A stretch of DNA of 52,013 nt, from assembly GCA_024998685.1 (NCBI GenBank), contig JACOEH010000035.1, forward strand, positions 1 to 52,013, written 5' to 3'. The translations under genes and the position numbers were made by a program. The first letter of the stretch is position 1. Each line of letters opens with the position of its first letter. Shown here piece after piece: positions 1 through 52,013 of the stretch. Under the pieces are notes generated by a model, which was not told the origin of the DNA, did not search any database, and saw only the letters and a program-made list of their open reading frames with translations. This stretch comes from Nitrospira sp. GTDB taxonomy: Bacteria; Nitrospirota; Nitrospiria; Nitrospirales; Nitrospiraceae.

Positions 1-31
1 CCCTCCTCTCTAGAAGAAGCATGATAACCAG

Positions 32-229
32 TTACACAGTTATTCTTACACCCTCATTTCCCACTGCATCATAGGCAGAGACGGCGGTGTTGGTCGCCGG
101 ATCGATGACGGCGCGCAGTCGGCCGGCATCATCGTACACGTAGCTGATATCGGCGGCAGTGCTGGAGATGACGCCGATCAACGCGAAGATGAGGGCCACC
201 GTTGCCTGGGGCGGCGGGCCTTTGTTCAC
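32..229 (-). CDS. Short secreted YD-repeat stump
   Basis: A 65-residue reading frame starts at GTG (227-229), about 6 nt after a good GAGGAG ribosome site. Residues about 9-26 are a hydrophobic, signal-like stretch. Residues about 28-58 form a single YD-repeat unit of the Rhs/teneurin kind (YVYDDAGRL, then AYDAVGN). The frame stops seven residues later. YD-repeat proteins normally run for hundreds of residues, so this is most likely the leftover N-terminus of a larger cell-surface gene. Its first codons (213-228) are a copy of the DNA downstream of the intact hsp20 gene, so the present start was probably created by recombination. Function, if any, is unknown. Moderate confidence that the frame is translated, low that it does anything. 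Confidence 0.4.
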   Translation of the reverse strand: MNKGPPPQATVALIFALIGVISSTAADISYVYDDAGRLRAVIDPATNTAVSAYDAVGNEGVRITV

Positions 230-352
230 GGGAAGCTCCTCAAATCAGCTTATGCCACCTTGACTTCAATGGCCTTGGGCTTCTCCTTCTCCGACTTCGG
301 CAGATGGAGGTTAAACACCCCGCCTTGAACTCCGCCTTGACCTTCTCCTCAC
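213..352. repeat. Partial duplication of the hsp20 3' end and terminator half
   Basis: This stretch is a diverged direct copy of about 1218-1358. The 16 bases at 213-228 match 1218-1233 exactly (the right arm of the hsp20 terminator plus a few bases). After a similar 22-23 nt spacer, both copies enter the hsp20 stop codon and C-terminal codons. Similarity stops near 352. The copy is shorter than a gene and carries an indel, so it is a recombination scar. Confidence 0.75.
250..352 (-). pseudogene. hsp20 C-terminal fragment, frameshifted
   Basis: Read on the minus strand towards TAA at 250-252, this encodes the last third of a small heat-shock protein. EEKVKAEFK is followed, after a one-base deletion near 322, by GVFNLHLPKSEKEKPKAIEV and KVA. 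The intact gene at 1256-1705 has nearly the same C-terminus (EEKVKAEFKDGVLNLHLPKS). Upstream of about 352 the similarity ends abruptly, so the alpha-crystallin core is absent. It is a dead fragment left by duplication. Confidence 0.8.
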
Positions 353-460
353 GCTTACGGCGGAGGGCTGACGATTTTCGCCGACTTTTAGATTTGAGAA
401 GAACCGCGGCTACCGTCTCTCGTAGAACAGTCCAGCGCCAAGGTAGTTGGTTCATTGACA

Positions 461-489
461 TTGACCCTCGATACCGCTGGTGATAGCAT
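461..489 (+). promoter_or_regulatory. Putative sigma70 promoter of the toxin-antitoxin remnant
   Basis: TTGACC (461-466), a 17-nt spacer, then TAGCAT (484-489). This lies 22 nt before the ATG of the antitoxin-like frame. The match to consensus is fair, not strong; no experiment supports it. Confidence 0.35.
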
Positions 490-511
490 TTCACAACGTA
501 CGGGAGATTTT

Positions 512-760
512 ATGGACGGCAAACGGCACGAAAAATCCACGGCCATAATGATTGAGCCTCCCCGATATGTCCAAAACGAGCGCGGCGAGACAGTTGAAGT
601 TATCCTTTCCATTGCAGACTATGAACGGTACCTCCGCACATTGGCGAAGCATGCCGATTGGACAACGCTTCCGTCCTATCTGCAAGATGCCATCGCTACC
701 CTTCTCGCACAGGAAGCCCGAAGAGAATCCGGACCTTCAGTTCCTTGCAAGCCCTGCTGA
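512..760 (+). pseudogene. RelB/Phd-like antitoxin, probably frameshifted at the 3' end
   Basis: The frame begins at ATG 512 behind a GGGAG ribosome site and gives 82 residues. Residues about 12-40 (PPRYVQNERGETVEVILSIA, then DYERYL) match the usual start of type II antitoxins that bind DNA and neutralise a RelE/ParE toxin. The last residues (PSVPCKPC) are atypical. A one-base shift near 738-745 would instead give SSLQALLKKNGKSR and end at TAG 781-783, overlapping the toxin GTG (783-785) by one base, the normal coupling in such operons. The current frame therefore probably carries an indel. The N-terminal part could still make protein, but its partner toxin is broken. Confidence 0.6.
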
Positions 761-782
761 AGAAAAACGGCAAGAGCCGATA

Positions 783-1039
783 GTGGCCTATACCGTTCTC
801 CTACGGCCTGCAGCACAACGCGACCTGGATAAACTGTCCTCGGAACTTCGAATCCGCATTGACCGGATATTGCTCGCTCTTGAACTCCAACCTTGACCGC
901 AGGGCATCACGAAGTTAGTCGGCACTCCCGACACCTGGCGAGTGAGGTCGGTGATTATCGAATTCTGCTGGACATCGACGATGGCACCAAAACCGTGCTC
1001 ATCCTTCGTATCGCCCATCGTCGTGATGTCTATCGGTAA
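783..1039 (+). pseudogene. RelE/ParE-family toxin, inactivated
   Basis: From GTG 783 the frame reads MAYTVLLRPAAQRDLDKL and continues to an in-frame TGA at 894-896. The next codons continue the toxin (PQGITKLVGTPDTWRVR). After a one-base loss near 945 the frame shifts and gives GDYRILLDIDDGTKTVLILR and AHRRDVYR, ending at TAA 1037-1039. That is the canonical RelE C-terminus. The TGA sits where homologues usually have Arg, consistent with a CGA to TGA change. RelE toxins cleave mRNA at the ribosome; this one cannot be made full length. Confidence 0.8.
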
Positions 1040-1201
1040 TAGATAAGACAGCAGCATGCGGGTGGCGACAGCGGGAATGGCCTTCCACTGCCACTCTGGA
1101 GGGAGTTCTTGAAGCTTATCTCGTGCGCCGATGCGGGGAATAGCTTCTTCGAGTGGCACGACCTTTCTCGGTAATTTCTAGAGAACGAAAAAACGAAAAG
1201 A

Positions 1202-1228
1202 AAAGGCCCGCCGATGAGGCGGGCCTTT
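1202..1228 (-). terminator. Rho-independent terminator of hsp20
   Basis: A perfect 11-bp stem (1202-1212 with 1218-1228) has a 5-nt loop. On the minus strand it is followed by a T-rich run (complement of 1180-1201). It begins 28 nt after the hsp20 stop codon. The right arm is duplicated at 213-223. Confidence 0.85.
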
Positions 1229-1255
1229 GTTCAAGGGAACTTATTTCCAGAGACC

Positions 1256-1705
1256 TTACGCCACCTTCACTTCGATGGCCTTTGGTTTCGCCTTCTCCGA
1301 CTTCGGCAGATGGAGGTTGAGCACCCCATCCTTGAACTCGGCCTTCACCTTCTCCTCATCAATCACATCAGGCAGCGAAAAGGTCCTGACGAAGCTGCCG
1401 TAGGATCGTTCGATCCGATGGAACTTCTTCCCCTTCTCTTCCTTCTCGTGCTTCCGCTCACCTTGAATGGTAAGCACACCATCTTCCACCGTAACCTTCA
1501 CATCCTCCTTCTTCACATCCGGAATCTCGGCCTTGATCTGGTACTCCCCGTCGGTCTCACTGATATCGACCGACGGCGCCCAGTCCGCTACGATCATGGT
1601 CTCTTTGCCGTTGGTTCGCGGTGCGGCAGGCCGGGCGAACATGCGGTTCAACCGATCTGAGACTTCTTCCAATTCCCGAAACGGATCCCATCGTACGAGT
1701 GCCAT
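1256..1705 (-). CDS. hsp20: Small heat-shock protein, Hsp20/alpha-crystallin family
   Basis: A 149-residue cytoplasmic holdase that binds unfolding proteins without ATP. The N-terminus (MALVRWDPFRELEEVSDRLN) is typical of the bacterial class. The alpha-crystallin domain spans about residues 42-140, with the GVLTIQGERK strand in the middle and GVLNLHLPK near the end. There is a short Lys-rich C-terminal tail. The start is supported by a strong AAGGAGG site 5 nt before ATG. The gene is monocistronic: a candidate promoter lies upstream and a clear terminator downstream. A broken copy of its 3' end lies about 1 kb away. Length and motifs are normal for the family. Confidence 0.96.
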   Translation of the reverse strand: MALVRWDPFRELEEVSDRLNRMFARPAAPRTNGKETMIVADWAPSVDISETDGEYQIKAEIPDVKKEDVKVTVEDGVLTIQGERKHEKEEKGKKFHRIERSYGSFVRTFSLPDVIDEEKVKAEFKDGVLNLHLPKSEKAKPKAIEVKVA

Positions 1706-1783
1706 AGCAACCTCCTTTGTATGTTTCCTTTGTGATTTCTAATCGGATTTGCCGGCGCCGCGCCGATTCAACTGTCTAGGCCT

Positions 1784-1811
1784 TAGATAAATCGGGCCCT
1801 GTGGAAGTCAA
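1784..1811 (-). promoter_or_regulatory. Candidate promoter of hsp20
   Basis: On the minus strand TTGACT (1806-1811), a 16-nt spacer, then TATCTA (1784-1789), giving a leader of about 70 nt before hsp20. The same bases contain CTTGAC and CCCGATTTA, which resemble heat-shock sigma32 elements, but the spacing (10 nt) is too short. The leader contains an inverted AATCGG/CCGATT pair (1741-1768). Confidence 0.35.
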
Positions 1812-1843
1812 GGGTTCGGTAAGGTCTCGACAAATACAGGGGG

Positions 1844-2977
1844 TTACCGTTGATCGATCGGCACATAGGGTCGGTTGTGCTCACCGGAGTAGATCTGGGC
1901 CGGTCTGAAGAGTTTATTTTCGCGCAACTGCTCCAGCCAATGGGCCAGCCAACCCGACACGCGCGCCATGGCGAAGAGCGGGGTAAACAGATCGATGTCG
2001 ATGCCCATCTTGTCGTAAATGATACCGGAGTAGAAATCGACATTGGGATAGATGCCCTTCTTGTTCAGCACTCTTCCGGCCGCCGCCTCCACTTCTAATG
2101 CAATTTCATACAGAGGCGAGCTTCCGCATTCCTTGAACAACCGCCGACAGAGTTCCTGAAGAACTGTGGCACGAGGGTCTTTGACCTTGTAGACGCGGTG
2201 GCCGAATCCCATCAGTTTTTTCTTGTTCTGCAAGGCCTGCTCAACATACGGTCGCGCCTTGTCGAGGGTGCCGATTTGCCTCAGCATCACCACCACTTCT
2301 TCGTTCGCTCCGCCATGCAAGGGACCTTTCAGGGCGCCGATCGACGACGCCACAACCGTATACGGGTCGGCCAGCGTGGAGGCCGTGACCAGTCCTGTAA
2401 ACGTGGACGCATTCATGGTGTGCTCGGCATGGAGAATCAGGCAATCATCGAAGATGTCGGCCCACACCGGCGGAGCCACGGACTCCGCCAGCATGTAGAA
2501 AAAATTTTCGCTGAACCCGAGGTCGTCGCGTGGCGCGATCGGATCATCTCCATGGCGAAGCCTCGCCCAGGCCGCGACGATCGTCGGCAATTTAGCGACA
2601 AGTCGTACCGCGCTCCAATAATTATTCTCGACATCCTTGACGTTGCGACCCGGATAAAACATCCCGAGCGCCGCCACTGCCGCCTGAAGCGCATCCATGG
2701 GATGCCCCGACTCGGGTAGGCATTTCAGCAAATCGATGATGCGGAACTTGATGCGCCGATGGTGGGTGATGTCCGTCGTCCATCGTTCGAATTCGCTCGC
2801 CGAGGGAAGATGTCCGAAAAGAAGGAGATACGCCGTTTCCAGGTACGAGGAATTCGAACAGAGTGTTTCGACTTGAATCCCGCGATATTCCAGAATGCCG
2901 TGCTGTCCATCGACATCGCTGATCGATGAAGTCGCGGCTGGGACGCCGGCTAATCCCGGCATGAAATCATGGGGCAT
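1844..2977 (-). CDS. gltA: Citrate synthase
   Basis: A 377-residue type I citrate synthase, which condenses oxaloacetate and acetyl-CoA to citrate in the cytoplasm. The catalytic triad is visible: His221 in LHGGAN, His260 in GFGHRVYK and Asp314 in PNVDFYSG. The start of the fold is also clear (GILEYRGI at 27-34). Length fits the shorter form common in Gram-positive bacteria and Nitrospirota, not the 430-residue enterobacterial form. ATG 2977 follows a GAGGTG site by 5 nt. The family includes 2-methylcitrate synthases, which sequence alone does not exclude, but no prpB or prpD neighbour is present. It appears to be a single-gene unit between hsp20 and a divergent secreted-protein gene. Confidence 0.95.
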   Translation of the reverse strand: MPHDFMPGLAGVPAATSSISDVDGQHGILEYRGIQVETLCSNSSYLETAYLLLFGHLPSASEFERWTTDITHHRRIKFRIIDLLKCLPESGHPMDALQAAVAALGMFYPGRNVKDVENNYWSAVRLVAKLPTIVAAWARLRHGDDPIAPRDDLGFSENFFYMLAESVAPPVWADIFDDCLILHAEHTMNASTFTGLVTASTLADPYTVVASSIGALKGPLHGGANEEVVVMLRQIGTLDKARPYVEQALQNKKKLMGFGHRVYKVKDPRATVLQELCRRLFKECGSSPLYEIALEVEAAAGRVLNKKGIYPNVDFYSGIIYDKMGIDIDLFTPLFAMARVSGWLAHWLEQLRENKLFRPAQIYSGEHNRPYVPIDQR

Positions 2978-3120
2978 GATTCACCTCAGATGACACGAAA
3001 TTGTTTTGCGCCTCTTCTTACCCTACCATGCCGATGCGTGATTCTTGCAATGGAAAATCGTGATCGGCATACTCAACGTTGCCGGATCGGACGATATCGG
3101 CACATGGTCAGGAGATACGC

Positions 3121-3513
3121 ATGATACGAACAGCCGTCATCATGTGCGGTTTTTTTATCGTAACGGCAGGCATCGTGAAAGCTTCCTCCACCGTAGCGGA
3201 GGAGGATGTCGTCGCGTTTGCCGTCGTCAGCGAGCTTCCTAAGGACAAAACACGGATACCCGCAAAGATCGCCATCGACGGATCGGTCAGCGATATGACG
3301 CTTCTGGCTTCGGAGCAAATCCTGTCGAATTTGGTCTGGAAAACGTTGGAGATCTGTCACTCACTCAAACTCGAAGGGCAAACGTCTTCAGAGGGATTTC
3401 GGATACGCTCCGTACGCGCCATCGACGGAGCGATGTTACCGATGGTGTTGCAGGGGGTTGCGGGAGATTGCCTGCTGAAAAAAGCCTTGGAAGTCGCTCC
3501 CTTTGTCGACTAA
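3121..3513 (+). CDS. Small secreted protein of unknown function
   Basis: A 130-residue protein starting at ATG 3121, 7 nt after AGGAG. Residues 1-21 (MIRTAVIMCGFFIVTAGIVK) form a clear signal peptide, with cleavage likely near residues 21-26. The mature part has about 105 residues, no membrane segment, and two Cys (about 93 and 121) that could form a disulfide in the periplasm. I do not recognise a family. It is divergent from citrate synthase and convergent with the zinc-ribbon gene, so it is probably transcribed alone. Coding is supported by the ribosome site and signal peptide. Confidence 0.7.
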   Translation: MIRTAVIMCGFFIVTAGIVKASSTVAEEDVVAFAVVSELPKDKTRIPAKIAIDGSVSDMTLLASEQILSNLVWKTLEICHSLKLEGQTSSEGFRIRSVRAIDGAMLPMVLQGVAGDCLLKKALEVAPFVD

Positions 3514-3524
3514 CATCCTGTGGG

Positions 3525-3899
3525 CTATGCCGGCGCGGAACAGTCAGGGCACTGCTCAGGCTCATGGTCCGAATCGCTTTCTTTCAGCGTGAGGGGAAAG
3601 AGCGTGTCGCAGGATCGGCATGGTCGAATCTCAAAATACGGCACGCCATGCTCATCGATTTCAGTGGGGAGGAGGAGCTCTCGAGGGTCATAGCCCGCGA
3701 GTCCCTCATCGCTGAATTTCACAACGGCCAGCCGGTCGTTGAAGGCTTCAAAGGTTGCTTCTTGTCCTTTGCGAGCGAGCACATGTCCAAGGACAAAGAC
3801 CGGCTGGCCCTTACGCTTGATACGGAGATCCTTCAGCGTTCGTTGAGAGGCATCGGCGCAGGCGAACCGACCGGTGGAGCTTGTTCCAATCCACGGCAT
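3525..3899 (-). CDS. Zinc-ribbon protein of unknown function
   Basis: A 124-residue soluble protein. ATG at 3897-3899 is preferred over the GTG one codon earlier because AGAGG is then 6 nt upstream. The C-terminus has two CxxC pairs (Cys94/Cys97 in RPCRSC and Cys117/Cys120 in EQCPDC), which should bind one zinc ion as a rubredoxin-like knuckle. The first 90 residues contain strand-rich sequence without a family I can name. No signal peptide is visible. The gene is convergent with the secreted-protein gene (11 nt apart) and divergent from the ArsC-like gene. Possible roles are nucleic-acid or protein binding; nothing in the sequence decides. Confidence 0.75.
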   Translation of the reverse strand: MPWIGTSSTGRFACADASQRTLKDLRIKRKGQPVFVLGHVLARKGQEATFEAFNDRLAVVKFSDEGLAGYDPRELLLPTEIDEHGVPYFEIRPCRSCDTLFPLTLKESDSDHEPEQCPDCSAPA

Positions 3900-3988
3900 C
3901 ACAATCCTCTTTCAGGTCTATCACCGGTTGGGATCTAACACAGACTGAAAAAAATCGTCAAGACGCGTCTTTTCACCAAGGAGTCACT

Positions 3989-4339
3989 ATGGCCGATATC
4001 ACGATCTATCACAAACCGACTTGCACGACATGCCGACAAGCTGTACAACTGCTCAAGGACAGCGGGACACCCTTTACAGCCGTCAACTACTATGAGCGGC
4101 CGTTTACCAAAACACAGCTTACAACGCTCTTGAAGAAGGCCGGCCTCTCCCCCAAAGACGTGCTTCGAACCAAAGAAGATCTGTACCACGAACTCGGTCT
4201 GGCGAAGAAACAGCCCACCGACGATGAGCTGCTCGACCTGATGGTGAAACACCCCGACCTGATTCAACGGCCCATCGTGGAGGCAGGTGACCGGGCCATG
4301 TTGGCAAGACCGGCGGACTCGATCAAGAAGCTCTTATAG
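3989..4339 (+). CDS. ArsC/Spx-fold thioredoxin-like protein
   Basis: A 116-residue protein of the ArsC/Spx/YffB superfamily. ATG 3989 follows AAGGAG by 6 nt. The N-terminus ITIYHKPTCTTCRQAV carries a CxxC pair (Cys12, Cys15) followed by Arg16, as in YffB/Spx-type members. The RPIVEAGDRAMLARP segment near the C-terminus is the conserved substrate or anion loop of the family. Such proteins act as glutathione- or thioredoxin-linked reductases or as Spx-like regulators. True glutaredoxin-linked arsenate reductases have one N-terminal Cys, and no ars genes are nearby, so arsenate reduction is not the safest call. The downstream rnd gene is convergent. Confidence 0.9.
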   Translation: MADITIYHKPTCTTCRQAVQLLKDSGTPFTAVNYYERPFTKTQLTTLLKKAGLSPKDVLRTKEDLYHELGLAKKQPTDDELLDLMVKHPDLIQRPIVEAGDRAMLARPADSIKKLL

Positions 4340-4368
4340 ATGGTGAATTTTGGAACAAGTGACATACG

Positions 4369-5568
4369 TTAGTGATCGGTCGTACGCTCAGACCACCGAA
4401 TCGTCCTGGTCTGTTGATCAACGGTGAAGGCGACCTTCCCGTCCAACGCGTCAAGCAGAAGTTGGCCGACCAAGATTCGTCTCCATCCCTTCAAGAGCGG
4501 CAGGTCCAGCGTCGATCGATTCGTTTTGACATCGACTAATTCCTGGAGGTCGGCCGTGGTCGCCAAGAGGGTCGACGCAATCTCTGCTTCCCGGGCGCGT
4601 GCCTTGACGATCGCCTGAAGCAGCTCTACAAATCCGTTCGATTCAGGCTCAGATTTTCGCTCTTGGGCGAGCACAGGCCAAGCCGAGGGCGGAAGTGCAA
4701 GCGCCGTGTGAATGACGGCAAGAATCGACTCTCCATTGCGGTCGATCTCCGATGCATGGAGACCTCGGACTTTCCGCAACTCATCCTCCTGTCGTGGAGG
4801 ATGTCGTGCCAGTTGAAGCAGCACTTCATCCCGGATAACCCGGTTCCGAGGCACATTTCTCCGTTTTGCTTCCCCCTCGCGCCAAACGGCAAGTTCCCGA
4901 AGCACCGCGGCGGATTTCGGCTTCAGTTGATCCCATCCCCGTATACGTTGGTACCGTTCTTGTGGCTCTCGACGCGTCTCACTCACGACGTGTTCAAGAC
5001 GAGAAAACTCTTCGTCCGCCCATTGCAGTCTCCCCAAATTCGACAACCGAGTGTGGAGATGATCGTGAATCGCCAAGAGAAATGTCACGTCTTCCAGCGC
5101 ATAATCCAACTGATCTTGGGACAGGGGGCGGGCGCTCCAATTTGTAAAGGTATGCGCCTTGTCCAGCCGCTTCCCATGCACCCGCTGAACAAGGTTGGCA
5201 TAGGCGACCTGCGGTCCGAAGCCGATCATCGCTGCGGCAATCTGCGTGTCGAAGAATGGTTTGGGGATCCGTCCGGCATGGACGGCAAAGAGGTCCAGAT
5301 CTTGACGTCCTGCATGCACCACCTTCTGAACCCGCTCATCACAGAGAATCTCCCAGAACCCCTCGAGCGCTCCCCCCGACAGAACAGCCGGAAAATCGAT
5401 AACGGCGGCTGTGCGTTCGGTCGCGACTTGAATGAGCTCGAGCTTCGGCACAAAACTCTCCTCGCCCACGAATTCCGTGTCGAGCGCCAGGCGCGGACTA
5501 TCCCGCAGTTGCTCGCACAATTCACCGAGGGCGGCTGCACTCGTGATGTATTGATGTCGGATGGCCAT
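4369..5568 (-). CDS. rnd: Ribonuclease D
   Basis: A 399-residue 3'-5' exoribonuclease that trims tRNA and other RNA 3' ends. The DEDDy catalytic residues are visible: Asp30 and Glu32 in ALDTEF, Asp90 in HAGRQDLDLF, and Tyr156/Asp160 in YALED. An HRDC RNA-binding domain occupies about residues 200-290, and a second helical region follows to the end. ATG 5568 (MAIRHQY) is chosen; an upstream TTG at 5610 would overlap the preceding gene and lacks support. It lies 13 nt after the J-domain gene stop and is probably cotranscribed with it. Length is slightly above the 370-residue E. coli enzyme. Confidence 0.93.
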   Translation of the reverse strand: MAIRHQYITSAAALGELCEQLRDSPRLALDTEFVGEESFVPKLELIQVATERTAAVIDFPAVLSGGALEGFWEILCDERVQKVVHAGRQDLDLFAVHAGRIPKPFFDTQIAAAMIGFGPQVAYANLVQRVHGKRLDKAHTFTNWSARPLSQDQLDYALEDVTFLLAIHDHLHTRLSNLGRLQWADEEFSRLEHVVSETRREPQERYQRIRGWDQLKPKSAAVLRELAVWREGEAKRRNVPRNRVIRDEVLLQLARHPPRQEDELRKVRGLHASEIDRNGESILAVIHTALALPPSAWPVLAQERKSEPESNGFVELLQAIVKARAREAEIASTLLATTADLQELVDVKTNRSTLDLPLLKGWRRILVGQLLLDALDGKVAFTVDQQTRTIRWSERTTDH

Positions 5569-5581
5569 TGTCACCGGTGTA

Positions 5582-6211
5582 TCACTCGGACGGGCCGTAG
5601 GGGCGATCAAGCGGAGGCATGGGTTCCGTATTGCTGAGACTGAGGTATTCCTTTAGAAACTGATAGGCTTCCAACATGCGGCGGAGTTCCGGTTCAGAAC
5701 TGCGATCACCGTTGTTCGCGTCGGGATGGAGCTGCTTCGCTTTGATCCGGAACGCTGCGGTGACATCGGCAAGAGAGCTGCCGAATTCAACTCCCATGAT
5801 CGCATAGGCATCCAGCGCATTATTCACGGCATGCGGGTTTTCCGACAGTTGTCCGGTTCCACCGGCGGCTTTGAGCATATCGGCGAGACTGACTCGTTTG
5901 CGGCGCCGTCTGGGGCGTTCACGAATTTCGCTGTCGAATTCATCCCACCGCTCTTCGACGAACTCCAGCCTGGACTCCAACCGCATGGCGCCGGTCAAAT
6001 CCCGAATCGCTTCCAACTCTTCTTCGATTTCAACGAGGGACTTGATGACTTCCTCGAGCCCCTGTTCCACCTGGAAAAATCCGTCGACCCGTTCTTCCAT
6101 CATCGTCTCGACGGCACATTCCAGACTGTCTTCCGTTTTTGAACGCAGCGAACCGATACGCTTCTGCATCCCGCTTCGGAATTTCAGAAATTTCGCGGTC
6201 GAGAACGGCAT
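5582..6211 (-). CDS. J-domain protein with N-terminal coiled coil
   Basis: A 209-residue protein with a C-terminal J-domain. Residues about 135-195 contain DAYAIMGVE, the HPD signature (QLHPDAN, about residue 161) and the final helix (EAYQFLKEYLS). J-domains stimulate the ATPase of DnaK-type Hsp70 chaperones. Residues about 20-100 are charged and heptad-like, suggesting a coiled coil, with a basic RPRRRRKR patch near 98-105. There is no Gly/Phe linker and no Cys-rich zinc domain, so it is not DnaJ itself but a specialised co-chaperone. It starts at ATG after an AAGGGGG site and leads directly into rnd, suggesting an operon. The client is unknown. Confidence 0.88.
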   Translation of the reverse strand: MPFSTAKFLKFRSGMQKRIGSLRSKTEDSLECAVETMMEERVDGFFQVEQGLEEVIKSLVEIEEELEAIRDLTGAMRLESRLEFVEERWDEFDSEIRERPRRRRKRVSLADMLKAAGGTGQLSENPHAVNNALDAYAIMGVEFGSSLADVTAAFRIKAKQLHPDANNGDRSSEPELRRMLEAYQFLKEYLSLSNTEPMPPLDRPYGPSE

Positions 6212-6311
6212 GGCCCCCTTGGACTTTCAAGAAAGGGTATTGTACCACAGCCGCAGCGTCGGCCTGAAGGCTGCAGGCGACGGTGTATTTCTCAGGGGAG
6301 CGATGTGGCGC

Positions 6312-7754
6312 TTATTCAAGAATGGAGGGATCGTCCGCCTTGGCCCGTCTCCGGGCCACGCCGCTGGCGCGCGCCGCTGCAGCGACCGCCCGCGCGACGC
6401 GCGGGACAACTTCCTTGTCGAACACGCTGGGGATAATATAGTCCTCGCTTAATGTATTCTCCGGGATCACCTGGGCGATGGCCTGCGCCGCGGCCAGCTT
6501 CATGGCCTCATTGATCTGGCTGGCCTGAACATCGAGCGCGCCCCGGAAGATCCCGGGAAATGCGAGCGCATTGTTGATCTGATTCGGATAATCCGATCGC
6601 CCGGTCGCAAAGATCGTGGAATGAGCGGTCCCCAGCTCCGGGGAAACCTCGGGATCAGGGTTGGCCAATGCAAAAACGATTCTATCGGGGGCCATCAGAT
6701 CAAGATCATCGGCCGTCACCACATTGCCGACGGACAGACCGATAAAGACATCGGCGCCTTTCAGTGCATCACGTAACGTTCCTTTCGGACTGTCTCGGGT
6801 GAAACAGGCACGAAGATCGGTTCGGCAAGCTCGTAGTTGCTCGGACTCCCCGTACAGGATGATGCCTTCCTTGTCGCATCCCAGCACATGGGCCGCGCCG
6901 GCAGCCAACAGGATTCGACAGCACGCCGTGCCGGCGGCTCCGAGACCATTGACGACAATCCGAACCTGTTCCAGCTGTTTGCCTGTGACCCTCAGCGCAT
7001 TCATCAATGCCGCCAGGAGCACCACGGCCGTGCCATGCTGGTCGTCATGCATCACGGGAATGTCGAGCGATTGTTTCAGTGTATTCTCGATGTCAAAGCA
7101 GCGCGGGGCGCTGATATCTTCCAAATTGACCCCCCCGAATCCGGGTGCGATACCTTGGACGATCCGCACGATTTCGTCCGGCTCTTGCGTGTTGACACAG
7201 ATCGGCCAGGCATCGATATTCGCCAGCTCTTTAAAAAGCATCACCTTGCCTTCCATGACAGGTAGGGCCGCTTCCGGACCGAGATTGCCCAGCCCCAACA
7301 CGGCGGACCCGTCCGAGACGACCGCGACGCTATTGCTTTTGCTCGTAAAGGTGTAGACTTTCGACTTATCTTTCGCAATCGCTTGAGAAACACGACCGAC
7401 TCCCGGGGTATACACCATTGAGAGCACATTTCTGGTGCTGATCGGAAACTTGCTCCCCACCCGAATTTTGCCTCCCAGATGGAGGAGAAAAATGCGATCG
7501 GACGCTGAAAGCACGATGACGTCCGGCAACTCGTCCAGACGAGCCAAAACTTTTTCGCCGTGCTCTTCGTTCTGAACGTCGAAGGTGATGTCACGAACCA
7601 TACGCGTCTTTGTCGCCGATACAAGATCGACGGCTCCGAGATTCGCCTGTTCCTCCGCCAAGAGCGTCGCCACTTTGGCAAAAATGCCCGGCTTATTCGC
7701 GAGCTCCAAGCGAACAGTCAAGCGATAATTGGAGTAGGGCCCGATTTCAACCAT
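6312..7754 (-). CDS. NAD(P)-dependent malic enzyme with ACT domain
   Basis: A 480-residue enzyme for oxidative decarboxylation of malate to pyruvate. Residues about 10-80 form an ACT domain (YRLTVRLELANKPGIFAKV), a small-molecule sensor. The catalytic part has Tyr115 in SMVYTPGVG, Lys170 in VMEGK and the metal-binding Asp237/Asp238 in MHDDQHGT. The Rossmann signature is GLGAAG at 270-275. ACT-fused malic enzymes are a known short (non-eukaryotic) type, and the ACT domain suggests amino-acid or metabolite control. ATG 7754 lies about 9 nt after GAGGAG. The cofactor (NAD or NADP) cannot be read with certainty. It probably links the citrate-cycle pool to pyruvate together with the citrate synthase in this window. 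Confidence 0.94.
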   Translation of the reverse strand: MVEIGPYSNYRLTVRLELANKPGIFAKVATLLAEEQANLGAVDLVSATKTRMVRDITFDVQNEEHGEKVLARLDELPDVIVLSASDRIFLLHLGGKIRVGSKFPISTRNVLSMVYTPGVGRVSQAIAKDKSKVYTFTSKSNSVAVVSDGSAVLGLGNLGPEAALPVMEGKVMLFKELANIDAWPICVNTQEPDEIVRIVQGIAPGFGGVNLEDISAPRCFDIENTLKQSLDIPVMHDDQHGTAVVLLAALMNALRVTGKQLEQVRIVVNGLGAAGTACCRILLAAGAAHVLGCDKEGIILYGESEQLRACRTDLRACFTRDSPKGTLRDALKGADVFIGLSVGNVVTADDLDLMAPDRIVFALANPDPEVSPELGTAHSTIFATGRSDYPNQINNALAFPGIFRGALDVQASQINEAMKLAAAQAIAQVIPENTLSEDYIIPSVFDKEVVPRVARAVAAAARASGVARRRAKADDPSILE

Positions 7755-8025
7755 CGTGTACGCTCCTCTTCTCGTTTTCCTGTTCTAACCTATCACAATT
7801 GACTTCGGGCCGGGAGGCGACGGATCCTCTTCGCATTCATAACCATGTGCATTTTCAGCCCTGTTTATCCATTCGGTTTTCTAGAAGACCGACGAACGAC
7901 ATACTTCCGATGACCGGCTGTAACCTTTTCAGCATTCCCCCCGACTAGGAAAATAGCAAGAAGAAACGGTCAAGCCGATCCGGACTCACTTGATATGGCT
8001 TGCTCGTGACGTCTCTCCGTAGGAG

Positions 8026-8656
8026 ATCTTCAGTGGGTTCGGCAAACTATGTGAGACCAAACAGGACGTGTTTCACGAGCGCGTCACACAGACCACTCCC
8101 CCATCAACCCCGGCAATAGTGGCGGACCGCTGGTGGACCCCGGCGATCGCATCGTCGGCATCAATTCGACCGCCTTGATGGGCGCACAACGTTATAGAAT
8201 ATGAGTTTTGCCGTTCCGATCGATATCATCGAATCCATTGGAGCTACGCTGCAGACACAAGGCCGAGTAATTCTGCCTTGGCTGGGCACCAACGGAGAAA
8301 TTCGTGACCGATGAACGACGAAATCTGATCGCGCTCCCACTCGTCAGTGGATGGCTCATCATCGATGTTGATGAGAGAAATCCCCCGATGCGATCGGCCT
8401 CCGAGCTGGTACACTGGACGTGACCGTCGAGGGCGAGTCGTGGGTCTCGGAAGGCGACATCCTCGTTACGGTCAATGGGCAGAACGTGGTTTCCACAGAG
8501 ACCGGAGTTTGTTCCATTCTGACTCAGCTTGATGAAAGATGGCAGGGAGGTTACGCTCGGCGGACTCTCGCCCGGGTCCATGCACAGGGTTCACCGCACA
8601 GCGCGAAATTGAGCGCATGTCTAGGCGTATCTATAATGCGCGATGAGATCACATGA
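8026..8656 (+). pseudogene. HtrA/DegP-like serine protease with PDZ, broken
   Basis: Protease sequence is recoverable only by changing frame several times. IFSGFGKLCE runs to ERVTQT; after a one-base loss near 8096 comes SPINPGNSGGPLVDPGDRIV with the catalytic Ser motif GNSGG. A TGA ends that frame near 8202, then SFAVPIDIIESIG continues in a new frame. A further frame gives VTDERRNLIALPLVSGWLII, and the last gives the PDZ region (AIGLRAGTLDVTVEG, then GDILVTVNGQNVV), ending at TGA 8654-8656. The N-terminal half with catalytic His and Asp is missing; 7755-8025 holds no recognisable part of it. This was a periplasmic quality-control protease gene and is now non-functional. Confidence 0.85.
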
Positions 8657-8695
8657 CCCCACGCGAGAATCACGCACCGGAACAAGAAGGACGAC

Positions 8696-9925
8696 ATGAC
8701 AGAACCCATTGGATTTGCGACAACGGTGAAACGCTGGATGTTCGGCCTCTTCGTAGCCTGTGTATTCGCCCTTGTCGGATACGTCTTGCTGGCAAAGTCC
8801 GGCGAAGAACCGTCGCGGGCCGATCAAATGCTGAGCGGCACGCGTGCGTTTCCGGTCGTCGTTGCAGCTGCAAAAACAGGTGACGTCGGGGTCTATCTCA
8901 ATGGGCTCGGGTCGGTCGTACCGTTGAACACCGTCAACGTGACGAGCCGGGTCGATGGACAGTTGATGCAGGTCTTGTTTCGGGAAGGTCAGCTGGTCAA
9001 AAGAGGCGACCTCTTGGCGCAAATCGATTCCCGGCCGTTCGAGGTGCAAGTGAGTCAAGCAGAAGGTCAACTGGCGCGGGATGAGGCGCAACTGAAGAAC
9101 GCCCGCTTGGACTTGAAGCGGTATCAAGACTTATACGAGCAAGGCTATGTCCCCAAACAACAGGTCGACACGCAAGACGCGTTGGTCCGCCAGTCGGAAG
9201 GTATCGTCAAGTCCGATCGAAGTCAGCTCGATAACGCCAAACTTCAATTGGCCTACAGCCGCATTACGGCGCCCATCAACGGCCGCATCGGGCTGCGGCT
9301 CGTGGATCCGGGCAACATGGTTCGCGCGAACGATACGAACGGCCTCCTCGTCATCACCCAGCTCACCCCGATTACCGTTATCTTCACGATTCCGGAAGAT
9401 AATTTGCCCGCGGTGCTCGAACGGCTCAAAGACGGCCGGGAACTGACCGTCGATGCGTTCGACCGGGAACAAAAGAAGAAACTGGCCGCCGGCTCCCTGT
9501 TGACGGTCGACAATCAAATCGATCCCAACACCGGCACCGTCCGACTCAAAGCCGTATTTCCGAATGAGGACGGCGCCCTGTTTCCCAACCAGTTCGTCAA
9601 TGCACGCCTGCTGTTGGAAGTGCAGCGCGACGTGACTATCGTCCCATCCGCTGCCGTTCAGCGTGGCGTAAAGGGCACGTTCGTGTATGTCGTGAAAGAA
9701 GACCGGACGGTCGCCGTGCGGCCTGTGGCTGTGGGCGTCGCTCACGGCGACGACACCTCGATCAGCTCAGGCCTCTTACCGGACGAACTGGTTGTCGTAG
9801 ACGGCACGGAAAAACTTCGCGAAGGCAGCAAGGTCGACGTACGCAATCAGGGCGACCAACCTACACAGGGCACGGACACCCACCCGACAGGGACCGACAG
9901 AGCACAAGCGGGAAATCGATCGTGA
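8696..9925 (+). CDS. mdtA: RND efflux periplasmic adaptor (MdtA-like)
   Basis: A 409-residue membrane-fusion protein that bridges an inner-membrane RND pump and an outer-membrane channel. Residues about 12-33 are an N-terminal membrane anchor. The HlyD barrel-sandwich follows ([20 protein letters not shown], then [14 protein letters not shown]). A coiled-coil hairpin occupies about 120-185 ([18 protein letters not shown]), the second lipoyl half contains [18 protein letters not shown], and beta-barrel and membrane-proximal domains follow. The tail is polar. ATG 8696 follows an AGAAGGA site. It is the first gene of a tight three-gene operon, overlapping the next gene by 4 nt (GTGA), and lies just downstream of a dead protease gene. 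Confidence 0.94.
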
Positions 9926-12900
9926 ATCCCTCCCGTCTCTTCATCATGCGGCCTGTAGCGACGACTCTATCGATGGTCGCCATTCTCCTGTCCGGCGTGG
10001 TGGCGTATCGCCAGTTGCCGGTCTCCGCACTGCCTCAAATCGACTATCCCACGATCCAGGTGCTGACATTTTATCCCGGAGCGAGTCCTGACGTCATGGC
10101 ATCGTCGGTCACGGCACCCCTCGAACGGCAGTTCGGACAGATGCCGGGATTGAATCAAATGACGTCCACGAGTTCAGGAGGCAGTTCTGTCGTCACATTA
10201 CAATTCAGCCTCGACTTGAACCTCGATGTTGCCGAACAGCAGGTACAGGCGGCAATCAATTCGTCCTCGACATTTCTCCCGCGCGACCTTCCCAGCCCGC
10301 CTTTTTATAACAAGGTCAATCCTGCCGATGCGCCGATCCTGACGTTGGCCCTGATGTCGGCTACCCTGCCGCTTCCGCAGGTCCAAGATTTGGCCGAGAC
10401 GCGATTCGCGCAGAAAATTTCGCAACTTTCCGGTGTGGGCCTCGTCAGCATCAGCGGCGGCCAGAGACCTGCCGTGCGCATTCGCGCGAATCCACGAGCG
10501 CTATCGGCCTATGGACTGACGTTGGAGGATTTACGGGCAACCGTCGCAGCCGCAAACGTCAATCAAGCCAAAGGCGCCTTCGACGGGCCGCAGAGAGCCT
10601 CCATCATCAATGCGACCGATCAATTGCTGTCGAGTCGTGAATATCGGCCACTGATCGTTTCATACCGCAACGGCGCCCCCGTGCACGTCTCGGACGTCGC
10701 CGAGGTGATCGATGACGTGGAAAACGTCAGGCAGGCGGCCTGGATGAACGACACGCCGGCCGTTCTCGTCAATATTCAACGACAGCCGGGAGCGAACGTC
10801 ATTGACGTGGCGGACCGTATCAAGACACTGCTCCCGCAACTCCAGGGTGCCTTACCTTCCTCGGTACACGTCACGGTATTGTCCGACCGGACCACGTCGA
10901 TTCGAGCCTCGGTGCGGGATGTGCAATTCGAGCTGATGTTTGCCGTCGCGCTCGTCATCATGGTGATTTTTCTGTTTCTCCGAACGCTGTCGGCCACCGT
11001 CATTCCCGCGGCGGCGGTCCCCTTGTCGCTCGTGGGAACCTTCGGCGCCATGTATGTGATGGGGTTCAGCCTCAACAACCTGACGTTGATGGCACTGACG
11101 ATTTCCACGGGATTCGTCGTAGACGACGCGATCGTGATGATTGAAAACATCTCGCGGTATATCGAGCGGGGTGATTCTCCGTTGCAAGCGGCACTCAAAG
11201 GATCCGAGCAGATTGCGTTTACCATTCTCTCGCTCTCTATTTCCCTCATCGCCGTGCTGATCCCCCTCCTCTTCATGGGCGACGTCGTTGGCCGGCTGTT
11301 TCGCGAGTTCGCCGTCACGTTGAGTATGACGATCGTGATTTCCGCCGTCGTTTCACTGACGTTGACGCCCATGATGTGCGCCAGGCTGCTGCGCCATCGG
11401 CGTGAAGCCGAGCAGGGAACGTTCTACCGTCGATCACAACGACTGTTCGATCGGGCGATCGCCGCCTACGGGAGAACATTACGCTGGGTGCTGAATCACC
11501 AACCGGCGACGTTAGCCGTGGCCGCCACGACGCTCGCCCTCACCATCCTTCTCTACGTCGTGGTGCCCAAGGGCTTCTTCCCTGTGCAGGACACCGGTGC
11601 CATTCTGGGTATTTCCGAAGCGCCCCAATCGATTTCATTCGCCGCGATGGTCGAACGCCAACAGGCATTGACCAAGGCCATCCTCGCCGATCCCGCCGTC
11701 TCCAGCCTGTCGTCGTTCATCGGAGTGGACGGAACCAACACGACGCTCAACAGTGGACGCATCTATATCAATCTCAAACCGTTCGCCGAGCGCAGGAACA
11801 GCGCGCAGGACGTCCTATTGCGTTTGCAACGGGCTGTCGTCGATGTCGACGGCATTGCGCTGTTCCTGCAGCCGCTGCAGGACCTGACGATCGAGGATCG
11901 AGTCAGCCGTACACAGTACCAATATACGCTTGAAGATGCCGACCCCGAAGAACTGCGCCGATGGACTCCCACCTTCGTCGAGGCCCTGCAATCGTTACCG
12001 GAATTGCGTGACGTCGGCAGCGACCAACAGGATCACGGCTTGGCTTCCTTGCTGCTCATCGATCGAAGCACCGCGTCGCGGCTCGGCATCACGCCACAAC
12101 TGATCGTCGATACCCTCTACGATGCCTTCGGGCAGCGGCAAGTCTCGACCATGTTCACGCAGCTGAACCAGTATCGCGTCGTGCTCGAAGTGATGCCTGA
12201 ATTTCAGAGCGGCCCGCAGGCACTCCAATTCCTGGATATCCGATCGTCGGCCGGCGGGCAGGTGCCGCTGAACGTATTTACCCGGTTCTCCGAAACGACC
12301 GCCCCGTTGGCCATCACCCGTCAGGGACAGTTTCCTGCCGTGACACTCTCCTTCAATCTGGCACCGGGGATATCTCTGGGCGATGCCGTGACGGCGATTG
12401 AGCAGGCAGCCCTGGCAATCGGAATCCCGCCCAGCATTCGCGGGAGCTTTCAAGGCACAGCCCTGGCATTTCAGGCATCGCTAGGAAACGAAACATGGCT
12501 GATTCTGGCCGCGCTCGTCACCGTGTACATCGTGCTCGGCATCCTATATGAAAGCTACATCCACCCGCTGACGATTTTGTCCACGCTGCCTTCTGCGGGC
12601 GTCGGTGCATTGCTCGCTTTGATGCTCTTTCGCACCGACTTCAGCGTGATTGCGCTGATCGGCATGATTCTCCTGATTGGGATCGTGAAAAAGAATGCAA
12701 TCATGATGATCGACTTTGCGCTTGAGGCGGAACGCAAAGAAGGCAAACAGCCGACCGAGGCCGTCTACGAAGCCTGCCTCCTGCGATTTCGGCCGATCAT
12801 GATGACGACGATGGCGGCCTTGCTTGGAGCATTGCCGCTGGCGGTCGGTTCCGGAGTGGGATCGGAACTGCGGCATCCGCTCGGTATCGCCATCATCGGC

Positions 12901-13026
12901 GGGCTCATCCTGAGTCAAATATTGACGCTCTATACGACGCCGGTCGTCTATCTGGCCTTTGACCGGCTGGCGCGACGTTTCAAAGCTTCCCCTCCACAAA
13001 ATGCAGTCCTGACTCCTGGTGCCTGA
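9922..13026 (+). CDS. mdtB: RND multidrug transporter subunit (MdtB-like)
   Basis: A 1034-residue inner-membrane proton-driven exporter of the AcrB/MdtB class, with the expected 12 membrane helices and two large periplasmic loops. The proton-relay residues are present: the Asp pair in [14 protein letters not shown] (about residue 405) and Lys in [15 protein letters not shown] (about 925). GTG 9922 overlaps the adaptor stop by 4 nt. Paired MdtB and MdtC subunits form a heterotrimer in E. coli, where one type carries protons and the other contributes substrate binding; the next gene fits the partner. Substrate is unknown (bile salts, novobiocin and similar in E. coli). No tolC-type gene is present in the window. 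Confidence 0.94.
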
Positions 13027-16000
13027 TGAACCTGTCTGACCCCTTCATTCGCCGTCCGGTCGCCACGACCCTGCTGACCGTCGGCGTGACGCTTGTCGGT
13101 ATCGTAGCGTTCCGGTTTCTTCCTGTCGCCGCACTGCCGCAAGTCGAGTTTCCAACGATCAGCGTGGCGGCCAACTTACCGGGCGCCAGCCCGGAAACCA
13201 TGGCGACGTCGGTGGCGGCTCCGCTCGAGCATCAATTCGCCCGTATCGCCGGCGTCACGGAGATGACCTCTTGGAGCGCGCGCGGCTCTTCCGGCATTAC
13301 CTTGCAATTCGAACTGAGCCGCGACATCGACGGCGCGGCGCGGGATGTCCAAGCCGCGATCATGGCAGCCAGCGGAGATCTCCCGGCCAATCTCCCCACC
13401 AGGCCCATCTATCGCAAGATCAATCCGTCCGACGCACCGATTCTCATTCTGTCCTTGACGTCAGACATCGTAAGCCGCGGCCGTATGTACGACGTCGCCT
13501 CCAGCCTCCTTCAGCAGAAATTGTCGCAGATCGAAGGCGTGGGGCAGGTCTATGTGGGAGGAGGATCGTTGCCCGCAGTCCGTGTGGATGTGAACCCCAC
13601 GGCGCTGAACAAGTACGGGATCGGCTTAGGCGACGTCCGGCAAATGCTGAGCCGGACAAACGTGAATCGCCCGAAGGGCCAGCTCAGCGATGGGACACGC
13701 ACGTGGGAGATCAGGACGAACGATCAACTGCACAGCGTCGAGGATTATCTCCCCTTGATTGTGAGCTATCGGGACGGGCGAGCCGTCCACTTATCGGACG
13801 TCGCAACAGTGGAACATTCGGTCGAAGACCTCCGGACGATGGGTGTGGTTAACGGGACGCCGGCGGTGCTCATTATTATCAACCGGCAACCAGGGGCAAA
13901 CATCATCGAGACCGTCGATCGTGTGCGAGCGATCTTGCCCCAATTGGAAGCCTCGATCTCCGGCAGCATGACACTTTCGGTGGTGGTCGACCGGACTCCT
14001 GCGATTCGTGCGTCGCTGCATGACGTCGAGCGGACACTCGCGATCTCCGTGTTCCTCGTGATTCTGGTCGTATTCCTCTTTCTCCGGGACGTTCGGGCGA
14101 CGCTCATTCCCTGTGTCGCCGTGCCGGTGTCGTTGATCAGTACGTTCGGCGTGATGTACGTGCTCGACTACAGCCTGGACAATCTGTCGTTGATGGCACT
14201 GACCATTGCGACCGGCTTCGTCGTCGACGATGCGATCGTCGTTCTTGAAAACATCAGCCGGTATCGTGAGCAAGGCGTGGCACCGCTGGAAGCAGCTTTG
14301 CGCGGCGCGCGTGAAATTACGTTCACCGTGTTGTCGATGACGCTGTCGCTGGTTGCAGTCTTTCTGCCGATTCTTTTCATGGGCGGCATGATGGGCCGAC
14401 TATTCCGGGAATTCGCCGTCACCCTGTCCGTGGCGATTCTGGTCTCGCTGGTGGTCTCCCTCACGACGACACCTATGATGTGTGCCGGAATATTGGGATC
14501 TCACGGGGGCCATGCACACGGGACGTGGTATCGGCTCGCCGAACGGTTCTTCGAAGGCATGCGCGGAGGATACGCTCGCAGCCTGTCCTGGGTGTTGTCT
14601 CATCCGCGCAGCATGCTCACGCTGACGCTCGCAACGATGGTGCTCAGCGTGTACCTGTACACCGTCGTCCCCAAAGGGTTTTTCCCGCAGCAGGACACCG
14701 GTCGCATGTTCGGGAACATCCAGGCGGCGCAGGACATTTCGTTCCAGGCCATGCGGCAGAAGCTCATCCAGGTTGTGGATATCATCAAGAGCGATCCAGC
14801 GGTAGAAATGGTGACGGGATTCAGCGGCGGCAGCGGTAACACGAATTCAGGCCGCATGTACATTTCATTGAAACCGCTTCACGAACGGCAGCTAAGCGTG
14901 GATCAAGTCATTGCGCGGCTCCGGCCCAAGCTCGCCGAGGTGCCGGGCGCCCCGACGGTACTACAGGCCATACAGGATTTGCGCATCGGAGGCCGGGTGA
15001 GCAGCGCGCAATACCAGTACACCCTTCAAAGCGTGGATCTCGCCGAACTGAATACCTGGGTACCGAGAGTCGAACGGCAGTTGCGCCGGCTACCGGAAAT
15101 CGCCGACGTCAACAGCGACCAGCAAGACAAAGGAATCCAGTCTCTGGTCGTCTTCGACCGCAATACGGCCTCCCGGCTCGGACTGAGCCCCCAGCTCATC
15201 GATGATACCCTCTACGATGCGTTCGGCCAGCGCCAGGTTTCCATTCTCTATGCGCCTCTCAACCAGTATCACGTCGTGATGGAAGTTGCTCCGCAATACT
15301 GGCAGGATCCTGCCACGCTCCATGACATCCACGTGCGGTCACCGACGGGAGCGCAAGTGCCGCTCAGCGCGGTGGCGCACTACGAATCGACGAATACGCT
15401 GCTGCTGGTCAATCATCAGGGACAATTTCCCGGCGTCACGCTGTCCTTCAATATGCCCCCCGGAGTATCGCTTGGCGAGGCGGTGGAGGCCATCGAGAAG
15501 TCGATGCGGGAGATGGGACTGCCGGCCGGTATTCAAGGCAGTTTTCAGGGGACAGCCAGGGCGTTTCAAGCATCGGTTGAGAATCAACCCTTGCTGATTC
15601 TTGCCGCGCTCCTGACGGTCTACATTGTGCTGGGCATTTTATACGAGAGCTATGTCCATCCGCTGACGATCCTCTCCACGCTTCCGTCCGCCGGCGTCGG
15701 CGCCTTGCTCGCGCTGCTCCTCTTCAAGACGGAATTGAGCATGATTGCGCTCATCGGCATCATTCTGCTCATCGGCATCGTGAAAAAGAATGCGATTATG
15801 ATGATCGATTTCGCTTTGGTTGCCGAACGCAGAGACGGCAAACGGTCGGAGGACGCCATCTATGAGGCCTGCCTGTTGCGCTTCCGGCCGATCATGATGA
15901 CGACGATGGCGGCCCTGTTCGGCGCACTGCCGCTGGCTCTGGGATCGGGAGTGGGATCGGAATTGCGCCAACCGCTCGGCATCGCCATCGTAGGCGGCTT

Positions 16001-16124
16001 ACTCGTGAGTCAGTTGCTGACCCTCTATACGACGCCCGTCATATACCTGTATCTCGACCGTATGCGTCTTCGCTTTCTTCGGATGCCGTATCGCACGGTC
16101 GACGTCGGACAGCTCCATCAATAA
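13026..16124 (+). CDS. mdtC: RND multidrug transporter subunit (MdtC-like)
   Basis: A 1032-residue RND exporter, close paralogue of the preceding gene through its whole length (shared blocks such as [19 protein letters not shown] and [20 protein letters not shown]). The TM4 Asp pair ([14 protein letters not shown]) and TM10 Lys ([15 protein letters not shown]) are both present. ATG 13026 overlaps the preceding stop by one base (TGATG), so translation is coupled, as expected for subunits made in fixed ratio. Which of the two corresponds to MdtB or MdtC is assigned by gene order only. After its stop comes a short gap before the DUF255 fusion gene, so the operon probably ends here. Confidence 0.93.
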
Positions 16125-16210
16125 CACAGACTCTGCTGTGCTCGGCATCGCAACAAAGGACGTGCCGGTTCGTTTTTGACGCCAATCTCTTGAGTTGACC
16201 CTTTCCGTTC

Positions 16211-19200
16211 ATGGATGATACCGTCAAAAAAATTATGAGCGCTTCTCAGACTGACCGCCGTCCCAATCGTCTTGTCCACGAAACCAGCCCTTATTTGCTG
16301 CAACACGCCTACAACCCCGTAGACTGGTACCCCTGGGGACTGGAAGCCCTGTCCCTTGCCAAGGAAAAGAATCGGCCCATTTTGCTTTCGATCGGCTATT
16401 CCGCCTGCCACTGGTGCCATGTCATGGAGCGCGAGTCTTTTGAAAACGAGGCGATTGCGGAGCTCATGAATCGATGGTTTATCTGTATTAAGGTCGACCG
16501 GGAAGAACGGCCTGATCTCGACGAAATCTATATGGCCGCCACAGTCACGATGAATCATGGTCAGGGCGGTTGGCCGATGACGGTGTTCCTGACGCCCGCT
16601 CAAGAGCCGTTTTTCGCCGGCACGTATTTTCCTCCTGAAGACCGATGGGGCCGGCCCGGCTTCGGCACCGTTCTGAAGAAGATCGCCGACTATTGGGATG
16701 CACGTCCATCGGAAGTCCGGGAGCAGGCCAAGGAGCTGACGGCCCGGTTACAAGGCTTGAAACAGCTCCCCTCCCCCATTTCCATCAGCGAATCGGTGCT
16801 TGAAGAAGCGGTCGCCCAGTTCAAGGAGGATTTCGACGAAACCCACGGCGGGTTCGGAACAGCGCCCAAGTTTCCCCCGGCTATGGGATTGTCGTTCTTA
16901 CTCCGGAGTCACCGACGCTCGGGCGACCCCCACACCCTCACGATGGTCGCTAAGACCCTCGACATGATGGCCGCTGGCGGAATCTACGACCACATCGGCG
17001 GCGGTTTTGCGCGCTATTCGACCGATGCGCGATGGCTGGTGCCGCATTTTGAAAAAATGCTGTACGACAACGCACTCCTGGCCCGCGTGTATGTCGAGGC
17101 CTATCAGGTCACCAAGAAACCTCTCTATCGACAGGTGGCCACCGAAGTGCTCGACTATGTCCGCCGGGAAATGACCGGACCGGAAGGCGGATTCTACTCA
17201 TCGACCGATGCCGACTCGGAAGGTGTCGAAGGAAAGTTCTTTGTGTGGACTCCGACCGAGGTGCGAAACGTTCTCAAGCACGATGAGGACGCCCGACGTT
17301 TTTGCGCCCTCTACGACATCACGGAATCAGGCAATTGGGAGCACACGAGCATCCCCAATCGGCTGCGACCTCTCGAAGACGTAGCCAAGCAGCTGAATCT
17401 GACGATGGACGAGTTGACGGAGCTCGCGTCCCGAGCGAAACCTCTCTTGTACGAAGCGCGCCGACATCGCGTCCATCCAGGACTGGATGACAAGGTGATT
17501 ACGGCATGGAACGGCATGATGCTGTCGGCCATGGCCGAGGCAGCCCGAGTGTTCGGAAATGCCGACTACCTTGAAAGCGCCCAACAGACAGCGGATTTTC
17601 TGCTACGCAGCCATGCCAAGCCGGACGGCCGATTACTGCGCACATCACGCGGAGATCGCGCCCATCTCGATGCCTATCTTGAAGACTATGCGTATTTGAC
17701 CGAAGGACTGGTAGATCTCTACGAAGCCGGTTCCACTGAATCATACCTCTACGCGGCTGCGCGGCTGGCGGAGTACCTGATCAGCGACTTCATGGATCAG
17801 GGACAAGGCGGGTTTTTCACGACCGCAACGCATCATGAATCCCTTATTGTCCGGCACCGGGAAGGCATGGATGGAGCCGTTCCCAGCGCCAACGCCGTGG
17901 CCGCTTCAGCGCTTGCCCGACTGTCTTTCCACTTTGATCGTGAAGATTGGCGGCGCGCCGCGACCGCAGCCGTACGCGCTTACGGTCGGCAAATAGCCCG
18001 TTACCCCCGCGCGTTCGCCAAGAGTCTGGCCGTGGTCGATTTTCTTACGGAAGGACCGGTGGAACTGGCGATCGTGGGCGATGAGACGCAAGACGATCTT
18101 CGCGTTCTTCGTGAAGCGGTGGCGCGCCGCTACCTTCCCAATCGCATCATCGCGACTGGTTCTCCTGAGCAACCATCTTCCCTTCCACTCTTACAAAACA
18201 GACCGGTCGTTTCCGGTAAGGCGACTTTATACATCTGCCGGAATTACACCTGTCGGCAACCGATCACCGATCCTCATTCCGTCGAAGAGGCGTTGCAGGC
18301 CGACCGGAGAGCATCGACGGATCGTGGAGCCGAACCAAGACTGTTGCGAGGCGCCAGCCTCTCGGGAAGCGCCACGGTCCAGGGTACGGCGGCCTATGCG
18401 TCTCGAGTGATGGCGCGAGACGGCGAGGCAGGATCGGCAAACGGCTTCACCGTGCTCGGCGCGACGGGCTTGACCACGACCAGATTAGGATTTGGAACCT
18501 ATCGCGTCGATACACAGAACGCTGAATACCGCGACGCGTTGAAAAAGGCACTGCGGAAATCTTGCAATCTCATCGACACCTCGACGAACTATACCGACGG
18601 CGACAGCGAACGGTTAGTGGGATCCGTGCTGGTCGAACTGGCGGCCTCCGGTGAAGTTCGTCGCGATGAAATCATCGTGGTCTCCAAAATCGGGTATATC
18701 CAAGGGCAGAATCTCAAGCGCGCCGAAGCCAAAGAGCAATCCGGCCGTCCCTATCCTGAACTGGTCAAGTACGGGGACGGTATTTGGCATTGCATGCATC
18801 CGGAATTTTTGGGGGACCAACTGACTCTGTCTTTAGATCGTCTGGGACTTGCAACGCTCGATATCTGCCTTCTGCACAATCCGGAATATTTCCTGTTGGA
18901 GGCGGCACATCGCGGAGGAGGAGCCCTGGAGAACGTTCGAGACGACTTCTATGCCCGGCTCGAACGGGCGTTCGTCTACTTCGAAACCCAGGTCTCGGCA
19001 GGGCGACTTCGATATTACGGCGTGTCGTCCAATACCGTCACTTCCGCAGCCGACGACCCGGACGCGACTTCGCTCGCGCGGATGCTGGGAGCCGCTGAAG
19101 CCGCGGCCCGATCCGCCGGTGTGTCCACCAATCATTTTCGGGTGCTTCAATGCCCGATGAATCTTTTCGAGTCCGGAGCCGCCGTGACCGTCAATACCGG

Positions 19201-19915
19201 AGACTCCAACCGTCAGACCGTTCTCGAGTACGCACGAGAGAAACACATCGCAATCTTGGTGAATCGACCATTGAATGCCATGGTGGCTCCGAACAGAATG
19301 TTGCGGCTTGCAGATCTCCCGCTCGAAGACCCGCCCATCGATATCGATCGATATCTAAGCAAGGTGGGTGCGCTCGAACAGGAATACAGAGCGTCCCTCG
19401 CGCCGAATATCCCCCCGTCCGAAACAGGGACGGCATCGGATGCATACTTCAATTGGTCTGCGGAACTGCACCGCATTCGTCAGCAGATTGAAGGGCTCGA
19501 ACATTGGGAACACCTTGAGCACCAGATGATCGCTCCACACATCAATCACGTCTTACAGTTACTCACACACCAGCTTTCCGGAGACGTGGCCGAACAATGG
19601 GAACGCTGGCGCCAACGTTACATTCCGGAGCTGCTGACTCTCCTGCGGGGGTTCCGTCGCGAGGCCATCCTAAAGAGCCACGCACAGACCGAACGGGTTA
19701 CGCGAACGATCGACCCTCTCCTACCGACATCACACCGCGCCGCTTCACTGTCACAAAAAATGTTGTGGCTCCTCACGAGCACGCCCGGAGTCACTTGCGT
19801 CTTGAACGGCATGCGAGCGCCGAAATACGTCGAGGATTCGCTGGCGATCTTAAAATGGGAACCGGTCACGGATACGCGGCCCATCTATGAAGAGGCGACG
19901 GCGCTTCCTCGATGA
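16211..19915 (+). CDS. DUF255 thioredoxin-like protein fused to an aldo/keto reductase
   Basis: A 1234-residue cytoplasmic-looking protein in two parts. Residues about 17-700 are a complete DUF255 (YyaL/SSP411) protein. A thioredoxin-like domain carries CHWCHVM (Cys66, Cys69), followed by a six-hairpin-type helical domain with [11 protein letters not shown] and [12 protein letters not shown]. After a linker of about 40 residues, an aldo/keto reductase begins near residue 745 ([20 protein letters not shown]). Its catalytic tetrad is recognisable: Asp and Tyr in [11 protein letters not shown], Lys in VVSKIG, His in LLHNPE. A helical insertion occupies about 1080-1160. The start could instead be ATG 16235; neither has a strong ribosome site. 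Function is unknown; the fusion suggests a redox pair acting on one carbonyl or sugar-like substrate. Confidence 0.9.
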
Positions 19916-19948
19916 CGATCGACTCGTCCTTTACTCGGAGGAGGATCT

Positions 19949-20521
19949 ATGAGACAGGTGCGCGGTGCCGTGACGTCGAGCATGTTCGTCATCGCCGTTC
20001 TCCTCGTACAGGGTTGCTCGGTAAAATGGTGGTGGGGATCGGAATCAGGTCAAGAAGGACCGGCGCAAGTGGAACTGATCAAGGAACCCGCGATCAAAGA
20101 CATTCCTCCTGATGATGGACAACCGACCGACTCGCGAACAGGCTCCGCCATGCGATCCGAGCTCTTGTCTCGAAACGCCGGTGGCCCGACTCTTGGGACA
20201 TTGGATGACGTCCTGTTTGATTTTGATCGGGATACCGTCCGAGACGACGCGATGCGCGTCCTCGAAGCTGATGCCAAGCAATTGCAACACGAGCGGGCGG
20301 CACTTCTTCTCCTCGAAGGGCGCGGCGATGAATTCGGCACATCGGCGTACAATCTCGTACTGGGGGAGCGTCGAGCCAGGAATGTGAAATCCTACCTTCT
20401 GGAACTTGGTCTCTCCATAGACGTCACGACAACCAGTTACGGGAAAGATCGCCCGCTGTGTGTGGAGCATTCCGTCGAGTGCAGACAAAAAAACCGGAGC
20501 GTCCATTTCGTCGTCGAATAA
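19949..20521 (+). CDS. OmpA/Pal-like peptidoglycan-associated lipoprotein
   Basis: A 190-residue lipoprotein. The signal peptide ends in a lipobox (LLVQGC, Cys23), and the residue after Cys is Ser, which favours outer-membrane retention. Residues 24-80 are a polar, probably flexible linker. Residues about 85-188 are an OmpA_C domain (VLFDFDRDTVRDDAM, then GRGDEFGTSAYNLVLGERRA, then SYGKDRP), which binds diaminopimelate in peptidoglycan. ATG 19949 follows an AGGAGG site. It starts 33 nt after the fusion gene and may share its transcript. No tol genes are adjacent, so it is a Pal-type tether and not clearly the Tol-Pal partner. Confidence 0.9.
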   Translation: MRQVRGAVTSSMFVIAVLLVQGCSVKWWWGSESGQEGPAQVELIKEPAIKDIPPDDGQPTDSRTGSAMRSELLSRNAGGPTLGTLDDVLFDFDRDTVRDDAMRVLEADAKQLQHERAALLLLEGRGDEFGTSAYNLVLGERRARNVKSYLLELGLSIDVTTTSYGKDRPLCVEHSVECRQKNRSVHFVVE

Positions 20522-20590
20522 TATTCGATCCTCCTCCGCTCTGCTCCACCGCAGCCGGATACATGTACCATGCAGTTTACACTCTGATTG

Positions 20591-20618
20591 TTGACAGGCG
20601 GCCCGTTCTTTCATTAAT
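20591..20618 (+). promoter_or_regulatory. Putative sigma70 promoter of the ppx operon
   Basis: A perfect TTGACA (20591-20596), a 16-nt spacer and ATTAAT (20613-20618, four of six to consensus). The ppx start codon is 33 nt further on. This is the best-looking promoter in the plus-strand half. Confidence 0.5.
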
Positions 20619-20650
20619 GTCCATCGATTTTCCACACGCAGGGAACGTCT

Positions 20651-22204
20651 GTGTCTAAGCTCGCCGTTATCGATATCGGGACGAACTCCATTCATATGGT
20701 GCTGGCTGAGATTCTCCCGGATGCCGGTTTCAAGATACTCGACCGTTTTAAGGACATGACGCGTCTGGGCAACGGTGTATTCTCAACCAGGCGGCTCTCG
20801 GAAGAGGCCATGACCCGTGCGCTGGACGTCCTCAAGACGCTGGTCACGCTCGCCCGCAACAAAGGATTCGACCGTATCATCGCCGTCGCGACCAGTGCCG
20901 TGCGTGAAGCCCGAAACGGCGGCGACTTCGTGGCCTTCATCATGGAACAGACAGGCCTGAGGGTGCGGGTGATCAGCGGGACAGAGGAAGCTCGGCTGAT
21001 TTTCCTGGGCGTCAAGCACAGTATCGCCCTCCCGGATGGACCGACGCTTGTCGTCGACATCGGGGGCGGCTCCGTGGAGTTGATCGTAGGGAATCGAGAA
21101 GGTCTGATCCACGGCAAGAGTCTCAAACTCGGAGCGATTCGTTTGGCTGAGCAATTCCTCCCCAAAGCTCCACCCTCTGAGTCGATGCTGTATGCCTTGA
21201 ACGATGCCGTACTCACCCATCTGCGCGACGCGCTCGGATCATTCAAGATGAAGAAATTTCATTCATTGGTCGCCACCTCCGGGATGGCAGGGAACCTCGG
21301 TGAGGTCGCCCATCTCCGTCAAACCGGACGACCATTGCCGCAGCATAATCTGGCGACCGTCTCATTAAAGGATGTCCGTAGCCTTGAAACGGAGTTGGCT
21401 CGATCATCAGTAAAGGCTCGTTTGGCGATTCCCGGTCTAGACCCAAAGCGTGTCGATACGCTGTTGCCGACTGCCGTGATTCTCCGGCGGCTTTTGGAAC
21501 TGTCCGATCTCAGCGAGATCACGCTCTGCGACAAGGCTATCCGTGAGGGTGTCATCTACGATTTTATCGTACGGCATCGAGAGGGTCTCAAGGCCGAAAA
21601 TGATATTCCCGACGTTCGTCGTCGCAACGTGATCAGCCTTGCCCGACGCTGCCAGGCGCCGGAGGTCCATTCACTCCATGTGGCCGACTTGGCACTGAGT
21701 CTGTTCGATCAAACCAAGAGAGAACATCGCTTGGGACAACAGGAACGCACCTGGCTGGAATACGCAGCCATTCTGCACGATGTCGGATATCTCATCAATC
21801 CGAGACAACATCATAAACACGCGTACTACCTCATCAAACATAGCGACTTGGGCGGGTTGGCGGCTGAGGAAATCGATATGGTGGCCAACATCGCTCGCTA
21901 CCACCGGCGGGCGTTGCCGTCGCTGAAGCACGAAGCATTCGATTGTTTGACGCCTCGCTTGCGACGTGTGGTCAAGATCCTTGCTTCGTTGCTTCGGATA
22001 GCCGACGGGCTCGACCGGACCCATTTCTCGCTCGTTCAGGCCGTGAACGTTAGGTTTAAGAAAGAGATTACGATCGAAGTTCATTTGACGGGAGACGCAG
22101 AAATGGAATTGTGGGCCGCAAAGAGCAGAGCCGACCTGTTCGAACAGATCTTCCATCGACCGGTCCTGTTCTCCGGGGTGCTGCCGGAAACCGAGCCGTC
22201 ATGA
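20651..22204 (+). CDS. ppx: Ppx/GppA phosphatase with C-terminal HD domain
   Basis: A 517-residue enzyme of the exopolyphosphatase/pppGpp phosphatase family, which removes terminal phosphate from polyphosphate or from pppGpp. The ASKHA-type first domain starts at IDIGTNSIHMVLAEI, with the second phosphate loop DIGGGSVELIVG at about 136-147. Residues about 330-470 form an HD domain (HVADLALSLFDQ, then LHDVGY at about 375 and IARYHRR), the longer Ppx arrangement. GTG 20651 is used as start after a GGGA site. The stop overlaps the next ATG (ATGA), so it is cotranslated with the two kinase-like genes. Substrate cannot be settled from sequence. Confidence 0.92.
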   Translation: MSKLAVIDIGTNSIHMVLAEILPDAGFKILDRFKDMTRLGNGVFSTRRLSEEAMTRALDVLKTLVTLARNKGFDRIIAVATSAVREARNGGDFVAFIMEQTGLRVRVISGTEEARLIFLGVKHSIALPDGPTLVVDIGGGSVELIVGNREGLIHGKSLKLGAIRLAEQFLPKAPPSESMLYALNDAVLTHLRDALGSFKMKKFHSLVATSGMAGNLGEVAHLRQTGRPLPQHNLATVSLKDVRSLETELARSSVKARLAIPGLDPKRVDTLLPTAVILRRLLELSDLSEITLCDKAIREGVIYDFIVRHREGLKAENDIPDVRRRNVISLARRCQAPEVHSLHVADLALSLFDQTKREHRLGQQERTWLEYAAILHDVGYLINPRQHHKHAYYLIKHSDLGGLAAEEIDMVANIARYHRRALPSLKHEAFDCLTPRLRRVVKILASLLRIADGLDRTHFSLVQAVNVRFKKEITIEVHLTGDAEMELWAAKSRADLFEQIFHRPVLFSGVLPETEPS

Positions 22205-22950
22205 CCGAACCCCACCTACTCAAGACAACTCCTCACCCTCATCCCGGGAAGCTGATCATCGTCGAAGGTATCGATGGGTCAGGGAAAAGCACTCAACTAC
22301 AACTGCTGCATAAATGGCTTGAGTCCAAAGGGCACAAGGTGTTCTTTACGGAATGGAATTCATCGGCACTCGTGAAAGAAACCACGAAACGAGGGAAAAA
22401 ATCGAAGAGCCTCACTCCCACGACGTTCAGTTTGCTGCATGCCACCGATTTTGCCAGCCGCCTCTACCATCAGATCCTCCCGCCTCTGAAGGCGGGCATG
22501 CTTGTCCTCGCCGATCGATATATGTACACGGCGTTTGCGCGCGATGTGGTGCGCGGCGTTGCGAACGAGTGGGTCCGCAAACTCTACGCGTTTGCGATCA
22601 GGCCGGATATGGCGTTTTATTTCAAGGTCCCGATCGAAGTCGCCATCTCTCGGCTCGCACGAGGGACTCGCGGTCACTTCAAGTACTATGAAGCCGGCAT
22701 GGACATGGATTTGAGCCAGGACATCACCGAAAGTTTCCGACTCTTTCAATCACGGATTCTCGCGGAGTACGACAAGATCGTCGACGAATGCGGTCTGCTG
22801 ACGATGGACGCGACCCAAGGTATCGAGACACAGCAGGAACAGATGCGGGCGCTGGTGGAAGAAGCGCTCCGTGGCTATAAACCCAGACGAGGCACCTATG
22901 GCCGACGCACGCTTTTTTGGCGACGGTTTGACATACCTAGATCCGAGTGA
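22201..22950 (+). CDS. tmk: Thymidylate-kinase-like P-loop kinase, first copy
   Basis: A 249-residue P-loop kinase of the thymidylate kinase family. Walker A is intact (EGIDGSGKST, Lys29), and the DRY motif appears as LADRYMYTAFARD. Canonical enzymes phosphorylate dTMP to dTDP. It is longer than the usual 205-215 residues, and the segment after DRY is not the standard one. A TMK-fold enzyme with another substrate is therefore possible. ATG 22201 overlaps the ppx stop by 4 nt. The 3' end overlaps the second kinase gene by 53 nt. The C-terminus is basic (KPRRGTYGRR). Confidence 0.82.
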   Translation: MTEPHLLKTTPHPHPGKLIIVEGIDGSGKSTQLQLLHKWLESKGHKVFFTEWNSSALVKETTKRGKKSKSLTPTTFSLLHATDFASRLYHQILPPLKAGMLVLADRYMYTAFARDVVRGVANEWVRKLYAFAIRPDMAFYFKVPIEVAISRLARGTRGHFKYYEAGMDMDLSQDITESFRLFQSRILAEYDKIVDECGLLTMDATQGIETQQEQMRALVEEALRGYKPRRGTYGRRTLFWRRFDIPRSE

Positions 22951-23620
22951 GCTGAAAGGCAAGTTGATCGCCGTCGAGGGAACCGACGGAGTCGGCCGAT
23001 CGACCCATATCGAGATGCTGCAAGAGTGGCTGGAGGTCCAGGGGTACGGAGTGATGACGACCGGATGGACCCGTTCCAATCTCATGTCAAAAACCATCGA
23101 ATTGGCGAAGGCCGGCAACATCGTCGATCGTTGGTCGCTCAGTCTGCTCTATGCGACGGATTTCGCCGATCGCCTCGAACATCAGATCATCCCGGCGCTC
23201 CGATCCGGATTCGTCGTCTTGACGGATCGCTATATCTATACGGCGTTCGCGCGCGATTTCGTGCGGAGCGCCGACCGACAATGGATCCGTGACGTGTTCG
23301 GGTTTGCGTTGATTCCCGACCTGGTCTGCTACCTTCGAATCGACGTGGAAACCCTGGCGCTTCGAGTCATCGAGACCACCGGAATGAATTACTGGGAATC
23401 CGGAATGGATCTCCGTCTTGGGGGCGATCTCTATGATAGTTTCAAAAAATACCAATCGCTGTTGATCGAAGAATTCGATAAGATGGCGATTGAATTTCGC
23501 TTCAATGTCGTCGATGCGAGAAAGTCTCCCGAGGAAATCCAGGATGAGCTTCGAGGATATATTCTCCGGGTGCTCCAGAACCACAAAGCTCCGATTGATA
23601 CTGAACCGGCGCCCTCTTAA
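22898..23620 (+). CDS. Thymidylate-kinase-like protein, second copy with altered P-loop
   Basis: A 240-residue paralogue of the preceding gene, with the same blocks in the same order (SLLYATDFADRLEHQI, LTDRYIYTAFARDFV, then YWESGMDLRLGGDLYDSF). Its Walker A reads EGTDGVGRST: the Lys that contacts the ATP phosphates is Arg34. P-loop Lys to Arg usually lowers or abolishes kinase activity, so this may be a regulatory or structural partner, although the rest of the fold is well kept. ATG 22898 is chosen for its GAGG site; a GTG at 22871 is also open. It overlaps tmk by 53 nt and runs 4 nt into the convergent sixA stop. Frame, length and similarity leave little doubt that it is a real gene. Confidence 0.85.
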   Translation: MADARFFGDGLTYLDPSELKGKLIAVEGTDGVGRSTHIEMLQEWLEVQGYGVMTTGWTRSNLMSKTIELAKAGNIVDRWSLSLLYATDFADRLEHQIIPALRSGFVVLTDRYIYTAFARDFVRSADRQWIRDVFGFALIPDLVCYLRIDVETLALRVIETTGMNYWESGMDLRLGGDLYDSFKKYQSLLIEEFDKMAIEFRFNVVDARKSPEEIQDELRGYILRVLQNHKAPIDTEPAPS

Positions 23621-24150
23621 GACTGTTCAATCCGTTTCTTGCCGTACGCCCGCTTTCCTATGATCCGCAGCTGCCTCGGCTGCAGCCACCAGCACAACCG
23701 CCCCCGGCCCTGGTTGAGAACGTCCTCTGATTCGACCAGCACCGCCCCGGCCTTCTTGAGCGGAAAGTTGGGAAGGGCCTTTCCACAGAGCAACAGGCTT
23801 ACCGCTTCACCGAGCTGAGGTTCATGTCCCACACATACCACCACCGCATCCGCCGGGAGTGCATGCAATAATTCAACAAGCTGCTGAGGCTTCGCTCCGA
23901 CAACCAGCTCCTCGCGCGTTTCGACCTTCAGAGTCGGACAGACCGCTGCGCGTAAGAGCCTCGCCGTATCATAGGCACGCACAAAGGGACTCGTGAACAG
24001 ATGGGTCGGCTTACAGTCAAGCGCCGCCAACCCCTCGGCGGCCTGCCGAACACGTCTTTTCCCCTTCTCCGTGAGAGGTCGATTCTCCTCCGTTCCATCC
24101 CATTCATCAGGCTCTACCGCAATCCCGTGACGAACCAAAAGACAGTCCAT
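23617..24150 (-). CDS. sixA: SixA-type phosphohistidine phosphatase
   Basis: A 177-residue member of the histidine phosphatase superfamily. The RHG motif sits at the N-terminus (LLVRHGIAV, His8), and the second catalytic His is in VGHEPQL near residue 106. A Glu/Asp-rich loop (EPDEWDGTEENRPLTEKG) is typical of SixA, which removes phosphate from phospho-His proteins. ATG 24150 is chosen over GTG 24156 for better spacing from AGAGG. The C-terminal part (about 145-177) is an added basic tail. Its stop overlaps the stop of the second kinase gene, so the two transcripts converge. SixA-like genes are often found near Ppx and polyphosphate genes, which fits here. Confidence 0.88.
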   Translation of the reverse strand: MDCLLVRHGIAVEPDEWDGTEENRPLTEKGKRRVRQAAEGLAALDCKPTHLFTSPFVRAYDTARLLRAAVCPTLKVETREELVVGAKPQQLVELLHALPADAVVVCVGHEPQLGEAVSLLLCGKALPNFPLKKAGAVLVESEDVLNQGRGRLCWWLQPRQLRIIGKRAYGKKRIEQS

Positions 24151-24521
24151 AACCACCTCTCTACATAGTAGGGCCCGAGCCTACCACAGAGAGCCGGTGC
24201 AATTAACACAAGTTTTACATGGATGTGACGATTTTGGAACGGTGGCGAGATACCTTGCTCACGAGAGAGAAGGGGAGAAACGAAGCGATTGCACCAGGAA
24301 ACACTTCCCGGCTCATCTCCACCCTGGCTTCTTGTTTTAGATGTACGGGTTTACACAGCATCATGCCGCGGCTAGGACTCGAATCGCTTCGTTTACTTGT
24401 TGGGATATCCGCTTGCTCCTCGATCACTCAGCCGCGCCATGGCCGTTCGGTGGAGTCCGGCCGTGAGAACAACGGCCGATGATATCACTCGCAATGACCT
24501 GTGCGACCATGGAGGAATACA
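24151..24521. other. Non-coding stretch with several inverted repeats
   Basis: No convincing gene in 371 bases. It lies between sixA and the small gene at 24522. It holds a perfect 13-bp inverted repeat (24278-24290 with 24382-24394), an 8-bp inverted pair that shares three bases with it (24196-24203 with 24288-24295), and a compact 7-bp hairpin with a 7-nt loop (24458-24478). The two larger pairings exclude each other. A possible 87-codon frame here (24219-24482) has no ribosome site or family likeness. Confidence 0.6.
24278..24394. repeat. 13-bp perfect inverted repeat
   Basis: AAACGAAGCGATT at 24278-24290 and its exact reverse complement at 24382-24394, separated by 91 bases. No target-site duplication or transposase is seen beside it. 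It could be a remnant of a small mobile element, a protein-binding site, or the stem of a structured RNA. Confidence 0.6.
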
Positions 24522-24731
24522 ATGACCCAACAGGCCTCGGCTCAATTATTGGCCATCATCCAAAAACGACGACAGATCGGGCTTGAGGAACTTCTGCTCT
24601 CTCTTCCCGAATTCACGTGGAATCAAGTGTTCTGCCTGGTCGACGAGCTCAGTCGTCGAAGATTAATTTGCTTGCAGCGGCGAGGGTTCGACTACGAGTT
24701 GCGAGCCGCGTCTTTGCCTGCCTCCAACTAG
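24522..24731 (+). CDS. Small winged-helix-like protein
   Basis: A 69-residue protein at ATG 24522, 4-5 nt after GGAGGA, a strong ribosome site. The pattern QLLAIIQKRRQIGLEELLLS, then FTWNQVFCLVDELSRRRLIC, resembles a winged helix-turn-helix: a helix, a second helix, then a recognition helix running into a basic wing (RRRLICLQRRGFDYEL). It may bind DNA, perhaps as a regulator of the neighbouring exopolysaccharide region, but I do not recognise a named family. It lies alone downstream of a structured non-coding stretch, and its stop overlaps that of the TPR gene by 4 nt. Confidence 0.65.
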   Translation: MTQQASAQLLAIIQKRRQIGLEELLLSLPEFTWNQVFCLVDELSRRRLICLQRRGFDYELRAASLPASN

Positions 24732-25156
24732 CTTTTTTTCGTGGTTATTGTCGGGCGGTGCGAACTCAGTCGCTCAATGCGTTCAGCGACATCCCGATAG
24801 GTCGCATCTTCACGCCTGATCCAGCGATAGGCTTCCAGCGTTTCTGCGACCCGACCCAATGATTCCAGCGTGCGCCCTAGGACATAGAGAATCTGAACAG
24901 TTTCCTTTGGCGACGCCGGCGCGGCTTTCAGGGCTTTCTGAAACGCCGTGACCGCGTCCTCATAGCGACCGGACAATTTATAACACAGTCCAATCTGGGC
25001 ATAGGCCTTGACCGCCAGGGGTTGATCCACTGCAGCCATTTCAAGCTGATCGATCGCGGCCTTGTGCAGCCCGGCGTTTTTCAGCGCGAGCCCCCGCTCA
25101 TAGCGTTCCGAAGGGTTCACTTCGGGATCGGACAAGTCCTTGATCGGATCCGACAT
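24728..25156 (-). CDS. TPR protein, paralogue of the ATPase tail
   Basis: A 142-residue soluble protein made of about three tetratricopeptide units (LALKNAGLHKAAIDQLEMAA; AYAQIGLCYKLSGRYEDAV; ILYVLGRTLESLGRVAETLE). It has the same order of blocks as residues about 320-440 of the preceding ATPase gene (AYSQVGLCYVTMKEH; VLYVLGRSLESVGR; FRDVADRL), so the two arose by duplication. It is the last gene of the minus-strand exopolysaccharide region, 80 nt after the ATPase. TPR units bind partner proteins; this one probably competes with or complements the ATPase tail. The stop overlaps a convergent small gene. Confidence 0.85.
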   Translation of the reverse strand: MSDPIKDLSDPEVNPSERYERGLALKNAGLHKAAIDQLEMAAVDQPLAVKAYAQIGLCYKLSGRYEDAVTAFQKALKAAPASPKETVQILYVLGRTLESLGRVAETLEAYRWIRREDATYRDVAERIERLSSHRPTITTKKS

Positions 25157-25236
25157 GATTCTTGTGTACTCCCCACAACTATCGAAGGCCTAGAACACTC
25201 GTAAGAAGTGGAACTGCGGGGACAGACGGGGACTCT

Positions 25237-26643
25237 CTACTTCCGATCGCCGCTGAGAAAACGTTGCACATTGTCCACCACGCTACTGAGCCATGAGTGC
25301 CTTCCTATAGAGGGGTTCTCTTTGTGACTCGATTGGTTCGCCGTCTGCTGCAACTCCCGTAACCGATCAGCGACATCTCTAAACGTTGGAGTGACATGAC
25401 TGATGCGATGGTAGACGTCCAGCGCTTGGCCGCCCCTCCCGACGGACTCAAGACTGCGCCCCAATACGTAGAGCACGTCAAGGATATCGTCCTGCAGGGC
25501 CGAGGGATCCTCCAGGGCAGTACGAAACGCCTGTATCGCAGCATGATGCTCTTTCATCGTAACGTAACACAATCCGACTTGTGAATAGGCCTCGAACCAC
25601 ATGGACTTGTCCCGGGCCGCTACATGGAACAGATCCACTGCCTCTTTCAATAGGCCTGCTTCTTTAAGTTCCATCGCTCGCGCATAGTCCTCCTCTGGAG
25701 ATCTCTCCCGGTAGGCCTCGGCTGATTCTGAAGACACTGTAGTCGGCTCTGGGCTCGGAATAGGATCATCCAGTTCCCTGGGATCTTCCGGTGCCGCAGC
25801 AAGTCCCACCAGCCCCTCTTTTTCGGCCAGTGGAAGGATGCCTCCCTTACTCCGATCAAGGGCTGCCTGGGCGACCAACTTGGAGGTAATGATTCTTGCT
25901 TGTTCAGCATATCCATAGGTCAAGGCGATATCCGATACTTGATTGATCAGTCGCGGGTTCCCTCGACTCAATCGATGCACCAATGCACAAGCCGTATTCG
26001 TAAAGAGGGACGGACGCCCGCCTGCGACTCGTATTCGATGGCGAATATAGTTGGTGGTATCGCCTTCAGAGAGCGGTTTCAGATGGTAGTCGACGACAAT
26101 CCGCTGCGCAAACTGGGTCATATCGATGCGCTGCAGCAGCGTGTACAGATCGGGTTGGCCCGAGAGGATGATCTGCAGCTTCAAGATCTTGCCGTCGTTC
26201 ATGTTGGACAACAGCCGCAATTCTTCGAGCAGCTCAGCCCCCAGGCTTTGGGCTTCATCGACGATGAGAATGACCCGCCGAAAACGTTTCGACTCCTGAG
26301 ATAGAAACTCTGAAAAGATGTGGTAGGCTTCGATCGGGTCCAGTCGTTTGGTGCTTAACCCAAGAGACAGGAGAATCCACGGCAAGAGCTGCTCGATATT
26401 GTAACGGGCATTGGTAACCAACCCGATTTTATGTTTGCTTCCATGCTCGGCGATGAGCTTTTGCAATAACGATGTCTTCCCCATGCCGGGATCGCCCGTG
26501 AGCACCATGAACGGCGCCTGACTCAGAATGCCATACTCCAGAAGGCTGTAAGCAGCCTGATGCTCCGAACCGGGGTAGAGAAAGCTGCTGTCCGGCAAGA
26601 GCGCGAACGGCTTAGCCTTGAACTGATAGAATGCCTCGTACAT
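25237..26643 (-). CDS. ExeA-like AAA ATPase with TPR tail (exosortase-locus type)
   Basis: A 468-residue cytoplasmic ATPase. It begins MYEAFYQFKAKPFALLPD, the signature of the ExeA/GspA-like ATPases found in PEP-CTERM/exosortase exopolysaccharide loci. Walker A is GDPGMGKT at 50-57, Walker B VILIVDEAQ near 124-132, and there is an AAA sensor region (IILSGQPDLY). Residues about 265-315 are a linker, and about 320-440 carry TPR units, an addition to the usual 270-350-residue protein. The equivalent TPR block exists as a separate gene just downstream. It lies 22 nt after the BY-kinase-like gene. It is probably a regulator or assembly ATPase for export; its exact role is unknown even in studied loci. 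Confidence 0.87.
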   Translation of the reverse strand: MYEAFYQFKAKPFALLPDSSFLYPGSEHQAAYSLLEYGILSQAPFMVLTGDPGMGKTSLLQKLIAEHGSKHKIGLVTNARYNIEQLLPWILLSLGLSTKRLDPIEAYHIFSEFLSQESKRFRRVILIVDEAQSLGAELLEELRLLSNMNDGKILKLQIILSGQPDLYTLLQRIDMTQFAQRIVVDYHLKPLSEGDTTNYIRHRIRVAGGRPSLFTNTACALVHRLSRGNPRLINQVSDIALTYGYAEQARIITSKLVAQAALDRSKGGILPLAEKEGLVGLAAAPEDPRELDDPIPSPEPTTVSSESAEAYRERSPEEDYARAMELKEAGLLKEAVDLFHVAARDKSMWFEAYSQVGLCYVTMKEHHAAIQAFRTALEDPSALQDDILDVLYVLGRSLESVGRGGQALDVYHRISHVTPTFRDVADRLRELQQTANQSSHKENPSIGRHSWLSSVVDNVQRFLSGDRK

Positions 26644-26665
26644 GGGTACACCGCTCGGTGGCCGA

Positions 26666-27490
26666 CTACGTGGTCAACATGGCCTTCATCTCTGCCAGAG
26701 ATAGAGACGATCGGCCGGCTTTGTTTAACACCGTTCCCAGAACAGGGCGTGAATTCTTGACCAGCGCCAGCGCCCGCTGCAGCTCTTCACCCGTCGTCTT
26801 CCCCTCCTCAACGACGAGAAGAAGAGCGTCCGTGTACGGGGAAAATGCCAAGACATCCGCCGTATGGAGCAACGGTGGGAGGTCAAATATGACGACTCGC
26901 GAGGGATATCGATGCTTCAGCTCCTCCACGAGGGCTACCATTTTGGGGGAAGTCAAAATCTCGGTGGAGTTTGAGATCGCCCGCCCCCCCGGCAGCAAGA
27001 CGAACCGCCCGATTCCGGGATGAAGAAGCAGATCCTCGACAGGCTGATCGTCCAGCAAATAATCGACGAGACCAAGACAGTCTTTCAAGCCGAATACTTG
27101 ATGCACCGTGGGGTCTTGCAGATCCGAGTCCACGAGAAGCACCGTTTGGGTTGTTTCCATGGCAAGACTCACGGCCAAATTGACGGCAGTCAGTGTCTTA
27201 CCCTCACCGTAACCTGGGCTTGTCACCCCCACCACATTCCACCCGTTTTCCCGCAGCCGCTGCGTGACCTGTGTTCGAAGAATCTTGTACGCATCGACGA
27301 ACGGTCCTTTGCTATGAGCCGCCATGACTCGATGCCCATGTAGAACAGCGTGCTCAATGCTCAGCGTTCTGGTTCGTGTATAGGTGATCGGCGGCGGCAC
27401 GGACTGGGCAGCCCGTTTCTGGCTCTCCCCGTGAGAAGAGGAGCTCTTGAAATCCTTATACAGCTCAAGTGCGGTACGAATACGATCCAT
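26666..27490 (-). CDS. BY-kinase/MinD-like ATPase of the exopolysaccharide system
   Basis: A 274-residue cytoplasmic P-loop protein of the CpsD/Wzc type that partners Wzz-like proteins. Walker A is SPGYGEGKT, Walker A' LLVDSDLQDP and Walker B VVIFDLPPLL. The N-terminal segment (MDRIRTALELYKDF, then a Pro/Ser linker and AHSKGPFVDAYKILRTQV) matches exosortase-locus autokinases. ATG 27490 is chosen: it is 14 nt after the chain-length gene stop and behind an AAGGCGG site. The C-terminus ends LAEMKAMLTT with no tyrosine cluster, so the autophosphorylation tail of classical BY-kinases is absent. It may work as an ATPase switch or use other Tyr residues. Confidence 0.87.
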   Translation of the reverse strand: MDRIRTALELYKDFKSSSSHGESQKRAAQSVPPPITYTRTRTLSIEHAVLHGHRVMAAHSKGPFVDAYKILRTQVTQRLRENGWNVVGVTSPGYGEGKTLTAVNLAVSLAMETTQTVLLVDSDLQDPTVHQVFGLKDCLGLVDYLLDDQPVEDLLLHPGIGRFVLLPGGRAISNSTEILTSPKMVALVEELKHRYPSRVVIFDLPPLLHTADVLAFSPYTDALLLVVEEGKTTGEELQRALALVKNSRPVLGTVLNKAGRSSLSLAEMKAMLTT

Positions 27491-27504
27491 GGCCGCCTTT
27501 CTAG

Positions 27505-29277
27505 TTACTCCATGCCGAACCGCCTTAATGCGGTGAACCACAGCACATCCAAAGGGACGACAAACACATGTAATAACACGAGGACCGTCGCAAAGGCGCC
27601 TATCCCCGCGGTCTGAACGACCCGCCGTCGTAGTCTCGCACAGGACACATCTTCCTCGTTCGGCATGAACGGAATTACCGCCAAGGGGAAATGCTGCGTC
27701 AAGGCCACGAGTTGATCGGGCGTCCTGATTGAATGGTCAAGTGATTCCGCCGCAGCTCCTAAGCCGACCCCGCCGCCTACGGCAAGAATGAAACCGAGAA
27801 GTACGATGGCCAAACGATTCGGTTTATAGGGCTTTTCCGGGAGACTGGGTGGATCGATCAGGGAAAAGCGCTCGCCTTTTCGCTGGACTTCCAAGCCTTC
27901 CGCGACCTTCGCCTCCAACAACCTCGACCGAATGTCCTGATATTTTTGTCCGGATGTATCTCGATCCCTGGTCAAAATCAGGTACTCCGGTTCGATCTCC
28001 GGCCCCTTTTCCAAGCGTGTTGCATACTCTTGCAGTCGACGCTTGATGTCCAGACGAGTTTTTCGCAATGCCTCCAACGAAGACGCCGCAGAATTCAACT
28101 GCGCCTGAAGATTGATATAGGCGGGGTTTTCCGGCCGCTGATTGAGTGTCTTGCTCGGAACGGCTCTGAGCCGATGCACTTCCTGCTCAAGGGCGGAGAT
28201 TTTTCGTTGAGCCTGCTGGACGTCGGGGTGCTCGTTCCCCAATCGCTCGAAGTCGGCTGCCAACGCCGCGCGCGCATCGATGAGTCGCTTCGAAGCTTCC
28301 TCCGCATCAGGGAGTTGCCCGGTCTCTTTTTCCAAAGCCTCGATTTCCTGTTTCATCTTGATCATGTCGGGATGATCCGCCGATAGATTGGCGGCGGCCC
28401 CGGCATATTCGGCGCGGAGCGCCCGCAAGCGCTCGGCTGAATCCAAAATACGTTCGCCCGTCACGGATAAGATCGGCGTATTCGGTTTGATCGTCGCCAA
28501 TTCCCCTTCAAGGTAGGCTTTGCGTTCTTCAAGGCTTCGGACTTGCTGATCGACGTCCATCAATTCACGCTCAGCTTGGTTCATCAACTGCTGATTCAAC
28601 GGCATCAGCTCCGGAAGCGCCCCGTTGGCTCGATGTTTAAATGCAGCGATCTTTTCATCGATCTCGCTGATGTGCCGGGCAAGATTTTCCGCTTCTTGCT
28701 GAAGGAACGAGGTGGCTTCCTGCGCTTGGCGTTCGCGGCTCTTCAGATTTTCCCCCAAAAACAAGCTGGTGAGCTCATTCGCCACCTTCTGAGCCAACTC
28801 AGGGGAGTGGTTTTGATACGCCACCGTAAAGGCGATGGTCGCCTTTGTCGCATGCTGTGTGCGCTTATCCACGACATCGGCACTGATGACTTCCACTTCA
28901 ATGTCCTTGATGAAGCGCTTGATAATTTCCTCAGCCGGACTATTCTTCCGTTGATCGTGGTAGAGATCGAATTGCTCGACCACTTTCCAGAGGGTGGTGC
29001 GACTCATCACCTGTTGTTTGATGGTCTCAATCCGTTGATCGGCATAACTTGTAATGGTCGATCGCACGAGATCGGATGGGATCTCCTGTTCCTCAATCAA
29101 TATAGTGGCGGTCGACTTATAGGTCGGCGGCCAGAGAAATGCCAAAGCCAGGGACACAGTCAATAGACCAAGGCCGGTCAGAAGGATAAGTGTACGGCGG
29201 CGATAAAAGACCGAGATATAGTCCTTTAAACTCATGGGAGGCCCGGATGCCTGTAGTGCGATGTGTGTCTGTGCCAT
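27505..29277 (-). CDS. Polysaccharide chain-length determinant (Wzz/GumC-like)
   Basis: A 590-residue inner-membrane polysaccharide co-polymerase that sets chain length and links synthesis to export. A Wzz N-terminal domain surrounds the first membrane helix (about 29-50, after LKDYISVFYRRR). A long periplasmic coiled coil occupies about 185-430 (repeated Glu/Lys/Leu heptads). The Pro-rich motif DPPSLPEKPYKPNR precedes the second membrane helix (about 500-525). A further hydrophobic segment near 560-580 and a short basic tail close the protein. The matching BY-kinase-like ATPase is the next gene. It starts 4 nt after the barrel gene stop, so the two are probably coupled. Confidence 0.92.
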   Translation of the reverse strand: MAQTHIALQASGPPMSLKDYISVFYRRRTLILLTGLGLLTVSLALAFLWPPTYKSTATILIEEQEIPSDLVRSTITSYADQRIETIKQQVMSRTTLWKVVEQFDLYHDQRKNSPAEEIIKRFIKDIEVEVISADVVDKRTQHATKATIAFTVAYQNHSPELAQKVANELTSLFLGENLKSRERQAQEATSFLQQEAENLARHISEIDEKIAAFKHRANGALPELMPLNQQLMNQAERELMDVDQQVRSLEERKAYLEGELATIKPNTPILSVTGERILDSAERLRALRAEYAGAAANLSADHPDMIKMKQEIEALEKETGQLPDAEEASKRLIDARAALAADFERLGNEHPDVQQAQRKISALEQEVHRLRAVPSKTLNQRPENPAYINLQAQLNSAASSLEALRKTRLDIKRRLQEYATRLEKGPEIEPEYLILTRDRDTSGQKYQDIRSRLLEAKVAEGLEVQRKGERFSLIDPPSLPEKPYKPNRLAIVLLGFILAVGGGVGLGAAAESLDHSIRTPDQLVALTQHFPLAVIPFMPNEEDVSCARLRRRVVQTAGIGAFATVLVLLHVFVVPLDVLWFTALRRFGME

Positions 29278-29281
29278 AGAC

Positions 29282-30502
29282 TCAGTAGGACAATGAAAAT
29301 TTGGGTGGATAATAGGTCACCATGAACGTTGTCGTATGGGATTGGGCTGAATCCGCGACAGTGTCAATGTCACGCCATCGGTACATGTACGACAGCTCCG
29401 CCTGCCACCATTCGAGAAATTTCCACGACAGCTTCGGCGCAAGACTGACATAGGTATTATCCGGAAAGACTCCACCGATGACCGCTCTTGTCTTTCCGGA
29501 CGTAAGGATTCCGACCACATGAAAGGAACAAGCAAGGGTTTCCGAAATTTCGTATGAACCGGAGAGTTCTCCACGATTGGTCTGGATGAGCAATCCGAAT
29601 CCACTGGGTACGAGATCTCGGGCAAAGGACACTTGCAACGTGGCCCTTTCAAAACTCTTTTTCACGCTCGCGCCTGCCAACCAGACGGTATCGCGAGCCG
29701 TGATGTCACCAACCGAAGTCTGCGAGGTGGACGATAAAAATCTGGGGCCACCATAGACGGTGCCTGTGAGCGATTCATCAAAGGCATGCGTCAGACTCAT
29801 GTTGATTCCTGGAAAATCGGCTTGAAATCCCAATGGTGAATCGGTCGTGCGAAAGTGAACATACGCTCCCATCAATTGAATTTGATCTCGCTCACTCAGC
29901 TGATACAGCAGGCCGCCAGCCCCCCCCACGACTCGGTAGTCAACCAATCGACTACTCTCATACGTGGTATCCGAAAACTGAACGCCCGACTGAACCGACA
30001 GTTTTTCGGTCAGTTGTCTTGTCCAAGTAGGATTTGCCGTCCACTGGTTCCGTTGAGCGAACTGCAACACAACTCCTGTTGCCTGCAATTCGCTGAGTAA
30101 TGTGTTGTCGCGGGTGAAGCCCCCGGTGAAGCCGAGGAGATCCTTCTCGGTTTTATACCGTACGGACAACGGAGTAAAAGCATTCGTAAACTGTCTGTCT
30201 TCGCCACCGAAATATCCGACAACATCCGCGGCGATCCTGCTGCTGACCTCAAGACGCTCGGTCTTGCCTGCAACCTCTGCCGCGGGGGTAACCCAATAGC
30301 CGTAGGTCTCGTCGTGAGGTAGAGGGGTCAAAAGCAAGTTGCTGTTATAGACCCCTTTAACGCCGAGGGACGGCAAGAGCGACCACTCGGCTGCTTCGCT
30401 TCGTGATGCGACATCAAAGACAACGATCACCGCCACGAAAAGAACATGGATGGTGTGCCTCCGACTCCAACCCCAGTTTCTCCGCTCGCCGCTCGATTGC
30501 AT
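29282..30502 (-). CDS. Outer-membrane beta-barrel protein of the exosortase locus
   Basis: A 406-residue protein with a signal peptide (about residues 15-37, cut after SEA). It then shows alternating hydrophobic and polar strands through to a C-terminal aromatic residue (TYYPPKFSLSY), the hallmark of BAM-inserted barrels. Repeated short strands such as LLYQLSERDQIQLMGAYVHF and FMVTYYPPK suggest 16 or more strands. Proteins of this kind accompany Wza and Wzz in exosortase exopolysaccharide loci and probably help the polymer cross the outer membrane. It is 11 nt from the Wza-like gene and 4 nt from the chain-length gene, inside one operon. The family is assigned by topology and context. Confidence 0.83.
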   Translation of the reverse strand: MQSSGERRNWGWSRRHTIHVLFVAVIVVFDVASRSEAAEWSLLPSLGVKGVYNSNLLLTPLPHDETYGYWVTPAAEVAGKTERLEVSSRIAADVVGYFGGEDRQFTNAFTPLSVRYKTEKDLLGFTGGFTRDNTLLSELQATGVVLQFAQRNQWTANPTWTRQLTEKLSVQSGVQFSDTTYESSRLVDYRVVGGAGGLLYQLSERDQIQLMGAYVHFRTTDSPLGFQADFPGINMSLTHAFDESLTGTVYGGPRFLSSTSQTSVGDITARDTVWLAGASVKKSFERATLQVSFARDLVPSGFGLLIQTNRGELSGSYEISETLACSFHVVGILTSGKTRAVIGGVFPDNTYVSLAPKLSWKFLEWWQAELSYMYRWRDIDTVADSAQSHTTTFMVTYYPPKFSLSY

Positions 30503-30513
30503 GCGCGCGACGG

Positions 30514-31116
30514 TCAGGGCACCATGACGACGTCACCGCGCTGGAGAATAATATTTTGCTCCAAGTCCCTGCCTTTCCGGAGGTCTCCATAGCGGAAGGG
30601 AATGGCATATTGTTCTCCCCTCACTCGCCGCATGACTTTGATATCGTTTTCCGCGGCAAACGGGGTGAGTCCACCGGCAAGACTGAGCGCCTGCAGCACG
30701 TCGGTGTAATGGCCGATCAAGTACTCACCAGGTTTATTCACTCTCCCGACGACATAGACCTTGTAACTGATGACTTTCGTGACTGCCACGGAAACACTGG
30801 GATTCGGAATATACTTTGTCAGCCGCTTCACGAGGTCGCCACGAATATCCTCGACCGTTCGATCTTCGGCTTGGATATCGCCGACGAGCGGAAAGGAAAA
30901 CATCCCGTCCGGACGGACGACGACTTCTCGCGTCAGTTGCTCATCCTTCCACACCGATACCAGCAGGATATCCTCGGCGCCGAGGCGATATCCTGGATCA
31001 AGCTGTGACACCAGGGCGGCAGACATCACATCACCGGCATGAGCAGACAGCACCGCCATCGTGATAGCCGTGGCCATCAGTCCCCCGCTCATCATGAATC
31101 GCGCCGAACGAAACAT
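30514..31116 (-). CDS. Wza-like polysaccharide export protein
   Basis: A 200-residue periplasmic/outer-membrane protein. Residues about 40-118 are a Poly_export domain (PGYRLGAEDILLVSVWKDE, then VVRPDGMFSFPLVGDI). An SLBB domain follows at about 120-170 (VYVVGRVNKPGEYLIGHYTD), and it ends RGDVVMVP. The signal peptide (to about AHA-27) has no lipobox and the protein contains no cysteine, so it is not a lipoprotein, unlike Wza. It is short (Wza is about 380) and lacks the C-terminal helix that forms the outer pore, so the barrel protein next door may supply the pore. It starts 9 nt after the prsT stop. Confidence 0.9.
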   Translation of the reverse strand: MFRSARFMMSGGLMATAITMAVLSAHAGDVMSAALVSQLDPGYRLGAEDILLVSVWKDEQLTREVVVRPDGMFSFPLVGDIQAEDRTVEDIRGDLVKRLTKYIPNPSVSVAVTKVISYKVYVVGRVNKPGEYLIGHYTDVLQALSLAGGLTPFAAENDIKVMRRVRGEQYAIPFRYGDLRKGRDLEQNIILQRGDVVMVP

Positions 31117-31125
31117 AGATTCTTT

Positions 31126-33513
31126 TTACCCCCTTATCTGCGCAAGGACCTGCTCTGCCTCTCGCCGCCATTCAAACGGATCGGAACTCTTGAGCGCCTT
31201 TGAAAGATAGGTGCGGGCCTCGGCGCGTTGACCGGACTGAAAAAATGCCATCCCAAGGTGATAGTTCAAGACGGACATTTCCGGGGATTTGGCGACGGCA
31301 TCTTTCATCAACCGAATCGCCTCTTCCTGCTGCCCCATTTTGAATCGCACCCAGCCGAGCGTATCGATGAAGAGCGGATGCGGCGCTTCTTTTTCAAAAT
31401 CCCGGCTGAGCGCGAAGGCTTTTTGTAAACTCGATGGATCACTCTTGTGATCCACGAGTAGGACTGCCAGATTATTCGCCGCCAGCAAGTTTCGGGGATT
31501 CAGACGCAAGGTCGCCTCATACGCGGTAATGGCGAGATCAATCTGCCCTTGCCCGGAATGCGCGGAGGCCAAGAGCAAGTGCAACTCCTCGCTGTCGGGA
31601 TTGGCCTTGAGACCATCTTGTAGAACCTGCACGGCCATCTCCGGCTTCTTCCGGGACAATGACAACGTCGCCCAGTTGAGCCATGGCGTGATCCACTTCG
31701 GGTTCAGTCTTACGGCCTCACGATAATGGAGTGCCGCCTCCTCATGCTCTTGTGTGAGAGTCAAGACCTCCCCCAGCAATCCATGAGCGAATGGATGATC
31801 CCGCCGGGAAGCAAGAAGAGCTTCCAGGCGGGTTCTTGACTGTTCCGCCTGCCCCAGAGCCACTTCCACTTTAACGAGAGACAACAGCGGTTCCGGTTCG
31901 TTCGAGGTCAGAACCGTTGCGCGCTCGTAGGCTCGCCTCGCCTCACGCAGACGGCGCTGAGCCTCATAAAACCGTCCTTCGGCCATCAGAGCGATAGAAT
32001 TATTGCCGGTCGATATCTGACGAAGGCGCGTCAACGTATGTTCGGCCCCCTGCCAGTTTTTCGTCACCAGGTCCAACGTCATCAGCATATCGAGAGCGGT
32101 GACATCATCGGGACGCTGTTTCAGCAAATCGTCGAGTCGCGCACGAGCCTGCTGATAGCGGCCGATCTTGCTCTCAAGAACTGCGAGGGACCGCTTCGCA
32201 TCCACCTGGTCCGGATACAGAGCTACGGCCCGCTCAAAACTTTCTTTCGCAAGATTGGTGTCGCCGGTCAACTGATAGGCCTGACCGAGGAGATAATGGA
32301 TGGTGGACAACTCCGGCTGATCGTGCAGGACGGTGCGAAATGCCTGCACCGCATCTTTTCCGTTCCTTCTGGCCAAAGCCATTCGTCCTGTAAGAATCAA
32401 GCCTTCCGAGGAGCGGGGATTTTCCTTCAACACCTCCTGCGCTTGACGTTCGGCATCAGCCTGCTTTCCCTCCACAAAATCCATCTCTGCCAATTTGACC
32501 TTGGCTTCTAGGCCGACGGGTTTGTCTTTGTATTCCTCGATCAATAGGGCATAGCGCTGACGAGCTTTGATGTCCTGCCCGCTCTTTCTGTAGAGCGCAC
32601 CGAGCCCGAGCTGGAGTTGGGTTGAATGCGGAAGTTGCGCCGCCGCATCGAGCAACACCTGTTCAGCGGAAGCCACATCTTTTTTGTTTGCAAAAAAATC
32701 TGCGAGCATTAAACGACGCTGTTCGCTGGTTGAATCCAAAACGACCGCCTCCCGCAACACGGCTTCCGCTTTATTCTCCGCTCCCTGCCCGACATAGAAG
32801 CGGGCCAGTCTCACCCGATGGTCAAAGGATGTGGGTTCAGCCTCGATCATCCGGCGCATGACGTCTTCCGCACCTGCCAAATTGTTGGCCTGCGTCAAGG
32901 TCTTGTTCAAATTGTTCAAAAGATCCAAATTCCTCGGATGGGCCTCAAGGGCGCGCTTCAGCGCAGTTTCCGCTTCCCGATAGCGCCGTTGTTGGCCGTA
33001 CAATGTCGCGAGCAGGATGGCGACATCCGGTTCCGTTGGAAATTCTTTCGCGAGCGCCTCGGCTTTGGGAACGGCAGAAGGGATCGCCTCTTCGGTCGCG
33101 GCCTGTGCCGCAATCTTCAGCGCACCGGCCTGAGGATGGCGAGGGTCTTTTTTCAGCACCCTATCCGCGGCTTCAACCACATGCTCCGTCAGCCTCGCTT
33201 CGAGATAGTACTTGCCCAGAGTAATGAGGGCGGCCGCATGATCGGGAACCAGGCGGACAGCCTCCTGGTACAGCTGGACGGCATTGCGCCAGTTTTTCTC
33301 CTTTTCCTCAACTTGAGCAAAGCGGTAGTAGGCCTCCGCATCTTTGGGATCGATCTTCAGCACATTTCTCAAGGCGACCCGTGCCTTGGGATAGTTGGCC
33401 GCTTCAATGTACTCATTCGCCCTGGCAAAGTACTTCGCCTTTCGCTCTTCAGGACCACCGCACGCCGTCACTGCGACTGCCGCCAGAAGACCGATGCCGA
33501 TCGTCACACGCAT
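31126..33513 (-). CDS. prsT: PEP-CTERM-system TPR lipoprotein PrsT
   Basis: A protein of about 795 residues. A lipoprotein signal peptide is present (MRVTIGIGLLAAVAVTACGG, lipid on Cys18). About 18-20 tetratricopeptide units fill the rest, for example AYYRFAQVEEKEKNWRNAVQ and AIRLMKDAVAKSPEMSVLNY. PrsT is a hallmark of exosortase exopolysaccharide loci, where it is thought to scaffold periplasmic assembly. ATG 33513 gives a compact signal; ATG 33558 would add 15 residues and is also possible, since neither ribosome site is strong. It lies 28-73 nt after the phosphoglycosyltransferase gene and just before the Wza-like gene. The number of repeats is counted by eye. Confidence 0.88.
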   Translation of the reverse strand: MRVTIGIGLLAAVAVTACGGPEERKAKYFARANEYIEAANYPKARVALRNVLKIDPKDAEAYYRFAQVEEKEKNWRNAVQLYQEAVRLVPDHAAALITLGKYYLEARLTEHVVEAADRVLKKDPRHPQAGALKIAAQAATEEAIPSAVPKAEALAKEFPTEPDVAILLATLYGQQRRYREAETALKRALEAHPRNLDLLNNLNKTLTQANNLAGAEDVMRRMIEAEPTSFDHRVRLARFYVGQGAENKAEAVLREAVVLDSTSEQRRLMLADFFANKKDVASAEQVLLDAAAQLPHSTQLQLGLGALYRKSGQDIKARQRYALLIEEYKDKPVGLEAKVKLAEMDFVEGKQADAERQAQEVLKENPRSSEGLILTGRMALARRNGKDAVQAFRTVLHDQPELSTIHYLLGQAYQLTGDTNLAKESFERAVALYPDQVDAKRSLAVLESKIGRYQQARARLDDLLKQRPDDVTALDMLMTLDLVTKNWQGAEHTLTRLRQISTGNNSIALMAEGRFYEAQRRLREARRAYERATVLTSNEPEPLLSLVKVEVALGQAEQSRTRLEALLASRRDHPFAHGLLGEVLTLTQEHEEAALHYREAVRLNPKWITPWLNWATLSLSRKKPEMAVQVLQDGLKANPDSEELHLLLASAHSGQGQIDLAITAYEATLRLNPRNLLAANNLAVLLVDHKSDPSSLQKAFALSRDFEKEAPHPLFIDTLGWVRFKMGQQEEAIRLMKDAVAKSPEMSVLNYHLGMAFFQSGQRAEARTYLSKALKSSDPFEWRREAEQVLAQIRG

Positions 33514-33586
33514 GCGGGAAATCTTTCCATATCTGTTGTGCGGGAATGGCGCGGTCATGGGTTAGGTTATTACGTAACTCAGTTTG

Positions 33587-35218
33587 CTACAACAAAATCC
33601 GAATTCCGAGTCCGAACAAAATCCAGAGCGACACCAGGCCGAGCTGCCGGACACGGTTGGAAAAAGCATGGAGCAGCAACTCAAAAGAAAAGAAGAGCAC
33701 CATCAGTTTGGCGGCGAAGACACCCAGATGCGCAATATCGGCGCTCACTTCGGGAAGCAGCGGAAAGGTCACCGCCAAGAACACCATCAGATAGTCGAGC
33801 GGGGTGGTCTGGAAACGGTTCTCCTCGTTGAATCGGAGACTCAAGAGGACCATGACGGCAACCACGACAAAAAATACGTTGTGGACCATCGCGACGGCGG
33901 ACATGGATCGATATCGTGACATCTCACATACATAGAGGAGGAAGGTCGTCCCGACGTAAAGCCCACCACGAACAAAGTAGGGCGCGACATGAGGAGAGAA
34001 CGAGAGGCCGAGAAGCACAATCCCGAAGATGATGATCGAGAGATATCCGACATCAGTCGGCACATTCGACGGGACAAACACCAGCGCAATGAGAAAACAG
34101 GGAACGGTCACGGCCAGAAACTGCATCGGCAGATCCGTCAGCCATGGACCATTCATCAATCGCGTTACGGTCACATTGGACAGGAAATGACCACCGTGCG
34201 CCGTAAGATTGGGAAGCAGTCCTCGCCCCGCCGCGATGAACAACATCAAGACCGACCCTGCAATCAGGAGATAGAGCGGCAAGATCAATGTATCGGACTG
34301 CCAGCGCAACATATACACCAAACCCAACATGCCTGCCTGTATCACGTAGATGACTATCACGGCCTCATAGTGCGTGAACCCAAAGCGAAGCAATTTATGA
34401 TGAATGTGCGCGCGGTCGCCGATGAACGGAGAACGGCCCTCCGCCAGGCGTTGCCCCGTCACGCCGAGCGTGTCCAGAAACGGCAGCCCTAACAAGAAGA
34501 GCGCGAGGCTGGGACTGAACGGACCACGTGACGAATCAGTCAACAGAACGGCGAGCACGCCCATGATGAACCCCAACAATTGGCTGCCGCCATCTCCCAT
34601 AAAAATTCGAGCCGGGTAGGTGTTGTAGCGCAAGAAACCCAGGAGTCCTCCCAGAAACGGGACCGTCAACAACAAGACGGTCGAGTCATTGGAGAGATAG
34701 GCCAAATACGCGATCCCGGAGAGAGTCAAGAACGACAGACCACCGGCTAACCCATCCAACCCGTCCGTAAGATTGACCGCGTTGGACACGCCGACGAGGA
34801 ACACGACGGTCACACACATTCCAGCCCAGGCCGGCGCCTCCCCATCCGGCAGAAAAGGAAGGGTGGTAAACCAGATATCCCCCCCGACAACAACGGCAAG
34901 GGCGGCCAGCAGCTGTCCCACGAGTTTGCTACGATAGCTAAGATCGACACGGTCGTCCCACACTCCGAACGCCACGATAATCGCGCATCCAAACAATACC
35001 GAGAAGGTTGTCGCATCTCTCGCTCCCCACCAGGCGATTGACGCGCACGCGCCGACCGCAAAAGCGAGGCCACCCACCCTTGGAACCGGGTGCTCATGCA
35101 CTTTTCGCTCTCCGGGTAAATCCATCACGTGAAATCGCCCAGCCGCCAGCCGTAAGGGAGGAATGAGTGCCATGCACACCAATAACGCGGTCATGGAACT
35201 GAAAAAGAGCTCATTCAT
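33587..35218 (-). CDS. Polyprenyl-phosphate sugar-1-phosphate transferase (WecA/MraY family), extended
   Basis: A 543-residue integral membrane enzyme that starts repeat-unit synthesis by moving a sugar-1-phosphate (often GlcNAc-1-P) onto undecaprenyl phosphate. Signature loops are present: HPVPRVGG near 43-50, NAVNLTDGLDGLAGG at about 145-160, FMGDGGSQLLGF near 205-216 and GDRAHIHHKLL near 269-279. The catalytic region ends near residue 345, the usual full length. About 190 more residues of hydrophobic helices follow, which WecA lacks. It lies 34 nt after the exosortase gene and is the only initiating transferase in the window, so it probably primes the whole polymer. Confidence 0.92.
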   Translation of the reverse strand: MNELFFSSMTALLVCMALIPPLRLAAGRFHVMDLPGERKVHEHPVPRVGGLAFAVGACASIAWWGARDATTFSVLFGCAIIVAFGVWDDRVDLSYRSKLVGQLLAALAVVVGGDIWFTTLPFLPDGEAPAWAGMCVTVVFLVGVSNAVNLTDGLDGLAGGLSFLTLSGIAYLAYLSNDSTVLLLTVPFLGGLLGFLRYNTYPARIFMGDGGSQLLGFIMGVLAVLLTDSSRGPFSPSLALFLLGLPFLDTLGVTGQRLAEGRSPFIGDRAHIHHKLLRFGFTHYEAVIVIYVIQAGMLGLVYMLRWQSDTLILPLYLLIAGSVLMLFIAAGRGLLPNLTAHGGHFLSNVTVTRLMNGPWLTDLPMQFLAVTVPCFLIALVFVPSNVPTDVGYLSIIIFGIVLLGLSFSPHVAPYFVRGGLYVGTTFLLYVCEMSRYRSMSAVAMVHNVFFVVVAVMVLLSLRFNEENRFQTTPLDYLMVFLAVTFPLLPEVSADIAHLGVFAAKLMVLFFSFELLLHAFSNRVRQLGLVSLWILFGLGIRILL

Positions 35219-35252
35219 CGTAGGTACACCCGCAGATCATGTTTTTCGCCGG

Positions 35253-36827
35253 TCAGTCCGGCACAAACCGACTCAGTTCTCGTCCGACCGCAGCCGCAAA
35301 TTGCTGGAGACGTCGATCAACGGCAGCCTCCGACTCGCCGGGACCGACGAGCGCAGCCAGCCTCACCAGCGCGCCGTCAGTCCGTTGCCGAGAAAAGGCA
35401 TCCCACAGCAAGTACAATTTGACCAGGTATTCGTTTGTGAGATTTCGCTCGCGCTGCTTAAACCAGTACAAGACGATTTGCTTTTGATCCCCCTTCTGAA
35501 TGACGGCACGATTGGCCCTGAGCGGTTGCATCGCCGGCTCGGAGACCGTCACTTCCGTTTGCGTCAAGGAGGCAATCTCCCATCCCCCGCCCGGCAGACA
35601 ACTTTGCGGTGAATGGGCTGATTGCCCCTTCCTTTGTGATCGATAGTACGCAGCATAGAAATTCACAGGCTGTTCCTTGTCGAATCGATAGTCGGCCAGC
35701 ACGTAATCGTCGAAGCGCAACGCATCGATATATTGTTGTTCCAAAGCAAAGGTCGCGCCTTGCCAACTGTCGATCTGCATCGGGAAGTCGACGAACGCCG
35801 TTCGCGGAGGCGGTGTTTCTCCGCGATTCACGATCGCCGTTGAGAACAGACTACACGGCGCGAGGAGCACGACGCTGCACAAATAGGCGGGGCCGGGAGA
35901 TACCATGATGCCGTGTGCCATCTTGAGCCGGTCTTCACGGCCGCTATCTCCTGCTCGATCTCTCCAAGTGAACCGTTCGAAAAACGGCTTCCCTGGTATT
36001 GATGCCCTGATTTTTCCCAACAACCCCATTTCCAGGATCAACAACGCGAGGCTCACCATAAAGATCACCCATCCCTCGAAAAGATGGTAAAAGCCTTCCG
36101 CAGCGCCTTTTCCGTAGAGTTCGACCAACACTCCGATCATGCCGATGCGAAAGCCGTTAATCAGGATAGAAATCGGGATGGATGACAGCACAAGGACCAC
36201 TCGCTTCCACATCTTGTCCTTGAACAGATAGGCGCAGAGGAGCGCAAGGGACGTCAGGGGAAGCAGATATCGAATACCACTGCAGGCTTCGACGACTTGG
36301 AGTTGCACCGGTCCGAGATCGATGACGTTTCCTTCCCGGAACGCCATCACGCCCACCAGCTGTAGACAGCCGACTCCGAGGGATGAAGACCACAATTGAA
36401 GCTGACTCGACAGATTCGCGTATAAGAACATCGGTAGAGGGACGGCGGTGAGCAGATACCCTAGAGGAAAAGCAATGGTCCTGGCCCCGCGAACCCCGAG
36501 CAACGCGATGGCCAGCCCGACAAGTACCACCCACAAAGAGACGTGAAGCATGACGAACAGCGTGGACAATTCCCCGACTGCATAGAGGATAAGTCCCACC
36601 GCAATGACACCAAGACCCCACCACGACTTCTCCTTCGAAACCTGACTCAGACGATGCCGGCATTGCCAGGCCAAATACCCGCTAATGAAAGGCACGAAGA
36701 TTCCGTGGCTATAGTCCTCAGTGCCCAACCACCGGCTGAACAGGTAAGCAAGACTCTCTGCGTACATATAGCCCAATAACGCCACGACCAGGATTGACGT
36801 GAAGATAAGAGAGCGATTGCGAGCCAT
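35253..36827 (-). CDS. xrtD: Exosortase D fused to EpsI (VPLPA-CTERM sorting enzyme)
   Basis: A 524-residue inner-membrane protein. Residues 1-300 are an exosortase with eight or so membrane helices and the catalytic Cys182 (VVEACSGIRYLLPL), Arg227 (NGFRIG) and His248 (FYHLFEGW). Residues about 305-524 are an EpsI/DUF3485 domain in the periplasm. The exosortase-EpsI fusion is the arrangement of the VPLPA-specific XrtD class, and the adjacent upstream gene encodes a protein ending in VPLPA plus an anchor, an internally consistent match. Exosortases cut C-terminal sorting signals and pass the protein on to the envelope, linked to exopolysaccharide production. The ribosome site is weak. Confidence 0.92.
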   Translation of the reverse strand: MARNRSLIFTSILVVALLGYMYAESLAYLFSRWLGTEDYSHGIFVPFISGYLAWQCRHRLSQVSKEKSWWGLGVIAVGLILYAVGELSTLFVMLHVSLWVVLVGLAIALLGVRGARTIAFPLGYLLTAVPLPMFLYANLSSQLQLWSSSLGVGCLQLVGVMAFREGNVIDLGPVQLQVVEACSGIRYLLPLTSLALLCAYLFKDKMWKRVVLVLSSIPISILINGFRIGMIGVLVELYGKGAAEGFYHLFEGWVIFMVSLALLILEMGLLGKIRASIPGKPFFERFTWRDRAGDSGREDRLKMAHGIMVSPGPAYLCSVVLLAPCSLFSTAIVNRGETPPPRTAFVDFPMQIDSWQGATFALEQQYIDALRFDDYVLADYRFDKEQPVNFYAAYYRSQRKGQSAHSPQSCLPGGGWEIASLTQTEVTVSEPAMQPLRANRAVIQKGDQKQIVLYWFKQRERNLTNEYLVKLYLLWDAFSRQRTDGALVRLAALVGPGESEAAVDRRLQQFAAAVGRELSRFVPD

Positions 36828-36951
36828 AAGACGGAGTCACTCAACTGATGATGAGGATGAATTAAACGAGCTAAATCGATTCGAAAGAGCGGGGCGAAAT
36901 CTGATTATCTACGGCAACCTGTGACCTGTCGATTGATTTTGAAGAAAGTGC

Positions 36952-36984
36952 GGGCTTGATACCCCGAGGTGGGGTATCAAGCCC
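36952..36984 (-). terminator. Strong hairpin between the VPLPA gene and xrtD
   Basis: A perfect 14-bp stem (36952-36965 with 36971-36984) has a 5-nt loop. It begins 25 nt after the stop of the VPLPA-CTERM gene and 125 nt before the xrtD start. The run after it on the minus strand (GCACTTTCTTC) is only weakly T-rich. It may terminate or attenuate, or stabilise the 3' end of the upstream message so that the substrate is made in excess of the enzyme. Confidence 0.6.
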
Positions 36985-37009
36985 CAGTCGTCAGAAATGA
37001 GGTTCTTGA

Positions 37010-37663
37010 CTAAGCCTGGGTTCGTCGGAGATTTCTCAAACCTCCGGCACCCAAACCGACCAAGGAGATAAGCCCCGCACCAAACAGGAGCACCGCAGCC
37101 GGCAGCGGCACGGCTGTCAGAGTACTGATCGATCCGCGATACGCGGACGGATTACCATCAACGTCCTCGAAAAAGAGCCGCCATCTCGCACTACCACCGT
37201 TCAGATCGCCCAAACTTGGGGGAGCTTGAAAGTTCGGATTTAATCCCCCCCCTTTTTGATCGAGACGAAGGTCGAAACTGAATGGCGTGGCGACGCCGAT
37301 AGGTCCACCGGTTGCAGCACTCACCAACGCCCAGCGATCAAAGCCCAACGGCACGTTCTGTGAAATCGTCACGGCGTTGGCGCCTGGAATGAAAGACGAT
37401 TCGTAAATCGCCGCACCAACAGGGCCAAACTTCAGAGTGAAACCCGTTACCGCGCCATTATAAACGCCGCCGTTGCCCACCGTCCCGTTGTCGAGTTGAA
37501 AGGACCCTGAAACCAGTAAGGGCGAAGAAGGATTATCGAGGCTGCCGGTAAATGAGTACGTTACGAGAGCTGCCTGTGCTGCACTAATCGAACCCGAGAG
37601 GATACACACCGCTGCAGCCGACAGGATGAATCCTCTCCCAAGCCGTCGTTTCATCATCCGCAT
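37010..37663 (-). CDS. VPLPA-CTERM exosortase substrate protein
   Basis: A 217-residue secreted protein. ATG 37663 follows AAGGAG by 8 nt. The signal peptide spans about residues 1-32 (RGFILSAAAVCILSGSISAA, then QAA). A beta-rich mature part (LVTYSFTGSLDN, then VSGSFQLDNGTV) follows. Residues 185-217 are the sorting signal: VPLPAAVLLFGAGLISLVGL, then an arginine-rich end (RNLRRTQA). The three-part tail (VPLPA motif, membrane helix, Arg cluster) is what XrtD recognises, and xrtD is the next gene. The tail is cut in the envelope, so the protein becomes surface- or matrix-associated. It is likely part of the extracellular matrix; no enzyme motif is seen. Confidence 0.93.
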   Translation of the reverse strand: MRMMKRRLGRGFILSAAAVCILSGSISAAQAALVTYSFTGSLDNPSSPLLVSGSFQLDNGTVGNGGVYNGAVTGFTLKFGPVGAAIYESSFIPGANAVTISQNVPLGFDRWALVSAATGGPIGVATPFSFDLRLDQKGGGLNPNFQAPPSLGDLNGGSARWRLFFEDVDGNPSAYRGSISTLTAVPLPAAVLLFGAGLISLVGLGAGGLRNLRRTQA

Positions 37664-38009
37664 ATCACCGCTCCTTCTAGAGGTTGGTTCATTAGGGACA
37701 CGTATGAAAGGGGAACTGTTCAGCAAGTCTCAGACCATCCAGTAGAATTGGTATATCACTGAAAACAAAGGAAGCCGATCAAAACCTAAATCCCTGACTG
37801 TGTGTATATTGCTGCAGCGGTGTTCAAATATGTATGAGCCCTGTGTAGGGGGGCAAAAACCACCTACCGCGCTTTCTTTTATCCAGCTGAACACGTTCAT
37901 ATTGGCTCAATATCCCTCACCGAAATTCCGGCCGGTGTCCTTAAGACGACGGACCTGCCGAATCGAAGTGTGAACAGATGTTGCGATGATCGAAACGTCT
38001 TCGGTGCGG
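37664..38009. promoter_or_regulatory. Non-coding leader upstream of the VPLPA gene
   Basis: 346 bases without a gene, between the stop of a glycosyltransferase and the VPLPA gene start, much longer than other gaps in the region. It probably holds a separate promoter for the VPLPA gene, but I find no convincing -35/-10 pair. A search for a sigma54 site (TGGC and TTGC boxes, common upstream of exosortase substrates) also failed. AT-rich stretches near 37741-37830 are the likeliest promoter region. Confidence 0.4.
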
Positions 38010-39272
38010 TCATCTCAAAGAGACAGAAACCTCCTCAGCCTCAAGAACCGTCTTTCTGCCGACCGTCTCGATCACAGAAGCGAGTTTTCTAGCGAGCACG
38101 GTGCGATCGAAATGCTCCATGACATATTGACGCCCATTCCTGCCCAGCTGTCGGCACTGTTCAGGATGTTGAGAAAGTTCCAGAACGCGTGCGGCGAGGT
38201 CATCAGCATGTTCCGGCTCAATACAGATACCGGCCTTGGCCGCTCGGAGAAGATCCGCACTCTCCCCTTCCACTCCAAGAATGATCGGCTTCGCCATGGC
38301 CAGGCTTTCAAAGATCTTCGAGGGAATGACCGTCTTGAACAGATCGGACTTCTTCAGGAGAACGAGACTGATGTCGGACAACGCCCAGAATTCGCGCATG
38401 CGGCTCTTTGGTTGCTGATCGAGCATGATGACGTTGCCAAGCGCCATTTTGTTTCGCATCCGGACAAGCGCGTGACGTTCAGCCCCGTCACCTACCATCA
38501 AAAAGACAATATCTTTTGAACTGCTCAATCGGCGGGCCGCATGAAAGATCGTCTCCAGATGGTGGGCCATGCCATGGGTCCCAAAATAGGAAACGACGAA
38601 CTTCCCCTTGATCCCCAGTTCTTCGGTAAGAGAACTCGCCCCATCAAATGGTGTATATTGAGTGAGATCGGCGCCATTCTTGACGACGGTGATCTTCCTA
38701 GCCTCAATGCCCTTTCCCAGCATGTATGCCTTGAATGAATCGGTCACCGGCACAATTCGATCCGCTTTTCGATATGCGAATTGCTCGATCCATTCAAGCA
38801 TCTTGATAATCGCAGGGTTCTTGATCGCGCCTACGGCGACGATCGATTCCGGCCACAGATCGCGGATCTCCAGTACCCAAGGGATTCTCTTCAACTTGCC
38901 GACAACGTAACCCGCGAGCCCATTGAAAAATTGAGGGGAGGTTGAAATGACGACGTCTGCCTTCGGCAGAAAGAGGGAAGCGATGACCGCTGAACACAGA
39001 TACGAGATGTAGTTCAATGTGCGTTTAAGGAAACCTTCGTTAGCCGTAACAAAGGTCCAGACTCTGATAACGCCGATACCGTCTCTCGTTTCATGTTGGT
39101 AGATCAGATTGCTGTAGCCTTCGTAGACTTTTCCTTGAGGATGATTCGGTGCGCACGTCACGACCGTCACATGATGCCCATCTTTCACCCATTGTCGACA
39201 ATGTTCATAGGTTCTGGTTGCCGGCGCGTTCACCTCGGGAGGGAAGTAATGTGACAGGAAGAGAATTCGCAT
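38010..39272 (-). CDS. Glycosyltransferase family 4 (WbuB-like)
   Basis: A 420-residue GT-B fold enzyme that adds a sugar to the lipid-linked repeat on the cytoplasmic side. The N-terminus MRILFLSHYFPPEVNAPATR is typical of the WbuB-type amino-sugar transferases. The nucleotide-sugar side carries VVKNGADLTQYTP and the Glu motif in PSKIFESLAMAKPIILG. The start at ATG 39272 lies 68 nt inside the end of the heparinase-like gene, in a different frame; the conserved N-terminus leaves little doubt that it is real. It is the last glycan gene before the long gap and the sorting genes. Acceptor and sugar are unknown. Confidence 0.9.
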   Translation of the reverse strand: MRILFLSHYFPPEVNAPATRTYEHCRQWVKDGHHVTVVTCAPNHPQGKVYEGYSNLIYQHETRDGIGVIRVWTFVTANEGFLKRTLNYISYLCSAVIASLFLPKADVVISTSPQFFNGLAGYVVGKLKRIPWVLEIRDLWPESIVAVGAIKNPAIIKMLEWIEQFAYRKADRIVPVTDSFKAYMLGKGIEARKITVVKNGADLTQYTPFDGASSLTEELGIKGKFVVSYFGTHGMAHHLETIFHAARRLSSSKDIVFLMVGDGAERHALVRMRNKMALGNVIMLDQQPKSRMREFWALSDISLVLLKKSDLFKTVIPSKIFESLAMAKPIILGVEGESADLLRAAKAGICIEPEHADDLAARVLELSQHPEQCRQLGRNGRQYVMEHFDRTVLARKLASVIETVGRKTVLEAEEVSVSLR

Positions 39273-41004
39273 GCCTGTGCGCCTCGGTTCGTCGGTCTCT
39301 TGCTTTCTGGATTCGATAACTCAGCTGGAGAGGGACTTCCCCAGAACAAGAAAAGGCTAGCACAGGGTTCTTCCGGCTCAAACCAAACTCGGGAAAATAG
39401 CAGCCCTGCTCGATCTCCATACGGCAGGCACTCAACGCTTCGATCACGGCAATAGCCTCTCCGTCTCTCTCAATTCCGAAGACATCTTCACCCGACGGCA
39501 CAATCGTGAAATCTGGATGGATATGAACGAAACTCTCCATTCGATGAGTCCCATTTCCTTCCAGCACATCCGTAATAACCCAACTCCCCTGCCCCTCGTA
39601 GGATATTCGCCTCCTATGGATGAGTTTTCCGGTCAATCTCCTATACCCATCATGAGCTCCTTCAAACAGGACCGACTCATGCCCCGTCTTGTCGATATAC
39701 CCCTGGACCGGCTTCGCCCGCCGAGCCACGCGGAACACACCCCATATCTCTGACTGCTCTTCTCCATCAACCATCACGGTATTATGGGCTCTCGTACTTC
39801 GCGCATACCTCCTTTCCTGGCTCGGCTCATAGTCGAAGACCCCGCTATCGATCACAACTCGTTGCCCGTCGATCGTCAGCTCATAACTCAGCGTATCGCA
39901 ATGAGCATGTCCTGGCTGATAGTCGGGACCAATCGGCCCGCAATCAACGATGATCATGTCGCCCGCCTTGCGACAGACATAATACCCGCTCGATTCGAAG
40001 GCACTGACCACTAAACTATTTGATGGGCTTGGAACCTTGTACCCAATCACTCTCTCAGCGTACTCGAAGATCTGACGAGGGGTTGGAGCAATGCCGAACG
40101 CCGAATCATTGAACAAAGGAATAGCTCCGTCCGGTAAGCAGATGCTGCTCAGGAAATCCAGGGCAGTAGTACTTTTGCCGGTAAATTCGTCCGCAATTTC
40201 ACATGAGATCGCAGCAGGTGAGTTCCTCGCGAGATTCAATACATCAAGATAATCGACCAAACAGATGGAGTGATACATAGAGCTTCTCTCGAAGTGCCCT
40301 CCATCGACAAGAAACTGTTCCTTGAGTTCTTCCCGCAGAATCCGCAGACCTTTTTTAAGCCACCTGTCTGCATCGACCCCTTCGAAGTACATCCCGGCAA
40401 AAAACAGCGCTATGCCATTTTTGAGATAGTGATTCGCCAAGATGTGGTATTCAATGTGTTGTTCCAGCCACAGTGCTTGTTGGTAGAGACTTTCAATCCA
40501 CTCACGTCTTGGCAGTTTTTCATTTCCCTCTTCCTGGTTGGCCTCGTTTGACAACAGGAAGAACTTTATCCAGTTCACGATCCTGAGCGAGACCGTATAG
40601 GGCTCCCAGGCATCTTCAGTCCCTGGCGGATTGTGCTGAATCCAATCCGTAATGAGGAAGCACTTATTCTCAAAAGAACGCTGCGGATCATGCAGATAAT
40701 CGAAATAGTGCAGGTTATAGCGCCAGAGCTTCGGCATTTCCCGGCAAACCCAATCCGGCTTGCCGTTAGAAAAGGACTTCTTTTGCTTTAGGAAGATGAG
40801 TGCTTCGCCATCATGAGATTGATGGGGCCCATGGACGCCAGGCATGAACCCTACACCATGCCTTAGACCTACTCGACGAGCGCGAGGCCATCTGACTGGA
40901 GGCAGGCGAAGTCGGTTACGAATAAGAAAAAGCAGCTGAGTCGGCCGAAGATAGAGGGCTGTTTGTAGATACAATCGGAATCGGTCTCTAGCGAACGACT
41001 TCAT
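39205..41004 (-). CDS. Heparinase II/III-like protein
   Basis: A 599-residue protein of the alginate lyase/heparinase II/III family. An N-terminal alpha-helical toroid occupies about 60-330 (YFDYLHDPQRSF, then YHILANHYLKNGIALFFAG and HFERSSMYHSICLVDYLDVL). A beta-sandwich heparinase domain follows at about 350-540 (GHAHCDTLSYELTIDGQRVV, then RSTRAHNTVMVDGEEQSEIW). The family breaks uronic-acid polymers by beta-elimination; in exopolysaccharide loci it probably trims or remodels the polymer. ATG 41004 is chosen over TTG 41016. No signal peptide is obvious, so secretion route is unclear. The tail (QKARDRRTEAHRHANSLPV and on) overlaps the next gene by 68 nt and may be a read-through extension. 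Confidence 0.88.
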   Translation of the reverse strand: MKSFARDRFRLYLQTALYLRPTQLLFLIRNRLRLPPVRWPRARRVGLRHGVGFMPGVHGPHQSHDGEALIFLKQKKSFSNGKPDWVCREMPKLWRYNLHYFDYLHDPQRSFENKCFLITDWIQHNPPGTEDAWEPYTVSLRIVNWIKFFLLSNEANQEEGNEKLPRREWIESLYQQALWLEQHIEYHILANHYLKNGIALFFAGMYFEGVDADRWLKKGLRILREELKEQFLVDGGHFERSSMYHSICLVDYLDVLNLARNSPAAISCEIADEFTGKSTTALDFLSSICLPDGAIPLFNDSAFGIAPTPRQIFEYAERVIGYKVPSPSNSLVVSAFESSGYYVCRKAGDMIIVDCGPIGPDYQPGHAHCDTLSYELTIDGQRVVIDSGVFDYEPSQERRYARSTRAHNTVMVDGEEQSEIWGVFRVARRAKPVQGYIDKTGHESVLFEGAHDGYRRLTGKLIHRRRISYEGQGSWVITDVLEGNGTHRMESFVHIHPDFTIVPSGEDVFGIERDGEAIAVIEALSACRMEIEQGCYFPEFGLSRKNPVLAFSCSGEVPLQLSYRIQKARDRRTEAHRHANSLPVTLLPSRGERAGNQNL

Positions 41005-41096
41005 CAGCTTGTACAAACTGATTACGCTGGTTGGACTATATCGGATGAGCGTATTTCAGCAAGTTGGTCGTCGACCGCAGGTGGGTGCATCCAGGT

Positions 41097-43211
41097 TCAG
41101 AGGGCATCCAAGAGCGCTCGCCTCACACCTTCAACCGTGGGCAGATCCCACAAGTCGAAGTTCTGTTTTCCAGATGGCATACTTCTCTTCGCTTCAGTTC
41201 TGTTCATCCCTGACAATAAGACATAATCTTCCAGCCCTTCGCGAAATGCCTCCCAGCGGCGGCTGCTGACAACTCCTTCAGGTGTTTCATACACGACAGC
41301 CCAGTCAGGACGCCGACCATCTATATCGTCCCACGCAGAACTCCCACCGGTATCGCTGTAGGACCAAAACCCTACGCCTTTCGCATCGTAATACCAGGCC
41401 CACCAAGCCAACATTCGATAGTCACGCAATGGTGACGCCTGTTTTGCGGGCGCTTTTGGATTCCCGTAGATCCACCACTCTTTTTGAAGTGTCTTAAAAA
41501 ACTCACCGAGTCGGCCACGGACTACCAATACATTGGGTTGCCAATAATCCACAAAGCTTTGGACGTCCCGAAGGTCGGACATCTCAATGGGTGGGGTCGC
41601 GTAGACATTGAGGTCGGTGTACACCTTCACCGCAGGATTCCATTCTTTGATCGCTTGAGCAACGGCCTTCACCAACTGTAAACCCTGACGACTTGGCTCG
41701 TCGACTGGATACAAAGCCCACTGATCCACGGACAGGCCTCGCTCAGAAAGATATGTGGACATTTGCTTCACCCACCTCAGCAAGCGCTCTTTTGAAGCAG
41801 AATCGAGAGTTCGCACGCTGCTCGATAACCCCAATGGATTTTTTGCCTCACTCCACCCCAGATAGAGCAGCAACATCCCATGCTGCTTGACCATCTCCAC
41901 GGTAGCCACAAAACTTAGGTCAGGCTTGATCATCCAGCTGCCGTCAAGAGCTAAGCCAGGAATTTCTCCAGGATGTGCGACGAAGGTATTGATACCGTGA
42001 CGCACCAAGTCTTGAGTGGCGACAGTCCTATTCCGGAAAACAGGCATATCAGAAAGGTATGCCCAATTCACTGCACGAAGCCGTTTGACACTACTTCCTG
42101 TATATGCACTGACGTTCGCCACACCAGGAAGAGTATTCACCTGCCCCCCGCCATCAAGGCGGATTTCGAATCGATGGTTGCCCGCGCCTAATACAGCAAG
42201 ATTAATATCCATCCAAAGATATACAGGCGAGCCAGGTCTTGCTGAAAACGTCCCACGACCATCAAGTGGGACAAGCGGGTCATACACTCGCTTTCCGTTG
42301 CCTGCGATAACCGGCCTCACTTCATAGAGCGTAACGGATTGAGAAGGGAGTCCGTCGACCGAAACACGCAGCCTGTTAGAAGCGACCTCCTTTCCCACAA
42401 CAATTCCTAAACAAATGCTCTCATGCTCGCTAGTATAACCCCTGACCTCAACTAAGGAAGGTCTATTGTTGATCTGTTGCCGAACATCAGCAAGATCGAT
42501 ATCTTTCCATGGGTCTTGGCTCCAGACATGCAGCGAATTCGTCGGCACCGATAGCGCGGCTCCTTCAGCTTCCACTGCAGCCGCCCGTTCGAGCGCTCGA
42601 GAGACTCTTCGAGTGCTTTCCTCCAATGCTGTCCGGACATTCGCTACACTTGAGGCGATTGTTGGAAACCGGCCCATTCCCAATGGTCGCCATTCGATCT
42701 CGTCTAAAAACAAATAGTCGCCGGAGGCATGGAGAACGACGACCAATGCTTCGGTTGCTACCTGGACATCGACAGCTAACCAGTGATCGCGTTTGTCACT
42801 CCATTCTCCCGAATAGGCGGCCAACGACCCAACCAAACTCAATGTTCCGTCATTGCTTCTTGTATAGACATCGACATGTCGTGGTACATCTACACCAGCA
42901 CCTAATCCCTTTGCTGAATGTAGTCGTAACGTACCGGATTGAGGACGCTGTGCAGCACCAGTGGACGTGACTCGAAGTTCTATGGCTATCGGCGTCGTAG
43001 CCGCCCATCCGACCGTCTCCTTCTTCGTCCAGATCGGAAAGGTTGTGATTTTCCCGTCTGTAAGCTGTTGCACGTCCTCAGGATCCGTGCAAAGCGCATA
43101 GTTGGGCGGTTGGCTGAGTGCCACGACCGCCACTCTGTCGGCATAGGATGTTTCTGCCAAACCAAGGACTATGATCATGATCACGGCTATATGTCGGAGC
43201 ACCCTTTTCAT
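41097..43211 (-). CDS. Secreted DUF4091 protein, glycoside-hydrolase-like
   Basis: A 704-residue protein with a signal peptide (MKRVLRHIAVIMIIVLGLAE, cut near SYA-24). The N-terminal half is beta-rich with jelly-roll character (about 30-190 and 250-390). The C-terminal half is a TIM-barrel-like region ending in the DUF4091 block: GVGFWSYSDTGGSSAWDDI, then VVYETPEGVVSSRRWEAFRE and GLEDY. Such proteins are thought to act on glycans outside the cytoplasm. The site WALYPVDEPSRQG holds candidate acid residues. ATG 43211 overlaps the asnB stop by 4 nt and has AGAGG at the right distance. Its place between an amidotransferase and a heparinase-like gene suggests polymer tailoring. Confidence 0.87.
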   Translation of the reverse strand: MKRVLRHIAVIMIIVLGLAETSYADRVAVVALSQPPNYALCTDPEDVQQLTDGKITTFPIWTKKETVGWAATTPIAIELRVTSTGAAQRPQSGTLRLHSAKGLGAGVDVPRHVDVYTRSNDGTLSLVGSLAAYSGEWSDKRDHWLAVDVQVATEALVVVLHASGDYLFLDEIEWRPLGMGRFPTIASSVANVRTALEESTRRVSRALERAAAVEAEGAALSVPTNSLHVWSQDPWKDIDLADVRQQINNRPSLVEVRGYTSEHESICLGIVVGKEVASNRLRVSVDGLPSQSVTLYEVRPVIAGNGKRVYDPLVPLDGRGTFSARPGSPVYLWMDINLAVLGAGNHRFEIRLDGGGQVNTLPGVANVSAYTGSSVKRLRAVNWAYLSDMPVFRNRTVATQDLVRHGINTFVAHPGEIPGLALDGSWMIKPDLSFVATVEMVKQHGMLLLYLGWSEAKNPLGLSSSVRTLDSASKERLLRWVKQMSTYLSERGLSVDQWALYPVDEPSRQGLQLVKAVAQAIKEWNPAVKVYTDLNVYATPPIEMSDLRDVQSFVDYWQPNVLVVRGRLGEFFKTLQKEWWIYGNPKAPAKQASPLRDYRMLAWWAWYYDAKGVGFWSYSDTGGSSAWDDIDGRRPDWAVVYETPEGVVSSRRWEAFREGLEDYVLLSGMNRTEAKRSMPSGKQNFDLWDLPTVEGVRRALLDAL

Positions 43212-45088
43212 CGTATGCCTCTCTGAAGCCAATTCTCTAAGGTCCCGAGCCCCCACAGTAGTGTGGAGTTATCGCGTCTCCCTGCCGAAAATGCGGCGAC
43301 CTCATGTTGGAGAAAGTCCTGATCGAGAACCGTGCCGAGACAAGCAGATGGGCATAGCAGATAGTCGCACAGGTGCTCCAGATTCGCTCTCAACAGATTC
43401 CGTATTGGGGGATTGAATGGACGTTTCGGTTGGGTCAACACACTTGCCGGCATCTTAGTAGCAAGCGCGCCTGTTATGAGTGGCTTGGTGCCGTTGCCCA
43501 TCTTTATCCGGGACGGCAACCCAAGTATGTCGTGGACCAGCAACGGCGACAGAAATGGACTTCGGAGTTCAAGAGAGTGGGCCATGCTGGTCCTATCGGC
43601 ACTTTGCATCAAGTTAAAGGGAACAAACGACTTCATATCAACTATTGTGGCGGCGCGCACAGGATCGTTTGACTGTCTAGTAAACGTATCCAACAGATCG
43701 TTGTAAAATGGAGTTCTGCATTCTTTCCTTCCGGTAGCCCATGCGAGGGTAGGCGTGTTCATATATGTCGCCCAATCCAAAACACTCTCTGCCAATGGGT
43801 GGCCCAGTGTGTTCAAGAACAGCTTCACTCGTCTTATCGATGTGGCAAGACCGCCATGCTCTGGCAGCCAATTGACACACAGTCGGCCCAAACCCGCGAC
43901 AGCTGATGGCAGCTGCTTCAATTGCTGGTGAAGGTGGATGGCCTTATATCTTGGATAGCCGATGGCCAGTTCATCTCCACCGTCACCCACGAGACACACC
44001 TTACACGACTTCGATGCCTCGCCAGCAATTAGATCCGAAACAAGTGCTGTCGAGTTGCCGAACGGCTGGTCAAATAAATCCACTACCCGTTGAATTGAAT
44101 CATGAAAGTCCAGTTCATGAAAAGGGATCGTGGTATGTGACAATCCGTGAGCTGACGCGATCTGACGCGCGATATGGCTTTCATCGCTCTCCTTCGTGTA
44201 CTCAAGAGTATACGTATGCAAGGCGCTGAGTCTGGAAGAGTCTTGAGCCGCTGCGAGAATAGCGTTTGAGTCGATCCCTGCACTGAGGAACAGACCGATG
44301 TCTACGTCGCTGATGAGACGCCGCTCGACGCTTTGCTCGAATAGTTCTCGGAACTTCTTTTCAGCCTGTTCCGGAGTCCCCGTTTCATCGTACTCGATGC
44401 TCTTTTCAAGCGAGTAGAACGCTCGCGGGCTTTCCGCATCACCGTTATCCAAATCCACCTGGAGCATATGTCCCGGAGCAAGCTCTTGGATGCCTTGGTA
44501 AAAAGTATTCGGCGGTGCCGTGTAAAGGAAGCGGAGAAAGTCCAGCACAGCACCATCGTTGAGCGACCGGTTAATATCGGGAAGGGTTAAGAGGGCCTTG
44601 ATTTCTGATGCGAAGGCGAAGCGCCGCACACCATCAACGAGGCTCCCGGTATAATACAACGGTTTTTCCCCGATAGGATCTCTTGCCAGTAACAGCATCC
44701 GTGTTTTCATATCGAAAAACCCGAATGCATACATACCGTCGAGCTGCTTCAAACCAGCCGTTCCGTGATTGATCAACCAGTACAGCAAGACCTCCGTATC
44801 CGATGTCGTACGAAAGCTTTCTCCTCGATCCTCTAAAGACAAACGGAGCTCTCTGAAATTGTAGATTTCGCCGTTAAAGACGATTCCGTATCTGCCACAG
44901 GGGGAAACAAACGGTTGATGACTTCGAGGGTCTAGATCGATAATACTGAGTCGTGTATGCCCGATCGACCAGCTTGTGCCGGCAATGGATGTCCTACTGG
45001 AATGATCCGGCCCGCGATGTCGCAGTCGCGCAAGCATTCCATCCAATAGTGCAGATTCATATCCTAAGACTCCCGCAATTCCGCACAC
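43208..45088 (-). CDS. asnB: Asparagine synthase-type amidotransferase
   Basis: A 626-residue glutamine-hydrolysing amidotransferase. The nucleophile Cys2 starts the class II glutaminase (MCGIAGVLGY, then RLRHRGPDHS, then GEIYNFRELR). The synthetase half has the ATP-binding loop LSAGIDS at about 268-274 (SGGxDS in most relatives). In exosortase and capsule loci this enzyme class (exosortase A amidotransferase-like) probably amidates a uronic acid or similar acid in the polymer, not free aspartate. GTG 45088 follows a strong GAGGAG site. It is 10 nt after the preceding glycosyltransferase gene and overlaps the DUF4091 gene, so the three are one operon. Confidence 0.9.
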   Translation of the reverse strand: MCGIAGVLGYESALLDGMLARLRHRGPDHSSRTSIAGTSWSIGHTRLSIIDLDPRSHQPFVSPCGRYGIVFNGEIYNFRELRLSLEDRGESFRTTSDTEVLLYWLINHGTAGLKQLDGMYAFGFFDMKTRMLLLARDPIGEKPLYYTGSLVDGVRRFAFASEIKALLTLPDINRSLNDGAVLDFLRFLYTAPPNTFYQGIQELAPGHMLQVDLDNGDAESPRAFYSLEKSIEYDETGTPEQAEKKFRELFEQSVERRLISDVDIGLFLSAGIDSNAILAAAQDSSRLSALHTYTLEYTKESDESHIARQIASAHGLSHTTIPFHELDFHDSIQRVVDLFDQPFGNSTALVSDLIAGEASKSCKVCLVGDGGDELAIGYPRYKAIHLHQQLKQLPSAVAGLGRLCVNWLPEHGGLATSIRRVKLFLNTLGHPLAESVLDWATYMNTPTLAWATGRKECRTPFYNDLLDTFTRQSNDPVRAATIVDMKSFVPFNLMQSADRTSMAHSLELRSPFLSPLLVHDILGLPSRIKMGNGTKPLITGALATKMPASVLTQPKRPFNPPIRNLLRANLEHLCDYLLCPSACLGTVLDQDFLQHEVAAFSAGRRDNSTLLWGLGTLENWLQRGIR

Positions 45089-45098
45089 GGTAAACTCC

Positions 45099-46154
45099 TC
45101 AACTCAATGCGAGGCTGTGACAAAGATCCGTGAAGTATTCAGTCCAACGCTGACTATCAAACTCCTCGATCTTGAGTCGAACCCCACGGCGGAGCATTGA
45201 AAGTGTCGATGAAGATTCCACAAGTTCTCGCATCGCGTCAGCCAAGCCACACGGATCATGAGGTTCTACCAGGCGTCCGGTCTCGGACGAGACAATCTCT
45301 GGGATACCGCCCCACCGCGTAGCAATAACCGGAATTCCTGCGCAATATGCCTCAAGGATGGATCCAGGATGCCCTTCTCCTTCCCAGTATGTGGGCAAGA
45401 CAAGCGCGTCATATTGCACGAGTGTCTTCAGGACCTGTTCTTTGGCGATGACACCGCGATAATGCACGGACGTATTATCGAACCATGACGCCGTAACACC
45501 TTCCTGCAACGGCCCATAGACATCGATGTGAACTTGAGCATCATGAAGCAGCCGCGAGGCAGCAATGAGCTCACCTATCCCTTTCGACGGCTTTACATGG
45601 CCGAGAAAGACGAATCTTCGAGAGGGCAATCGATCCAGTTCCGCTGGTTCGATGGTCTTATCAAGGCTTCGGTTGTTTGGATACCAATGCACAGGGCTGC
45701 AGGTTATAGCTTGAAAATACTGTACGGATGACATTCGCTCAAAGAGGATCGCGTCCGCTCTCATGACGGTAATGTCAAAAATCCATCGTTGCGCTCGACC
45801 GAGCAAGCCGTACCAAAATTCAAAATATCCTCCAAATCCTCGAAAGATCCACTTTCGTCCGAGAACACGGCAGATGAAGTGTACCAGCGGTCCAAAGAAG
45901 ATCGCCCCTTGCATTGATGTATGAAAACTCACAACCGATGCACGTGGCACGTTCCATATCACAGAGGCGACGCACTGAAGTCCTTTGATCGCGCTTGCTA
46001 TCCTTCCCGGCTTTGTACGTGAAGTATTAACGATTTTCACTGTGAGCTGGTCGGACGAAGAGAGCCGATCGACCAAATCTCCAAAAAGAACAGTCGTGCC
46101 ACCGATAGGTGGAGGCAGACCACCGATCAGCAGTAGTCGAATTGGTGAGTTCAT
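45099..46154 (-). CDS. Glycosyltransferase family 4
   Basis: A 351-residue GT-B glycosyltransferase. The N-terminal glycine-rich loop (LLIGGLPPPIGGTTVL) forms the acceptor side. The C-terminal half carries FVFLGHVKPSKGIGELIAAS, then LPTYWEGEGHPGSILEAYCA, the E-x7-E nucleotide-sugar motif. ATG 46154 is used; a TTG seven codons upstream has no ribosome site. It lies 45 nt after the methyltransferase gene and 10 nt before asnB. It would add one sugar of the repeat unit; donor and linkage are unknown. Confidence 0.88.
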   Translation of the reverse strand: MNSPIRLLLIGGLPPPIGGTTVLFGDLVDRLSSSDQLTVKIVNTSRTKPGRIASAIKGLQCVASVIWNVPRASVVSFHTSMQGAIFFGPLVHFICRVLGRKWIFRGFGGYFEFWYGLLGRAQRWIFDITVMRADAILFERMSSVQYFQAITCSPVHWYPNNRSLDKTIEPAELDRLPSRRFVFLGHVKPSKGIGELIAASRLLHDAQVHIDVYGPLQEGVTASWFDNTSVHYRGVIAKEQVLKTLVQYDALVLPTYWEGEGHPGSILEAYCAGIPVIATRWGGIPEIVSSETGRLVEPHDPCGLADAMRELVESSSTLSMLRRGVRLKIEEFDSQRWTEYFTDLCHSLALS

Positions 46155-46199
46155 GGCCTTGCCGGTGCAATCCAAACTTTTTGGATAGTTAGGGGTTGG

Positions 46200-47015
46200 C
46201 TATTTCGTTGCATCGATGAGTAAGAGTAAGCCATGTTGTCTGCACAGAACTTTCAAGAGGCCTCGTGGCCATAGCAGTTTTGCAGACCTAAGCAATATTC
46301 CACCGTGGCGCTGCCCGACGGCACCTTCCAATAAATCTCCAAACGACAACTGCGTGACGAGGTTCACCTTGGAAAATCCTTTAAGCATGGCTTGGGTTTG
46401 TTCGAGCGTATACGCTTTCGTTCCAGGGCTTTCCAAGTAACGGTGATATACCTCGTCTAGTGTCATCCCCATCTTCCCAGCAAGCAGCGCGTATCGACAC
46501 CACAACATATAACCGGTCAGTGCATATTTGTGGTAGATCATAATCCGAGCCGTCCCTCCTGTGCGCAATACGCGATGCACCTCCCTCATTGCTTGAGACG
46601 TGTTCGGGGAATGATGCAATACTCCCCACGAATACACGATATCGAATGAGTTATCGCGGTAGGGAAGCGCCTCCGCATCCCCGACTCGGACTTCCGAGGA
46701 TAGCCCATACATTGAGAGTCGCTTCAATGTGTGGTCAACGGAACGAGGGGTTAAGTCTATGCCGGACAGAGTACGCGGATACAATCTTGCCCATTCCACG
46801 TGGTCCGCGCCCATACCGACTCCGATTTCAAGCACATCCTTGTCGCGTCCATCCGCAAATCGTGCGAAGTCTCGAATATACGGTTCCAACTGATATCGCA
46901 TGTGCGCGTGCTGCTCATAGTAATCGACATCGGAAGATCCGAAGGCATACACCTCACCACAACTCGACTTATTCCAGAACTCCTTGACGTCTTCCTTCAA
47001 GTCTTCTGCTAACAT
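46200..47015 (-). CDS. SAM-dependent methyltransferase
   Basis: A 271-residue class I methyltransferase. The SAM-binding motif I is VLEIGVGMGADHVEWA (about 61-76), followed by acidic GIDLTPRSVDHT (motif II) and the DNSFDIVYSWGVLHHS region. The ribosome site GGGAGGGAGG before ATG 47015 is strong. The C-terminal 100 residues differ from ubiquinone-type enzymes and contain membrane-like stretches (LLRSAKLLWPRGLL). In this place it most likely methylates a sugar or lipid-linked intermediate of the polymer. A role outside the glycan pathway cannot be excluded. Confidence 0.88.
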   Translation of the reverse strand: MLAEDLKEDVKEFWNKSSCGEVYAFGSSDVDYYEQHAHMRYQLEPYIRDFARFADGRDKDVLEIGVGMGADHVEWARLYPRTLSGIDLTPRSVDHTLKRLSMYGLSSEVRVGDAEALPYRDNSFDIVYSWGVLHHSPNTSQAMREVHRVLRTGGTARIMIYHKYALTGYMLWCRYALLAGKMGMTLDEVYHRYLESPGTKAYTLEQTQAMLKGFSKVNLVTQLSFGDLLEGAVGQRHGGILLRSAKLLWPRGLLKVLCRQHGLLLLIDATK

Positions 47016-47047
47016 TTGCCACCTCCCTCCCGACGGACTAGTGCCCC

Positions 47048-47512
47048 TCAGGATGCTGTACGTCTGTGATAGAGATACGAGTTGGGTTCAATCCCCTTCT
47101 TAATCACGCGTGCGGGAACTCCGACGGCTATAGAATGTGGCGGGACATCGCGGACCACAACCGCGTTCGCTCCGATGATCGCATGATCTCCGATAACAAC
47201 CGGGCCCAAAATTTTAGCTCCTGCTCCAATATAGACGCCATTTCCAATCGAGGGCACCCCCCGTTCTCTGGCATTGCCTCCGATGGTAACGCACTGGTCA
47301 ATGTGGACGTCGTCGCCTAAGCGCGCCTCGCAATGGATCACTATACCGAGCCCACCGTAACCAAGCACGACCCGCCGCCCGAGGGTTGCGGTATGCGGTA
47401 ACCAGCACGCGAAGAAAACCCTAATACAATAATCGACTAGACGTGGGACAAGCGGTAAGTGTTTACGATGTAGAAAATGAGCCATGCGGTAGAACCAAAT
47501 GGGGTTCAGCAT
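47048..47512 (-). CDS. Hexapeptide-repeat acetyltransferase (serine acetyltransferase-like)
   Basis: A 154-residue left-handed beta-helix acetyltransferase. Hexapeptide turns run from about residue 55 to 130 ([20 protein letters not shown], then [20 protein letters not shown] and [20 protein letters not shown]), with a CysE-like order. The catalytic His is probably in [10 protein letters not shown]. It lacks the N-terminal helical domain of true serine acetyltransferase and sits among glycan genes, so sugar O-acetylation is more likely than cysteine synthesis. It overlaps the preceding glycosyltransferase by 7 nt. Confidence 0.88.
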
Positions 47513-48750
47513 CTTGAAAATCTGCTCACTGATCTTTCTGCATACAGGGAACGATAGTGATGTAGGTTCGCGGACATCGTCAGTTGTGACTTTGCGAATC
47601 GTATTGCTGCATCCCTTTGACCAACGCGGTCGTATTGGCCGACGAAGGAAAGAACCTGATTGACCTTATCCTTAGTTTCATCTAGGAGAAGTCCTACGCC
47701 TGCTGTCGGCAACATCTCACTATAATCGCCAATACCTCGCGTAAGGATGACCGGAAGCCCACAGGCCAGGTACTCGCCAACCTTCACTGGGCTGGCCACA
47801 TTGTTGACGGATATATCGTGGCGCATAATGATTCCAATATCAGCCGCTGACAGAAAGCGGTGGACTTCCATGTGAGCACATTTTTTGACAAAGCTCTGTC
47901 CTTCTGGAAACTTCACCTCCAGAAGCCGCCGAGTCACTTCGTCTGGATTCGTGGTTAGAAATAATGCCTTATACCTGTCGTTCCTTGAACAGACTCCTTT
48001 GAGGACTGACACAATATCCTCTATCCTCTGCCATGCACTGGTTCCACCTGAATAGCACAGCAGCGTGTCATCACTGCGCACACCAAGTGCTTGTCGGAAG
48101 TCCTCTCGTGCAACTGCATCGAAGTGAAAACTTCTCTCGTTAAAACAAGACGGGATTACAGTAATGTCCTCGCGACCGGTCTTCAGGCTCAGATGCTTTC
48201 TGAGATTTTCCGACACTGTGGACAATCGATCCGCTAAGCGACTCTCACGCAATTCCAGATATGTACAGACAGAAGCTTCTACGCTCGCCCCTCGCTCAAA
48301 CTGCTGCTCTTGGCCAACCATGGCACGGACGTCGAAGATAGACAGCGCTCCGAGTTTTTGCGCCAACTTCCGGGCCCAACGTGCTCCAATAAACGAGCGT
48401 GCATAGACATGAGTAACCCTAGTCCCGTAAAGCTCTGAACACATACTTCTGTAGACCTGGGAGCAAGACCACCACAATTGGTGTGCACCTGCGCTCGAGG
48501 AGAGAACGCAATCCACATAGGCTCGCACGCCATATTCTTTATCGATCGAAGCTACGGCTTCCTGTGCCCGCGAAGGTGAGGTTTCAGCACCCGCAAATCG
48601 GCAAGAATACCCCTCGCGGTTCAGGAATGCCGCCACAGAAAGAACCTGTGCGTGCAGGATTGGACTATCAAGTGCCGGCCACTCCGGCACAAAAAACAGG
48701 ATTTCACTCTTCAGTCGGCCTTTGGTGCAGCCCGCTATGTTTGTACTCAC
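47506..48750 (-). CDS. Glycosyltransferase (GT4-like)
   Basis: A 414-residue GT-B-like enzyme. The N-terminal part is weakly conserved ([20 protein letters not shown]), the second half clearer: [20 protein letters not shown], then [20 protein letters not shown] and [15 protein letters not shown]. The usual Glu-based motif is replaced by [11 protein letters not shown], typical of a subgroup. GTG 48750 is the likely start (AGGG 7 nt upstream). It overlaps the acetyltransferase gene by 7 nt and lies 71 nt after the ligase gene. Sugar specificity is unknown; acetylation by its neighbour may act on the residue it adds. Confidence 0.82.
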
Positions 48751-48821
48751 TCACCAACCCTCATGTGCACTGTAAGCACCCACATGCACTTCTCCTTCGC
48801 CATAGATCAGAGAAACTCTCT

Positions 48822-50111
48822 TCACGACGAGGCAGGTACTCTCAGGTTGCTCATGCTCGTTATTGCTGCCCCAAACATTCCAATTAACAGATTCGCACCG
48901 AGGTCACCGGTGAACTGCGCATTGATGACCGATGAGATGTAACTCGCAGATAGTCCAACCAACAAGGCTCTATGGCCGGATTCCAGTAGCTGCCGAGTTG
49001 CGCGCATTACTGCAATTAAAGGAAGACTCAGCGCCACGATCAACAGGCTGAATCCGATCAATCCATTCTCATAGGCTAGTTCCAGCAGAACATTGTGCGG
49101 ATAGGCTCGTCCATCATGGCCCAAGGCAAAATAACCGTAGTCACCCGTACCATGGCCGACGAGTAACTGCACACCGTCCGAGTCGTCAAGCGTTTTAATG
49201 ACATCTTGATAAGCAGGCATCCGCAAAGAAAGATTCTGTACCCTCTCAGTAAATCTTTCTTCGATAAACCCTTTTGGCAGGAACTCTATCCCGACTACTG
49301 CAATGACGGAGAACAATCCCACGAGAAGTATGCTCAGACTTAACCTACCCATAACCCCTCTCATCATGAGCAGAGGAATCAGGACGAAGGAAAGAACGAG
49401 TGCCAGTAGGGGGCCCTTGGAACCGGTCGCCACAAGATAGACCAGCGTGAGTAGGCCCAACGGGATGCTCCACACTAGGTCTTTCCACCTCCGCCAGACG
49501 GCGACGTACGTGGCGATCATGGTAATTGTGAGCGCCAGATGCCTGCCCAACATGATGGGATTCCCTTCCTCCCCAAATCGAAGCCGAAAGAAACGATTTG
49601 CCCTTTGAAACATCTCGACTGGATTCCCAAATTCCGTGACCGTCACCCCGACTAACAGTAATCCACCGACAAGCAAACCATTGAGAAAGGCTTTCCCAAT
49701 TGACATATCGTCGACAAGATTATAAATCACGGTTCCCAGCAACCAAAAATATGAACTTACGAGAATCACTTTCGTTGTTCCATACACAGGAGCGCGCGAA
49801 TAAAGAATCCCGACCGCCAAAACGATACTGAGGCCAAGATATGCCATCAGAAGCGGAGATCCGACCCTAATAGATGCACCGTTCAAAAATCGAAGTACAA
49901 ACACTCCAAAGATGAGAGCAAAAAATATCGCCCGAACGTTAGGGACTTCGTAGAGGTCCGTAAGCGGCATTGATATCTGAACAAACATCCCTGTTAGGAA
50001 CGAGAGAACGTCGGCCAGCTTCATTCCCCTCGGCTTGACACTCTGGTCACTATCGAATCGCCCTCGAATTTCGGCAGCTACTGTTTCAGTGACCGTGACC
50101 ATCTTCCCCAC
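48822..50111 (-). CDS. O-antigen ligase/polymerase-like membrane protein (Wzy type)
   Basis: A 429-residue protein with ten or more membrane helices and a large external loop at about 270-335 containing GHGTGDYGYFALGHDGRAYP and HNVLLELAYENGLIGF, the Wzy_C signature of the O-antigen ligase/polymerase family. The His-Asn pair in PHNVLLE is the conserved site. In a locus with flippase and chain-length protein it should polymerise flipped repeat units in the periplasm. The start is GTG 50111; ATG 50102 three codons later is equally plausible. A 185-nt gap separates it from the flippase gene; no clear promoter is seen in that gap. Confidence 0.88.
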   Translation of the reverse strand: MGKMVTVTETVAAEIRGRFDSDQSVKPRGMKLADVLSFLTGMFVQISMPLTDLYEVPNVRAIFFALIFGVFVLRFLNGASIRVGSPLLMAYLGLSIVLAVGILYSRAPVYGTTKVILVSSYFWLLGTVIYNLVDDMSIGKAFLNGLLVGGLLLVGVTVTEFGNPVEMFQRANRFFRLRFGEEGNPIMLGRHLALTITMIATYVAVWRRWKDLVWSIPLGLLTLVYLVATGSKGPLLALVLSFVLIPLLMMRGVMGRLSLSILLVGLFSVIAVVGIEFLPKGFIEERFTERVQNLSLRMPAYQDVIKTLDDSDGVQLLVGHGTGDYGYFALGHDGRAYPHNVLLELAYENGLIGFSLLIVALSLPLIAVMRATRQLLESGHRALLVGLSASYISSVINAQFTGDLGANLLIGMFGAAITSMSNLRVPASS

Positions 50112-50296
50112 TCTTGTACGGGCTCCATCCCGGTTGCCATTTCATCAGACAGATCCTTGGCCAAGATTGTGCTACGAAGGTATATGGCGGATACAGATTG
50201 GGCAAATAATTCGGCTCAGACTCTGACGAATAGCATCCGAGGTCGACCTCCTGATCTGCAGGGATGTCCTGGCCTTTCTATCAGTTTTCGCGTCAA

Positions 50297-51757
50297 CTAG
50301 ACCGGCGTAGGACGTACGGAAACTTGTCCGATCATATCTGAGAGCGCTTGGCGTAGTGTGCCGATGTCTTTCATGGTAACGACTTTGAGTGCGATCAGTA
50401 GTGCTAGAGTAGCACCAGAGAGGCAGATCAACGAGAAAAAAGAGGGTTTTACGTACACGGCAATCATGAGAAACAGTGCTAGAGGAGTAGCCGCTCGAAT
50501 AAGGTTCGCCACGAGCGCATACCATGTATCCCTATCATCTCCAGAAACGATCTTCGCACCAACGAGGTTTCCCAAGAATGCTGTGATGACCAAAGCGATC
50601 GCTGCCCCCAATCCTTCATATTGAGGAACAAGCAGAAGTGTGGATACGAGCATGACTACAAGCTGAGGCACGGTCAATAAAAATGCTCCCTTAGGCTCGC
50701 CTCTCCCGATCAGAATAATGGAATAGAAGTAGTTCACGATCGCCAAGGTCATCCATACACTCAATGCTTGCATGATCGGGACTCCGGCTTGATACTGATC
50801 CGAGTACAGAAGAGACATAAGTGAACTTGAAAGGGTCATGAGGATGGTCGTCGCCACGGCTAACAAGGCCGTAACGATCCGAACCGCTTCGACCTGTTGC
50901 CCCCGATAAGTATCCTGATACGCAGCGACATATCCCAATAGGGCTGGCCTGATCGATTCAAAGACTCGCTGCATGGTCGTCGGTATTTGCATCGCCGCAG
51001 TATAGACAGCAAGTGCCACCGTACCCATATACGTAGTCAAAATGAGGTCGGAACATCTGACGATCAATACCGACATGAGAGAGCCCCCATAGAGCCATCC
51101 TCCAAACCTGAAAAGATCGGTCTTTCGTGGATGTCGAAGGGTGACCGCAAACAACTCAGGCATCGCTGCCCAGATAGCCCCAATTCCGACTATTCGAGAA
51201 AGGATCATTCCCCAGAACAGCGAACTCGCCCCCCAACCGACTGCCAAACCTCCTGTTGAAAGTATTGCACGCAGAACTTCAATCCCGGCACTCAAGGCGG
51301 AAAGCCTTCTAAGCTCTTTCGCCCCAACTAGAAGCGACGTTACGATTTGAAGGGCTACGGTTAGAAAAGCGACCGGTGCGGCATAGACGAGTTGACCATG
51401 AAAACTCTCATAAGGCCATAGCCATTTCAAAAGTGGCATGACAGGCCATAGGGCAAGACAGCCAACAGCCGAAGCTGCTATCGTTACGGTCAGTAGATAC
51501 CGCGCAGTTTGAATAAACTCCGCAGATTGTGGTGGCAAGGATGATAAGGCTCTGATCGCAGTATTCTTCAAACCTAAGTCGCTAAAGAGTGCGACAAACT
51601 GAACCACTACCATGACCAAGAAAAATGCCCCCAACTCATCCTTTGATAATAGTCGTGCTGCCACCATGATCGTCGCCAAGGAAGCAGCCATACCTGCCAG
51701 GTTGGCTCCAGCGGACAGGACAACTCCTGACAAATAGTGCGCTTTACTTTGTTCCAT
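50297..51757 (-). CDS. Wzx-type polysaccharide flippase (MATE-like fold)
   Basis: A 486-residue inner-membrane protein with 12-14 hydrophobic helices and no large soluble domain. The N-terminus (SGVVLSAGANLAGMAASLAT, then ARLLSKDELGAFFLV) is the usual start of oligosaccharide flippases. Gly-rich helix pairs and the pattern QALSVWMTLAIVNYFYSIIL are as in Wzx/MurJ relatives. It would move the undecaprenyl-linked repeat from cytoplasm to periplasm for the polymerase coded next. ATG 51757 has only a weak ribosome site. It is the first glycan gene seen in this window after the partial gene at the edge, so the cluster may continue beyond 52 kb. Confidence 0.9.
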   Translation of the reverse strand: MEQSKAHYLSGVVLSAGANLAGMAASLATIMVAARLLSKDELGAFFLVMVVVQFVALFSDLGLKNTAIRALSSLPPQSAEFIQTARYLLTVTIAASAVGCLALWPVMPLLKWLWPYESFHGQLVYAAPVAFLTVALQIVTSLLVGAKELRRLSALSAGIEVLRAILSTGGLAVGWGASSLFWGMILSRIVGIGAIWAAMPELFAVTLRHPRKTDLFRFGGWLYGGSLMSVLIVRCSDLILTTYMGTVALAVYTAAMQIPTTMQRVFESIRPALLGYVAAYQDTYRGQQVEAVRIVTALLAVATTILMTLSSSLMSLLYSDQYQAGVPIMQALSVWMTLAIVNYFYSIILIGRGEPKGAFLLTVPQLVVMLVSTLLLVPQYEGLGAAIALVITAFLGNLVGAKIVSGDDRDTWYALVANLIRAATPLALFLMIAVYVKPSFFSLICLSGATLALLIALKVVTMKDIGTLRQALSDMIGQVSVRPTPV

Positions 51758-51791
51758 AGAGTGAGATGGATCCGGCGTCCGACTGTACGCC

Positions 51792-52013
51792 TTAACGTGA
51801 GTTCACGTACTGTGGAGTTACACCGTGACTAGACCTTTTCCTGCTGCCCAAGGTAAGCATGAGCACGATGCTTGCACAGATAGTAGTTAGGAAAACTACC
51901 ACGATGGTAGTGAGGGAGCGCGCATGTGGCAACCTAAATTCGATTTTATGACAGCAAGACTTAGAGCGCGTAACAAAATGACCGTCGAGGGGCTGGCGGT
52001 ATTTCGGCACGTA
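51792..52013 (-). CDS. C-terminal part of a gene running off the window edge
   Basis: The frame is open to the window edge and ends at 51792, so only the last 74 or fewer residues can be seen. It contains one hydrophobic helix (TTIVVVFLTTICASIVLMLT) preceded and followed by basic residues (LPHARS, GSRKRSS), and so looks like a membrane-anchored end. A GTG at 52008-52010 could be a start, but extension upstream cannot be excluded. No family is recognised. It lies 34 nt before the flippase start and may be in the same transcript. Confidence 0.4.
   Translation of the reverse strand, partial: YVPKYRQPLDGHFVTRSKSCCHKIEFRLPHARSLTTIVVVFLTTICASIVLMLTLGSRKRSSHGVTPQYVNSR

Follow-up and report, generated by a model that had tools for sequence, protein, structure and literature searches.

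The window, that is, the whole 52,013-nucleotide stretch of Nitrospira sp. DNA that was analyzed, contains a phosphatase gene followed by two genes for proteins related to thymidylate kinases (TMKs), one of which deviates in its P-loop. This locus raises the question of whether the two proteins form one enzyme with an active and an inactive half, as the initial annotation had proposed, and whether such an enzyme would act on polyphosphate or on a nucleotide.

Gene arrangement and the two kinase-like proteins

The features of the locus, in coordinates of the window, are as follows.

20651-22204, + strand: ppx, GTG start, TGA stop at 22202-22204, 517 aa, Ppx/GppA phosphatase with a C-terminal HD domain
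22201-22950, + strand: tmk1, ATG start, TGA stop, 249 aa, TMK-fold phosphotransferase, putative catalytic subunit
22898-23620, + strand: tmk2, ATG start, TAA stop, 240 aa, paralogue of tmk1, putative non-catalytic partner
23617-24156, - strand: gene of a SixA-like histidine phosphatase, convergent with tmk2 (TIGR00249, 65.5 bits)
22201-22204, + strand: ATGA overlap of the ppx stop and the tmk1 start, 4 nt
22898-22950, + strand: overlap of the tmk1 and tmk2 coding sequences, 53 nt
22264-22293, + strand: Walker A motif of tmk1, EGIDGSGKST, Lys codon at 22285-22287
22976-23005, + strand: Walker A motif of tmk2, EGTDGVGRST, Lys replaced by Arg, Arg codon at 22997-22999

Both overlaps (4 nt and 53 nt) agreed with the initial annotation. 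The ATG of tmk2 at 22898 is preceded by GAGG 5 nt upstream and, when it was taken as the query start, residue 1 coincided with the start of the alignment in most relatives. An in-frame GTG at 22871, before this ATG, is an alternative start. Of the 111 loci that were fetched with both genes, 97 have an equally long overlap of tmk1 and tmk2; these loci were chosen by their P-loop motifs and some of them are copies, as they contain 74 distinct protein pairs only. Translation of tmk1 and tmk2 may be coupled through this overlap.

The ppx product matched the Pfam families Ppx-GppA (208 bits), Ppx-GppA_III (101 bits) and HD (37 bits), and it stayed under the cut-off of all three NCBIfam models concerned: exo_poly_only (269 of the 307 bits needed), PPX (200 of 864) and GppA (192 of 624). 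The SixA-like protein was likewise under the TIGR00249 cut-off of 74.5 bits.

The tmk1 and tmk2 products were 41% identical over their aligned part (E 1.5e-52) and both matched PF02223 (84 and 67 bits, respectively; Pfam cut-off 27), which confirmed that they are paralogues. In the NCBIfam dTMP kinase equivalog TIGR00041 (cut-off 83.25 bits), tmk1 scored above the cut-off with 96 bits and tmk2 under it with 72.7 bits. DRY and TAFARD are present in both proteins. In the alignment, the site of the REPGG motif of canonical TMKs is occupied by EWNSS in tmk1 and GWTRS in tmk2, and the AYQ site by FARD in both; we take the REPGG and AYQ-type motifs to be the nucleotide/dTMP-contact sites of ordinary TMKs. 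tmk2 is also altered in the LID, where the proteins from the Nitrospiria side are without the basic segment of tmk1. DRY, R114, E164-x-G-x-D168, Q183 and R216 (tmk1 numbering) were kept by tmk2 in 14 of 14 Nitrospiria-side rows, and it may therefore still bind a ligand. The AF2 models of tmk1 and tmk2 had a pLDDT of 85.7 and 83.2. The dN/dS of tmk2 was 0.034-0.077 (14 comparisons, a 15th being undefined) and that of tmk1 0.026-0.073 (15 comparisons). tmk2 is under purifying selection like tmk1, and its interpretation as a decaying pseudogene was thus ruled out.

Distribution in the phylum and two kinds of altered partner

In the phylum, tmk1 was found in 67 of 295 genomes (E<=1e-20), including the genome under study, and the second paralogue was present in all 67. 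All of these genomes were read with tblastn, with no selection for motifs, the label t1 or t2 being given by the best-scoring query; this reading replaced the P-loop motif counts from the fetched loci, which were circular because the loci had been chosen by motif. All 67 genomes had the P-loop Lys and the DRY in tmk1 (in G266 and G280 it was pieced together from two parts, owing to contig ends and a broken frame). The partner had Arg and DRY in all 50 genomes outside the distant family f21; in the 17 genomes of f21, which we presume from gene neighbors to be Leptospirillum-like, it had Lys and an EQY in place of DRY. The change of Lys to Arg described in the initial annotation (EGTDGVGRST in tmk2, EGIDGSGKST in tmk1) therefore stands, and the Arg, far from being absent in relatives, is constant outside f21. 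The same overlap in 97 of 111 loci together with the Arg in 50 of 50 genomes indicates that the arrangement is not due to chance. A division into a putatively active subunit and a degenerate partner is well supported by these comparisons. The t2 rows were united in just 24% of bootstrap trees, so that the t2 proteins may go back either to a single ancient duplication, with the defects arising separately afterwards, or to separate duplications; the partners may have been disabled independently.

The genes are not always adjacent, since tmk1 and tmk2 lie ∼39 kb apart in G162. Among the matches of tmk2, the best 80 of 152 all had Nitrospirota-type record titles. An origin from plasmids or phages was rejected: the best identity to tmk1 was 33.6% among the plasmid matches listed (20 of 28 records) and 31.3% among the phage matches listed (20 of 23 records). 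Many of these listed plasmid and phage matches were annotated as plain thymidylate kinase.

In the fetched stretches, Ppx adjoined tmk1 in 50 of 50 pair genomes outside f21 and was near tmk1, in a rearranged order, in 8 of 17 f21 genomes; in the f21 stretches of the other 9 it was not found. The linkage of Ppx to the kinase pair thus extends across lineages. A sixA-like match was present in the stretches of 44 of 50 genomes outside f21 and, with the sixA of the window as query, in 0 of 17 from f21.

Relation to dTMP kinases and polyphosphate kinases

The initial annotation had considered that tmk1 could be the sole tmk of its genome. This was ruled out by a separate canonical dTMP kinase gene (G000:C27, 8331-8897; PF02223), which lies in front of a holB-like gene. 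Its product has REPGG and AYQ and was separated from tmk1 and tmk2 by a very long branch in the tree. A separate TMK at E<1e-35 was found in 58 of the 67 pair genomes; in the PF02223 search of the phylum no match below 1e-35 was found in the other nine, and a retry with two canonical TMKs (G123 with one only) gave no strong match in them either. Eight of the nine are f21 assemblies of 66-96% completeness and the ninth is 95% complete. A dTMP role of the pair is possible in these nine because a strong canonical TMK match was missing. Such absences are soft, since G021, a single contig of 99% completeness, gave no match in the same search or with the TMK of the genome under study.

The best solved relative of both proteins was ST1543 of Sulfolobus tokodaii (E 1e-53 for tmk1 and 9.7e-46 for tmk2), which was also the best fold match of both models (VIA Z 27.5 for tmk1) and whose PDB entries (2plr, 4nzy, 4rzx, 5h70) bear the title dTMP kinase. 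Like tmk1, ST1543 has an EGIDGSGKS P-loop, WNSS, DRYIYTAYARD and an EAG in the LID, and the two share EWNSS and ARD where canonical TMKs have REPGG and AYQ. In the tree, tmk1 grouped with ST1543 (branch 96/94), far from the canonical TMKs. The branch of ST1543 is long, however, and long branches can be joined wrongly according to a warning of the tree program. ST1543 is a single protein in its PDB entries, whereas a gene pair is present here.

The polyphosphate kinase of the crenarchaeon S. acidocaldarius is reportedly a heteromer of the TMK family whose genes lie next to ppx. The pair resembles it in that the closest solved relative of tmk1 and tmk2, ST1543, is from the Sulfolobales and may be the kinase subunit itself. 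Both paralogue genes of the pair occur in 67 of 67 genomes. The pair differs from the archaeal enzyme in its bacterial host and in having two kinds of partner defect. The position beside ppx (50 of 50 genomes outside f21, 8 of 17 within it) has a parallel in biomining archaea of the Sulfolobales, for which a figure legend names SixA, PPX, dTMP kinase and CHAD together (PMC10892726). Passages in two further papers cite a polyphosphate-synthesizing enzyme of Sulfolobus acidocaldarius (PMC11677633) and term it a distinct PPK-type enzyme (PMC13318637); the titles cited there refer to an 'archaeal family 3 polyphosphate kinase' (Hofmann et al., 2024, preprint; Hofmann, Kogay et al., 2026, JBC 302:111283). 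Given these citations of a distinct polyphosphate kinase in crenarchaea, the claim of an undescribed small system is doubtful. No record of the bacterial kinase pair was found in titles, abstract starts and open-licence PMC text, which is a weak negative.

Class II PPK2 enzymes consist of a degenerate half fused to an active half. tmk1 and tmk2 are, like PPK2, P-loop kinases of a related fold, but they are encoded by two separate genes, belong to the TMK family by sequence and have no PPK2 family match: PF03976 was absent among their Pfam matches at E<=1, and tmk1 matched TIGR03708 weakly and in the P-loop only (12.9 bits). The suggested kinship with PPK2 was thus not upheld by sequence, and membership of the pair in that family was ruled out. 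The 50 fold matches listed for each model included no PPK2. In the DALI search with the Francisella PPK2 mentioned in PMC4748334, 2PLR ranks next after the PPK2s.

The genome under study has a separate PPK2 and a PPK1 beside CYTH-CHAD and CorA, and the pair is therefore not its only possible polyphosphate kinase. A PPK1 match was not found in 49 of the 67 pair genomes, and many of these genomes had Ppx and PPK2 matches. Complementarity of the pair with PPK1 was weak (Fisher p 0.0056 among the 79 genomes of the own family and 0.51 among 40 within the genus, kinship ignored in both). Strict replacement of PPK1 was ruled out, as 18 of the 79 genomes had both and 9 had neither.

A candidate heteromeric phosphotransferase

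We lean slightly towards the pair being the bacterial equivalent of the polyphosphate kinase of crenarchaea. In this reading, tmk1 and tmk2 would be two subunits of one TMK-fold phosphotransferase. Catalysis would be performed by tmk1. With its P-loop Lys gone, tmk2 would probably be unable to transfer phosphate; its role would most likely be structural or regulatory, within a heteromer in which the two proteins are arranged as in the usual dimer of TMKs. Polyphosphate would be the most likely substrate: the pair may move phosphate from a nucleoside triphosphate onto polyphosphate or, in reverse, recharge ADP, and the adjoining Ppx would degrade the same polyphosphate. Of the split active/inactive pair first proposed, the division into a putatively active and a degenerate protein is supported (Lys and DRY constant in tmk1 and the partner altered in all 67 genomes), and the link to polyphosphate is circumstantial.

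The pair could instead be a heteromeric nucleotide kinase for dTMP, dUMP or another NMP, a specialized second TMK beside a Ppx/GppA protein that acts on (p)ppGpp-type nucleotides and not on polyphosphate. This would agree with the score of tmk1 above the NCBIfam dTMP kinase cut-off, its TMK fold, the PDB title of ST1543, the nine pair genomes without a strong canonical TMK, and a neighbor that matches the Ppx and GppA models of NCBIfam, in each case under the cut-off. We nevertheless consider it unlikely, given the separate TMK in 58 of 67 pair genomes and the changed sites at the canonical dTMP-contact motifs.

Two further possibilities concern the partner. It is improbable, in our view, that a tmk1 homodimer works by itself and tmk2 forms a separate, ligand-sensing homodimer regulating tmk1 or Ppx, the genes being merely co-expressed; the many subfamily-invariant residues kept by tmk2 despite the loss of Lys and the distant genes of G162 would fit, but co-occurrence in 67 of 67 genomes and the same overlap in 97 of 111 loci suit a stoichiometric complex better. 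Even less probable is that both subunits are catalytic, with the Arg or EQY variants tolerated and tuning specificity. The P-loop Lys of the f21 partners and the strong purifying selection on tmk2 speak for such activity; against it, the partner is altered at a different catalytic position in each of the two lineages, tmk1 is invariant at both positions (67 of 67), and tmk2 of the Nitrospiria side also lacks the basic LID segment.

More tentatively than the counterpart reading itself, a heteromeric TMK-fold polyphosphate kinase may replace PPK1 in many Nitrospira-type nitrite oxidizers and in f21, its second subunit disabled at different catalytic residues in the two classes. The difference in the disabled residues would then imply that the requirement for one silent half is itself conserved, possibly as chain guide or allosteric sensor. 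If the pair makes polyphosphate, genes now labeled dTMP kinase by models are misnamed, and the source of polyphosphate in genomes with Ppx and PPK2 and no PPK1 match is a question that the pair might answer. The crenarchaeal kinase type would then extend to nitrite-oxidizing bacteria, and an active and a silent subunit would be paired in a very small P-loop kinase amenable to direct biochemistry.

Organization and distribution of the ppx-tmk1-tmk2 locus

The overlaps of 4 and 53 nt joining ppx, tmk1 and tmk2 in the initial annotation were borne out on the window sequence, as were the two P-loops, EGIDGSGKST in tmk1 and EGTDGVGRST in tmk2. The features are:

16211-19915 (+), one 1234-aa frame with a DUF255/thioredoxin-like (Thioredox_DsbH) and an aldo/keto-reductase-like region
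20651-22204 (+), ppx, 517 aa, Ppx/GppA phosphatase carrying an HD domain at its C-terminus
22201-22950 (+), tmk1, 249 aa
22898-23620 (+), tmk2, 240 aa

In many Nitrospira loci the match to the 1234-aa frame reaches its C-terminal end. In profile searches, which identified the HD domain, the ppx product scored below the cut-offs of the Ppx and GppA models alike, and both tmk1 and tmk2, which are 41% identical across the aligned portion, fell into the thymidylate-kinase family. A convergent SixA-like gene lies downstream of tmk2.

The tmk1 search covered 295 genomes of the phylum, including the window's own, and gave matches at E≤1e-20 in 67, each of which contained two paralogues. The tmk2 search covered 59 genomes, again including the window's own. 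A separate scan of genome contigs found 152 close relatives of tmk2, and the best 80 of the 152 all had Nitrospirota-type record titles. The ppx-tmk1-tmk2 order was present in nearly all sufficiently long loci (tblastn). Outside f21, a distant family of the same phylum with 17 pair genomes, Ppx adjoined tmk1 in all 50 genomes and a SixA-like gene lay within the fetched stretch in 44. In f21, Ppx was close to the pair but rearranged in 8/17 genomes and was not found in the fetched stretch of the remaining nine; the f21 stretches contained no SixA-like gene (0/17).

Several loci depart from this layout. In G162 (loci L139 and L140), tmk1 and ppx lie ∼39 kb from tmk2 and sixA on one contig, with both kinase genes readable. 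In L031 (genome G004, ∼1430-1656), the tmk1 start through the P-loop is fused to the tmk2 tail between ppx and sixA matches; this remnant is the scar left by loss of the pair. Contig C102 of G034 (L013 and 98775-99774) carries a second tmk2 and a partial tmk1 ∼16 kb from the first copy. L046 and L050, which lie on one contig of isolate YR-XLJ-1, have this layout too, and the isolate's genome may be identical with G034.

Catalytic residues of the two paralogues

Residues were read by tblastn in all 67 genomes, each gene being chosen as the top-scoring match regardless of its motifs. The Lys and DRY of tmk1 were present in 67/67 genomes, although the gene was read from two pieces in G266, because contig ends cut it, and in G280, because the frame was broken. 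The partner, the tmk2-type paralogue, had Arg together with DRY in all 50 genomes outside f21, so that the Arg variant noted earlier recurs in relatives; G171, from the class of the window's genome but another family, again had Arg. In f21, which lies outside that class and has the partner gene upstream of tmk1 (17 genomes), Lys was retained and EQY replaced DRY (17/17). The partner is thus altered at different catalytic sites in each lineage, and tmk1 at neither. This pattern is the strongest evidence for a division into an active and a putatively silent subunit.

The dN/dS values (Nei-Gojobori, own script, coding overlap left out) of the window's genes against 15 relatives were 0.034-0.077 for tmk2, undefined in one comparison, and 0.026-0.073 for tmk1. 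The partner gene is not in decay. In L180/L069 and L017/L053 the tmk1 frame breaks within a C run, close to residue 94; these are two distinct sequences, each seen twice, reflecting either sequencing error or real loss.

Relationship to ST1543 and to canonical thymidylate kinases

The AlphaFold2 models had mean pLDDT values of 85.7 (tmk1) and 83.2 (tmk2), and the top solved fold matches of both were four entries of Sulfolobus tokodaii ST1543, a TMK-like protein titled dTMP kinase in the PDB (tmk1: Z 27.1-27.5, 205-211 residues, 1.6-2.1 Å; tmk2: Z 26.1-26.8), with canonical TMKs ranking after it (Z≤24.3). Sequence searches agreed, giving ST1543 E-values of 1e-53 (tmk1) and 9.7e-46 (tmk2), against 1.9e-15 and 2.9e-10 for the second-best solved relatives. 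The REPGG and AYQ sites of canonical TMKs correspond to EWNSS and ARD in tmk1 and ST1543, and an E-x-G-x-D motif in the LID is common to the aligned pair sequences and ST1543, whereas three canonical TMKs lack it. In the tree, a very long branch separated the pair from three canonical TMKs, and ST1543 grouped with tmk1 (support 96/94), on a long branch of the kind whose joins the tool warns about.

That tmk1 is simply the normal dTMP kinase is ruled out for the window's genome by a separate canonical TMK on its contig C27, the check called for by the initial annotation. The gene behind it is presumably holB-like. A PF02223 search of the same 295 genomes gave a TMK match at E<1e-35 in 58/67 pair genomes and none in the other nine (G009 and eight f21 assemblies), where two canonical TMKs used as queries also found none (only one of the two in G123). 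With PF02223 or the canonical TMK of the window's genome as query, no thymidylate kinase was found in G021, G067 and G173 either, though G021 is a single contig and 99% complete. tmk1 and tmk2 probably encode the two subunits, one of them silent, of a conserved TMK-fold phosphotransferase.

A possible link to polyphosphate

Matches to PPK1, PPK2 and Ppx/GppA occurred in 57, 99 and 246 of the 295 genomes. In the window's own genome, PPK1 adjoins CYTH-CHAD and CorA, and PPK2 lies elsewhere. Within its family (79 genomes), 18 had the pair and PPK1, 29 the pair alone, 23 PPK1 alone and 9 neither (Fisher p = 0.0056, uncorrected for kinship); within the genus (40) p was 0.51, likewise uncorrected. 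In f21 the pair was present in 17/21 genomes and PPK1 in 0/21, and 12 pair genomes had neither PPK1 nor PPK2 matches. The pattern hints at substitution of PPK1 by the pair.

The polyphosphate-synthesizing enzyme of S. acidocaldarius is reportedly a heteromeric TMK-family member whose gene lies beside ppx. A figure legend on biomining archaea groups SixA, PPX, dTMP kinase and CHAD (PMC10892726). According to one article (PMC7831078), crenarchaea accumulate polyphosphate, yet homologues of PPK had not been identified in archaea; others mention a crenarchaeal synthase recently characterized in S. acidocaldarius, attributed to Hofmann et al., 2024 (PMC11677633), and cite a 2026 JBC version of that work as a distinct PPK-type enzyme (PMC13318637).

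Polyphosphate kinase activity is our best single guess for the chemistry of the pair, and we lean slightly towards this explanation as a whole. The pair would then be a bacterial member of the kind described for crenarchaea and no new kind; the novelty may lie in the two routes by which the partner was silenced.
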